From Isoperla grammatica (taxonomy: Eukaryota; Arthropoda; Insecta; Plecoptera; Perlodidae): a DNA stretch of 64,000 nt. The number at the start of each line of letters is the position of its first letter. Position 1 is the first letter of the stretch. Made by a program: the position numbers and the translations under genes. The notes below the pieces were generated by a model. That model saw nothing but the letters and a program-made list of their open reading frames with translations, did not search any database and was not told the DNA's origin. The DNA lies in assembly GCA_945910005.1 (NCBI GenBank), contig OX246743.1, forward strand, positions 44,736,736-44,800,735, given 5' to 3'. Shown here piece after piece: positions 1 through 64,000 of the stretch.

Positions 1-3000
1 TGCGACAACTATCCTGCAATTACAGATCGAAATTAGTAGCCGGGTGCACCTAATCTAATCCTGCTTTGATTTAATGCGCATGACCATGGATTGGCGTCGC
101 GATACTTCTCATTGTGTCTTGAGCAACTACTTCCGTATCAATCTACGACTGCGCGTATCGCGGGTTAACTCTGCTAATGCACAACCTGCTGTTTTATTCA
201 CAGCCATATGAGCCACCCTGAATATTAGTTATACCTATAGAGATACATCTTATTAGAATTAATTTTCTTTAAATTTACCATTAATTATTACAAATTTAGT
301 ATTTTGTACCATCTGTTATTTCTTTTCACCAACACCTTAAATCTGAGGGGGTTTCTTGCACTTATAATGAAAATTATGTGTAGACATTTCAACGGGAAAA
401 CCTAATTTTTTGAAAAATTAGTATTTTGTAGCGTTTTCACCGATTTAGCACCTAAAACGTTAAAAAACATATCTCTGTAGTTATGCCTTAAACACGAATA
501 AAATATCGGTTAAATTAAGTGTCCAAGTGAGGAGCGCGCATCACCTGTGACGTCACCAGCTGGTATGGTAGCCTATAAATCCTATTGTAATCCCGAGTAC
601 GTATGGTATTGTACGTAAGAAGCCAAGGACGTGCGTGAAAGTACTTTAATCCATGTCGCCGCTCTTCAGTCCTCTCATAACCTTGACTGATCACGTGACT
701 TCAATCTCAGTTAGACAGCTGACTTGAAGCCGTGATTTATTTCATATTGATAATCGTCCACTGATCGTATCGTACTCATGTCTTGTAGCTGTCCCAAGGT
801 GGTCATTTCGCTAGGAAATATTGACTAATTTATTTCACGTATGCGATTATCTACAATCTTCTGTTATTCCATTCTGGATGAATGAAAACGAAGTATGGAA
901 CCATAAATCATGACAGTGTTTTTGAGAATCGATTTCCTAAAGTGTAGGACATGTATACACAAACAGATGTTCTGCAAGTTTAGATCAGTAAAAAACTAGT
1001 TTGTTGAGACTTTTTATGTATTTATAAATAATCAACAATCTATTCATATTAATACTTGGATTTCTTTTTTAATAATCTTCCCAAATTTTGAGATTAAGTT
1101 TTAGTGCCACAAGAGCAAGTCTTTGTTGTTTTTAACAAACACATTAGATGTGGCAATTATAACTTATGTGCCTTTATATAACATTTTAAATTAACAAGAT
1201 GTATTTTCTAGAAACTCAGGAAACGGATGGAATGTTAGCCGACAATATAGGCCGACGAGGGTATGTCTGATAGTCTGATAGTCTGATAGGGAGGGTCGCC
1301 CAACCCATCGCCTTCCGAATAATTGCCCCACAACCTGTTGATTAATGTTTTCTCTAGCAGCAATATCAGAATCCAGTCCATGCAACATTGTGTAAATCAC
1401 TATCAGACAAGTAAAGCGAACACAACATGGAATGTGTGTGTTACTTGTGCTGAGTAGTTGCTTTATGCGGGAGTTGACAGCTGCTGGGTTGTATAGACGT
1501 GTCTAGGTCATACGGTACCGCCGGTATTCAACTAATTGAAACTGATCTAAGCACTTGCCAATCACCGTTTGATTGGACATGTGGAAAAATGTTTTTTGGT
1601 TACGAGGCGAGGGTAAAATAGTTGAACAAACTATAGGCATGATGAAACTACGTAGAAACGATAAATCATTTAAATAAACACATTAATTTTATAGTCATTG
1701 TCTACCCACTCAACTATAAGCACTGATTTTTACTGTGGGACATAAAACAACGTAAGTTAATAGTTCATGTGGTGACATTTAAAACAGCTGGAGGGGAGTG
1801 AAAGGTTTCTATAGCTAGCTAAGGTATGCCCGTATGACCGTGTAGCAATATACATACCGCTGAATAATAACGCACAGCTGGCATTTCTTACTTATCCATT
1901 ACTTTGCATACATCAATCATAAATATTACGAATCTGCAAATCAGTTGAAGCGTTTTTCCACATTGTTAAGTTATTTAGTAATAATAACCCGGGGTAAAAT
2001 TAGATTAGATCAGTGATGACTCTGCCTGTCGTAAGACGCAAATAAAAGAGGTTCTCCCATTCCGCCCTTCAAATCTATTCATCCTTTACTTGTCTCTTTC
2101 TCAGCCCCTCTCCGTTTGTTCCGGGATACAATTGTCCAAGATAGCTCTGCCGGTCGTAAGAGACGAAAAAGCGGGTGTTAAAAGATATTGAGGTTGAGCA
2201 CGTCGTTAAAACATACAAATTAAAGACGCGAATACAAAACTAATGGGTTCCATTTGAATTTCCCATTTTGGTGAGATCAATGCACGGCTTAGTGCACATT
2301 ATAGTCTTACCAACAACAATCAATAACTCTTTTAATCATAGCCATAGTAGTACCAACACATGACAAGTATGGCCATCAGTGACAAGTGCCCAGTTACCAG
2401 TGACTTAAACACTCAAATATAATTATACTTATTGCAATAAAACACGTCAACATTTATTAATATACATTTATTGTACTATTATAATCATTCTTAACACAAA
2501 AAGCGTAATGTTTAATATAAATTAGTTCATAAACCTAACGAGTCAGCCTAAAACAATTCTTCACTCATATTCATAACACTCTCTTATGTAATATAATTAG
2601 ATCTCTGTCTAGGTAATTGGATATAGGAAATTACAGTAGACTACATTTGAAAACTAATGTTATTACAGTAATTAAGGTGATATGGTCCGAAGAGTTTTAA
2701 AAATCTTTCATTATGCAACGTTTCATTTCAAGTACCATACTAGTACATAACGGTACATAATATGTGCAACAGAATTATGTTTGTAGACGTAATGTCAACA
2801 CGAAGTTCATGTAGAAGAAACCCTTACAGTAATGTATCGACTCACAATCGTGGTAGGTATAGTTTATTTAAAATAATGAAGAAATTACCAAATCGTCCAC
2901 TTTCCAGAACAAACTTATTTTGATTTGATTTCAATTAATAATTTTTTGGAAATAAATTAATATTGATTAGATGAAAATCAAATGTACCATCGTCACTGTA

Positions 3001-3318
3001 TATCATTGCTACATATGATATTTTACTTACAAATTACAATTCGTATAAATACCCGGTCACGGACGTTTGCACGAACTACTTTGTAAATTGGCCACAACTC
3101 AGGAAGTTAAAAACCACATCAATTAACGAAAACCAAGCACAAATCTACAGCAATATGTGTGTAAATCACTTCCGTGTCCATGAATAACACGTAGAAACAG
3201 TTATACTGTGGTCAAGCCAAATTAAGTAGAGCTATATACACAATTATAATAATATAGTCTTATACAGTTAACAGAATATAGAATATAGTTTATCAGTTCT
3301 CGAAGTTAATTGTTTCGA
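1..3318. other. AT-rich intergenic DNA, no gene seen
   Basis: No open frame in this stretch has splice signals or protein-like composition. Small items are a threefold TCTGATAG repeat near 1267-1291 and two short pieces near 2018 and 2140 (CTCTGCC-GTCGTAAGA). Those pieces match, in reverse, the ends of the dispersed repeat described at 47271. The stretch lies downstream of the minus-strand four-pass gene. Confidence 0.6.
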
Positions 3319-3324
3319 TTTATT
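3319..3324 (-). terminator. Candidate poly(A) signal of the minus-strand four-pass gene
   Basis: On the minus strand this reads AATAAA, about 440 bases after the stop codon at 3760-3762. It is the nearest good match I noticed in the expected direction. AT-rich sequence produces this hexamer by chance, so the call is tentative. Confidence 0.3.
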
Positions 3325-3650
3325 CTAAATCATGCATGCATGCATTTACTTGTAAAACTAACAGCTATACAATGCTGAGCCTTCTGCTCTGTAGTTGAAC
3401 CTGAAGCTTGATCCTGTCAGCTTTGTAAAGTGTGATTCACGTATGAATCCCTCTTCTGTATGTTGTACTTCCATTCAACAATGGACAACCTGATGCTTTG
3501 AGGCGTAGTTAAGTTGCCCAAGAGACAATAAGACCACATTCAAAGCCTCCTTAGCTCGGCTTCTCCAGTTTAGCTCAACTCAATGATGTTTTAACCAATA
3601 TAATCACGTGAAGTCTTCACTGGTGGTTGAACCGTGACTGAGCTAAACTT

Positions 3651-3806
3651 CAAGTAACCATGGCAACGACTGTTACACCTTGAATCCCTCTGCACAGTGC
3701 TGCACCCTGTTGTCGGGCGACAGGTATAATAAACTCCAAGTAACCATGGCAACGAGCTATTATAGCGTGAATCCCTCTGCACAGTGCTGCACTCTGTTGT
3801 CGGGCG
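3651..3806 (-). repeat. Tandem duplication of the 3' end of the four-pass gene
   Basis: Two copies about 86 bp apart (3651-3719 and 3737-3806) share CAAGTAACCATGGCAACGA and TGAATCCCTCTGCACAGTGC. On the minus strand the upstream copy is the end of the last coding exon plus its stop. The downstream copy repeats the last codons (PDNRVQHCAEGF, then KV and a stop instead of TL and a stop) inside the 3' UTR. The divergent endings show that the copies are not brand new. A transcript reaching the second copy would gain nothing unless splicing or readthrough intervened. Confidence 0.8.
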
Positions 3807-3992
3807 GCGGATACCGGCAGCAGTGAGAGGACACCAGCCCCAAGGCCGCTAGTAGCAGGGATAGCACGGATATACCGCACACGGCGCCCCCTGATAGGTC
3901 AGCGAGGGGTGACCCTGGCTTGGGTCGTAAGGTCACAATTGTGACCAGTGCAGATGCGGTGAGGACGCTGAATAGCGACAGAATGACATAAC
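3760..3992 (-). CDS. Four-pass membrane protein (Sanpodo-like candidate), last coding exon (TM3, TM4, C-terminus)
   Basis: The exon begins after a clear acceptor (TTTTGTTCCCAG) and completes the split Gly codon left by the previous exon (phase 1). It encodes residues 373-449: TM3 about 373-394, a short Pro/Gly loop, TM4 about 409-428, then a short tail with HCC, YPPPDNRVQ and a terminal GFTL before the stop at 3760-3762. A short Cys-rich tail after four hydrophobic segments puts both termini in the cytoplasm by the usual topology rule. Its 3' end is partly duplicated downstream at 3651. Confidence 0.88.
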
Positions 3993-4084
3993 CTGGGAAC
4001 AAAATATGTTTCCATTAGATTGACGTAATATAGAGAAAGAACATTGTTAGAGAAATACAATCTATGCCAGTCTTCGTCTATGGT

Positions 4085-4800
4085 ACGTTTACTGCTACTG
4101 CTACTGCTATACTACGGCTATCCTATGTTTACTGCTACTGCTACTGCTACTGCCATACTGCTACTGCTATGCTACGGCTATCCTACTGATACTGCTACTG
4201 CTATAGTGCTACTGCTATGCTACGGCTATACTGCTACTGCTATGCTCCTGCTATACTGCTACTGCTATACTGCTACTGCTATGCTACGGCTATACTGCTA
4301 CTGCTATGCTCCTGCTATACTGCTACATGCTATACTGCTACTGCTATGCTACGGCTATACTGCTACTGCTATGCTACGGCTATACTGCTACTGCTATGCT
4401 CCTGCTATACTGCTACATGCTATACTGCTACTGCTATGCTACGGCTATACTGCTACATGCTATACTGCTACTGCTATGCTACGGCTATACTGCTACTGCT
4501 ATGCTACGGCTATACTGCTACTGCTATGCTCCTGCTATACTGCTACATGCTATACTGCTACTGCTATGCTACGGCTATACTGCTACTGCTATGCTACGGC
4601 TATACTGCTACTGCTATGCTCCTGCTATACTGCTACATGCTATACTGCTACTGCTATGCTACGGCTATACTGCTACTGCTATGCTACGGCTATACTGCTA
4701 CTGCTATGCTCCTGCTATACTGCTACATGCTATACTGCTACTGCTATACTGCTACATGATATACTGCTACTGCTACTGCTACTGCTACTGCTAGTCTGCT
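4085..4800. repeat. Compound microsatellite with 90-bp higher-order unit, in intron 3 of the four-pass gene
   Basis: About 700 bp built from ACTGCT, ATGCTACGGCT and CTCCTGCTATACTGCTAC blocks. CTCCTGCTATACTGC recurs at 4309, 4399, 4529, 4619 and 4709, mostly 90 bp apart, so a higher-order unit exists. Large parts are open in all three plus-strand frames, which is a repeat artefact and not a gene (Leu/Tyr/Cys/Ala only). The array ends 25 bp from the exon 3 donor. In the transcript it reads as AGCAGTAGCAGTATAGCAG-type sequence. Confidence 0.95.
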
Positions 4801-4824
4801 ACTAATACTGGTCTGGTTGCGTAC

Positions 4825-4945
4825 CTGAGACATAATTCCTGTTAGGCAGCCACTCCCAGCGCCGGGCCCTGAACCCCAGCCCTCCCAGCAGGAGGGAGGA
4901 GAAGCCAGACAGGAAGGCCAGATCGAGGTAGTACTTCCGGCCGTC
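4825..4945 (-). CDS. Four-pass membrane protein (Sanpodo-like candidate), exon 3 (TM2)
   Basis: A strong acceptor (GTGTTGTTGCAG) precedes the codon for Asp333. The exon encodes DGRKYYLDLAFLSGFSSLLL and onward through residue 372, with TM2 at about 338-358 followed by a basic and Trp-rich stretch (RARRWEW). It ends in phase 1 at a TCAG/GTACGC donor. Length is 121 bp. Phases on both sides match the neighbouring exons. The compound microsatellite lies immediately downstream in the intron. Confidence 0.88.
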
Positions 4946-6398
4946 CTGCAACAACACACAAACACAAGGGGTCACTGGGTGCACGGGTGGGTAGGGTCGA
5001 CACATGTGGTACATCAACAGTATCTCCTGGGCAGTGAACACACAACACTTCCATCGGACAAGCGGTCACTATCTGGGTGAGTCACTTGTTGTACTTAAGC
5101 ATCCAACAAGTGGTCACTGGGTGAGTCTGTTATTGTACTTGTTAGGGTAAAGCACTGTCAAGGTCCTCTCAGCGGGGGCTCGTCAAATCAAAGATATTGG
5201 GATGTACTATAGAGGTAGTAAGACTGCATGACGTATTGGCACTGCTCCCGTGAAGGCCGCCATTGATATAGTATTTACATGTTTGAGTAGTTGAGTGGTA
5301 CTAAGTGGACCAACATGTAGGGTTTTAATGTTTAAAACTAAAACGAGAAAATAAAAATGTTTTTACCTTAATGCATGTAGTTTGCAAATAAAATCGCACA
5401 CATAAATACGGGGTTAAATTTACATTTGATTTCTACCGTCACCCGCCGCTTTGGAGTGCTAAAACCTTGCATCGAACTCTCCAGTAAAATAGTATCGCAA
5501 ACATTTCCAGTGTGAACAATCACACGTTATTCAAACGGGAGAAAACCGGGAACAACAAATAAATTGATTTCTCAATACATAATATGATGGCCCAAAAAGG
5601 TACACTTACAACTTAGACATTAGTCTTTGATTTTTTACTGTAATTTCAAATTCGGATAACTTGTTTTTACCGAGACAACCAACAATAAAGTTCTTCGAAA
5701 TTATACTAATACGTCTTTTGTGGCTCCTAATTGTTCAATAATGCCAGTACTTGATCAAGTGCAATTTAGCCACCATCTCTGAGTCGCCATCTTTTATGTA
5801 TTGGATATAATTAAATGTAAGAGTTGAGAGCGCACATAATTATGGTGCCAATCGCCGTTTACTTAAATTAACTGTAATCATTTGGTAATTGGTGAAGTCA
5901 ATGAACAACGCTTCATAGATAATTCTCTAATCGAGAAGATGTTGTCTAGACACAAGGGCCCAGTGTGTAACAATTATCAACACGTTTTATGGTGCATTTT
6001 GGCAATGTTGGTTCTCGCCGTAATCACACGTTACACGCGAGGTGAGGGGTCACGTGGTAAATCACAGAATCCCCCTATCCTGCAGTAGAGATGTTGCCAA
6101 GTTGCAATTATTCCACTCTCACAGTCAGCGGGGGGCTCGTCCACCGGTTGTGTTGCCAACGTTCAGAAATTCTTCGCGATAATTCAAAACCAGCACGATT
6201 TTGTTGGTATGCGTGCGAGAAAAGGTGTTCTTTTTTGTATTATAAAGAAAAGGTAATAAATATAATAAAATAACCAATCATTAGATAAATCCTAATGAGT
6301 GGTAGGTAAAGGTAACTATTTATTTGTGTGAAAACAAAAAAAAAACAGCCGCGAATGGGTGGCTTAGGCTTAGGGTGTAAACTACTGTAGTTACTCAC

Positions 6399-6560
6399 CA
6401 GAGAGAGCTGATAGAGGCCCAGCACGCAGGTGATAAGGCCGCACATGCCCAGCAAGATGGCGGCCGCACCGAGGGTCACTTTGGGCGGTGTCTGGTAGGG
6501 GGTGGACATCCAGGAGGTCTTGGATATAGACTCGTCCACGGGGCACATGGGCGAAGGGAC
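6399..6560 (-). CDS. Four-pass membrane protein (Sanpodo-like candidate), exon 2 (TM1)
   Basis: A 162-bp symmetric phase-0 exon between TACTTACTAG and the donor CTCTG/GTGAGTAA. It encodes residues 279-332: a short VPSPMCPVDES linker, then TM1 at about 306-328 (VTLGAAAILLGMCGLITCVL). An internal Met could serve as a start in a shorter isoform that lacks the long N-terminal domain. I prefer the joined model because both junctions are in phase and exon 1 has its own supported start. Confidence 0.87.
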
Positions 6561-6764
6561 CTAGTAAGTAGGAAGTAAAATCTTTACTTTACAAACTCCT
6601 TAGATTACATTTACAGTCAGGAATTGGAATAATGTCAACTAATATACTAACTAAGTACTAATAAATAATGAAAAGTAGAAACAAACGTGTTGATCGCAGC
6701 CGTTAGATCTCATTTTCTACAGAGAACAACCACTCCGTTCATCATCCATCTCTTCTCTCTCACC

Positions 6765-7009
6765 ACGTTTATCAAGCGGACTGGGTTCGGACTGACTTCA
6801 GTACGCACCGAGTTCGGAACCCGTTTAGCAAGCATACTTCAATCCGGACTCCTACTATTAGACCCTATCCCTGTCCTAATAAACCGTGCTAGATCGGCTT
6901 CTTAACAGAACTGAAATAAGCTCGAGCTGAGGTGTTTATCAGTCGAACTCGGTGCGCACTAAACTCGGCTCGCACCGCCAAGTGCGAGCCCAGTCCGCTT
7001 GATAAACGT
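6765..7009. mobile_element. MITE-like element with about 26-bp inverted ends, in intron 1 of the four-pass gene
   Basis: The left end ACGTTTATCAAGCGGACTGG is the exact inverse of the right end CCAGTCCGCTTGATAAACGT. Inner segments (GCACCGAGTTCGG and the inverse near 6947) also pair, so the unit can fold back over much of its 245 bp. No coding capacity is seen. I could not define a target-site duplication with certainty. Confidence 0.75.
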
Positions 7010-8315
7010 AGTGATAGTTTGTACTCTGAGCAAACGTTGTTCTTTTCTTTTGAACTACGGTTTTATCTATTTCGGTTAAAACATTTCACATTTATTGTGT
7101 GTAATATGACTAATTATTGTTATGCTAAACAATTAATTTATAATCGTTAATGCTTGAAAGAATATTGTTAACACATTTATAGTTATTTATAGTTATCACT
7201 CATATTTTGAAAGTTAACTGCTTCCCTGCAATTTTTGAACTCTTATTAATCCGGAACGCGATTTTCCGCGCTCATCAATGAAAGCAAATACCTTAATAGG
7301 AATAGCTTGTATTTGATGAAAGTCTATGTCGTGAAGCCACGAGCTAGTGACATGACACACTGCCCAAGTGACATAACACGAGGGTAGTAATCAAGAAGGC
7401 CGTGTGTTAGCGTCACGGTGTGGTGTGCACGCGCCTCGTACCTACCGTGTGCAACGTGCATGAAGTGTGAGGAATAGCATTGGATGCACAGTTGGACACA
7501 GTCGAGCAACTGTCACACGTCACACGCAGCTATTTAGGCAGGGTGGGGGATAAAAGGGGGAGGGGGTCACTTTTCTCTTATAAAGGAGATATTTACAAGA
7601 TATTATTTCTTAATTTACTTATTTATATATGTATCTAATGATTCATTGACATTGTATCTATTTAGTTTATTTATTTATGTATTTATTCACGCATTTAATT
7701 AATCAATTAATTAATTACAAACATGTATTTATTAGAATCGAACCTCCAGTAGACCCAAGATGTGCGATGATGATTGAGGTGGGGGTGGTGGGGGTAAAGG
7801 CAATGTGATGGGGTGGTGCGCCTGCATATAAAGTTACCTCTCCCAAATTTGTATTTCACTTTATTGGGTCATACAAAATGACGAACGGTATTTATTTTCA
7901 TCTTAAATTAAATAAACCATGTCGTTTCACAAAATATCTGCCCACCGCAGCCCTCACGTAGCTACTGATATTGGTTACAACCTCACACCAACAGCTGTCG
8001 AGAACAAGAAAATCAATGGAAGGTATTTAAAGTCGCGCGTTAACATCTGTTTCCTCCCCTCCCTCTTCCATTCAATTCAAACCCTCGCGGTGTTGAGTGG
8101 TTTTGATTTTGTTGATTAAATCAGTGTTTCAACGGTCATTTCTACACATTAGTTAACTAACGGTGCAGTGTATAAACAATGCGTAAACAATGCATAAACA
8201 ATGCATTCACAATGAATTACCGGGGTAGATATTTTATTTCAAAAGAAATCACGATTGCGTGATTAAATCAGATTTATGAAAATTCTAACTACATCCTGTT
8301 GAACAGGGCACGTAC

Positions 8316-9149
8316 AATTAAGGGGGGCTGGGAGGGTGAATCCCCTTCAGCCGGTGATGCTGAGTCACCGCCTACCTTGCTGTAAAGCGTGGGCGAGATG
8401 ACAGCCGTCCTATTGGGCGTCTGGAAGATGTTGCGTCGGCTGTGAGGCGTCGCGACGAGGCTGCTAGTGACGTCACCGTACCCCTTGGTCGGCGTCGACG
8501 TCCCGACGGGGCTGTAGTAGTTGAGCTGGCTCTTGGAGGGGGAGTGAACCCCCCTGAAGGCCGTTGCGTCACCGTACGAAGACGTCTGCAGAGGTTTCCG
8601 GGGGAGGTTGCGAGGGGGGAGGGGGATCTCGTTGACCTTGCGGAGAGACTTGGGCGACAAGGTCACGTTGAAGTGATCGTAGGTTGTCTTCCTCTGGGAG
8701 GTCGGGGATACCGTCTGGTTCAACTGATCGTAATGTGTTTTTCTCTGCGCTTTCGGCGACGTCGTCTGATTCAACTGATCGAAATTATGTCTCGTGGGCG
8801 AAACTATGATCGTGTGTCTCCGCTGTCTTTCGGGAGATATCGGAACGTTCCTCCGGTGTAAATTAGGCGATACGATAACTCTTCTCTGCACTTCGGGGGA
8901 TATTGGTTTATTCGGTTGGGGATGTTCGACGTATTTTATCGTCGCGTTGGCGCCAATGGGAGAATCACGTCTTCTGATTGGCTGGTTTGAAAAACTGTGT
9001 TCTTCTTGTTTCGCGAAATAGAAGTCTTCTGATTCGTTGGTTCGTACAATGTTGCCGTTGTTGCACTGTTCGTACTCGTACTGGTCGTATTGGTCGTACT
9101 GATTACAGTAGCCGTGGTTACTGTAACCGTCGCCTCTCGCGTACGCCAT
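8316..9149 (-). CDS. Four-pass membrane protein (Sanpodo-like candidate), exon 1 (cytoplasmic N-terminal domain)
   Basis: This is the first coding exon of a four-exon gene (9149..8316, 6560..6399, 4945..4825, 3992..3760) whose phases join to 449 codons plus stop. The ATG at 9149 follows an in-frame TGA at 9173-9171, supporting this start. Residues 1-278 are hydrophilic. First comes a Tyr/Asn/Gln-rich head (NQYDQYDQYEYEQ). Then come repeated Ser-Pro plus basic blocks (SPERQRR, SPKAQRK, SPTSQRK, SPKSLRK) alternating with YDQLNQT-type segments, which look like proline-directed kinase sites. The chosen donor is CTTATT/GTACGT; without splicing the frame stops eight codons later. A long cytoplasmic head, four membrane segments and a short tail fit the insect Notch-trafficking protein Sanpodo. 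However, the NPAF endocytic motif known from the fly protein is absent, so the family name is inference. Confidence 0.75.
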
Positions 9150-11651
9150 CTTTAAAGCACTGATCCCGTTTCAACCCTGTCTGCCTATCTGCACAGATTT
9201 CACGGGAAATCACTTACAGTACAGTACAAAGTCACAACTTTTAGGGATTAACTGGTGAAAGTGTGTCTTATTACCCCAAAACTTCAAATTATCAATAATT
9301 GTTTCCCAATATTCACCACAAATAATCTAGTCCACAAAATTTCCAAACAATATATTTTTAAATCACACTATTATTATTACGACTACGTGAAAGCTGCGCT
9401 CGCCCGATCTATTATTCAAATTACACAATTTACGAAAGAACAAATCATTCACAAACAATATGACACAATCTTACACAATTCTAACACGATTCCTTTACTA
9501 AACAAACACTCGTGAAAATGTGATGTAAACCAACAACTGAAGCGTAAACACAAACTCACGGTAACTTGTTTGTTATAGATCCACAATCAAATGTTCCTGC
9601 ATCAGCTTCACACGGAACCGTTAAATAGTTTTCCGTACAGATGCGTAGGAAAATACATTTAAACACACGCACAAATTAATCTAATATAAACACACGCATT
9701 AAAATATTAATTAATTAAAATATTTACACAAGAGAGTCTGGTAAAGTTTGTTCGGATGTGGACGACGTCTGCAGTGTCGACGCGTTTCTCCCGACGGACG
9801 CTGTTTAAATGCCGACGCGACGCGCGTGCCAGGGGGGGGGGGGGGTTTAAAGGGATCCTGCCGGCAGCTGGTAGATTCGTCCGTTACTACGACGCGTGCC
9901 AGCGATGGTACAGGCTTGCCGGTAGGTTGGTCACACTGCTGATAGGGGCGCATATGGGGGTCTGGATCCAGGGGGGACCAAACCACTACAATTACTTAAT
10001 TGCGGGGAAACAATGGATGTTTGTTAATTGGAATAACTGGGCTGTGAGGTAACAAATGATTTTCTTAATTAAAAATATTGTCATATTTATCCCTTATTGA
10101 TATTCGGGTTCTTATATCGCGTCGGGCTGAACTTCTTTATTCCGTTGATACATTTTATTTTAACTAAATTGTACAGCTTTATACTTAATTTGTAATAAAT
10201 ACAAGCTTTACTTATTTATGAAAATATGGTATTACTATAATACAAAAATTAGAATCTAAATCTTAAAATCTATGCTATTATATAGATTGACAATCCCGGT
10301 GCCATTTTTATTTATTTATTTATTTATTTATGTCGTATTCGGTTATAAACTGATTTATAAACTAGAACAATAAATTAAATAATAATTTTGTCTTAAATAT
10401 ATATGATTTTCTAAATTTGATATTATTTTATACCGTTATGTTTCTATTATCTTTGTGCAGCCCTGCCCCCGTGTTGTTGGCATGGAGATGTTCGGTCTGC
10501 TGGGGTGCTCGAAGCCCAACTGTAGACGCAGCTGGCTGGCTCGTTGACACAATGCGCGCGATTATATTGCAGGGGGGAGGGGGGTTCATAAGCCACTGCA
10601 GAACAAGATGTGCTATTCAAATGAAGCCACCGCCTTTTATAGGTGGAACCCTTTGACTTGTGGGGACGATAAGATTGCGCGGGAACAATGCGACGTTGTA
10701 AGACTGCTGACGATAAGGCAACGTTGCGCAACGTCGCTTGGGGACGCAGCGAGGCTTAGCGAGACGATAGTAACGTTCTGAGGGGTGTGACGTCATTTGC
10801 CGTCATAGCTACGAGGTACATAATACATGGGACATAATGTCCCCCATAGAAATCAGTTCTTGTAACTGAATGGGTAGACAAAATAATAAATACAAATACA
10901 AATTTATTTTTTATTTATTGTTATTTGGGTGAAAAAATATATTGTGAGAGAGAGAGGACAAAGAAAGTCAAAAATGTATTTTTCATAATAATAAAAACAT
11001 CCAATTAATATTAGAATTAAAGGGAAGTATTCTGTTTGGTAACTTTGTTCATCCTTCGGTGAGAACAGTGAGAAATTTCAGATACGTCGCCTTCATCCTG
11101 AGATCGGCAAAACCATCTCGTTAATTTTAATAAAAACTCGAATTTTATCATCACAAATTAAAAAAAGTTTTGCATTCAATCACGTATGGTACCTGTGTCA
11201 TTAATTTAGAACGATAATGCAATATATATCTATTAATCGCCATGATTACACTCCATATTCTCAATATTGAGTTAATTTGCATGTTTCCGTTTTTACACGA
11301 ACAATTCTCTTCGCTTGTGTTTTCATTTTTATTTTTAATTGCGTCTGGAACCGGAACCATTAAACATATCCCCTTACAACTCTTGAACATCGTGAACCAT
11401 AACTCATGCGTGATCACTGACTAGAACCGAAGCCATTGTGAGTTAGAGTTCCAATCACCGATTATGCAACAAACAGTTTGTATTGTAAGTTGGGGTTTAC
11501 GATATGTTTTTATCGAGAACATAACAAACGTTGTTGACAGTCGTAGGATGACAATGAGGGGACTGTTACTTTAACAACAACAATAATAATAATGATAATA
11601 AATAAAATTGCATTTACTCGCTATATACCCAACTCATTTACAAGAACTAAT
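9150..11651. promoter_or_regulatory. 5' flank of the four-pass gene; possible promoter region, no gene seen
   Basis: The flank holds a CpG-richer patch at about 9745-9970 with a 14-base G run (9832-9845) and a CAGCTG E-box near 9865. A second G/C-rich patch lies at 10540-10800 with GACGTCA near 10790. The rest is AT-rich. No TATA or initiator can be assigned, and an untranslated first exon may lie here. The open frames in the patches have no splice context. Confidence 0.3.
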
Positions 11652-14575
11652 TTTACCCCGGTAATATAGAAGCTGAAATAGGCTTGACCCGGAATTAATT
11701 GGTACAGAATTTTTTTTTATCAGAAGTTGTTTGCTATATATACCTACATACACCGAAGAAAGTTTACCGCCGTCCGACACCCCTAATTAACGTTATTAAT
11801 TAAATTGCTAAAATTAATTAATGCTTATATAATCGTTATTTTCAAAGATTTTTCTGGTATTGAATATTAAATACATTAAACAGGGACTTCTGTAACAAGA
11901 ACAACATTGAAAACCTGTATAAAGATATTTCGGCAAGCATTAATTAATTAATATCAATATAATAACATTTCTATTAAAATGGTTCCCGTGTATAATTGGT
12001 ATAATGGAATATATTGTTGATAGTTTTAAATACATAAATAATACCATATAAAACTACTGTAGAAAGTTTACCGAAATAAAAGTAATATTTGTATGATAAA
12101 TCAGCATAATTAATTAATACATTAATTACCGCTTGTTTAAAAGGAATACATATTTGAATGTATGCATTATGGGTATCAAAAGAAAGCTGCCGATACGTAG
12201 GTTTTAATTTCGGTATCTCCGGGTGATGTAAAAAAAAAAATACATTTTCCTTGGGGGGGGGGGGGGGGATGCAGGTATTTCGTCAAACGCATCAAATAAA
12301 AGCTTTCTTTTTAGGAAAAGTACTTTAACAGGGCGATTAAAAAAATGTACCCTTGTGCTTGGCTTATATATATATATTGGGGAGGAGGGTGGTTGGGGGT
12401 GGCGGCGGGGGGGGGGGGGGGGGGGGAGGGGGGGGGGTAAATAAAAAAGGCGCTTTCGCAGCGCCGTACTGGTACTTATTTGAATACCAGAGCTTACTTA
12501 CTTTTTATGTATATACATCAAATTCTAGCAATAACTAACTTGTTTCGTATGTTTTAAAATACTAGACATAAATAACATTTCAAAATATAGTCAAATAGAC
12601 CCGATGTGAAATAAACTCAAATTTAGCTAAACGAACAAGTATCGCTGACACACTTCAACAACAGAATAGTAATTTCACTACCTTCAGATTATTTTACTAT
12701 TTGAGTGTTCCAAGGGAATATCAAAATTCTTCTCTTGTGCATACTGTTTGGAATATAAAGCCCCAACAGCAATTGTCGGTATCGGGATTGCAATCGCAAT
12801 TAAGAAATTATAGAAGAGTTAACCTACATGGTTCTTATGGCGCTGTTCACAATACAATCTTAGTGTCGTAATGATTTAGCATGAGAAAATGTACGGTAAC
12901 GATCCATCCCGACCCCGATTATGAACACGAATATGAATATGAATACGAGAATATGGAATATGGAATATGAAAAAATAAATAACAATTGCTTTGTATTTTA
13001 TGGAGGGATTGACTGCATCGTTTATACTTTGGTCTATAGAGACAAATCTTATGAAGAGCTGCTATGCAATATGCATGCTTAGTACATCAAAAGCATATAC
13101 TAAAATACCACTGTAGTAGTTGATGGCGACTATAATGGGCTATCAACAATAGCAAAATAAAAAAAAATACATTTTAAACGGAGTGGCATGGTAATAAACG
13201 CACTACAGTCCACTTGAGGCAAACATGACTGTTTGCTAGTTGTTTTTGCTTGAGCAACAAACAAAATTTTCTCACCAACCCAATCAAGTGGCCATATTAT
13301 TGGTGTGTAATTAAAAAATCAAGATTCACTAAGCTTCCTACATCGGGTCAAGACAATAACCTATCATAACAGTAATTCAAGCACAAGATGATGCCGCACG
13401 TAGAGTCAGCTAACCATGAGAATTCTACCCTCATTGCATGGTGGATCACTGCAAAGTGAATCTTGGTAGACGGGTATCGGATTATATTATTGGCGGTGTT
13501 TAACGACGTACTCGACCCCTTAGGTCATATGACGTCTTCCGAATCAGGTCCATCTACATCGCGAGGTCGTCAATCGTCATAAAGGGAGTCCAGCAAGGGA
13601 GGGCAGGGACAAGTGGGAGAATAAATTATCAGTGGGATAGTGGAGGTGGAGGAATGTCACTGGGTCTCCTGTCGTCACCTCTTCCGACCAGCAGGGTCAC
13701 TCTGGGCTTATTCTAACCCAGGCCGTGACGGGTCTTTTGTATCGGAGTAATCGAACCTCATATCTATGAAGTCACATCAATTAAATTGGGTAAACATTAA
13801 AATTGAGTTTACAAGGCGCTCTTTTATTTAACCTCCCCCCCCCCCCTCTACAATATTTTAGCCAAGTACTAGGGTACATTTTCTTTTATCGCCCTGTTGA
13901 AGTACTTTTCCTAAAAACGACGTATTAATATCTTTCGATTGATACGTTTAACGAAACATCTGCATTCCCCCCCCCCCCCCCCCCCTAGGATTTTTTTTTT
14001 TTTTTACTTTGCCTAGAGATACCGATATTAAAACCCACGTATCGGCAGCTTTCTTTTGATACCCATGATGCATACATTCCAATATGTATTCCTTTTAAAC
14101 ATCGGTCATTAATGTATAATTAATTATGCTGATTTATCATACGAATATTACTTTTATTTCGGTAAACTTTCTACAGTAGTTTTATATGTTACTACTTATG
14201 TATTTAAAACTATTAACTATATATTTCATTATACGAATTATACACGGGAACCATTTTATTAAAAATGTTATTATATTGATATTAATTATTTAATGCTTGC
14301 CGAAATATCTATACACAGGTTTTCAATGTTCTTCTTATTACAAAAGGCTTTACTTAATGTATTTAAAATACAATATCAGACAAATATTTGAAAATAACGA
14401 TTATACAAGCATTAATTATTTAAAGCATTTTAATTAATTACGTTAATTAGGGGGGTCGGACGGCGGTAAACTTTCTTCGGCATATGTAGATATATATAGC
14501 AAACAAGTTCTGCTAAAAAAAAATTCTGTACCAATTAATTCCGGGTAAAATTGCTATTTGACCGGGGTATTTTCA
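11652..14575. mobile_element. Large foldback (inverted-repeat) element
   Basis: The left arm (11652-12458) and right arm (13813-14575) are inverse copies. Paired landmarks include AAAGTTTACCGCCGTCCGAC at 11760 against GTCGGACGGCGGTAAACTTT at 14455, GCTGCCGATACGTAGG at 12187 against the inverse at 14037, and the poly-G at 12255 against the poly-C at 13969. Arms are about 760-810 bp with a spacer of about 1.35 kb. Small differences across the arms show that they have diverged. No transposase frame is present, so it is nonautonomous. Parts of the spacer (13498-13735) belong to another dispersed repeat. Confidence 0.85.
13498..13735. repeat. Dispersed repeat fragment (copy 1)
   Basis: It shares GTTTAACGACGTACTCGA with 47275-47292. 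At its other end it carries a CTCTTCCGACCAGCAGGGTC / TTCTAACCCAGG stretch that aligns with CTCTTACGACTGGCAGAGTC / TTCTACCCCAGG at 47415-47460. The CTCTTACGAC core also appears inverted near 2018 and 2140. It is probably the 3' portion of a retroelement or SINE family. It lies within the spacer of the foldback element. Confidence 0.55.
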
Positions 14576-16110
14576 GTGCGGGAAATCACAACATTTATTA
14601 TTATGTGCTCCGTTGCTATGACGCTCTAATGACATCGTTTACATATACACCAGTACCACACAGATAAATTATGTCAAATCCAATGGTAAAAAAAAAATAT
14701 AACCGGGAATCGACCCCTGGACCTTCAACATTGAAACGCAAGCATCGGAGGTATAGTTTTTAATTTTCGAGTCCGGAGTAAAGTTCGGCTTACTCTAAAA
14801 ATCAACTCTTTTTTTCCTCCGCTTTCTTCGCCCCCCCCTTCAGGTTAGCGGCACCACAACACCGCACTCACAAGAAACTGTCTAATTCAAGGTTGTATCG
14901 ACGCCGAGATGGTGATTCTCCCACACTCTGCCTCATAACCGCAGTCCTATAAGATAATAACACATCTCTGCCCAATGTGCTCTATAGGTGAACAAAACAA
15001 CGTTGCTGCGTCGACCATCTGTGCAGGGGGACCTCGAGAACAGGGAAACATAGACTTGAAGAATTGAATAGGGGAGACGATAATGTTAGCACGGACGTCT
15101 TTGCACGCAGTCAGCTCCCGTGAAATGCAACGATCATCTCACCCCCCCCCCCCCCCCACCTGGCACCCCTCACGTTCCGCGTCAACTACCCTGCCTGTGG
15201 TAAGTGAGCTTGACCATGTGTGAGCATTAATGAACATGATGGACAATCATTTGACCTACGCAAAATACAGTCACATAATACCATTTTTTTTTTAAATTAT
15301 GCTAGTACTAAAATACATTTTTTGTTATTGTCATTACTGATGCTTCCTGCTGGTCATTAGTCACTCATGGGTATCCGGACCAGTCGGATATTTCGCCTGA
15401 CTACAAGCTAATACCATACACAGTGTAAGCACATTATTGAGATAGGCATTCAGTACAGCGTAACTCGTATAAGGTGCATAGGACCGCACGCAACCTATGT
15501 CAGTAGGACTCAATCCCGTCACTCGCTAGTGACTGAAGAAAACCTCGGAGAAACCTCAGTCAAGATGCCGGTGACCGGTATCGACTTGGCGACCTTCCCC
15601 GCATCAGTCCCGCGTGTCACCTCTGAGCCACCTGTATCGGTTACAACACAGGGGAGCTCACGCGGAAATGGTCGTGTGCCCCCATCCCCTCCTACGTCGT
15701 ATTGAGGGGCAGGGGGCGGAGGGGGGAGGAGACGGGGGTTGTAGGTAGGAACGACATAATCGTATCATTTGACGGGAGTAAACGTTGAGCTCACATTACA
15801 AGAGCTTTGTATGTATGTAAAGAACGGGGGCAAACAAAAAATATCGACGCTTGTTGTTGACACAAGCCCAGAATCCTCCAATAAATCTAGTGGTGAGAGA
15901 ATGGTCACCCACCATAATATATTCCCTGGTATGATGTCGTCTAACGGGGATGGGTAGTCTCCTATTAATTTCGCGCAAAACTATCATGTTTTAGTTATAT
16001 TTTGACAATATTGAAATCTGGTTACTAACAGCATTTTGTTTCATAGGAACTAAACACTGGTTTTAAAACGTTTCATCAAATATTTCATTCCTTATGGTTG
16101 TAGTTTTAGA
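14576..16110. other. Intergenic DNA with element debris, no confident gene
   Basis: A tRNA-like B-box (GGTCGATTCCC on the minus strand) occurs near 14710. A C tract lies at 15143-15157. A 46-codon open frame begins with ATG at 15565 (MPVTGIDLATFPAS...). It has no splice context and follows a repeat-like AAACCTCGGAGAAACCTCAG stretch, so I do not call it a gene. Confidence 0.45.
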
Positions 16111-16159
16111 AGCCAATTAAAGATTTAATAATTAAATTAACTGTTATTACCAGTGTACC

Positions 16160-16276
16160 GTCTCGATACGTCTAGACGTAAACGAGACGTAAACTCGTCA
16201 CGATATACGCTTCGTTGCACAAACTCTCAACAGTGCAACAGTCATGCAAGCAACTCTGGGTTCTCTCCCCGGGCAG
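16160..16276 (+). other. Possible 5' exon ending at a strong donor, upstream of the ENTREP-like gene
   Basis: CCCCGGGCAG/GTAAGC is a near-consensus 5' splice site at 16276/16277. The sequence before it is open in the phase that would fit the exon at 18428 (ending ...SGFSPRA then G), but it has no ATG in that frame. It may therefore be untranslated. The start shown is arbitrary. There is no independent proof that it is transcribed. Confidence 0.25.
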
Positions 16277-16810
16277 GTAAGCAGCCAGCCTCACCTCGGA
16301 GTGCCCGCGGTTGCCTGACACCCAGGGTGTCAATTAGAAACAGGTTCTGTCCGACCAAATAATGGGGGTGTTCGCCGACAGTGCAGAACCGCCGCAGTGC
16401 AGGACTGTGACCGGTGCTGCTATCTGGTTGTCGCCGGGTGAAACACGAAGCCGGCAGGAATGCGGTCGTCAACATAATCACAGAGTGTAAATAAATAACG
16501 ATGATGAACTGTAATTATTGTTGTTGAGTAATTAATTGTGTTTCTCTGTTTTGTTCGGGATAATTACAAGAGAATCAGGTGTAATGGACAAATAGGTGGG
16601 TAATTACATGCGCAGTGTCGCCTGTACTTCGCCGCGGGGGATTATGCCTTAAATTAATTCATGTTTTACGAAGAAGACCTAAATGGACAACTTGTTTACA
16701 GCAGAGTTCGGAATCCATATTGAAACTGAAGGGGCAATGCTACAGCATGTGTGCGTGCGTACGTTATGATTCTTACTTTATTCGTTTGAAGTGTATGGAA
16801 ATGTAGCCAC

Positions 16811-16910
16811 TACCCCTAGGGGCGCCCGTTGCTGCCAGGTAACAGTTTCATGCATATTATTTTCCATAAAGAAAACAAATCCATAGCAACAACGGGCGCC
16901 CCTAGGGGTA
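16811..16910. mobile_element. Short hairpin element (100 bp) with palindromic ends
   Basis: The ends TACCCCTAGGGGCGCCCGTT and AACGGGCGCCCCTAGGGGTA are exact inverse copies around an AT-rich centre. Each end contains its own CCCCTAGGGG palindrome. It resembles a minimal MITE. No clear flanking target duplication was found. Confidence 0.6.
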
Positions 16911-18427
16911 GAGGACGACTACGGATTGTCCAAATTAATAATGATATGCGTTAACTGCAAATGCACAAACAAACTTTAAGATCAATTTGTTTTGACAGAA
17001 ATATTTTGTTGTAGTAAGTTGAACACCTATATTGTAAATGCAAAGGTAATAAAAAATAAAAAATAATGCAGTCCTTTAGCACAACGCACATTCCTTCAAA
17101 TAGCTCGTCAGGTGACCTCACATATATTTCTAAACGCATCACTATAAATAAAATAAATAACTTCTTAATGGCGTCTTTGCCCCTCCCGAATATATAAATC
17201 AGATAATATTAAACACCTTTCTACCTTCCGCTAAGATTTATTAACTAGAACCCAACTAACAGGCCAACTCTTCCTGTGTCGCGTCACACTATCACTATAA
17301 GTGGTCCAGCTTCACCACAACTACAACTACAAGTTGGAGAGCCGCGTATCCGCCGCCCGGATATCCGCACTCTTCAGCTACGCGGGCACCCGCACCCGCA
17401 CGACTCTTGATATTGTAGGGGGGGAGGGGGGGAGGGAGTGCGAATTTCAAATTTAGTTGAACTTCAACTAAATATTGAAGTCTCCGCTTATCAATGACAA
17501 CCACGCAAGATTATTCCTATTTAACGGGGGGGGGAATATAAAATTTAGTTGAACTTAACTTATCACCATGACAACCACCAATCACAAGCTTTGAAAACAA
17601 GTCAGCTGACAGCCAAAATATTTAGTTGGAACTATTAAGACTCATGTTGACGAAATAGTCGACTCCAATAGTAGGCCTACTAACTTCTCTAATTTTTAAC
17701 ATCTACTTGAAACAGGTAAATATGGGGATAATTGACGTGTTTTGGAATTCTAAAAATCCCAAACACATCGGCTTATGCACTCTACTGAGAGAAAAACTAT
17801 CTTAATGAATCTATGAAAGAACGCCAGTAATCTGTTGATTTTCAGTCGGTTTCTCGTTGAAATAGAGTGCATGAAAGCCACTTTCATTTGCCCCTTTCGG
17901 TAGATAAGAATGGGGTCGGTATGAGAATAGTAAAATAAGTCAAAATTACGATGTAAGTTTTTGTTTTTAGCACTTTTACCTGCCTCTGTCTGTATTATGA
18001 AATAAAATTGGTTGTTTTTTAAATTATATGACAGAAATAAGTGTTACAACGGAAAATGTAAAGTGATTAGATTGAGAAATAATAAATGAAAACGAAAAGT
18101 AGAAGAGATTCTATATAAAGAAAAATAAATATCCTTATGAAAGAGGGGAAGCGTATAGCGTTATAAAAAAAAGTATTTCTCAAAATTAATGAATTACAAA
18201 GTTACGATTATATTTTTACAACTGTGCTGCATATTTGTATTTACATTGTGTAACTGTGTTCTTTATTGCAAAATTTTCAAATCAATTTTAAAGATAGTAC
18301 AAACATAAATATTACCTTATTTGAAAAGAAATCAAAACATGAGTTTATAATTTCAAATTCGATTAAAATACTCAAATTTTATTTAATAATCTATATTTTT
18401 AATAAATGCACATTTGAATATTTCCAG

Positions 18428-18496
18428 CCACCGAACCATACACGGCACATTTCCGCAGTGCGTCCTTCTGCAGCCGCAACTGTGCCGGGCAGCCAG
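18428..18496 (+). CDS. ENTREP-like gene, candidate N-terminal exon (cassette, phase 1-1)
   Basis: A 69-bp segment lies between TTGAATATTTCCAG and the strong donor CAGCCAG/GTAAGC. In phase 1 it is open and joins the exon at 19678 to read TEPYTAHFRSASFCSRNCAG, then QPA-DLVTPPPP. Because 69 is a multiple of three and both ends are phase 1, it can be skipped without a frame change. It could equally be untranslated if translation starts at 19704. Assignment to this gene rests only on strand, phase and proximity. Confidence 0.4.
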
Positions 18497-19677
18497 GTAA
18501 GCAGACTGGCATTCCTTGTGACCCCGCCGTGGCAGCCAGTTGTACGGGCAGGCACAGTTTCGACTTCGCGTCCATCTATTCGTTTGAATCTCTCATCTCT
18601 CATCCGTCTATCTGCTCATCACTCCATCAACACTTGACGTGCGTACGTTGCGTATGTATCTACCCTGACACGCGTCGGCTGCGACATCGTGCGTGTGCGT
18701 GTGCGTGAGCGTGTGCAGTGGAATGGTGTTTTAATTGCAGTGTTTTTATCAACACCATATAAGTGTTAACACAGCAATCATCCTCGCTAGAAGCGTTCAA
18801 ATCTAAAACGTTTAAAATTGATTGTTTTCAACAGTCTAAACGTTATTTCTATCTCACAGTCAGACAATAATATGATGAAATACATCAATCGATTATCAAC
18901 CAATCGTTTGTTGATTGTTTGGGATACTTTTTATGTATCTAGTCCAAACTCTCCACCCACTACAACATGCATTTCACAACCTGCAGGACTGCAATACAAT
19001 TACAAATACGGCCCAGTGAATGTTGTCTGAACATATCAAGGTTGCTGACAAACACGTCTACCGTTCTGTAGCTGTTACAATTAAATAAATACAAAAAATA
19101 CATCCGGCATTGAATGCCAATTGAAATAGAAAAGAAACAGAATTTTGCGGCGTTGCAAAAATAAATCCTATAGTGAGAAAATAAACTCCATCACACAGAA
19201 GATAACTTGTTTTGTAAATGTTTTAATCATTATTCAGTGGGAAACTGTCAGTGATTTACGTGTAGGTATTACTATTGTTGCACATGTGTACGAGTGTGTG
19301 TGAAAAAGATGAACTTGATATGGGTAGGAATGCAGTTTAGTCTCAAACACACGACCAGGATTCTTTATTTTGTTCGAAAGAAGTAATTGGTGTAGTGTAG
19401 TGTAGTGTATGTAATGTAACAGACATCCGGAGGACGCGTGATCATAATCTAGATGTAATTCAAAAGGTGTGTACAGCTAATTGCTAGAAAAAGTGAACAT
19501 TCGTGGGGTAGAATATTAATAGCGACAATGAAGTTATCAAGAAAGAAGGGTGGTAGTTTGTTCTGAAATAGTGTTCATTTAAAATAATAAACCGTCTAAG
19601 TTCTTTGAAGTGAGAAAAGCTTTGCACAAAGACTTTAGTTAGGCTGTCATGTTGTGGTTACGCCCCCTTTCCCCCAG

Positions 19678-19935
19678 CTGACCTTGTGACCCCCCCTCCC
19701 CCCATGTCGACCCCGTCCCCCCCGCCCGGGGACCTGTCCCCCACTATCAAGATGGACGGCGATGTCCCCCTGAAGCTGGACGGTGTTGACGGCAACGTGG
19801 AGGGGCCGCAGCCCCCCGCTCTGCCCCCTCGTCCGCCCCCCCGCCCCCGAGCCCCTGGACCCCAGGACCCTAGGGAGGCGACGGGAAGCAGTGAGGAGAC
19901 ACACCTGGGCAGACAACACGCCATCGCTCACAGAG
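19678..19935 (+). CDS. ENTREP-like gene, proline-rich N-terminal exon (isoform A start)
   Basis: The exon runs from a C-rich acceptor (TTTCCCCCAG) to the donor CACAGAG/GTATGT, 258 bp, phase 1 at both ends. Only this frame is open on joining to the TM1 exon at 33830. It encodes DLVTPPPPMSTPSPPPGDL, an acidic KMDGDVPLKLDG segment, and PALPPRPPPRPRAPGPQ, a PxxP-rich stretch likely to bind SH3 or WW domains. The ATG at 19704 gives a 1263-residue protein; the ATG at 19752 has the better purine context. The region is cytoplasmic in the expected four-pass topology. It is skippable, so the first exon at 25365 gives an alternative N-terminus. Confidence 0.7.
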
Positions 19936-20810
19936 GTATGTATCACTGAAACATACCCCAACCTGCTCCTTATCTGACCACTTCTTTTATACACGCTATT
20001 CAACGAAAGTCAACCGATTCCTAGAGCTGGAGACCACGATTGTTTCAGATTGTAAGAGCGTCGGTTCTTCAAGCCGAGGGACTCGAGCTCGATTCCCGGT
20101 CAGAACCAACATTTTCATAAACCGATACCTCATCAATTCATCAGTTGCCACTATACTGTGCTGTTACTTGTTAATCCTTATCCTGTTGTTTATTAAACTG
20201 ATTTACAAATGACACATGAATATTACTACGCAGTGTACAATAAAACAATAACAATAACAATAACATCGAACACAATATATACGAATGAAGCAAGTAGGTA
20301 AACAAGAACCATATAATCTATAAACTGTACATAAGAAAAGCAATTATGATCGATGATTGAATATGATTGATTAATTTAGAACCTCAAGAAGTAACTAATA
20401 AGATACCATGTTTTAGGCTAAACCGGTATAGATGATATAGCTTTGTGTTCACCGTCCGAGCTACCTCAGACATAATCGAGGCGAGGTGAGTTGAGTTCAC
20501 GACGGTTGAACTGTGGCTTGATTTCTTACTGATCACATTCACACCACTTGGTGCTTTTGAGGTATTGTGGGCTTTCACGAGCTGTCGGTGAAGTCGATAG
20601 TTGAGCTTTACAAATAAAAATAAATTACGATTATTGTGGTACATACAAACTCTTCAATTTTGTTTTCCTAATCGAACAAGTCTAAAAAGAAAACTCTCGA
20701 TGAATAACGTCCTTCGCGCATAAAATAAACAATGAAGATATAAAATTATATTTTCTGTATTTGTGGTAACCCGTGCACCCCCAGGCTTGAACATGATTAC
20801 ACCAACATTG
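19936..20810 (+). other. Intron with a tRNA-like remnant
   Basis: At about 20045-20105 there is an A-box-like TTCAGATTGTAAGAGCG followed by a B-box-like GCTCGATTCCC, correctly ordered and spaced for a tRNA gene. The acceptor and T stems do not pair, so it is a tRNA pseudogene or a SINE head rather than a working tRNA. The remainder is AT-rich with nothing recognisable. Confidence 0.35.
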
Positions 20811-21090
20811 GTAAAGTACATCAGCACTAACTAAGACGTCATGGCGTCATGGTTTAAGTACATCAACACTAACTAAGACGTCATGGCGTCATGGTAAAGT
20901 ACATCAGTACTAACTAAGGCGTCATGGCGTCATGGTAAAGTACATCAGCACTAACTAAGACGTCATGGCGTCATGGTAAAGTACATCAGCACTAACTAAG
21001 ACGTCATGGAGTCATGGTATCAGTACTAACTAAGACGTCATGGCGTCAAGGTATCAGTACTAACTAAGACGTCATGGCGTCATGTTGCAG
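20811..21090. repeat. 41-bp minisatellite, about seven copies
   Basis: The unit GTAAAGTACATCAGCACTAA continues CTAAGACGTCATGGCGTCATG. The last two copies are shortened to about 34 bp. Every unit has an ACTAAC core, TACTAAC in several, and two CGTCAT half-sites. The array ends in CATGTTGCAG, which looks like an acceptor, but the sequence after it is not usefully open. It lies in an intron between the two alternative 5' exons of the ENTREP-like gene. Confidence 0.9.
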
Positions 21091-23498
21091 TCGTTAAGCG
21101 GAAGACAGAAAACAAGAGATAATTTCACCGGCAGTTTAGTTAGCATCACGCGATGTGCTCACTCGAGGCAATAATTGGAGATGTCGGCGGGTCTCAATCA
21201 CCAATTGATGTGTTTCTGTGAAGCGACATGATAGGTTCGTTCGGTTCTGATACAAACCCAGGCGCATCAGGGCGGAACCCTGTTATTAAACCATTTACCA
21301 GGAAATCCTTGTTTCCTATTGACTAATTTACTAAGACTCTCATTGTTTTTCTTTTTCATTGTACAAAATCGTAATCGTAAGTTCTAGCGTTGACAATCTG
21401 CTAAAATATACTCCAAAATACTGTAAATAACGTGCACAACTTTGTTGTCCGCTGTTTTTATTGTTTACGTTATGAAAGTCAAAAATGTTTTTATTAAAAT
21501 GTTCGTGTGGATTTTTTTAAAGAAATTATACCAGGACATATACGTTAATTCACCAAACCCGGTGCCAAGTTCTAAGATCGACGCTGATTACGATTCGTCA
21601 ACTTTTTGCTGGATACACTCGGGCCTAATTGCCACTGTCGCTAAGTGCTAAGTTCCCTGCTGTGCTGTGGACTGTTCTGTTCATGTGAATGTGCTGGGCA
21701 TGACATGACACTTGTAGTGAGTGGTCACTATAGCTTCCGTAGGCAGAGATCTTCGTCCATCGTGGTTGAAAGAAACAAATATAGCAGATAGAGATGCATG
21801 GCCCAGTGTTAGCGCAATATGTTAGAATTGAGAAGGCTGTCGCTTCGATTGTCCCTACACGAAATTGTTCACAGTCAATGCGAATGCTGGGGTTGTGGAG
21901 GGGTTGGGGGACAATATTTGTTACTATTTCGCATTGTAAAGCCTTTCTCATCATTGATGTGTGTTCAAATTCTTCTTCACTTTAGTGTCTGTCCACATAG
22001 CTTACCAATAGCTCCTACACCCACTGATATTCAAATACGTTGTGTTCAATTTATTCAATATTCGATGCCCACCTGAGTTTTACAATAGCTTCTCTATCCA
22101 CACGACATTTAAATACTAGCTTAGCTTATTCAAATCGATCTCTCTCTCTGGATACTCATTAAATTCGTCTTGTTCTCACTCTCGGCGAACAATAGGTGAG
22201 CAGAGAATGTTTCGCCCCCGGCCGGGCTGAGCAGCCAACTCCACCCTCGCACATAGAAAGTGTGCACGGCTTGTAGTCCTCCCACGTGGACATCGCAGAC
22301 CCTTCGACAGGAGTAGGGCACGTTCGCGTGGGCGGATCTCTCTCTCTCTCTCTCTCTCTGACACTTGATGACGTCATGTTCCGGTAGAGAGATGTGTTCA
22401 TAGATAGCTAGGCACTAGAAATTAAAATATGTATATGTTTTCCAAAATAGTAAACATGCCTGTTTTGAAGGAGCGCGGAACTAACTTTATAAATGTAAAA
22501 TAGTGCGCAAGTTACCATTGACTCAGGGTATTTAGAAGTTACAACTATCGTGTGGCCAGGTAGGGTTAGGTCAAGTCTTACAATGTCCCAATAACTACCG
22601 ATTTGTCGAAAAGCTTGTTTTTTCCATGGCAACCAGTCAACCACCAATCAAAACCCTTGAAATCCTCCAAATAATTGTTACGAATAACTTTCTTATGAGG
22701 AGATTGTAAGACCGGTCCTAAGTATCATAACACCCAACTCCTACACGTATAACTTTTGCTACTCGTTCCAAATTGGTACCTGTCAGAATTCGAACCAAAA
22801 CAATTCTTACGGGGATTGCCTATTTGTGGAAACAGGGGTGTCCAACCCACCAATGATCGAGCCACACAAAATATTCCTCTCTCGTCTCTCTGCGCATCTG
22901 TTATCAAAACCGAACAACATCGTAGTAGGCCTATTAATTAAGATTCCAAACGTTGCCGCTCTTGAATCATCACGGCCGGATGCAAAGAAGTTATAACAGA
23001 ACATTTCGGTACCAATACATTATCGTCTGACGGCGCGGGAATATCCTGCATACCGACCTCCGGATAACAGTTACGAATATCTGGTCGACCCTTTCATTAT
23101 CATACACATAATTACTGCAGTCTCAATTTGGTTGGAAAAAATATTTTACAATGGATAATGCATATTAACACAAATTGTATTCACGAGAGAACTATAAAAG
23201 TACAACAGCGACAATGTAATTAAAAGTAATTACGAAGATGTAGTCAAAAGAAATCGAAAGGAGAATGATAATGGTATTGGATAGAGTTGTTAACTAGGAT
23301 GAATTGAACTTAAAAGAACGTGGGTATAATAGGGTTCGGGCAGGAAATGAACGGAATAAGAGGAACACAACAAAACAAAGGAAAGGAAACATGAGAAATT
23401 TAAAACTAACAATTTATTATGAGTGAAGAAACCAACAACAGCGAGACACCCAATATTCAATAACAATATAATCTAGATTAACGTTCATCCGGTTGAAT

Positions 23499-23576
<78 letters not shown>

Positions 23577-25015
23577 CTCCCCTCCTCCTCTCTAGGTTGG
23601 ATGTAAGAGAAGGCCCAACTAGCCTTAATCACGCCTGAAAATTAAGATATTTATCTATTTATCTATCTATCGCTCTTGTTATGGATTACGCATCTTCATG
23701 TAATTGGGCCACTATGGCGGGGGAGGGGGAGGGGGAGTCATAGATAAATGACTCCGTGCTCTCAATAGTCGTAGATTGATGAAAGGCTTGCCAGTCGTGC
23801 GGGAGTACCCAGAGCATAATCGTTATCTGCTCAGCATCTGGTTGGTTCAAACCATCGGTGTTATAATAATGTTAGTAAAGAACTTTCATTCTTCAATGTG
23901 TTATTATTATCACCTTTCAGAAACATATTTACTATCCCGAAACCACTCACGGAGAAAGTGTTTGTGTACGATCAAGTTTAATTAGTTCTATATAGTCTTA
24001 TTTTTGTTTACCAACTTTGCCCCAAATATTTAGTTTTGTGAGTGGCGCTTTTTTAAATTAATAAACAGATCGATACCACGTTGTAATGTTATCTCTGTAT
24101 CAAATCAACATAGTTTTCCGAGATCTTTCTTCATTCACCACAAATATTGTAATTCCGAGCACTTACACAATTTAAATTTACGTAGATTTTTTGTATTTCA
24201 ACTAAACAACTTAGAAAATGTTGCGGAGTGTAGACAATACTTTAACACATAGCCTACTATATACTAATTTCTTATTATAACATTTCCAATTTGTATTCTG
24301 GACACTTGTTTCCTAATGACAGATTTTAGAAGGATGTATTTTCCAAGTCACCCTCTAATCGTAATTTCTAGGTAGGGGGTCGAAAAGGTTGTATTTGTGA
24401 AGTTATAAAGGGTCAGAAAAAATATGTATGAACTGTAATAATTCTTGAAATGGGTGTTCGTTTTTTTGCGTTTGATTCTTAGGCCTACTCCATGGGCGGT
24501 TCTATTATCATATTTAATACATTACTTGCAGCACACTGCATTCCTATTATACTCATACATGGCGAGCTCAGACTCAACCAAGTATAGCTAAACAGAATTA
24601 ATTTCAACGATAATGGGCTGGACACTGAGATAGTGTTTGTTGCTTCCCCTACTCTCTTCCATTCAATTATCTTTGTTCTCTACACTAGCCGACATTTGAA
24701 TCAAGGCTAGTAAACATCAACACCTCTTCTGCAGTTCCTAGCTGCATGTGGAATTCTTTCAACTTTCAAATAAGCTTACTTGCTCCAAAATGTTATCAAG
24801 ACCTACATAATATAGGTACTCTAACAAAAGTATTAAGAAAGTACTACGTTTGAATAAAATTAGATATTATTGAAATTGTCTAATGGTAATAATGGTTGTC
24901 TAATATTGTAGATCTTGAAAAATATGGATATTGAATGTAATTTGAAAAATCCGACTCTAAAGTAACTCAAATGCACGGTAGAGCGAGTAAATCGGGCTAA
25001 TCACCCTGCTCTCTG
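21091..25015. other. Intron / 5' region, no exon identified
   Basis: This is AT-rich DNA with a run of TC repeats near 22339-22358 and a B-box-like AATTCGAACC near 22790. No open frame with convincing splice signals was found. The long (CT)n at 23503 is listed separately. Confidence 0.5.
23503..23570. repeat. (CT)n microsatellite, about 34 units
   Basis: An uninterrupted CT run of about 68 bp, read on the minus strand as GA repeats. GA/CT repeats are binding sites for GAGA-type factors in insects, but no promoter is evident here. Confidence 0.97.
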
Positions 25016-25150
25016 GCGGGCGTCGCGCGAACCTACCACTACACTGCGACCTAGCGGGCGTCGTGCGAACCCACAACCACACTGCGATCTAGCGAGCGTC
25101 GCGCGAACCCACCACTATACACTGCGATCTAGCGGGCGTCGCTTGAACCC
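25016..25150. repeat. 38-bp CpG-rich tandem repeat, four copies, upstream of exon B
   Basis: GCGGGCGTCGCGCGAACC followed by a CACTACACTGCGAYCTA stretch recurs at 25016, 25054, 25092 and 25132. It is the most CpG-dense tract in the area and lies about 215 bp before the alternative first exon at 25365, so it may be part of a promoter. Confidence 0.85.
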
Positions 25151-25364
25151 TCTCGTCCAGGATTATCGACGCGCGGTGGTGCGTCGTCGCGGGCGTCTAC
25201 AGGGCGTCGACAGCTCAACGATCACGCACATATCGATATCGCAGCCCCCGCCCCCCTCCACCCCCAGAGCTCGCCAGCCTATGCAGTAGTGTGATAGTGT
25301 GACAAGACGCGATGTCATGTTTCCTTGAGTGATACAACCTGGGTGTGAAGTGTTTGCGTCCACA

Positions 25365-25440
25365 ATGCACGGGTATCCGGTGATGCAGGTGGTGGAGTAC
25401 CGAGTACCTGCTGAGGAGGGGCCTACGCTTCACCCGCAAG
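25365..25440 (+). CDS. ENTREP-like gene, alternative first coding exon (isoform B start)
   Basis: The ATG at 25365 follows an in-frame TGA at 25326-25328, so the frame opens here. The exon encodes MHGYPVMQVVEYRVPAEEG then PTLHPQ and ends in phase 1 at CCGCAAG/GTACAG. That is the phase needed for the TM1 exon at 33830, giving HPQ-V-LRRSCWLRKYVF. The resulting protein is 1211 residues. CpG-rich sequence and a 38-bp repeat lie just upstream, consistent with a separate promoter. No transcript evidence is available. Confidence 0.6.
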
Positions 25441-28131
25441 GTACAGACATAGTGTTTATCACTATTCATTCACCTCTCCACATATGCCCTTTGTTTGTGT
25501 TGATTCACATTCTCATCTCATCTGATTGTTTCTTAATTTTGAGTAATTGACGTTTATAAGTGTAAATTTGTTCACTATTTACATTTACATTTACATTTAG
25601 GTCTGAGTAGGCTACGTTTAATACTTAGGTTAAAGGTGATGAGTTTGGGTATTTAAGAAGTGACATTCGAGACCGAAAATGAAGTGTTTGTTCATTATTG
25701 ATTGTATCCTGTATTTATCCGGGATGAGGATCTTAGCACCTTCTATATTGAGCTGCAATTATTGTCGTTAGGTTTTGGTACCACACAAAGAGGTTAAACG
25801 TGATTATTTCCGCTTAATTGGCAACATCTAACATGACTCTTTATGTATTATATAGTTACATATAATTGGGGTTATAATAGTGGCATTGCGTGTGTGTTTC
25901 TCTCAATGATAAGGGGGGGGGGGGGAGGGGGCTTTATATCTAACCACACAAATGAACAGAAGCTTCCTCTCAACACTTCTAGTGTATTATCTTTTCCTAG
26001 AGGCTTTTACTTTTATGTGATCAGCTTTGGCTTACTAGGCGCAATCTCATTCACGCTAACACATAAAATCATACCTATATGTTATGTGTCGTCATCTAAA
26101 AAGATATTTATGTGGAATTACCAGCGAAATAAATACGATAAACGCATTTTACTTTCAAGCGGTTTGTGTGTGTTATATTGATAATAAAATGCTTGAGAAC
26201 AGTGTTAGCTTCCACCAAACGCCAGCTAAAACATTGCACCAATGAAGTGCCCATCGAAAGTAGAAACAAATGCCTTAAATTGGCACCTGGCGTATACTGC
26301 ATGAATACATCCACAGTAACAACGAGGATATCCCGAGCGTAGAAGCTGTGTCCGAAGCTAATGTCACTGCACAGTGGACGAACCTTCCCACGCAACACGT
26401 ACGTCACGACGTAGAGCGCTCACGCACCTCATTACAGCAAAACACTGCAATTCTCTTCTCTTGTGTATGTGCGGCTTCGTCTGTCAGAATCTGTTCCGTC
26501 ATTTCAATCACTGGGCCTAACTCGCTTTATTAACTTCTTGAGAACGTGATTCACACCCGCGGGATTTTGATTTATTTTCGGGAGGATTCAACAAAATGTG
26601 ATAGTTTTCTCAACTTCCTTGGAGGAAAACAACTAACTGTTATTGTGTGTTATTTTACACGAACTCGATCCAACCAGTCATACAACCCAAATCTTATTCC
26701 TTGTCTGTGTCTATCCACCCTACAGTAACCTAAATTCTCTACATACATAATGAATAATGAACTTGTTCTTGCTGTGGCCACTTTTTACACTTCCAACCTC
26801 ACGAGCAAACTAAATGTAAACAAGACTCATGTTAATCGCGGCTATGTTTCTATTGAGAACGATGTTGGCAAGTCTAGAGTTGAATAGTTTTTCAACTAGG
26901 AAAGTCAGCATTTGACCCGGCTAACCATCAATCATGTATTTGCCAATCAATTATATGTTTGAGAATCTAGACGCGGTTAGAGAAAAGAGAAAGAAATACT
27001 TCTCAAATAACAACTACTTTCGAAAACAAAAACCAGAACGGGCGGTTCGCTTGGTTATACCATTGTGATTTACATGTGTTTTATGTTCCTTGGACCTATT
27101 GTATGGGTCTGCACACCACCCTTGTCGTGTCTATAAAGAACACGCTATCTGTAAGTTCTAGACTTAATTGATGTAAGCCTGCGCTGAAGTTAGAGCGCTT
27201 ATTTGAATATACCTATGTCAAGCTTATTTTCATATTCTTTACACGTGGGACAAAGTAATTAATTCATTAATACATTTATATACTCGACAGCTAAGTCATA
27301 TAAGGACGGCCGAATTGATAATATTAGAGATGGCGTTTGTTTCAAGTTCGACTGTTCTCCAACACTACTAAAAAAACAACACAAAGAAATGCTCTTAATC
27401 TTCTCAAAACATGACAACACACAAGTTTCCCTCCATCATGGTCGCTGTGGCGTCATGTGAATACTGCCTATAAACGCAGGGCAGCACCGCTAAATGCTGG
27501 ACCGCCGGAGCCAAGCCGAGAGCTTGCTTATAGTCTTTTAAATTATAATTAATTCTGTATTTCTAACATGCACCGTCCATTATAGCTTGAGGAGGTTTGA
27601 ATATTTCATTAATGGGGGTTGACAGACTGACATGACGATTGGTTTCATGAAAACAACAAGTAAATGTAGTAATAGATAGCGACAACCCTCAACCCTTCTA
27701 CTTTACCAAACCGAGGTAAAATCATTTCAGAAACTCGTCTACTATCAGAAGCAATTACAAATATATTTGATGAAATAAGATTATTAAAGGATAAATACTA
27801 ATCAATAAATCAATGGATGTGATTAGGTCCTGGACTAAGACTAAGACGAAAGGAACAAATATAACATTACGGGAGCTTACATTTGAAACACTGTAACTGT
27901 AACATAGTTTCAATAACCTCTACCAACCACCCATGTATCATTAGTGTTAAGAGAACGCAAAGCCGAGTTCTCCAACACAGAATCGATCATCTCTTCCTAT
28001 CGAATCTCATCGACGCCTCCAGCCCCTTCATCATCACCGACAACATCAATTTTAATGAGTATTCAAGGCAACACTCACACAACGAGACAAAAAAACACAT
28101 CAGCGTGCGTAAATTCCTCTTTAATTCCTAT
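25441..28131 (+). other. Intron 5' of the acceptor array
   Basis: AT-rich with a G tract at 25914-25930. A Ser/Thr/Pro-rich open stretch at about 27944-28110 has a weak acceptor and a donor phase that does not fit the following exon, so it is not called. The original, unduplicated intron tail of the array (CACACCTTTGATTGGC) is at its end. Confidence 0.5.
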
Positions 28132-31100
28132 TGATTAGTCCACACCTTTGATTGGCTAACTTGTTTCAGTACTGCGGCGGTCCTGCTGGCTACGCAAGTA
28201 TGTGTTCCTATGTACGGCTTGTGGCGGCCTAGCTCTCTATGTTACTGGGGGCTCTGTTTCTCACCGTCTACTTCATGCTACGGTCCTACACCACCTCGCT
28301 TACTTAGTGCACACCTGTGATTGGCTGTCTTGTTTCAGTACTGCGGCGGTCCTGCTGGCTACGCAAGTATGTGTTCCTATGTACGGCTTGTGGCGGCCTC
28401 TCTGTGTTACTGGGGGCTCTGTTTCTCACCGTCTACTTCATGCTACGCTCCTACACCACCTCGCTTACTTAGTCCACACCTGTGATTGGCTGTCTTGTTT
28501 CAGTACTGCGGCGATCCTGCTGGCTACGCAAGTATGTGTTCCTATGTACGGCTTGTGGCGGCCTAGCTCTCTATGTTACTGGGGGCTCTGTTTCTCACCG
28601 TCTACTTCATGCTACGCTCCTACACCACCTCGCTTACTTAGTGCACACCTGTGATTGGCCGTCTTGTTTCAGTACTGCGGCGGTCTTGCTGGCTACGCAA
28701 GTATGTGTTCCTATGTACGGCTTGTGGCGGCCTAGCTCTCTGTGTTACTGGGGGCTCTGTTTCTCACCGTCTACTTCATGCTACGGTCCTACACCACCTC
28801 GCTTACTTAGTGCACACCTGTGATTGGCTGTCTTGTTTCAGTACTGCGGCGATCCTGCTGGCTACGCAAGTATGTGTTCCTATGTACGGCTTGTGGCGGC
28901 CTAGCTCTCTATGTTACTGGGGGCTCTGTTTCTCACCGTCTACTTCATGCTACGGTCCTACACCACCTCGCTTACTTAGTGCACACCTGTGATTGGCCGT
29001 CTTGTTTCAGTACTGCGGCGGTCTTGCTGGCTACGCAAGTATGTGTTCCTATGTACGGCTTGTGGCGGCCTCTCTGTGTTACTGGGGGCTCTGTTTCTCA
29101 CCGTCTACTTCATGCTACGGTCCTACACCACCTCGCTTACTTAGTGCACACCTGTGATTGGCTGTCTTGTTTCAGTACTGCGGCGATCCTGCTGGCTACG
29201 CAAGTATGTGTTCCTATGTACGGCTTGTGGCGGCCTCTCTGTGTTACTGGGGGCTCTGTTTCTCACCGTCTACTTCATGCTACGGTCCTACACCACCTCG
29301 CTTACTTAGTGCACACCTGTGATTGGCTGTCTTGTTTCAGTACTGCGGCGGTCCTGCTGGCTACGCAAGTATGTGTTCCTATGTACGGCTTGTGGCGGCC
29401 TCTCTGTGTTACTGGGGGCTCTGTTTCTCACCGTCTACTTCATGCTACGGTCCTACACCACCTCGCTTACTTAGTCCACACCTGTGATTGGCTGTCTTGT
29501 TTCAGTACTGCGGCGATCCTGCTGGCTACGCAAGTATGTGTTCCTATGTACGGCTTGTGGCGGCCTCTCTGTGTTACTGGGGGCTCTGTTTCTCACCGTC
29601 TACTTCATGCTACGCTCCTACACCACCTCGCTTACTTAGTCCACACCTGTGATTGGCTGTCTTGTTTCAGTACTGCGGCGGTCCTGCTGGCTACGCAAGT
29701 ATGTGTTCCTATGTACGGCTTGTGGCGGCCTCTCTGTGTTACTGGGGGCTCTGTTTCTCACCGTCTACTTCATGCTACGGTCCTACACCACCACGCTTAC
29801 TTAGTGCACACCTGTGATTGGCTGTCTTGTTTCAGTACTGCGGCGGTCCTGCTGGCTACGCAAGTATGTGTTCCTATGTACGGCTTGTGGCGGCCTCTCT
29901 GTGTTACTGGGGGCTCTGTTTCTCACCGTCTACTTCATGCTACGGTCCTACACCACCTCGCTTACTTAGTGCACACCTGTGATTGGCTGTCTTGTTTCAG
30001 TACTGCGGCGATCCTGCTGGCTACGCAAGTATGTGTTCCTATGTACGGCTTGTGGCGGCCTCTCTGTGTTACTGGGGGCTCTGTTTCTCACCGTCTACTT
30101 CATGCTACGGTCCTACACCACCTCGCTTACTTAGTGCACACCTGTGATTGGCTGTCTTGTTTCAGTACTGCGGCGATCCTGCTGGCTACGCAAGTATGTG
30201 TTCCTATGTACGGCTTGTGGCGGCCTCTCTGTGTTACTGGGGGCTCTGTTTCTCACCGTCTACTTCATGCTACGGTCCTACACCACCTCGCTTACTTAGT
30301 GCACACCTGTGATTGGCTGTCTTGTTTCAGTACTGCGGCGATCCTGCTGGCTACGCAAGTATGTGTTCCTATGTACGGCTTGTGGCGGCCTCTCTGTGTT
30401 ACTGGGGGCTCTGTTTCTCACCGTCTACTTCATGCTACGGTCCTACACCACCTCGCTTACTTAGTCCACACCTGTGATTGGCTGTCTTGTTTCAGTACTG
30501 CGGCGATCCTGCTGGCTACGCAAGTATGTGTTCCTATGTACGGCTTGTGGCGGCCTCTCTGTGTTACTGGGGGCTCTGTTTCTCACCGTCTACTTCATGC
30601 TACGGTCCTACACCACCTCGCTTACTTAGTACACACCTGTGATTGGCTGTCTTGTTTCAGTACTGCGGCGATCCTGCTGGCTACGCAAGTATGTGTTCCC
30701 ATGTACGGCTTGTGGCGGCCTAGCTCTCTGTGTTACTGGGGGCTCTGTTCTCACCGTCTACTTCATGCTACGGTCCTACACCACCTCGCTTACTTAGTGC
30801 ACACCTGTGATTGGCTGTCTTGTTTCAGTACTGCGGCGCTCCTGCTGGCTACGCAAGTATGTGTTCCTATGTACGGCTTGTGGCGGCCTCTCTGTGTTAC
30901 TGGGGGCTCTGTTTCTCACCGTCTACTTCATGCTACGGTCCTACACCACCTCGCTTACTTAGTACACACCTGTGATTGGCTGTCTTGTTTCAGTACTGCG
31001 GCGATCCTGCTGGCTACGCAAGTATGTGTTCCTATGTACGGCTTGTGGCGGCCTAGCTCTCTGTGTTACTGGGGGCTCTGTTTCTCACCGTCTACTTCAT

Positions 31101-33829
31101 GCTACGGTCCTACACCACCTCGCTTACTTAGTGCACACCTGTGATTGGCTGTCTTGTTTCAGTACTGCGGCGATCCTGCTGGCTACGCAAGTATGTGTTC
31201 CTATGTACGGCTTGTGGCGGCCTAGCTCTCTGTGTTACTGGGGGCTCTGTTTCTCACCGTCTACTTCATGCTACGGTCCTACACCACCTCGCTTACTTAG
31301 TGCACACCTGTGATTGGCTGTCTTGTTTCAGTACTGCGGCGGTCCTGCTGGCTACGCAAGTATGTGTTCCTATGTACGGCTTGTGGCGGCCTCTCTGTGT
31401 TACTGGGGGCTCTGTTTCTCACCGTCTACTTCATGCTACGGTCCTACACCACCTCGCTTACTTAGTCCACACCTGTGATTGGCTGTCTTGTTTCAGTACT
31501 GCGGCGATCCTGCTGGCTACGCAAGTATGTGTTCCTATGTACGGCTTGTGGCGGCCTCTCTGTGTTACTGGGGGCTCTGTTTCTCACCGTCTACTTCATG
31601 CTACGGTCCTACACCACCTCGCTTACTTAGTACACACCTGTGATTGGCTGTCTTGTTTCAGTACTGCGGCGATCCTGCTGGCTACGCAAGTATGTGTTCC
31701 TATGTACGGCTTGTGGCGGCCTCTCTGTGTTACTGGGGGCTCTGTTTTCACCGTCTACTTCATGCTACGGTCCTACACCACCTCGCTTACTTAGTACACA
31801 CCTGTGATTGGCTGTCTTGTTTCAGTACTGCGGCGGTCCTGCTGGCTACGCAAGTATGTGTTCCTATGTACGGCTTGTGGCGGCCTAGCTCTCTATGTTA
31901 CTGGGGGCTCTGTTTCTCACCGTCTACTTCATGCTACGGTCCTACACCACCTCGCTTACTTAGTGCACACCTGTGATTGGCTGTCTTGTTTCAGTACTGC
32001 GGCGGTCCTGCTGGCTACGCAAGTATGTGTTCCTATGTACGGCTTGTGGCGGCCTCTCTGTGTTACTGGGGGCTCTGTTTCTCACCGTCTACTTCATGCT
32101 ACGGTCCTACACCACCTCGCTTACTTAGTGCACACCTGTGATTGGCTGTCTTGTTTCAGTACTGCGGCGGTCCTGCTGGCTACGCAAGTATGTGTTCCTA
32201 TGTACGGCTTGTGGCGGCCTCTCTGTGTTACTGGGGGCTCTGTTTCTCACCGTCTACTTCATGCTACGGTCCTACACCACCTGGCTTACTTAGTGCACAC
32301 CTGTGATTGGCTGTCTTGTTTCAGTACTGCGGCAGTCCTGCTGGCTACGCAAGTATGTGTTCCTATGTACGGCTTGTGGCGGCCTCTCTGTGTTACTGGG
32401 GGCTCTGTTTCTCACCGTCTACTTCATGCTACGGTCCTACACCACCTGGCTTACTTAGTGCACACCTGTGATTGGCTGTCTTGTTTCAGTACTGCGGCAG
32501 TCCTGCTGGCTACGCAAGTATGTGTTCCTATGTACGGCTTGTGGCGGCCTAGCTCTCTGTGTTACTGGGGGCTCTGTTTCTCACCGTCTACTTCATGCTA
32601 CGGTCCTACACCACCTGGCTTACTTAGTGCACACCTATGATTGGCTGTCTTGTTTCAGTACTGCGGCGATCCTGCTGGCTACGCAAGTATGTGTTCCTAT
32701 GTACGGCTTGTGGCGGCCTAGCTCTCTGTGTTACTGGGGGCTCTGTTTCTCACCGTCTACTTCATGCTACGGTCCTACACCACCTGGCTTACTTAGTGCA
32801 CACCTATGATTGGCTGTCTTGTTTCAGTACTGCGGCGATCCTGCTGGCTACGCAAGTATGTGTTCCTATGTACGGCTTGTGGCGGCCTAGCTCTCTGTGT
32901 TACTGGGGGCTCTGTTTCTCACCGTCTACTTCATGCTACGGTCCTACACCACCTGGCTTACTTAGTGCACACCTGTGATTGGCTGTCTTGTTTCAGTACT
33001 GCGGCGATCCTGCTGGCTACGCAAGTATGTGTTCCTATGTACGGCTTGTGGCGGCCTCTCTGTGTTACTGGGGGCTCTGTTTCTCACCGTCTACTTCATG
33101 CTACGGTCCTACACCACCTCGCTTACTTAGTGCACACCTGTGATTGGCTGTCTTGTTTCAGTACTGCGGCGATCCTGCTGGCTACGCAAGTATGTGTTCC
33201 TATGTACGGCTTGTGGCGGCCTAGCTCTCTGTGTTACTGGGGGCTCTGTTTCTCACCGTCTACTTCATGCTACGGTCCTACACCACCTCGCTTACTTAGT
33301 GCACACCTGTGATTGGCTGTCTTGTTTCAGTACTGCGGCGATCCTGCTGGCTACGCAAGTATGTGTTCCTATGTACGGCTTGTGGCGGCCTCTCTGTGTT
33401 ACTGGGGGCTCTGTTTCTCACCGTCTACTTCATGCTACGGTCCTACACCACCTCGCTTACTTAGTGCACACCTGTGATTGGCTGTCTTGTTTCAGTACTG
33501 CGGCGATCCTGCTGGCTACGCAAGTATGTGTTCCTATGTACGGCTTGTGGCGGCCTCTCTGTGTTACTGGGGGCTCTGTTTCTCACCGTCTACTTCATAC
33601 TACGGTCCTACACCACCTCGCTTACTTAGTGCACACCTGTGATTGGCTGTCTTGTTTCAGTACTGCGGCGATCCTGCTGGCTACGCAAGTATGTGTTCCT
33701 ATGTACGGCTTGTGGCGGCCTAGCTCTCTGTGTTACTGGGGGCTCTGTTTCTCACCGTCTACTTCATGCTACGCTCCTACACCACCTCGCTTACTTAGTG
33801 CACACCTGTGATTGGCTGTCTTGTTTCAG
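28132..33829 (+). repeat. Array of 34 truncated copies of the TM1 exon head with its 3' splice site
   Basis: Each unit is about 38 bp of intron tail (CACACCTGTGATTGGC ... CTTGTTTCAG) plus the first 127 bp of the exon at 33830. Exon-start positions are 28170, 28339, 28504, 28673, 28842, 29011, 29176, then every 165 bp to 30661, and on to 33661. Spacing is 165 bp in most units; 13 units carry an extra AGCT (169 bp, one of them 168 after a base loss) and one is 164 bp. Copies are nearly identical. Every unit keeps the polypyrimidine tract and AG but lacks the exon's 3' part and its donor, running instead into CTTACTTAG. In the true reading frame the 165-bp units stop at that TAG; the AGCT units are frameshifted. 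Long open frames across the array, one about 770 codons, are off-frame by-products. Confidence 0.95.
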
Positions 33830-33999
33830 TACTGCGGCGGTCCTGCTGGCTACGCAAGTATGTGTTCCTATGTACGGCTTGTGGCGGCCTCTCTGTGTTA
33901 CTGGGGGCTCTGTTTCTCACCGTCTACTTCATGCTACGGTCCTACACCACCTCGCTCAACTACTTCGAGACCATCCCCACCTACGTTCCAGCCACCATG
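33830..33999 (+). CDS. ENTREP-like four-pass protein, TM1 exon (complete 35th copy)
   Basis: The 170-bp exon completes a Val codon from the upstream phase-1 exon and encodes 56 more residues: LRRSCWLRK, then TM1 (about residues 88-112 of isoform A, YVFLCTACGGLSVLLGALFL), a loop, and the start of TM2 (YVPATM). It ends in phase 0 at GCCACCATG/GTACGA. It is the only copy of the array with the exon's 3' part (from CAACTACTTCGAG) and a usable donor. Exon definition should therefore favour its acceptor over the 34 upstream ones. It lacks the AGCT insertion that would shift the frame. Confidence 0.88.
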
Positions 34000-34075
34000 G
34001 TACGACAATCATTTTATTATTACAACGCTTATATTAGCTTCATGTGTTTGTCTGTCTGTCTGTCTGGACGGAATC
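34000..34075 (+). other. Intron start with short CTGT repeat
   Basis: After the donor the intron has a TGTCTGTCTGTCTGTC stretch near 34047-34064, then enters the 148-bp AT-rich repeat. Confidence 0.5.
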
Positions 34076-34672
34076 TTATAATCGATATTTCACTTACTTC
34101 TAAATGTCCGATCGAGCTGAAATTTTTCACACAGACGTATTCTTAATGACAATACGTGAATCAATTGTCATAGTTGCTAAATAGTCAATTAATTCATCAT
34201 AATTAATTAATTAATGTTTTATATGGAAATCGATGGTTCACCCACTTTCCAACGTTGAATCGTGTTGAACGATTTCACACAGACGTATTCGTAATGACAG
34301 TACACTAATCATTTAACATATATACTTAATAATCAATTAATTCATCATAATTAATTAATTGATGTTTTATATGGTAATCGATATTTCACCCACTTTCGAA
34401 CGTCGAATTGAGCTGAAAGTTTTCACACAGACGTATTCGTAATGACAATACATGAATCAATTGTCACATTTACTAAATAATCGATTAAGTCATCATAATT
34501 AATTAATCAAAGTTTTATGTGGGAATCGATATTTTACCCACTTCCCAACGTCCGATCGAGCTGAAAATTTTCAAACAGTCGTATTTTCTAAATTACAATA
34601 TATGAATCAATTATCAGATTCACTAATTAATAAATTAATCCACCATAACTAATTAATTAAACAATTAGCTTC
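34076..34672. repeat. 148-bp AT-rich tandem repeat, four diverged copies
   Basis: CACACAGACGTATT recurs at 34128, 34276 and 34424, with a variant at 34572, exactly 148 bp apart. Units also share AATTAATTCATCATAATTAA, GTTTTATATGG and AATCGATATTTCACC. The copies have diverged by several substitutions each. The length is in the range of a nucleosomal satellite monomer, and it may be a fragment of a genome-wide satellite. Confidence 0.88.
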
Positions 34673-34980
34673 AAATGGGAAATTAGTCACAGCTAGTGAG
34701 GATGGGCCAACCACATGCAGGCATCGGAATTACCGCTGGTTGTTCGGGACTCAAATATCCGTGACGAAAGCATCGGATATGTTTCTATGCAGCAAGAATG
34801 TCCTTGTTGGCCGATCGCTGGATCGTGCATGAACGGAACTGTCCGAAATTCAAGTTTGCAATGCGAGCACGCTAGTTTGCGAGTGAAGTTAACAAGTACA
34901 AGTACACCAGTATGCAGTCTTCTAAATTCGGACACGTCCAATGAGCATATATTAGATTGCAAGATTCTTTAAGACTTAAA

Positions 34981-35305
34981 AGTATAAAATATTATTACAT
35001 GAAAAAAATAATTTTTTTAACAAACAACGCTTATATTTAAATGCACTAAAAAGTAAAAAATAAATTTTCGCCCAACAAATTTTTGCCTCACTCGGAAAAT
35101 AAAAGCGTTGGGCGCTTTCGGTAATCGGTATTGACATAGATTACAGTATTCTGCTGTTTATGCAGGAAAAGCGCCCAACACTTTTATTTTCCAAGTGAGG
35201 CAAAAATTTGTTGGGCGAAAATTTATTTTTTACTTTTTTGTGCATTTAAATATAAGCGTTGTTTGTTAAAAAAAATTATTTTTTTCATGTAATATTATTT
35301 ATACT
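34981..35305. mobile_element. Foldback MITE (about 325 bp) in the ENTREP-like gene
   Basis: The arms 34981-35128 and 35168-35305 are inverse copies. AAATTTTCGCCCAACAAAT pairs with ATTTGTTGGGCGAAAATTT, and AAGCGTTGGGCGC with GCGCCCAACACTT. The hairpin is long and near-perfect with a loop of about 40 bp. No coding capacity. Confidence 0.85.
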
Positions 35306-38114
35306 CTCAACACCATAAAACCACATTCTCAGGGTCCAAAATGGGCTCAAAGATGAAACTTATCTTCAACTGGTCTGTATTTTTATTTTTTATTTTCTGA
35401 AATGATTAGGGAGAGGTTTCCATTCACAAAATTTTAAGATATCGTATGAGCTTACTGGACATTAGTTTATAGAATACATGGAGTATTGTAAACATTTATT
35501 AAAAAAATCAGTATAAGCCAAATTCCAGAATCCAACAAACAATATGCAGTTTCAGATTAATTACAGTAAGTAAGTGATTAGTCAATTCACGCGCCTAGCT
35601 TTTCCACGCGGTTTTACGTTGTCAAAGACTTCTATCCTATAGCATCCGTGCAAAGTTGGTTAAGTTATATAGAAAGTAAAACTTAAAATTGAAATTGAAA
35701 TTGCAAGGATTTAGTTGGGTTAAAGAAAAGAAGATTTAATTGAGATCAATATACTTGCTTTTGGTCAAGTTTAGATTTTCACGAGTTTTTGTTTTTGTGA
35801 AACACACAACAACCAAATTTCTCACGCTTTGAAGGTATCTTTAACTGTTAAGTTTATATTTAAAACCTCCCCGCCTAGTATTTACAACCGCGCAGTTACT
35901 GCGCCATCTGCTTCCGGTCGCACATAATATGCAAGCAATGTGGCTCAGTGTTCGGGCCTATAAACCACGATTATGTGAAACCCAGCACACTGACTACAGC
36001 GAACTGACTTGTGGTCTAGAATCATTTAACGTGCATTGACTTGTTGATCATGTTTCGTCATGGTTGGTGGAGCCGATGTAGTAATACGGATCGTTCGTTT
36101 CAAGTTAACGACACAAACAAACAGCTTGGAAATTTAAGACATTTTATTCGTATCTTAAAAATAACATTAACATTTCGGAATGTTGCAGGGTTACATTTTT
36201 TCCAGGTTAACAGATATTCTCAAAAAAGATTACAAAATTGATAGTGTTTGGATAAAAAGACACAGTTTCAATGAGATCTCAAAATTGTCTAATTTGATTC
36301 ACGTAATGAATGCATTTTGAATCGTGATAGCCTCGGCCAAACTTTTCGCGTTTTTATGTTACAAAGTGCTGGTGCATATTTTTATTGTGTGGGCTAGGGT
36401 TTGTCTAAAAAAAAATGTTAAAAACCATTGAAGCTCTCACTCAAAAGACATGGCTAGCTGGAAATAAAATAAGATATACCTTGATATCTTCAACAAATTT
36501 TCATCAACGCAGGATACCTTATTGTGTTATAAACAAAAGTAAATGATGAAGTTACCTGTTAGAAGTGTGGTGAAAAATTTAGTTTGGTATCTCCATAGCC
36601 TTAATTGTTACGAGTCATATAATGGAACGGAATATCACAGCGAACATTGACACCAATCTAAGATAATCTGTGCTTAGTCTTTATTGCATTTGCATCTATA
36701 ATGGTAAATTAATCAAAACACTATCAAACTATCGTTATTCGTTTCCATTTATATTAAAATTAGTTGTAAATTAACACTTACACTATCGAAATACAATCAC
36801 TAAACAGGTTTTCCTACACGCCAAATTAATTTTACATTGATAAAGTGGTTTAGCTATAGGCTTAATTGTTGTAGATTTGTGTTGGCGAAACCGGGTCCAA
36901 TCGCGCATCTTCACATAGTCACCACTTTACGTCCTACACCCTAGGTTGTATAAATTACAACGTATTAACTGACAGTTCAATGCATCTTGATAGCTGCAGT
37001 GTGTAGCACAACGGAATTTAGGTAACATTAACGTGTAAAAGGTTAGTCGTCCCTGACAACATTCAAGATGTTTAAAAAAAAATAACTTGAAGCATTTTGT
37101 AGTTAGGTATAGAAATTTACATCCAATGGCCATTAGAAAAATACCTAATGAATGTGTTCTTATAGTAAAATTTCATGGTTATCTCCAACAAAATAAAAAG
37201 CTGCGTTCGTGAGGTATGAAAACAATAAAAACGATAATGTTGCGTATTTTTTATATTGGGACTAACTGGAACCGCAAATCAAACCGGAACCTACTGAGGA
37301 CACACATATGGCTCACAACTTCGGTCAACTCAAATAAAGATATTTTACTCTAGTCTAAATGTACACGTTACAAAATGCGGTTATTTAATTTCTGTACATC
37401 AAATCACGTCCAAATTGAGTAATTTTCGATGTTGTGCCTTGAATAATAAAATGGTTTTTCTACGTCAGGTTGGACATATTTCCAAGGTTTTTATTAATTA
37501 ATAAATATAATCCATCCTATTAAAACTAGCAGACTGATAATTATACGTCCAGGCTGGTTATTGAAGGCTAACGCGTCATGTATTGATGGCTCAGCCAGAC
37601 ATAGACCGGCACTTAGACCAACTGACATTTCTATCTAGGTGAGGGTTTCACTTGTCGGGCAGTCGGTAAGGTCAAGTTTAAACCGAGGTTTAACCCGAAG
37701 ATTTTCGATATATATTTATGTAAATAGTATACACGTTGCAAGATCAAAACTACATAATAATCTTGATGACTTTTCGTCGTGAATGTTTAAAAGTCTGTCC
37801 CAACGAAATGTTTACCAGCTGTTATCTGACTTATGTCTGGATTGCAAAATGATGCAAGTACGCGGCAATATTAAAGCATATTTATTTATTTAGTGCTTAT
37901 CCTATTCACTTATTAAACTGCTTGTCAAATTATTTAGATTATGACACTTCTAGTGGCGATGTTATATAAATAGTTACGATGAACACTACACCAACACTGA
38001 AAGAACATTTTGTAAACAATGCACCATCAAATCTTTTCCTTAAATTTTACAGTTCGTTTAAAACGAATGACGATAAGTAGGTATTTGTTTAAGGGTCCAC
38101 TTTGTCTGTTTCAG
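35306..38114 (+). other. Intron between the TM1 and TM2 exons
   Basis: AT-rich sequence with no exon-like open frame bounded by good splice sites. Nothing else recognisable on either strand. Confidence 0.5.
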
Positions 38115-38177
38115 CTGATCGTGACTGGCTTTATGGTGATGTGTCTAGCTGGACGAAGGAACCGCTACAGCTACCTG
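38115..38177 (+). CDS. ENTREP-like four-pass protein, TM2 exon
   Basis: A 63-bp phase-0 exon between TTGTCTGTTTCAG and CTACCTG/GTGAGT. It encodes residues 135-155 of isoform A, LIVTGFMVMCLAGRRNRYSY then L. It completes TM2 and gives a basic cytoplasmic loop (GRRNR). Both phases match the neighbours. The stretch after the donor contains short ATGTGCCAAA repeats before the next array. Confidence 0.85.
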
Positions 38178-38282
38178 GTGAGTTACCTAACAATCACATA
38201 ATGCGCGTGGCAGCCATATTATGTGCCAATTTTTATGTGCCAAATGTGTGCCAAATGTGTGTATTATGTGCCAAAGTTTCAG

Positions 38283-39167
38283 ATAAAACTGTGCGGCGGC
38301 TATTGTCTTTGTTGTGCCGTGCTGTCACCATGACAACGTGCGCCATCTTGTTTCAGATAAAACTGTGCGGCGGCTGCTGTCTTTGTTGTGCCGTGCTGTT
38401 ACCATGACAACGTGCGCCATCTTGTTTCAGATAAAACTGTGCGGCGGCTGCTGTCTTTGTTGTGCCGTGCTGTTACCATGACAACGTGCGCCATCTTGTT
38501 CCAGATAAAACTGTGCGGCGGCTGCTGTCTTTGTTGTGCCGTACTGTTACCATGACAACGTGCGCCATCTTGATTCAGATAAAACTGTGCGGCGGCTGCT
38601 GTCTTTGTTGTGCCGTGCTGTTACCATGACAACGTGCGCCATCTTGTTTCAGATAAAACTGTGCGGCGGCTGCTGTCTTTGTTGTGCCGTACTGTTACCA
38701 TGACAACGTGCGCCATCTTGTTTCAGATAAAACTGTGCGGCGGCTGCTGTCTTTGTTGTGCCGTACTGTAACCATGACAACGTGCGCCATCTTGTTTCAG
38801 ATAAAACTGTGCGGCGGCTGCTGTCTTTGTTGTGCCGTACTGTCACCATGCAGTGCGCCATCTTGTTTCAGATAAAACTGTGCGGCGGCTGCTGTCTTTG
38901 TTGTGCCGTACCGTCACCATGACAACGTGCGCCATCTTGTTTCAGATAAAACTGTGCGGCGGCTGCTGTCTTCGTTGTGCCGTACTGTTACCATGACAAC
39001 GTGCGCCATCTTGTTTCAGATAAAACTGTGCGGCGGCTGCTGTCTTTGTTGTGCCGTACTGTCACCACGACAACGTGCGCCATCTTGTTTCAGATAAAAC
39101 TGTGCGGCGGCTACTGTCTTTGTTGTGCCGTACTGTTACCATGACAACGTGCGCCATCTTGTTTCAG
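38283..39167 (+). repeat. Array of 12 truncated copies of the TM3 exon head with its 3' splice site
   Basis: Exon-start copies (ATAAAACTGTGCGGCGGCTG) occur at 38283, 38357, 38431, 38505, 38579, 38653, 38727, 38801, 38872, 38946, 39020 and 39094, a 74-bp period with one 71-bp unit. Each has the first 42 bp of the real exon, then lacks the TGTGTTGTGG of the full exon, resumes weak exon homology (TTACCATGACAAC for TTACCGTGACAAC), and continues into GTGCGCCATCTTGTTTCAG, the next acceptor. In frame each copy reads IKLCGGCCLCCAVLLP and stops. One acceptor is CCAG rather than TTCAG (38504) and one is GATTCAG (38578); most match. Confidence 0.93.
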
Positions 39168-39354
39168 ATAAAACTGTGCGGCGGCTGCTGTCTTTGTTGT
39201 GCCGTGCTGTGTGTTGTGGTTACCGTGACAACCACGGTATTCCACATGAACAGGCTCCAGTCGCTAAGGGAGTGTGTGTTCACACAGAAGACACAAACGT
39301 GCACCTGCTACTCGGTGCTTCTCGACTCGCAGACTTCGGAGCGCGGAGACGAAG
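39168..39354 (+). CDS. ENTREP-like four-pass protein, TM3 and extracellular loop exon (complete 13th copy)
   Basis: A 187-bp exon starting in phase 0 and ending in phase 1 at GACGAAG/GTGCGT. It encodes residues 156-217: TM3 (IKLCGGCCLCCAVLCVVVTV to about residue 181), then a loop with Cys residues (RECVF, TQTCTCYSVL) and an acidic end (SERGDEG). The Cys pattern between TM3 and TM4 parallels the extracellular loop of ENTREP/FAM189 and other CD20-like proteins. Unlike its 12 truncated neighbours it has the whole exon and a donor. Confidence 0.88.
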
Positions 39355-39593
39355 GTGCGTACAATAACGTTTGGGAGTTTCACAACTCACTTCATCAATA
39401 ACTTGATGAGGACTTCGTCAAAATCAAATTCATTTCGAAAAGTTAATTTCTATTCAATTCAAATTAGTGTATTCACGTTTCGAGCTATATCTGCGCCATT
39501 TTGGTCTTAAAATGCAAAGACTCAACAATCGCCAGCGTTTCTCTGGTTCATTATGTTCCCACCAGAATGCTTAGGCCACCGTATTCTCCGCAG

Positions 39594-39738
39594 GAGTGCG
39601 CTACATCTTCAACAACACCCCCGACTGTGAGGTGATCCACGGCGCTCTGTACTCCTGCCTGCGAGCCATGTTCGGCCTCTCTGTCATCGGGATCCTCGTC
39701 TGCATCTTCTCATGCATGCTCGTCTACCAGCTGCTCAG
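39594..39738 (+). CDS. ENTREP-like four-pass protein, TM4 exon
   Basis: The acceptor ATTCTCCGCAG is followed by a 145-bp exon, phase 1 in and phase 2 out (CTGCTCAG/GTGAGA). It encodes GVRYIFNNTPDCEVIHGALY and TM4 at about residues 241-264 (FGLSVIGILVCIFSCMLVYQ). NNT is a potential N-glycosylation site on the extracellular side. The DC..I spacing before a final hydrophobic segment is the feature that most suggests the ENTREP/FAM189 family. TMEM255 and other CD20-like tetraspans remain possible. Confidence 0.88.
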
Positions 39739-39873
39739 GTGAGACCTTAACCCCTGTTTTACTCCAGGTCAGGGCAGCTCGGCCGGTGCTCAGGGGAAAC
39801 CAATCACGTGGAAATATGCCCAACTGTCTCTCCCACTCTCGGCCGTACTAATGATAAGGCTCTTGCATCTACC

Positions 39874-40534
39874 CAGTGGCGTAACTAGGAATTATTTCGG
39901 GGGGGGTTAATTAGGGAAAAGTGAGATGAGGGGATTGAAAGGGGTCTGGGGCGCAGCCCCAGCCGCCGGAGGCCATTTCGCCGAAGGCGAAATTTTCTTT
40001 CACTTCTATAATTATTTCGTGCCTTTTAGACTCAAAGAATACTACTCGAACGACTACTCGTTTGTTTGTATTATATTGAGGTTACAGCGTTACAGAAGCA
40101 TTAATTATAGTTCTAAATAAGAATTGCATAGAAATTGTGTTTTTAATGTTTTATGGTTGTTCAATATAATCTCAACATGAAGTGAAACATTGTGGTCACG
40201 TCACATACATTTAAATTTTAATCCACATAACGTGATATTGTAATATTAGATTAATGCATTTTTATTTATGGGTACCCTCACTTTTACTGGTTCGAGCGAA
40301 AGGTATATTAGTTGTAGATGAAATCATAAATATAATTGAATTATTGAAAGAAATTATATATCTTATCTAAGTGAAGTGTATAAATATTATGAAAATGTCA
40401 TTTGTTGCGATTGTTATACACTGAAGTGGTTTAAGGATCTTATCTCACAATATAGTATTAGGTAAGATCATTCTCGATGTAGTTTCGGGGGGGGGTTTTA
40501 ACCCCCTAAACCCCCCCCCTTAGTTACGCCACTG
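39874..40534. mobile_element. Nonautonomous hAT-like element with 8-bp target duplication, in an intron
   Basis: The terminal inverted repeats are CAGTGGCGTAACTA and TAGTTACGCCACTG. The flanks 39866-39873 and 40535-40542 are both CATCTACC, an 8-bp duplication typical of the hAT superfamily. The 661-bp interior has subterminal poly-G/poly-C (39900, 40487, 40511) and no transposase frame, only a short meaningless ORF. It lies between the TM4 and first tail exons. Confidence 0.88.
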
Positions 40535-40870
40535 CATCTACCATGAATTGAGACACTCTGTGAGCAACAACTAATAGGTATAGAATGTTTTTTTATCAAA
40601 ATTTGTTTGTTGTGATTACTTACATATCCCAAAAAGACGATAACCGTGTACGATTACCCGAATAAGTGAAATTCATTATAGTATATATAACTGTCAATCG
40701 TCAGTTTAAAAGATATTTACAAAATTGTATGTGCAGATCGATTTAAAAATATATTTTCTTAAAAATACAACATATTATTTTAAAATCGATCAAAACAAGT
40801 AAACGTAGCAATTATTCGTGAAGATCGCCCGATTCAAAATGGGTTCTAAATGAAACGCGTCCCACCGCCG
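40535..40870 (+). other. Intron, no other feature seen
   Basis: AT-rich intron sequence between the hAT-like element and the duplicated tail exon. Confidence 0.5.
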
Positions 40871-41064
40871 CACGGATAGATTGTGACTGTTTGTTGTGTT
40901 GGTATTGCAGCCACGAGAAGAAGAAGATGTACTGGGAGCAGCTGGAGCTACGGTGTCGCTATCTGTCGCGGCAACAGCGCAGCCAACACTGCGCCTGCTG
41001 TGATGAGTGTCGCTTCCCTCCGCCGCACGGATAGATTGTGACTGTTGTTGTGTTGGTATTGCAG
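40871..41064 (+). repeat. Truncated duplicate of the first tail exon with its 3' splice site
   Basis: A complete acceptor (GTTGGTATTGCAG) at 40910 is followed by a copy of the first 114 bp of the exon at 41065. The copy then switches at CCTCCGCC to GCACGGATAGATTG, which repeats the intron tail and its acceptor. The unit is 154 bp. The exon portions differ at only two sites, TGT/TGC codons that are synonymous. Read in frame, the truncated copy ends FPPPHG then stop. This is a third case of the exon-head duplication seen at the TM1 and TM3 exons. Confidence 0.92.
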
Positions 41065-41229
41065 CCACGAGAAGAAGAAGATGTACTGGGAGCAGCTGGA
41101 GCTACGGTGTCGCTATCTGTCGCGGCAACAGCGCAGCCAACACTGCGCCTGCTGCGATGAGTGCCGCTTCCCTCCGCCAGCCCACGAGATGTTCCCCTGG
41201 GAGCTGGATGACAGATACTGGACTCCCAG
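41065..41229 (+). CDS. ENTREP-like protein, first cytoplasmic tail exon
   Basis: A 165-bp exon, phase 2 in and phase 2 out (ACTCCCAG/GTAACC). It encodes SHEKKKMYWEQLELRCRYLS, a basic juxtamembrane segment, then a Cys cluster (HCACCDECRF) and FPPPAHEMFPWELDDRYW. Its acceptor is the second of two identical ones; only this copy continues to a donor. The Cys cluster near the membrane could be palmitoylated (inference). Confidence 0.87.
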
Positions 41230-41696
41230 GTAACCAAGCATCCAGCTCACTCATCTTACAAGCTGGGCATGAAGGAATGTCTTAATCGTGTGTTCCACAA
41301 ATGTGGGTTCTTACAAACATTCAAACACTTTCAAACATAATATTTCAAACATTTTTTAAACCCGGCACCTCCACCAAAAAGGAACAATTTAAAAAAATTC
41401 ACATTAATACCCAACCTAATGGATCATGTGCAAATATTTACTACACTCAAATGACGGAAGTCACATAATTTAGCCACTCAATGTAATTTGTGGAAAAATA
41501 AGCGTTAAGCTAATTAATTATAAATAATATGTCTATTGATATAATCTTTGTATAATGCTATTTCATTAGGGTGCCAAACTCCTGTGATTTACTTCATTAC
41601 ACCGGGAAACTGGGTTAATTCATTTCAATAATAAGGTAGAATGTTGTTAAGGTTTTCATTGGAGTAGAAACTAACTGAAAGTTGCTTGTGTTCCAG

Positions 41697-41849
41697 GGTT
41701 GGCAACCTGTACAGCCCAAACCCTGGAGGGCCCGAAGTAGCCACATCTCGCCGGTCTGGCTGGAGTTGGAGACGACTCCCGTGGAGCAGGAGTACCACCG
41801 CACCAACCCACAACGTACCAACAGTGATGCCAACAGAACCAACTATCGG
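41697..41849 (+). CDS. ENTREP-like protein, second tail exon
   Basis: A 153-bp exon after TTGTGTTCCAG, ending ACTATCGG/GTAGGT. Phase 2 in and phase 2 out is forced by the large open frame of the last exon. It gives RVGNLYSPNPGGPEVATSRR then SGWSWRRLPWSRS. A second frame (GWQPVQPKPWRARSS...) is also open but would create a frame clash on both sides. The segment is basic, Trp- and Ser-rich, cytoplasmic. Confidence 0.8.
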
Positions 41850-41972
41850 GTAGGTTTTATCTATCCATAATGATATGCCAAACACTGTATTACTTGTTAT
41901 GTTCAATAAATATGCAAACAAACGTGTGAGTGTTTAGATTTGTAATAATTTGTTTACTTTTCCTTCTTTCAG

Positions 41973-44649
41973 ATGCGTATCCAATCAGCGAAACTTGCGA
42001 CACTCCACTGCGAGCCCCGACAGCCAATACGGCTTCAGTTCTCGGCCTCAGCCGTCTCCAAACCTCAATCCAACGGCCGCAACACCTGTGAACCCCCCTG
42101 CCCAAACGCCGACATGTCAGAACACACAACCCTTCAGTACAGAGTCGTCCCAGAGTTTCTACCTGTGGGGCCCACCACCCCCTTACACCAGCCCTTGTCG
42201 CCGACAACCCCTCCTCAACCTGCTGAGACAGCGCAGTCCTCAGAGGGTTGTGCACAACTGTCACCAGGGGCGTCAGTGCTGCCCCGCTAAGCCAGCCGAA
42301 CATAGACCAGGACAGTTTGTTGACGTCAGCAGTTCAGTCGCCGAGCCCGTGAGAGTTCAGGGCGTAGAGTTAGTGAAGGCGAGGTGCAAAGAAGGTGAAA
42401 GGAGAGAAGAAAGATGTGTGGAGCCGTCCTGCCAAAGAGGCCAATGCACGGATGAGAGGTGTGAGGCAAACTTCAGCCGGGAAGATCCGCGAGCTTTGAA
42501 CTACAAGGATCGCATCGTCAATATGTTTCCTGTACGCGCGGATCATATGCCGAGCATGTCCAGCTCCTCAGGTGAGCTGAGCAACGGGAAGAACTGCGAG
42601 AACTACGTCAACACCTCCGAGGGTGAGCTCATGTTCGAGGACAGTTGCTCCGGGGACAACACGTCGGGAACCGGCAGGGAGAACAATACTTTGCCCGTTC
42701 GCAAGAGTAAGAAGTTTTTAGGCGGCTGTTCAGAAGGTCATTTGAATAGCAGTGTGAATCGGGGTCTACCCGTTGGGCAGCCACGTAACCAGACCAGACA
42801 TGACGGCTGCCAGATCAGTGCTGATAGGCTAAGTCAGATGGAGGGGTACGAGGGGTTGCAGGAGTGCAGCACAGGGCAAGAGCAATGCTGCCAACGTTGC
42901 CAGTTCCAACGGGAACGTAGAGATATTCACATGGACTTTGATGGAGTTCACCGGGCTCAAGTAGGAGATGGTAACAGATCTCATATAGACGGCGACATGG
43001 CGGGAAGCAATCTATCAGGTCCTCCCAACGTCCAAATGTCGCCTAGAATCAAGTATCTAGCCCGGCTGGAGGGAATCGCCAACCAAGCGTTTGAAAACCA
43101 AGAGTGCGGTCAGGGTTCCTCCAAGAACGAACCAACAGAGAGCGAAGTTTATTTCGCAGACGTTTCTTCCTGTTGTAACGTAAGTGTCAAGAACGACGGC
43201 CACGACAGTTCCATATACGACGAGGCTTTAGATCCGCAGAGTCAGTCGTTCAAGCTACACCAACACGGGCCCCATCCGGCAGCCCGCAGATACACTCACA
43301 GTGATTCAGTTCCCGTCCAAGTGTCGCACAAACATCCTTCCAACAGTCCGGGCAAGGACGCCGTCCATAGACCTCCCTACGAAGAGGACTTCTCCCTCCA
43401 CAAACACAGTCCCGTCCGAATGGTGCCGGAAGCCGTGCACAGGCTAAACTACAAGGATGACGTCCCCTTGAGGAACATTCACCCGCATGTCCACAGACCT
43501 CTCCAGGAGGCGACCCCACAACCCGGTGCGCACAGGCCACACTACGGCGAGGACATTCCGCAGCTACCGCACCACAGACTCCTTCGAGACGTTCCGCACC
43601 GGCTTCCCTTCATTGAAGACAAGCACAAACACGCACAGGAGATGCTCAGTCAGCCCAATGTCTACCCGGACCCGCGAGCTGTGAACCCCGCTCACTTCCG
43701 TAACCCCGAGAACAGAGGCCACCACATCGGCCTCGAGGAGAACGACTCAGAGGATGAGACCCTTCTGCAGAGTCACTGTTTTAGTTATCAAAGGTTCGCA
43801 AAGAGTCAGAATCCGGGTTATTTATTGAGAAGTGAGCAGGATAGGATTAGAATGCTGGAGGAATTGAGTTTGCGCGGTTCGGGTGGTGGACCGGTTAGAG
43901 GGATCCCTAGCCAAGACGACGGGGGTCAGAGGGTGATCATTGGGGACGGCTACCAGATCCCCTGCGAGGAGATGGAGATGGAGTGTAGTAGTAACAGCGC
44001 CACGCCGTTGTCCGAGAACACTGACTCCACATTCATCAGTCCGATGACGCCGCACGACGGTAGCGCACCGTTCTACGGCATGGAGCTCGAACCGGAAGCC
44101 GTCACCAGTTGCAGCCACAATCAGAACAACACAAACACAGCCTACGAGCAGACCGGAAGTCCGAAGAGCTTTCCTCTGCACCAGATCAGGGACAACAGTT
44201 TCGAGAACACGGAGTTCCTGGCGCCGGACGCGCAGTACGAGACGATACCGCCTCAGACGCCGCAGAAGCCGAGGGCGGCGAAGCGGGACGACAACGGCAA
44301 CGTCGAGGGGGGCGGGGGGGAGTGTCCGACGCCGCAGAGACGCCGCCTCAACCTCAACGTCAACGCGGCAACGTCGCCGAGCGTGCGAGAGATACTGAGC
44401 AGCTTCGAGAGTGGCCACCAGGCGACGCGCGCGACCAGAGACTTCGAGGGCGGTGGGAACCTCTCCACCGACGAGGACGTACAACAGGTGCAGAGTGACG
44501 CCACCATGGACTCTGGCTGTCATAGCGACGAGTTCACGTCGCGACGCCACGCGGCCAGGGCGTCGCTCAGGGCGAAGGAGGGCCCTGGTAACAACCCCGG
44601 CCGCAAAGACCAACAGGAACTCAATACTAGTCGTTCTGTAAACGTGTAA
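41973..44649 (+). CDS. ENTREP-like protein, large terminal exon (long disordered tail with PPxY)
   Basis: The acceptor TTTCCTTCTTTCAG is followed by a 2677-bp exon to TAA at 44647-44649, encoding residues about 372-1263 of isoform A. Early on it has GPPPPYTSP (PPPY at about residues 440-443), the type of site bound by WW domains of Nedd4/Itch-class ubiquitin ligases and used by vertebrate ENTREP proteins. The rest is low-complexity and hydrophilic: Cys-containing, His-rich repeats (HRPPYEED, HRLNYKDD, HRPHYGED, HRLPFIED) at about 43370-43620, acidic blocks, and a conserved-looking Ser/Thr-rich C-terminus (TDEDVQQVQSDATMDSGCHS). The summed coding length of all exons is divisible by three for both starts. 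Predicted role: membrane adaptor in endocytic or ubiquitin-dependent trafficking (family inference). Confidence 0.9.
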
Positions 44650-45206
44650 ACCCGCTTTAATGAAGCCCAAAAAACAAAACTATCCATTTAAGGTCACACA
44701 AAATTATCTCCAGTTTGTTTTACCTTAGGCACCTTGACTACGCGATTAACATACTCAATCTCTAGATGAACTTTAGTACATGTTGAAATGACCGTCTTTA
44801 ACTGTTGCCGAAAACGATTACACACTATCGATAACACGTATACATTCCAATCTAGGATTCAGTAACATATTTGAAAACGATTCCTTAAATTAAAACGCAA
44901 ATCAACAAATTTGAATTAACTGAACCTTAATGATGTTTAATCACAGCTTGTTCATTTGAAATCAGGGTATGTTTTGAAACAAGAAAATTTGTAAATACAT
45001 TGTCTTCAATCGACAAATAATATAATAATTCAAATGTGTTTATTTTTGTGTGACAAAATAGAATGTTATTTATATTTCACTTCACTTTATTGATAGAAAC
45101 ATAAAACCACCTTTGATAATGCACCAAATTACTGGCACAACGTTTGCGAGCCAGTATAATCCATCGTATACTCTTCAATGTCATATTATGTGTTCATTAT
45201 TGCAGA

Positions 45207-45212
45207 AATAAA
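45207..45212 (+). terminator. Candidate poly(A) signal of the ENTREP-like gene
   Basis: AATAAA overlapping AATAAATG lies about 560 bp after the stop codon and is the first such hexamer I see downstream. This would give a moderate 3' UTR. AT-rich context limits confidence. Confidence 0.4.
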
Positions 45213-46046
45213 TAAATGTACAAGAGAAATTAACTAACACAATCACCAAACTAGAGATAACTAGAGATATCAGACATTCGCTCCATATTTTGTGTGTCTT
45301 TGTGAAAGATGAATCCTTCAACCGAAGTGACAACCTTATTAAAGTGATGACACGACATCAAATACATACACGGGCATTTATTCCTGATGTTAGTGATATA
45401 AACGGGAGATGCAAAATGTCACCAGGGTAATCGTGTGCATAGATTTGTATATAACATAAATTGTGCATTTACCTGTTGCATTTTGTGCTTTGTTGAATTT
45501 GTGTGTTGACGGCATGTGTACTGTATATAGCTATTGTAGTGATAAGAACTGTAATTTTTTATATTAAACGAAACAAAATAATTATGTCCGACGTTGTCTT
45601 CTCCCCTAGTTTCGAAAGAATCCACGTAGGCTACTAAAACAGCCGTGTTCCTGAATCTTCCCTTTCCACCCCAACACGCACATTCTGGCTTCATGATGAG
45701 CTCAATGATCTAAGGTACAGATCATTGAGAAATTTAAATGCCTATCATAACGGGCAAGACAATGAAGCCTGTGTACTCTTGTACTAAGCGCAAGACCGTC
45801 TTTACGAATCTGTGAGAGAACACCAGGAATATGTTGATGTTCGTTGAAGGAGTGTGCATGAAAGATCGCCGATGATGCCACGGATGCGTCTTGGACCGTG
45901 TGAACTAAGCAGCAAGGTGTGAGAGCACCGCCCCCCTCACACCTTGATGCGGAGATGCGTGTCTTGGGGTGATGGCGGCTCTCGAGATAATAACAGCGCA
46001 TTCGAATAACTTCACACCTCATTATGCTGTCGCTGTAGCCGGCCCG
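45213..46046. other. Intergenic DNA downstream of the ENTREP-like gene
   Basis: No gene seen. A CpG-richer patch at about 45890-45980 has no supported frame. Confidence 0.45.
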
Positions 46047-46245
46047 ACATGCCTTGGTGTTCGCCGTTAGGTGGCGCTACCTGGTAAACAAGTGAGGTAC
46101 CCTACCCCGTGTTGCCCGCCATGTCTTGGGCGTGCGCCGTCAAGTGGCGCTACCTGGTAGACAAGTGAGGTACCCCGTGTTGCCCGCAATGTCTTGGGCG
46201 TGCGCCGTCAAGTGGCGCTACCTGGTAGACAAATTAGGTACCCAG
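46047..46245 (+). repeat. Three tandem copies (68-72 bp) carrying a possible ATG and donor
   Basis: The copies start near 46047, 46119 and 46187 and share ATGTCTTGGGCGTGCGCCGT (diverged in copy 1) and AAGTGGCGCTACCTGGTA. Copies 1 and 2 contain ACAAGTGAGGTACC, which could act as a donor (ACAA/GTGAGG). In copy 3 the same place is ACAAATTAGGTACC, so the donor-like site is lost and the frame MSWACAVKWRYLVDKLG continues for 67 codons. I cannot say whether it is a first exon or simple repeat. Confidence 0.6.
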
Positions 46246-46307
46246 AGCTTCGTGAACAACACGAAGAGAGCGTTTGTATTCGTTTACATCTCGATTGTTT
46301 ACACGGC

Positions 46308-46351
46308 GTCGATAAAGAAGTTTCCCCGTTGGGAAGAACTTCTTTGTCGAC
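46308..46351. repeat. Dispersed hairpin (copy 1)
   Basis: GTCGATAAAGAAGTT pairs with AACTTCTTTGTCGAC (one G-T type mismatch) around an inner TCCC/GGGA stem. A related hairpin lies at 48745-48790. Confidence 0.65.
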
Positions 46352-47270
46352 TCTGGTTCGTTCTTGCAAGGTCCACAAAATTGCCGTCTTAGTAATAGCC
46401 CAGTTAACCGGGATTGAGTTTAGATTTTGGATTCAATCCTAATATAAATCCTGCTCATATAAAGTCACTTCCTTCCTGATCGAACGACGTGATAACAGAG
46501 AAAGATTGCAAAATATATATGGGTCAAACTTTGATTGTCAATTTTGCACGGACAGGCAATACAAATACAAAACGGGTAGGAGTAGTCCCTCCCTCTCCCC
46601 TCCCCCCGCCCCCAAGTGATTCTGTTTCCTCATATGTCGACCCCGGCGGTGTCTGATGGATGGTCGGCTGACATCATATGACATAGCTGTTGAGTACGCC
46701 GTAAAATAAACAATAGTATTAATAATCTAATAATTGAATAAGCCAGCAGTTATTTCAGTGTGAAGGAAGATGCCATTAAAAAGCTCATAACTCCATTCAA
46801 GGCCTTTCGTATATTGTTTACCTCACTTTGTTGACATATTAAAATTTATTGAAGAACGATGTAAAAAGCAACAATTCCGAAACATACATTATTAACATAA
46901 TAATATAAAATTGCACTCGGCCGTAGCGTGTGTTGAGAAATGACCAAACCACATCCATGTCGAACAGAAGATTGTCGTATTACAAAACGAAGAACAAAGC
47001 CTTGGAGAGAACCGAGTCAATTGGTCGTCTGATTGACGATGGATCCATGCGCGTGACGTCACTCAGTCGACCTTGATCGTCGTCACGCCGAACTATTGGA
47101 CAAACGAAGTGACGGCGTGTGCAACAGACGGAAGATAATCATTACGTTGCTGTTGTTGTGGTCGCTGCACCGAAATCAATGGTTTTCAATTGCGAAAGAT
47201 TTGACCTATTTTCTAAAAAAAAAAAAAAAAAAAAAAAAATGAGTAAGAGTGAACAAATGATGAAGCACTT
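46352..47270. other. Intergenic DNA, no gene seen
   Basis: AT-rich with a C/T-rich patch near 46587-46613 and an A run at 47215-47238. No supported coding region. Confidence 0.5.
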
Positions 47271-47463
47271 GATGTTTAACGACGTACTCGATATGACGTC
47301 GTCGTACGGGGTCGGGGGGGGGGGGGGTGATTGGAGGAAAGGCACAATTTGGAGGGCAAGGTAGTATAATTAGTATTCAATGAAGGGAAGGTAAAGGGGA
47401 TGACATTTAGTCGCCTCTTACGACTGGCAGAGTCAGTCTGGGCCGCATTCTACCCCAGGGGGA
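47271..47463. repeat. Dispersed repeat fragment (copy 2)
   Basis: It shares GTTTAACGACGTACTCGA and the CTCTTACGACTGGCAGAGTC / TTCTACCCCAGG end with 13498-13735. A G tract (47316-47328) and a long A run (47215) precede or lie within it. It is probably a piece of a SINE- or LINE-derived family. Confidence 0.55.
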
Positions 47464-48744
47464 GGATGCACATGGAAGAGGTTTGTAGAGAAGGTAAATG
47501 CAACTGAGGGCCCACTTAGTTTCTGGCCCGATGAAATTCCCGAGTAGTCTTTGAGTAAGTTATTGGAAAATAAATACAAGTTCCAATATTGCGTACTGAA
47601 CGCGCTATATACTGCAAAGTTTAATTTATGACGTCATAATTCACACATTTGTCGATGGAAAGACAAGAACAATGGACTTTACAACACTAATGCATAATAT
47701 CTAGAGCTGATGGGGCTATAGGCCTACGCGTAGAAAATATCCAAACTCGTGAGAAAATGTGTATTGGTTGTGTAGCACATCCACATGTTTGCAAAATATG
47801 ACCTTCGGTGTAGTTGAAACGAGTTCGGGGGGGGGGGGGGGGGGCTCAATGGTCGTATAGCCTAGGAGCGCTGTATGAATTTCGTAACCCCACCAAAGAG
47901 ATTTATTTCTTCAATTTACCTGATTTACGACGCAAGCTCAAGGTTAAGTTAAGTTAGTTAATCGCAACAAGTTACACAATTTTAAATTTTAAATTACCAT
48001 AATATGTCATCTCAATGATGTAAGAACTGACCGTATATCTAATCATCGCCGTATCAACTTGGGCCAAGGCATGTATAGTTAGTATAGTTGTAGTATAGTT
48101 GTGGTATGGTCCACGCCAACCATAAAATGGAGACAGAGAACAGACCAACCGCTCGTCACCCGTTGAATTATAACTATCAATGCTACCGTATATTCACGAT
48201 GGAGTTTACTACTTCGTAAAAGTTATATCACTAGTAAATATTTATTTTAGAATTAGATCTCAGAGACACAACCTTACACCTCGTGGCATCCTAGGGGGCC
48301 GATATATTGTGTAAATAGCGTTTTTCAATTAGCACCGAGGTGTAAACATGAGATTTGAAGAGGGGCGAGCCAGAAAACAAACAAAATTCGAATCACTTCC
48401 AGAAATAACAAAAACTCACGTGTTTTTGGACAAGAGAAGTTCCTTCCTATACTACAAGAGAGCTTGCGAAGACTATATTTTTAGGCGTGATCCTAAGTCC
48501 TACGTGGTGAATGGTGGTACCGTCGTAGTCAAGTTGTGAATGGCTATAGGGCCTACTATCACTACTAACGCATCCCGACAACATGTGACTTTTGCTTCCT
48601 GATACTAATTCATGCATTAGTTTGAAACAGATTTCCTTTTATTCATTCGTTCCTCTTTTCTGCTATCGGCAATGTCACGACCTATAACTAACGCATGCAC
48701 GCCAGAAGTAATTATACACCGCCGAGACTACTATGTGTGTTATA
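47464..48744. other. Intergenic DNA, no confident gene
   Basis: A G tract at 47827-47845. A 63-codon open frame starting at ATG 48348 (MRFEEGRARKQTKFE) has a true ATG but no splice or family support. Confidence 0.4.
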
Positions 48745-48790
48745 GTCGATAAAGAGGTTCTCTTCCCAGGAGGAAAACTCCTTTATCGAC
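48745..48790. repeat. Dispersed hairpin (copy 2)
   Basis: GTCGATAAAG and CTTTATCGAC form a perfect 10-bp outer stem with an inner TTCC/GGAA stem. It has the same outer stem as the hairpin at 46308. Confidence 0.65.
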
Positions 48791-49210
48791 TTTAGTGCGT
48801 GTACACACTCAAAGGGGAAATTTTCTAGGCTACTACATAGGAGTAGCCTATAAAAATACACATTTGCATATAAGTTGACGAGAAGGAATTTGTAACCCAT
48901 CAATTCATTAAGATTGTGTGGAATGTCCAAAAACGTGTTGGGATTAACCTTTGACCTATACCGGCCTAGTCGGCCTTGAGCGGTCTAATCACGGGTGTCA
49001 AAGCAGAGACGCAAGTTATGCATCGCCACCGAAACCCAACCCACCCGGTATAATATATTCAGCTGGTACTGTACTTAGCGCTGATCACTGTGGTCTATGT
49101 CCAAACAACATACTCACTCACTTATACTCACTGAGCGGGCATAACTAATCTAATACCGCATCATCATTGTGTGTGTGTTTCTTTTATTGCTATAATTTCA
49201 ATTGTAGGCT

Positions 49211-49356
49211 AGGCAACCCAAGACTACCTTACACATATGCTTTCGTCACAGACGAGGCACTCGTAGCCAATCAGCGCTTGTCTCGGGCGGTTCGCTGGTT
49301 GGCTACGAGTGCCTCGCCTGTGACGAAAGCATGTGTAAGGTTGTCTTGGGTTGCCT
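49211..49356. mobile_element. Hairpin MITE, about 146 bp
   Basis: A near-perfect inverted repeat. AGGCAACCCAAGACTACCTT pairs with AAGGTTGTCTTGGGTTGCCT, and TCGTAGCCAA with TTGGCTACGA. The loop is only about 20 bp. Both strands would fold into a long double strand if transcribed. No coding function. Confidence 0.88.
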
Positions 49357-49789
49357 ATATCATTGTCATTATAGTATCTCACATTGTCGTGTTGTGGATT
49401 ACCGGCCAGCCGAACACACTAACTATTATTTATGTCAAATCGGATTAAATCAAAACGTATAATGAACGACGATTGAACGTTGAATATATGTTCTTGTCTT
49501 TATCTGTAGACCCTGCTAACATCTAGCTGGAGTATCCACCTACGATTTCGATTTTAAAAGTTGTTTCAAAGATACGAACAGAAAACCGTATGTACATTCC
49601 ACGCTTTGTGAGCTCTGTTTGTTATCTCAGCATGCGTATGAACATAGTTATACGGGTAACTTTTTACGGGTAACAATGTATACATTTACGCACTTTAAAC
49701 TAAGCTTATATTAATTTTGAAAATCCTAAACATACTAAAAAATATGTGCAAAAATGTTAGGTGATTGACAATTTTAAACAAATGCATAA

Positions 49790-49865
49790 TACCGTACGTG
49801 GGACTCGAGCCCACGTTCCTTTGTCCCAGGCCCTACGCCCTAGTCGTAAGGCTGAGCAACTCAGG
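49790..49865 (-). repeat. tRNA-related SINE remnant
   Basis: On the minus strand an A-box-like TTGCTCAGCCTTACGACTA is followed, at tRNA spacing, by a perfect T-arm (GTGGG-CTCGAGT-CCCAC). The acceptor stem cannot be completed, so it is more likely a SINE head or tRNA pseudogene than a functional tRNA. Confidence 0.4.
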
Positions 49866-51200
49866 TATGTCTAAGGCCTTGCTTGCCTGGCCATACCGTT
49901 AGGTCCAAGCCTTGCAATGATCACAGACATCCTTGGTAATGTAAGGAGGAAGTTGCTCTGCTCAGACTACTATTACTATAATCATTTATCACAACAATTA
50001 TCCTAGATGGTTTATTCATCAAATCAACTGATTTATTTGTACTAGTTTTTGTTTGTTATTGTCGTGGTATAAATTGTTGTTAACGAATCGCTTTAATATT
50101 CATTCACATCTCAATCTTGGAACAATAAACCATTTATTGCGTTGACGTTTTTATATAATAATATGCAGTTCAACAAACTGTAACTAAATGTTTGATGCTG
50201 CAAGTCTAATATCTGCCTGCGCCATTCTATACTCTCCCACATCAGTAAATCAACGGTAATAAAGATACGTTCTTAATCAAAACCTCTCCCAGTTAGTTCT
50301 ATAAAAGTGACCAAGGGACGCGGGTTGCCTAGGGCGTGTTTTAAACGATAAAGTCTAGATAGGCTCTTTGACTGTATAGATAAACATAGGCTTAATTTCG
50401 TGCGAGTTTAACGAAGCCAATAATATGCCAATCTTATTTCAATATCCTCTCCTCCTAACTCCAAATACTTAAAAGTTTTTATTGGCAACCAAGCAAAAAA
50501 CAAACACGCATCGGTTATGTTATGTTGTATACTCATACATATTCCAAATCGTTAAACATGCAATCAACATCACCAGTAAATAATTTTAAGTGATTAAATA
50601 ATTAAGCAAAAAGAATTGCGACTTCCTAAACAAACTGAAGTTGCATATGAAATGCGATACTAGCAGATATGTGAATGCATTTATTTCCTTAATATGTACA
50701 TTGTACATATATACATACACTTGGAATGGCATACAGCGTATAGCTATACCCAGTTTGCAAACACTTACTACTTTGTATCTAATGGGATGCAGGGTATATA
50801 TTTGTTGAGCACGAGAATGACACTCAATTACTCACGATTGAGTGAATCACAAGACCTCAAGAAACACGATCCTGATAACTTGTTTCCAATATCTACACAT
50901 TGAGTGATGCAACAGCTCTTCTTCATCTGGTATCGTCTTGCAAGTTATTGGCATTGCGCACGCGCTGATGTATCGTCCATTAACTACCATGACTATTGAC
51001 TTCATCCGTGAATCATCCTGGACGTGAATATATCATACAGCCGTTCGTTATTGATAATTCAAACCTTGATTGCATGCTTCTTATTTTTAGCAGAAAAATC
51101 AGGTTTCAATTTGTGTGGAAAACATGTGATCATTTAACTGTGTGCAGAGGAGGAAAGTAAGCCCAAGTTTCAACAATCGAATCTAGTCGACCAGCAGGGC
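49866..51200. other. Intergenic DNA, nothing recognised
   Basis: AT-rich and unremarkable on both strands. Confidence 0.5.
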
Positions 51201-51334
51201 GATTCTGTATGTGCGACGATACGTTTATCACCGGTTTCAGTTGTTAGAAGAAGGCGATGAGCCAATCACCGCCTTGCATTCGCCTTCAGTAACGACCAAA
51301 ACCGCTGATAAATTTATCGTCGCCCATACAGAAT
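51201..51334. mobile_element. Hairpin MITE, about 134 bp
   Basis: The ends GATTCTGTATG and CATACAGAATC are exact inverses. Pairing continues inward with GCGACGATA/TATCGTCGC and GAAGGCGATGAGCCAATCAC against its inverse, so nearly the whole unit is one hairpin. No coding capacity. Confidence 0.85.
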
Positions 51335-51954
51335 CCAATCCAAGAAAGATGATGTTAATTACAACAAGCCAGAGATTATGTGTAGATTTAGCGTTATGCA
51401 CAATAGATGCTAAATCAACAAATACCGATACTTATGGAAACTGCCAGTAAGAACCTGTTAGATCATGAATATATATGGTAATTACAACCACAAGTGCAAG
51501 AAATACAAAATATGCTAATGTATTCGTCACTCGTTTGACACAGGTCACAGCCAATTATACTCATCTGCTTTAATGCAGACGTGTTTTTATGCATAGCACC
51601 ACACAAATATTGTGCAACATACGTGCACAGTAAGTGATGGGCATGAGTGTTCCACATAAACATAATATAGATGAACTTCTTTGCATTTCTTTTATCATCT
51701 TACTTATCCGAGGATGTGAATAATATCCTATTAGTAACGCACATTTCGCCATGGCTCTCCTCACATCTTACCAGTGCAGCACTCAATGTGCTGAAGTAAA
51801 CGTTTACTGCATCAATATACCAGCCCCAACGTAACTATCTTCATACCGCCCTCAGATCCTTCTACTGGGGCAGCTTCATGCACGCTGCTACAACGAACAT
51901 CAACAGATTCCTGGATTTCTATCACACATTGATAAATGCAGTCTACTAGTCCAA
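51335..51954. other. Intergenic DNA, nothing recognised
   Basis: No supported feature on either strand. Confidence 0.45.
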
Positions 51955-53632
51955 GAGCCAGCAACATAAAAGCTCCCCTCATAAGGTACATATGTTTTGA
52001 CTATTGGAAAAGGAGCGGAAAAACTACTCTACTAACAAAACGCGCGTCTTACTCCTCAACGTGGGGGCTTTTAGGCCCCACAGGGGGCCAAAAAAGCCGA
52101 AAAAAGGCCCAAGGTTCCCCTCAATAGGTACATGGATGGAGTAAACGCCATTTTGTAGAGATAGGAGTCCCAAATAGGAATTCGAAGAGTAAGACGGGAT
52201 ATTAGGGGGCGTTTACCGATCAGACGCCATTTTACCTAAAAAGGGCCATTTTTTATTTTCGCACATGCATGCGCTTAAACACTCAAAACATATCCGGAAA
52301 TGTCTCGAGACGTAGAAAAACATACATTTTAAAGAAATTTTGGGTTATTGTCCTCGCCAGACGCCCTCAAAAGCGGCCCAAAAAGGCCAAGGTTCCCCTC
52401 ATAAGGTACATGAATGGAGTAAACGCAATTTTGTAGAGATAAGTGTCCCAAATATGAATTCGAAGAGTAAGACGGGATATTAGGGGGCGTTTACCGATCA
52501 GACGCCATTTTGTCCAAAAAGGGCTACTTTTTATTTTCACACGTGCACACGCTTTAACACCCAAAACATATCCTTAAATGCCCCTAGAGGTGAATACATT
52601 TCTAAGATATTGTGTTATGTCCTCGCCAGCCCCCCCCCCCCCCCCCTCAGCCTCGATCCGGATGCGATAGTTTTGAAGCTCCGCCCACCCCTAACTTTAG
52701 TATACCAGTATTTATTATTATTAATGTCAGGATTTAAGGATATGTTTTGGGTGTTAAAGCGCGTGCACGTGTTAAATAAAAAGCGGCCCTTTTTGGACAA
52801 AATGGCGTCTGATCGGTAAACGCCCCCTAATATCCCGTCTTACTCTTCGAATTCGTATTTGGGACACTTATCTCTACAAAATGGCGTTTACTCCATTCAT
52901 GTACCTTATGAGGGGAACCTTGGCCTTTTTGGGCCCCTTTTGAGGGCGTCTGGCGAGGACAATAAGCCAAAATTTCTTTAAAATGTATGTTTTTCTACGT
53001 CTCGAGACATTTCCGGATATTTTTTGAGTGTTTAAGCGCATGCATGTGCGAAAATAAAAAATGGCCCAATTGGGTAAAATGGCGTCTGATCGGTAAAAGC
53101 CCCCTAATATCCCGTCTTACTCTTCGAATTCCTATTTGGGACACTTATCTCTACAAAATGGCGTTTACTCCATTCATGTACCTTATGAGGGGAACCTTGG
53201 CTTTTTTGGGCCCCTTTTGAGGGCGTCTGGCGAGGACAATAACCCAAAATTTCTTTAAAATGTATGTTTTTCTACGTCTCGAGACATTTCCGGATATGTT
53301 TTGAGTGTTTAAGCGCATGCATGTGCGAAAATAAAAAATGGCCCTTTTTGGGTAAAATGGCGTCTAATCGGTAAACGCCCCCTTATATCCCGTCTTATTC
53401 TTCGAATTCCTATTTGGGACACTTATCTCTACAAAATGGCGTTTACTCCATCCATGTACCTTATGAGGGGAACCTTGGGCCTTTTTTCGGCTTTTTTGGC
53501 CACCTGTGGGGCCTAAAAGCCCCCACGTTGAGGAGTAAGACGCGCGTTTTGTTAGTAGAGTAGTTTTTCCGCTCCTATTTCAAAAGTCAAAACATATGTA
53601 CCTTATGAGGGGAGCTTTTATGTTGCTGGCTC
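51955..53632. mobile_element. Large foldback element with internally repeated arms
   Basis: The ends GAGCCAGCAACATAAAAGCT and AGCTTTTATGTTGCTGGCTC are exact inverses. The left arm (51955 to about 52627) has two tandem units of about 277 bp and the right arm (about 52735-53632) has three inverse units, each with GAATTCGAAGAGTAAGACGG and CTCTACAAAATGGCG-type landmarks. A C tract (52628-52647) and a short unique core lie between the arms. Tandem subrepeats in long inverted arms are the hallmark of foldback-type transposons. No transposase is present. Confidence 0.9.
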
Positions 53633-54440
53633 TCCGTCTATACCGCTTAGTACGCGCACAAGTCTTAACGTGGTGAATAACTTGATTCTCTTGTCAAATT
53701 ATGCGAATCACTTATTGTTCACGACATTGAACTGAAAGACTTGCACTGCAAGATGATTGATGTACGCTACATGACTGTAGTGTTTTTATTGCACAGCAAT
53801 TTGACACAGACGATTGTCTTTAATAGAGGTGTGTACTTAGATGGGAAGAAGTGCAATAGAAATATGTGTTCATATTTATTTCAAGACACTGAATTATGTA
53901 ACGAAACTGAGCCAACTGTTGAAATACAACCCCTTTGCAGTGAGAGCGATGAATACTTCCCGTTTCTGATTCAAGTATCAGTGTGGTGACGAGATATTAT
54001 TTATACCAAGTCATTGACTTGACAACGATCAACATTCAGTAAAAAAAAAACAAAAAAAAATTGTCTTGAAAAATAGTGTTTCTTGCCGGCATTGAAGAAC
54101 ATCGGGTTATTACCCTTCGCTACTAGACGTTATAACTTATAACACTTTTTCAACAGCACTTCTTTCCTGGTGAATTGTTTGAGGAAGTTGACAAGTAGAA
54201 TGAAGAATAAATGTATAGCACCATCTGAGATCTCACAGAGGTCCCACAGTAAATGTTTTGTAAATATTTTTTCAAAACATATCGCGTATTCGTCACTAGC
54301 ATGTGATTAGTTTTCCGATTGCAAGAGCTCAATTCACAATATCTGCACTTCTATAAACTGAAATATGATACACATAGATGGGTCGGGGACCCAGCGTCGA
54401 AACGCCACAACGGATAACGACCACTCGACCTAAAATGTTT
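53633..54440. other. Intergenic DNA, no confident gene
   Basis: An 82-codon open frame near 53741-53989 has no splice or family support. Confidence 0.4.
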
Positions 54441-54535
54441 GCTTGCTCATAAGACTCAGTTCTCTCCGTACGGTAACCGCGCGTGCCACGCGCCGACGGA
54501 CGTGGGTTCGAATCCCGCATGGGGAATGTTCACTA
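54441..54535 (+). repeat. tRNA-related SINE remnant
   Basis: The T-arm GTGGGTTCGAATCCCGCAT (54502-54520) is identical to the minus-strand T-arm at 58680-58698. The upstream GTACGGTAACCGCGCG resembles a degraded A-box region. The acceptor stem does not pair. Confidence 0.4.
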
Positions 54536-56829
54536 ACATTGTCCTTGATGCTTCACCTTTCACCCCTCATAGTCTCGAATAGCATAATTGTAATATGAGA
54601 GTCGTAAAGCAACAACAATTCATTCCAAGTACGTAAATTAAAGTTTCAACACTTAGAAACCCCACAGCTTTGAGTAAGTAAGAACATAATCGATTAGAGA
54701 TATAATGTCCGCTACGGTACATCAGTACTAATTCGATAATAAATATTATAATTTATGATCCATAAATGACAAACCAATGATCACAAATGAATTTATCTTT
54801 GTATTGATTATCACTGTATTTATGCAATTATTACAGCCTGAAGGTTAGAACGGCCACTAAACCTGTAGTAACGCGCTTTATCTCATACATATTTCAATCT
54901 CCCAATGTCAATGTTAAACAAAGAGGAAATGTAGTTTTAAAATGTGATAAGTTCTCAAGGTAATGAATATTTCAATTTTTCTTTCCGCATTTTTAGATGC
55001 GGCTAAGGCGATTGCGCATACGACGCGTTGGTGGAGGAGCCGGGTTTCTGAAGCGCTTGCGTTTAGTTTGTTTACCCTACACCTGGTGTACACATAATGT
55101 CATTTATTTTATTTTATTTATAAGCACTTGCAATCATATTAAACACAACAACTGGACATCTAGATCTGGGGAGTCGAACAACATGTTCTGGCTAGTTCAC
55201 AAGACATGTTTAGAGCACTATACATTAAGATGCAAATTGACCACAATTCGATATCGTTTTCCGAACATTTCAAGGACTATTGCCACAAAAGTGTCACTCC
55301 CGCGGTGTTTAGGAGGTTTGCCCCGGATTCTTTCATGCGGTCAATGTTAATCACGTGGATATATTTTAATCTCCCCCCCCCCCCCCCACACACACCCAAC
55401 TAAACCGATTAACTATAACAATTTACTCCCTTTAAAACAATTTCAAATTTCAGTCAAGTTTGTATGTATTAATTTCTGGTTTCACTCTTTAAAACTCGAC
55501 AACAAATTTACCATTAAAATGTTACTGGGTCTATTTTGAGTAGTTGACACGCCCGGAAAAACTAGCTTCAACAATGTGTAAATAATTAGTTTAGTTTTAA
55601 GTATTAGTTTTTATTTAGTTATAGCTCTAACTTTGTATAGTCTAAAATGCTAAGACCAACATTGTAATAAGGTAGCCACGAACAAATCTTAGAACTCTGT
55701 GGTTGCCTTACTTACCCTATTGTGAAATATCTATAACAACCATTGTATTGTACTCGTCTTAATAAATTGAATTGAATCGAATCCCAGGTATATCTAGACC
55801 TAGTAGTACAACTCCAAGATCTTTGATGATGCCAGAACATCAGATGAGCTTCATAGGTGGGTCTCACCTCATTATGCCGGGTAACCCCCGGATGCTGCGA
55901 TGCGCGCGCAGCTGTACGTATGTACGTCGTGCCTGTGCGTGGGAGAGTGACGACACGATGTATGCGGACCTGCTCATAACTGCGTATTTCATTTATAAAC
56001 AATTAACCTCTTCACCCACACTGTGTGCGTAACACGTGGCACCTTTCAACTAGACAAATTTACGATTTGACTTCCGTGTAAGGTTGATTGTAAATGTTTT
56101 ATCAAAATAGAATTTTTCTCGATAAGAATACGAGTTATGAGGATGACAAAATATTTCCAATCGATTTATTGAAAGATGTAATTATTTTTTAAAGTGAGTC
56201 GACATGGAAGATAAGTCGATGAATTCGGTCGATTCAATCAGTCGTTGAGCTGAGCGTAAAAACGTACTTGAACTTTATGTCCTACTTCCGACAACGGAGT
56301 TCCCTATAAAAAAACTAAACAAATTTTGTTTTTGTTAGTGACAATAGACGATAATTACAATCAAAACTTTCATATAACAATACGATATTAATGACAAGTT
56401 GAAAATAAGCGACATCCTTCTGTTGTTATAACTTCTAGGGCATCAAATACACTTGTACATGAGGATACAAATGCTCAGATTTAGTAAAATACACTGGTTA
56501 GACTAAAACATGCACGAATCTTTATACCAAAACGTTTCTTAACTACAATAAAATGCATTTCAATGTTTTGGAATCAAAAGAGATTACTTTACCTTGATAT
56601 GCCTTCTTTTCATCCCAATCTTCGTGTTCTCTTTCTTCTTATTCTTATCACATCGATCTTCAAAGCGCACTTGTGTAAGAATGTCAAGCCACAACGGGGG
56701 CTAATCACGATTATAAAAATAGCCACGTGGCCGTGTTTTGTTTCGGACAAACAATCAAAGAGAGCTACAACAATGGAGCTGCCCACCTGAATGACAGTGT
56801 GTTGTCACACACCCTTACTCGTAACTAAC
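54536..56829. other. Intergenic DNA, no gene seen
   Basis: AT-rich with a C tract at 55373-55387. Open frames here lack splice or homology support. Confidence 0.5.
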
Positions 56830-56835
56830 GCTCAT

Positions 56836-56908
56836 GCAAGGTCTACTTGATCTCCGCCTAGCGGAGGGTCGTCGAACATGGGAGTTCGACGAGCCTCGTA
56901 GACCTTGC
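56836..56908. mobile_element. 73-bp cloverleaf-like insertion flanked by 6-bp direct repeats
   Basis: The outer stem GCAAGGTCTAC/GTAGACCTTGC is 11 bp and perfect. Inside are two further perfect hairpins: CTCCGC-CTA-GCGGAG and TCGTCGAAC-ATGGGA-GTTCGACGA. GCTCAT occurs immediately outside both ends (56830-56835 and 56909-56914), as expected for a target-site duplication. It does not have tRNA A/B boxes or a 7-bp acceptor stem. A minute structured mobile element is the best reading. Confidence 0.7.
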
Positions 56909-57205
56909 GCTCATGTAAACGCGTATCTAAATTCCACGAGTTAGTGTATCGGCGTACGTAGATTTTGTAACGTATTCAGTGTTGGAATTGTTTTTTTTTT
57001 AATTGGAGAAGGGTAGGGGGGTGACTTATTAGAAGGAGGAGAAAAAGGAGGGGGGAACCGATGACTGGAGGAGAAGATTGTTATAAAGGTTGACTATTTA
57101 GAGTCGATAAAGTCAATATTAAATCAAACTCCGGTAAATACCCTGCACAGTATTGGCGTGTTGTGTAAACATGTGTCTGGACTATGGACAGTAGTTAGTA
57201 CTTAC

Positions 57206-57271
57206 ATTGATACGGTAACAGGGTAACAGCGTGCAAACGATACCTTGCATGGTCTGGTCGTCAAATTGTGT
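57206..57271 (-). CDS. Isolated candidate internal exon of an unknown gene
   Basis: On the minus strand a good acceptor (TTGTTTCTCAATTCACAG) and a near-consensus donor (ATCAAT/GTAAGTAC) bound 66 bp. One frame reads TQFDDQTMQGIVCTLLPC then YRIN; a second frame is also open. No partner exon was found nearby, so gene and product are unknown. Confidence 0.35.
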
Positions 57272-58677
57272 CTGTGAATTGAGAAACAAAACAAGGTATT
57301 AGAAATACATTCACTGAATTAAAAAATATAAATATTTTCAATAAAAAAAATCTTTATATTGTATACTTGGCGCGATATTATTTTGATTCAATTTTAAGTA
57401 CGAATTATAGATTGATTAATTTCAATAACTACCCTACTGACCATAACATTATAAGTATTCAGCCCCCAGTGTGTAGTGTTTAAAACCACAAGGTGCAGCT
57501 GTTTTTCTTTTCAATGTTTCGATAAAATACAATGTAATTATTCTACATTCCTGGAAGTCTAGTTTTCAGAATAAGTGTTGTTACCAGATTCAACCATGGC
57601 ACAAATATACTATAATTGACATAAATATATGTCTGCCTGTCTGCGAAAAGATCAGGGATAATTCGATTGTGATAATTGGAAACACGTCCATAGTCGGCAC
57701 CATAAAACCTTTCACATGTTGCATGAGTAGCATAGCAGAGCCCGAGACTTTACTGGAAGGCTGCGTTGAATCTCTGAGGTGCATTTATTTAGTGAGTATA
57801 ATGACCCTGCTCCGAATCCATGAGAACGTTGGCAGCCAGTTAATGATTGCCCTCAATAGTCAATACTCAATACTGATCAGTGGTCATGACATTCAAAATA
57901 TACATATGGTAGATTAAGATACTTGTGTATAAACGGTGTTTTTTTGCTTTAACTTCTAATTGTTTTTTATAGAACGGTTAACTTTAAGGTTACATGTTTT
58001 GCGTCACCATCTGTGAATATACAGGTATCTTAAACGTTCCACAGTTCCGTAAAGTTTACCAAAAAAAGACACTGACTTTAAAAAAAAAAAAGCACTCACC
58101 AAATACTAAAAATCATAGTTATTACACTTTACGAGCTTACAGCATTTTCATGATTTAAAAAAATGATTTGGCGACTATTGAATCGAAATTTAAACGTATC
58201 GAAACCTTTTTATTATGTTTTCTCGCCCCCGCATTCGAACACCCGCGCCCGCGTAGTTCGACGCCCGACCGCTTGGCCTTGCTCGCGTCGCGACGTCGCC
58301 AAAGACATTGTAATAGTAGTAGTAGTATAATTATCTGGACGTCCCTCGTCGGCCGCCATATTGTAATACAGTCTTGACACTGAGCCTACGTTAAACAAGA
58401 CCTTCGTATTAGTATCAGGTTCAGACACCGGCTTCCTTGATGGTATCAACTATCCGGCGGGCTGACGGGCACAGGAAGAGATGCTATGACGTAGGCAGGA
58501 GAAGGGAAAACCGAAAGGAGTCCGAACATTACACGCTCACCAATATTGAACAGAAACATAAATACCCCAAACAAGTTCTAAGCTGCAACAACGTTTGGTT
58601 CTTGTTGCTTTACTCTTTATTATTGCAGTCATGATATTGATTCGATTAGGGGTGAGTTACAAGAAACCTTCCACGCC
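57272..58677. other. Intergenic or intronic DNA, nothing firm
   Basis: AT-rich. A more CpG-rich patch at 58225-58370 has short off-frame ORFs only. Confidence 0.4.
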
Positions 58678-58752
58678 TTATGCGGGATTCGAACCCACGC
58701 ACGGCCTCAAGCTTGGGAACCGGAAACCTACTCTTAACATAATTCACCATCG
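58678..58752 (-). repeat. tRNA-related SINE remnant
   Basis: On the minus strand an A-box-like TGGTGAATTATGTTAAGAGT is followed by the T-arm GTGGGTTCGAATCCCGCAT, identical over 19 bases to that at 54502. Order and spacing are tRNA-like. It is likely the same SINE family. Confidence 0.45.
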
Positions 58753-60620
58753 AGTAATCAATCATCTTGATGACGTAAACGTAATCACCCCCACGACAAC
58801 AATCAACGTGCAACGTGCAACGTGCAATACTTGTCTTGACGCTAATAGACGGATCTCAACGTTCAGTGAAGCGGCGATGCATACGGGCAACTAAGACAAG
58901 AAAATATGAAAAAGGAAAAGAGAAAAAGTGACTCCATCATGTAGCTTATGAGACTTCCCGTTTTTAAACGTGTTAACTCTTCAATTTCCCAGTGTGATGG
59001 CAACGCGGGAAGACCCAAAGAGTAGATGATCGCAAACACTACTGGACCGATCGATTGATGGTATAATTACAATCTAGAGTGTCATAGGGTCTGTACATTT
59101 TCCAACATAAGTAATTTAAGAGCAGGTCAGAACATGTATTTAATCTAAGAACTCTCCTGCACTCACCCTATTATTGTTTTGACACAATCTTATTAACGAA
59201 TCAAGAGGCAACATAAGTTGATGAGAAATAAAGATTAGAAGCCATATTTCATAAAACTTAGTGCAGACAGTTAACCTGTCCAACCCTCAACATACTTAAG
59301 TCACAGACAGTAAAGTTCCTTCATTACCAGACTAGATTATTATGCATCGTAACAATATATATAAACATGAAATACATCATTCCTCATGTTACATAATTCG
59401 AAGTTCAAGTAAAACGGGAAGTTGTTTACTATTTATTTACATGATTAAGTCTAACTACTGTGAAGTGGTTAAATATTCAATTAATACCCAATAGCCAATT
59501 TGCTATAACTACTCACTATATAGTCAGTGTCTGGATAATATATTCAATCTTCTAGAAGTAAACACTCGATAAATAGTCTTTACGATGTGATGGCTCCTAC
59601 GGTTGGGGCTACTGTGCAATGTGGGGTATAAGAAAGAACCACTGCGTGTGTGCGTATACTGTGTCCTTCGCTCTTTTCAACCATTCATAAGGTCCCCTAG
59701 GCGCGTAGGCCAGACGCACCCATAGACATCACGCACTTTATTATAGTCTTCTATTTGCATACGAAATAATTATAGAAATGTCGGTAATTGTAATTATTAA
59801 CCTCCATTACCAAGCGATGCATTTACCGGCATTTACCTTTGGAACAATCATGCATAAAAAATGTATAGATAAATTATGTTATTTTTGTGTTTTAGTGTTG
59901 AACGTGTGCGAATGTTTCTTCTTGGCCAGCCATGTATTGTTGCAAGAACACATTTCTTTCATCCACAGTTAGTGGATGATCCCGGGGGTTCTTGTGACTT
60001 GTGCTACAGCTGATGATAGCAATGGTGAAGGTAAAAAGAGAAAGATATCGTGTTAACATTGCACTTTGCACGCTAAGTTTATGAAGATCGTCGACGGCTT
60101 GTTTTCTGATCGACCCTGACAGCTAATCCATTAATTAGGTGCAGTTTAAATGTCAGTAGGCCCTACTGTACTCTTCATCGGAGCTCATCTATGGCCTATG
60201 CCGTTCTATAGAAGACTACCTCCTTACTTCATCACCACGTTTTGTGCACTGTATACACTTTATACTCTCGTTGTTCCTCAGTTGTTGAGACGTGTTAGTT
60301 TGCGCGACGTTCAAGTATACGCCACGATAGATTTAGTTGTAAATTTCAGAAGTTAAAGACGCCTTCCGAACCGGCAATCAAACTATATTGGAAGCAGAAA
60401 TAAACACAATGGATCTATAGGGTTTAATATTAGTTTAATTGTGTCAGCTTATCTGTTCTCTTTTCTTGAAATCTATTTCACTAGATATATCCATCCCATC
60501 TAGTTGAACAAACACGACAAAATTCAATGAAATAAAGTATGGTTTACGTCATAACTCATAACACAGTTCGTACATTGTAAGGACGTATCTCAATTCCAAA
60601 TTCAAATTCTCAATTCTAAA
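58753..60620. other. Intergenic DNA, nothing recognised
   Basis: AT-rich, no exon-like frame with splice sites. Confidence 0.5.
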
Positions 60621-60862
60621 GTCGACTTGTTAGTAGACTAACGCAACAATTAATAACGATTAATTACAATTGCTAATCGTTGTCCTAGTCGACTTGTTAG
60701 TAGACTAACGCAACAATTAATACCGATTAATTACAATTGTAATTCGTTGTCCTAGTCGACCGACTGGGCTAGTCGACTTGTTAGTAGACCAACGCAACAA
60801 TTAATACCGATTAATTACAATTGTTAATCGTGTACTAGTCGACTGAAATAGTCGACTAGTGT
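60621..60862. repeat. Three tandem copies (67-84 bp) of an AGTCGACTTG unit
   Basis: GTCGACTTGTTAGTAGAC starts at 60621, 60688 and 60772, each followed by AACGCAACAATTAAT and CGATTAATTACAATTG. The spacer between copies 2 and 3 is longer by GACCGACTGGGCTAGTC. The array ends in CTAGTCGACTGAAATAGTCGACTAG, itself a palindrome. Confidence 0.88.
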
Positions 60863-61165
60863 GAGAGAGAGAAGAGATTCGCGAAACCCTAGTCGAACAA
60901 CTTCCGATCAATCGATACTTACTGTTAGATTAAAGAAGTAACATAATATTAATATGATACAAATTAAAATACAGTTATCAAGGTTATTTTTCTGTGGCGT
61001 AGATAATTATACGTAAGCTGAAAATGCAGAAGACATTGAAAACTAATTTTTATTTAAGTATTAGTTATGACCGCAAGGTTGGTTGGTTAGGTCGAGTGTT
61101 GGTTACACAGGCCAGTCACCGTGGTAGCCACAGGCTTCAACTTGCATCGCTTTGAGCCGTTGATA

Positions 61166-62341
61166 CAGTAGCGCCGGAAGTTCATCTTGTTAGGGGGGGC
61201 ACATTTTTTTTTTTATGCAGTGGCATATCCGGGAATGAACCATGGAGAGAGTCGAACATCGGAAGGTGTCTGTGGCGAAATCCCCAATCACCAGAGACCT
61301 TGCATTTTGTTTCTTCACATATGACGTTTAAGACGCCTGTGAACACGTTTCAGAATCGTGGAATTTCATAGAGTTGGTTTCTTACACTATACTCTTATTA
61401 TATCATTATACTTCACACTTTTATTCTTTATTCTTTATTACTCTTATATTTTCTTATTCTAGTGAATTATGGGATATCAAATTTCTTTATCACGTGAAAT
61501 CCTGACACAGGCGTCACTAAGGTTGGAAACTGTTTCATCTCTCCGTGTATTTTTTTGGGGGGGGGGGGCATGGCCCTTGGATACGCCACTGCTTGATGGT
61601 GACGTGCGCCAAGCGCGTGTCCTCGATGTATGGTTCTGCCTCAGCCGCCGGGGTGCAGCTTTATCATTACATTGAGAAGGCGCAACAAGTGCAGACCATC
61701 GTAACATTGTCCTTGTCAAGATCATATAATGTACATTTTAGTTGTGTTATTATATTGGGGTTGGGGGGGGGGGGGGGGTTACGGCTAGGGGGCTGCATTC
61801 CAAAGTAACTGGTTATGCCACTGTGTAAAATGGCAAAAAGGTAAAAATAATATTCTCTGGAAATTCTATGCACATATAAACTGATTGTTATACCAAAACA
61901 TGCGCACATACATTGACTACTAAGAATGTGCTCCGCTATCTCGCCTGCGGGAGCTTTTAAAAGCGCAGTCTAATAAGATGTGAATAGTACTTTAGAAATT
62001 GTACCACTAAAAAGTAACACTTCATATCAACACTGTTTTATTTTTATTACTGACAGTGTCTAGTTTTGTCATATTCCTCGAAATCTATTAAATGCAACCA
62101 GTGCAACACACAATGCACGTGCGGAAGGTCTCTATCTCACACCTTCGATTTCGACAAGGGCGTGTTTCGTTATCTCGCCTGCGGGAGATGCGAATAGTAT
62201 TTTACATATTTGAGCACTGAATATTAGCAGAATTCTCTACTTCTAGAGGGGGGGGGGGGGGGGGCAAATCGATATTATTGCCCCCCCCCTCTCGAAGTCC
62301 AGGGGTGGCAGGTGCCACCCCCCCCTGTTCCGGCGCCACTG
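61166..62341. mobile_element. Nested nonautonomous elements with CAGT-GCG ends
   Basis: The outer ends CAGTAGCGCCGGAA (61166) and TTCCGGCGCCACTG (62341) are imperfect inverses. An inner pair is CAGTGGCATATCCGGG (61218) and CCTTGGATACGCCACTG (61591). A further GGTTATGCCACTG end lies at 61823. G and C tracts (61557, 61764, 62249, 62281) sit beside these ends, as in the hAT-like element at 39874. A GTTATCTCGCCTGCGGGAG-type stretch occurs twice (61934 and 62171). Target duplications could not be confirmed. Confidence 0.45.
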
Positions 62342-64000
62342 CAGTTTGATATCACATTGCAGTATTGTTGAGCCAGTCAATATGGTTACCTCAGGCTTCA
62401 ACTTTTACCCGCACTGAAGTCAAACTGCTTTGGAAAGCTTTATATGAACATTGTACGTACAAATGAAAAAACACAGTCCTACAGTCACGACGAATAATTG
62501 ATATATTATTATAGGTATGTATGTATTAAACTATGGTTCCTGAACGAGGCTTTTTGCCGCAAACATCGTAAAGAAGGTGGACTCAAAATATCCCTCCCTT
62601 CCCGACACTGAGGGGTACTTGGGGTGAGAGATGAAACCTCCGAAACGTCGGGCAGGGAGGGGCTAGTTGAAGCATCCTGGTTTACGATATTCTCGGGAGA
62701 AAAATAAATACACCTGTAGGAACTACAGTTTAACATCAGCGAAAACTGTCAAATATATATGAACTGTTTTAATATATAATTTTACAAATGTAGTGATTAG
62801 GTAGAACACGACTCAATATCCACTGCTTCAAGCAATGTGCTCATGGTTGGCTGTGCAAAGTAGGTTTTCTCTTAGAAGTGAATCCTTTATGTGTATGTCT
62901 ACTCCCCCGGCTTCATCCTCACATGAGGAGCAAAACACCAGTAAAAGTTACTAAACTAACTAGAAAACGAAATCGATACACCTGTTTTACGGTGCCCTCG
63001 TCTCATTTTAGAATGTCAAGAGTATTGAGAAAAAAATATGTACAAGTAATAAAATTAGGCAACCAAGCAAAATAGCTCCCGGAGAGAATATTAAAACACT
63101 TAATTCTAACTGTAGAGAGAAGAAAAAATACTATAATTTATAAATTTACCGAAGCCAGCGTGACCAGCGATGATTCCCGAAGGTCGCTCGTGACGTTTCG
63201 CCGCCGAAAGGTCATTGAGAGTATTTATTAATTAATTGAATGTCCCCAGCTCTAGAAATCACTCTATCCGAATCGCTCACTCCCTCTAAGCCGTGCACAC
63301 GATTGGTCAATTATTTACTACTTGGGTTTACTGCCCGAAGGTCCCCGATGACGTCACAGATAGATGTGGCAACAATGTTGACGCGTACGGGCTTGTTTTG
63401 GTATCAACTTGTTGAGCAGTGAACGAGGCTTTGTATCACGTATACCATGCACTTGGACCACTGTCACATATTATTAAAAATATTTTTTTAGAGGTTTCTA
63501 GATTGTGTAGAATGGATATTATTGGAAAAGTAATGAAGAAGTAGCAGCAACAGGTTTGGGAATAAGCCTAAGGGACAATGTTTTTTTAATTCAAACATTT
63601 TTAATTCAAATTCGGGTTTTAGGGTTATTTGAATTAAAGAGAGACTTCTGTAACAGTAAATAACATAAATAAAATAAGTAAATATGCTTTTCAGTTTGCA
63701 AATTATTTAAATACAACTACAAATTTGTGTAAAGTAAAAAAAAATAAAGCAAAATCGAAAGGTTTGAGGCCCCGGGCACCTTCACGACTGCTACGTGCTA
63801 ACATTGACCCAGTACCATACATCGTCGCAATAAGCCTCGTTGCTCTATGACGCATGTCGTCGAACATGATTACGAAATGTCGCGATCTTTCAATCACACG
63901 TGTGGCCTTAGGTTAATAAGTTCGTGTTTATATTGCCTATTAAATAGTTTAGAGGTGAAATATTTGCATGGAAGTTTGGTCCTCAAATAACAGTGATTAC
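62342..64000. other. Intergenic DNA, no gene seen
   Basis: AT-rich. A sequence near 62371-62412 resembles 61107-61155 (both include CAGGCTTCAACTT). No supported coding region. Confidence 0.45.

Follow-up and report, generated by a model that had tools for sequence, protein, structure and literature searches.

An exon of a gene in the 64-kb window (the whole stretch of DNA analysed, 64,000 nucleotides) is preceded by a long tandem array of its own acceptor region, here called array 1. We regard this array, with a probability of about 0.8, as a minisatellite straddling the intron-exon boundary (a 'mirage') that is tolerated as exon definition picks the last acceptor. A previous reading of the same DNA (the sequence-only reading) had listed tolerance through the choice of the last copy among its options, and it is this option that we favour. 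Slippage or unequal exchange between short near-repeats of intron and exon would have duplicated a segment of intron tail, acceptor and exon head, with amplification to follow. Every such duplication would spare one complete exon, invariably the donor-adjacent copy, and the protein would be unharmed if the spliceosome kept to that copy, the decoy copies turning into intron sequence. Duplications over a coding edge could thus survive because one intact copy remains, and tandem duplication would be active widely in this genome, with acceptors, donors and apparently stop codons among the sites affected.

The arrays and their host gene

The motif TTTCAGTACTGC occurs 35 times at 28164-33824 of the window and provides 35 acceptors (28170-33830), and TRF delimits the array at 28135-33956 with a period of 165, 35.0 copies and 97% matches. 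Its units measure 165 or 169 bp, bar one of 168 and one of 164 bp, and the 4-bp difference lies within the exon part, in 13 of the 34 upstream copies. All copies have in common with the intact exon 2 an exon head of 127 nt, and the full exon with the donor at 34000 accompanies only the last, 35th copy. The sequence-only reading had described 35 tandem near-identical acceptors on a 165/169-bp unit, with a 127-bp exon head in the copies and the remaining exon sequence plus a donor in the last one alone, and had stated that all copies keep CTTGTTTCAG; motif positions, TRF and the comparison of units agree with it on each of these points. Exon heads are frameshifted in 13 of the 34 upstream copies, and the upstream exon copies look unconstrained.

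The motif CTTGTTTCAG is unbroken in all 35 copies, against a chance expectation of 0.23 in the window. This constancy is no sign of selection, because only 15 variable sites or indels occur along the unit, spread over its exon and intron parts alike; at that variability, simple arithmetic has ten given positions stay invariant about 4 times in 10. Selection on the acceptors was rejected as an argument, since retention of the AG has no statistical power with so few mutations between copies. Twenty-five of the 35 unit-length segments are distinct. Adjacent units show a mean of 2.33 differences versus 2.88 over all pairs and are closer than in shuffled orders (P 0.00085), and the first copy has a divergent intron tail; the likeness of nearest neighbours is as expected for a real array that grows by local duplication. 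At the RNA level, the two final units (339 nt) have a fold less stable than that of any of 100 shuffled versions (z +3.4), so there is no structural element there. As a side observation, an open frame of 777 aa runs through the array on the + strand (28811-31144), in a frame other than the gene's and because 165 is a multiple of three; it is probably meaningless, and a trap for gene finders.

Two further arrays of the same design lie in the same gene, at 38276-39210 and 40856-41178 (Table 1). Array 2 has 13 acceptors in all (38283–39168), the last being that of exon 4; every one keeps its AG, and CTTGTTTCAG is altered in three. Array 3 has two acceptors (40911 and 41065) and is young enough for its origin to be visible: its birth junction is preserved, the duplication having joined the two members of a 14-bp near repeat, CGCGTCCCACCGCC in the intron and CGCTTCCCTCCGCC in the exon. 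By self-comparison, boundary-spanning copies are present at three of the seven acceptors and at none of the eight donors of the gene.

Table 1. Features of the host gene and boundary-spanning arrays at other loci; positions count from the first letter of the window, and those marked (rel.) are window-relative.
Feature	Position	Strand	Details
Exon 1a, alternative first coding exon (PPALPPRPPPRPR...)	19704..19935	+	donor GTATGT at 19936; PPALPPRPPPRPR motif also in Lycorma protein P0009
Exon 1b, alternative first coding exon (MHGYPVMQVVEYRVP...)	25365..25440	+	donor GTACAG at 25441; Gryllus P0002 starts MQGLPVMQVVEYRVP
Array 1	28135..33829	+	34 upstream copies of intron tail, acceptor and first 127 nt of exon 2 (TRF, motif positions, unit comparison)
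Exon 2, intact (first hydrophobic segment)	33830..33999	+	on 35th acceptor; donor GTACGA at 34000
Exon 3	38115..38177	+	boundary-spanning array at neither end
Array 2	38276..39167	+	acceptors 38283-39094 in 12 upstream copies, each with the exon 4 head (43 nt) and a short tail behind the acceptor; 74-bp unit, one of 71 bp
Exon 4, intact	39168..39354	+	on 13th acceptor of array 2
Exon 5	39594..39738	+	no boundary-spanning array
Array 3	40856..41064	+	a single partial copy upstream, with acceptor 40911; 154-bp unit
Exon 6, intact	41065..41229	+	on second acceptor of array 3
Exon 7	41697..41849	+	no boundary-spanning array
Last coding exon	41973..44649	+	end ...SRSVNV stop
Cdk4/6-like exon, acceptor side	-69043 (rel.)		2 copies
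Cdk4/6-like gene, donor side	-49799 (rel.)		2 copies
NRF-6-like gene exon, acceptor side	90608 (rel.)		13 exact acceptors
NRF-6-like gene, second exon, acceptor side	93195 (rel.)		4 copies
NRF-6-like gene, donor side	101947 (rel.)		3 full units
YME1-like exon, acceptor side	157441 (rel.)	minus	8 copies
Kinase exon L031, acceptor side			2 copies, 82% identity
Kinase exons L039, L048, L059, L068, donor side

Joined, the exons give open frames of 1,263 residues with exon 1a or 1,211 with exon 1b, the phase 1 of exon 2 being compatible with the donors after 19935 and 25440. The core of the product holds four hydrophobic segments in a hydropathy scan and is 85% identical to Gryllus and 84% to Periplaneta, values which make the host a probable polyneopteran insect. 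Homologues occur arthropod-wide (88 proteins in one search, 274 in a further one), and the 120 of the 274 that were listed include cockroaches, stick insects, beetles, flies, crustaceans, a millipede, a horseshoe crab and sea spiders. Most of the names given to them are 'uncharacterized' or 'hypothetical' and a few are unrelated to one another, and Pfam yielded only matches under the curated cut-off (MFS_1, CD20, Col_cuticle_N). The C-terminal SVNV is common to Periplaneta, Bacillus, Schistocerca and others. Judged by its open frame and its homologues across arthropods, the gene is real.

The exon at 33830 is very probably in use, because the junctions at the array-bearing exons align ungapped in homologues and both first exons are matched by counterparts in relatives. 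Among the 207 fetched homologues with a match, the exon 2-exon 3 junction is ungapped in 142 of the 144 that span it; the figures are 141 of 148 for the exon 3-exon 4 junction and 166 of 170 for the exon 5-exon 6 junction. The sequence-only reading was right to take exon 2 for real coding sequence. The array-free exon 4-exon 5 junction lies in a stretch whose length varies, and just 76 of 152 homologues are ungapped there. Coding parts covered by arrays show identities of 0.87–0.89 with Periplaneta, Bacillus, Timema and Gryllus, against 0.90–0.94 among these insects (five pairs compared); for uncovered parts the corresponding ranges are 0.77–0.81 and 0.77–0.80, and pairs with Schistocerca gave 0.80 and 0.82. 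These identity figures are a weak hint that array-covered coding parts may have evolved faster.

Two other elements were noticed around these exons. A GC-rich array (38 bp x 3.6) at 25012-25150 precedes exon 1b by about 200 bp and may belong to the promoter of this exon, and the intron after exon 2 holds a long palindrome (35030-35290) whose arms carry CGCCCAACAAATTTTTGCCTC and which is MITE-like by eye.

Choice of acceptor and competing explanations

The outcome of splicing to each upstream acceptor of array 1 was predicted with exon 1b as the first exon and the other acceptors canonical. For 20 of the 34 the predicted protein ends directly behind the TM1 segment at 69 residues, and for one more at 70; the remaining 13 shift the frame, 12 of them stopping within the extended exon and one further on. 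The truncated single-pass isoforms envisaged in the sequence-only reading would arise from the copies of the first kind, if such decoys were used. Across all three arrays, first exons and acceptors can be combined in 1,820 ways, of which only 4 retain the full frame to the normal C-terminus, namely the two canonical ones and two that use acceptors 34 and 12, whose frameshifts compensate. Decoy use would nearly always be unproductive, and the gene therefore needs splicing to go almost exclusively to the final acceptor of each array.

How this acceptor would be chosen we infer from distances: the last acceptor is nearest to a donor across the exon, at 170 nt versus 339 nt or more for the others, which points to exon definition. 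The last position of the intact copy follows from geometry and is therefore no evidence about splicing. According to PMC9225289, splicing between long introns favours the sites that lie nearest to each other across the exon; for 3' sites, exon definition weakened and did not clearly reverse a preference for the upstream site, a preference also found by Reed and Maniatis 1986 as cited there. Since the upstream preference was merely reduced, the case for exon definition is weakened. For duplicated beta-globin 3' sites, in which the upstream site was followed by an exon piece of 14, 55 or 205 nt, PMC5389562 reports splicing to the downstream site only, and inefficiently. Array 2 offers the sharpest test, as intron definition predicts its first acceptor (a 105-nt intron) and exon definition its last (a 990-nt intron); the first could win because 105 nt is ideal for intron definition. 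The polypyrimidine tract has 10 of 18 pyrimidines at the first acceptor and 13 of 18 at the last.

While tolerance is the reading that we favour, the decoy acceptors could be functional, producing early-stop mRNAs (for a truncated single-pass protein or for NMD) so that copy number sets the amount of full-length protein. This is unlikely, even though with isoform 1b and the other acceptors canonical, splicing to 33 of the 34 array 1 decoys would end translation within the extended exon and to the 34th further on, the AG is kept in 13 of 13 acceptors of array 2 although three differ in CTTGTTTCAG, and one gene harbours three arrays. Retention of the AG is the powerless statistic discussed above, and arrays of a similar kind sit in unrelated genes, some of them at donors and some apparently at stop codons, positions that offer no acceptor decoy. 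The recurrence of the design in this genome, at either end of exons and apparently also over stop codons, argues against a splicing function specific to this gene. We consider it very improbable that assembly error accounts for the copy number or for the array as a whole: tandem arrays are easily miscounted, but here most unit segments are distinct and local similarity is ordered, the locus lies in a 48 Mb contig, and independent arrays with other units are found at many loci. Least credible is a role outside splicing, for example as a transcriptional element, suggested by the inverted CCAAT box of most units (GATTGGCT, 34 times in the window and 33 of these in array 1), as this box simply belongs to the duplicated intron tail and is absent by eye from the units of arrays 2 and 3.

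Boundary-spanning arrays elsewhere in the genome

A survey of arrays of period 30 or more in the window and 100 kb on each side (264 kb) yielded 42, of which 11 lie in the window and 31 outside it. Nine of the 42 span splice boundaries (seven acceptors, two donors); leaving the window aside, the proportion is 6 of 31 in 200 kb (four acceptors, two donors). Open frames were checked for 33 of the 42, and separately for the host gene's own, and boundary-spanning cases may have been missed because only GC-rich frames were shown. The neighbouring genes are presumably Cdk4/6-like, NRF-6-like and YME1-like, an assignment we base on characteristic motifs and on Pfam. The Pfam scores were just under the cut-off for Pkinase (30.8 bits; cut-off 31.7), under it for NRF (21.7 bits; 27) and over it for AAA and AAA_lid_3 on the YME1-like exon. 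The second Cdk4/6-like exon, beside the donor array, came from a kinase model search. On the second NRF acceptor exon Pfam found only a weak unrelated match, and on the NRF donor exon none.

Coding ends appear to be affected as well, judging open frames by eye. At 3644-3806, the coding end and stop of a neighbouring minus-strand gene (exons about 9170-3760; membrane-protein-like by eye) appear tandemly duplicated (87 bp x 1.9), and a 700-bp array of TACTGC type (4090-4803) lies in the last intron of that gene. At window-relative 111454-112855 (L023, L024), again on the minus strand, a 108-bp unit repeated 13 times in tandem appears to span a stop; the frame ends in the first copy, and the remaining ones would lie in the 3' UTR.

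In the window, 0.13 acceptor-spanning arrays were expected by chance and three were seen (P 0.00025, post hoc); with acceptors or donors taken together, boundary arrays still exceed chance (P 0.005, also post hoc). This excess is not explained by tolerance alone. Arrays in the 264 kb have a mean GC of 0.50 versus 0.41, with 0 of 5,000 random placements as high, and our guess would be that GC-rich exon edges cause the excess.

Beyond this region, a Pfam kinase search of the genome gave 139 exon matches, of which 111 (at most 480 bp, outside the 264-kb region) were kept. They form 92 regions (exon plus 550 bp on each side), and our sample is the first 40 of these in contig order, with 46 matches. 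Boundary-spanning tandem copies occur in 5 of the 46 sampled exons (Wilson interval 5–23%). In the same regions (59 kb), TRF reports six arrays of period 30 or more, three of which overlap an exon edge by TRF alone and a fourth (L059) by BLAST; the tandem copies of L031 went undetected by TRF. Compared with uniform placement, four of six corresponds to P about 0.007 and three of six to P about 0.05, in a rough test with unit length set to 100 bp and edges taken from HMM ends. At L059 (C14:1171878-1173193), a separate 61-bp x 8 array lies about 55 bp upstream of the kinase exon that has the donor-side array downstream. That boundary-spanning minisatellites form a pervasive mutational class here, affecting on the order of one exon in ten in a small kinase sample, is an idea to which we give little credence. 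A preference for acceptors was rejected as a general rule, as acceptor and donor counts are 3:0 in the host gene, 7:2 in the 264 kb and 1:4 in the kinase sample (total 8:6, P 0.79).

Comparison with known systems

Mutually exclusive exon arrays such as that of Dscam likewise consist of tandem exon-like copies with acceptors. The copies described here differ in having no exon end and no donor, which accompany copy 35 only, and in not being kept as distinct coding choices; a Dscam-type array was rejected on these grounds, just as the sequence-only reading had argued from the incomplete exon copies. An introner or transposed intron was also rejected: the best-scoring candidates in the 874 Mb genome (603 contigs) contain 35 matches to the sequence of exon 2 and its intron tail, every one of them at the array 1 locus, although weak copies elsewhere may be missed.

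Intron gain by tandem genomic duplication (PMC4974935, PMC3443670) resembles our case in that internal duplication puts exon sequence into introns. The difference is that no new intron is made, as the units hold no AGGT, and that an existing one grows from its 3' end; gain of the AGGT type was rejected, the motif being found in 0 of 34 units of array 1 and 0 of 12 of array 2 and being absent from the array 3 unit. Experimental duplications of 3' sites (Reed and Maniatis 1986, as cited in PMC9225289; PMC5389562) likewise set identical acceptors in competition, the upstream one with a piece of exon, but they involve two sites and not a natural series of up to 35. Arrays such as the present ones set from 2 to 35 near-identical splice sites against one another in nature, within genes that are unaltered in other respects.

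The closest counterparts are the amphioxus mirages, minisatellite-like tandem duplications of exon-intron boundaries (PMC3087553). According to PMC3087553 and PMC3902484, the word comes from the Adh3 paper cited in both, and cases include the globins BflGb6 (acceptor side) and BflGb9 (3' boundary of exon 2) as well as Adh3, with TnC and PGBD5 added in PMC3902484; RT-PCR of BflGb6 suggested regular splicing (PMC3087553). The BflGb6 unit combines the 3' end of an intron with the 5' part of an exon over 150-160 bp and leaves the authentic exon intact, both exon ends are affected among mirages, and neighbouring units are homogenised. The same traits are found in the host gene: its units contain the boundary (34, 12 and 1 upstream copies per array), the authentic exon is kept intact at one end, and array 1 joins local homogenisation (lag-1 similarity, P 0.00085) to a divergent edge unit. 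The sequence-only reading had placed the array in a category of its own, a view that gives way before the same design in amphioxus and its recurrence in this genome at both exon ends. A literature search, thin on subscription journals, found reports of boundary minisatellites from amphioxus and none from an insect, and nothing on such duplications under other names.

What sets our case apart from the amphioxus mirages is the insect host, the presence of 35 copies against 6 and 3 in two BflGb6 haplotypes, and three arrays in one gene, known here from a single assembly. The record of boundary minisatellites thereby comes to include an insect besides amphioxus, with many loci apparently involved. 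Coding sequence here belongs to a homogenising minisatellite, which calls for caution among annotators over exon predictions within such arrays. Overall, the boundary minisatellite is a known kind of element, and its insect host, its copy number and its spread within the genome are new.
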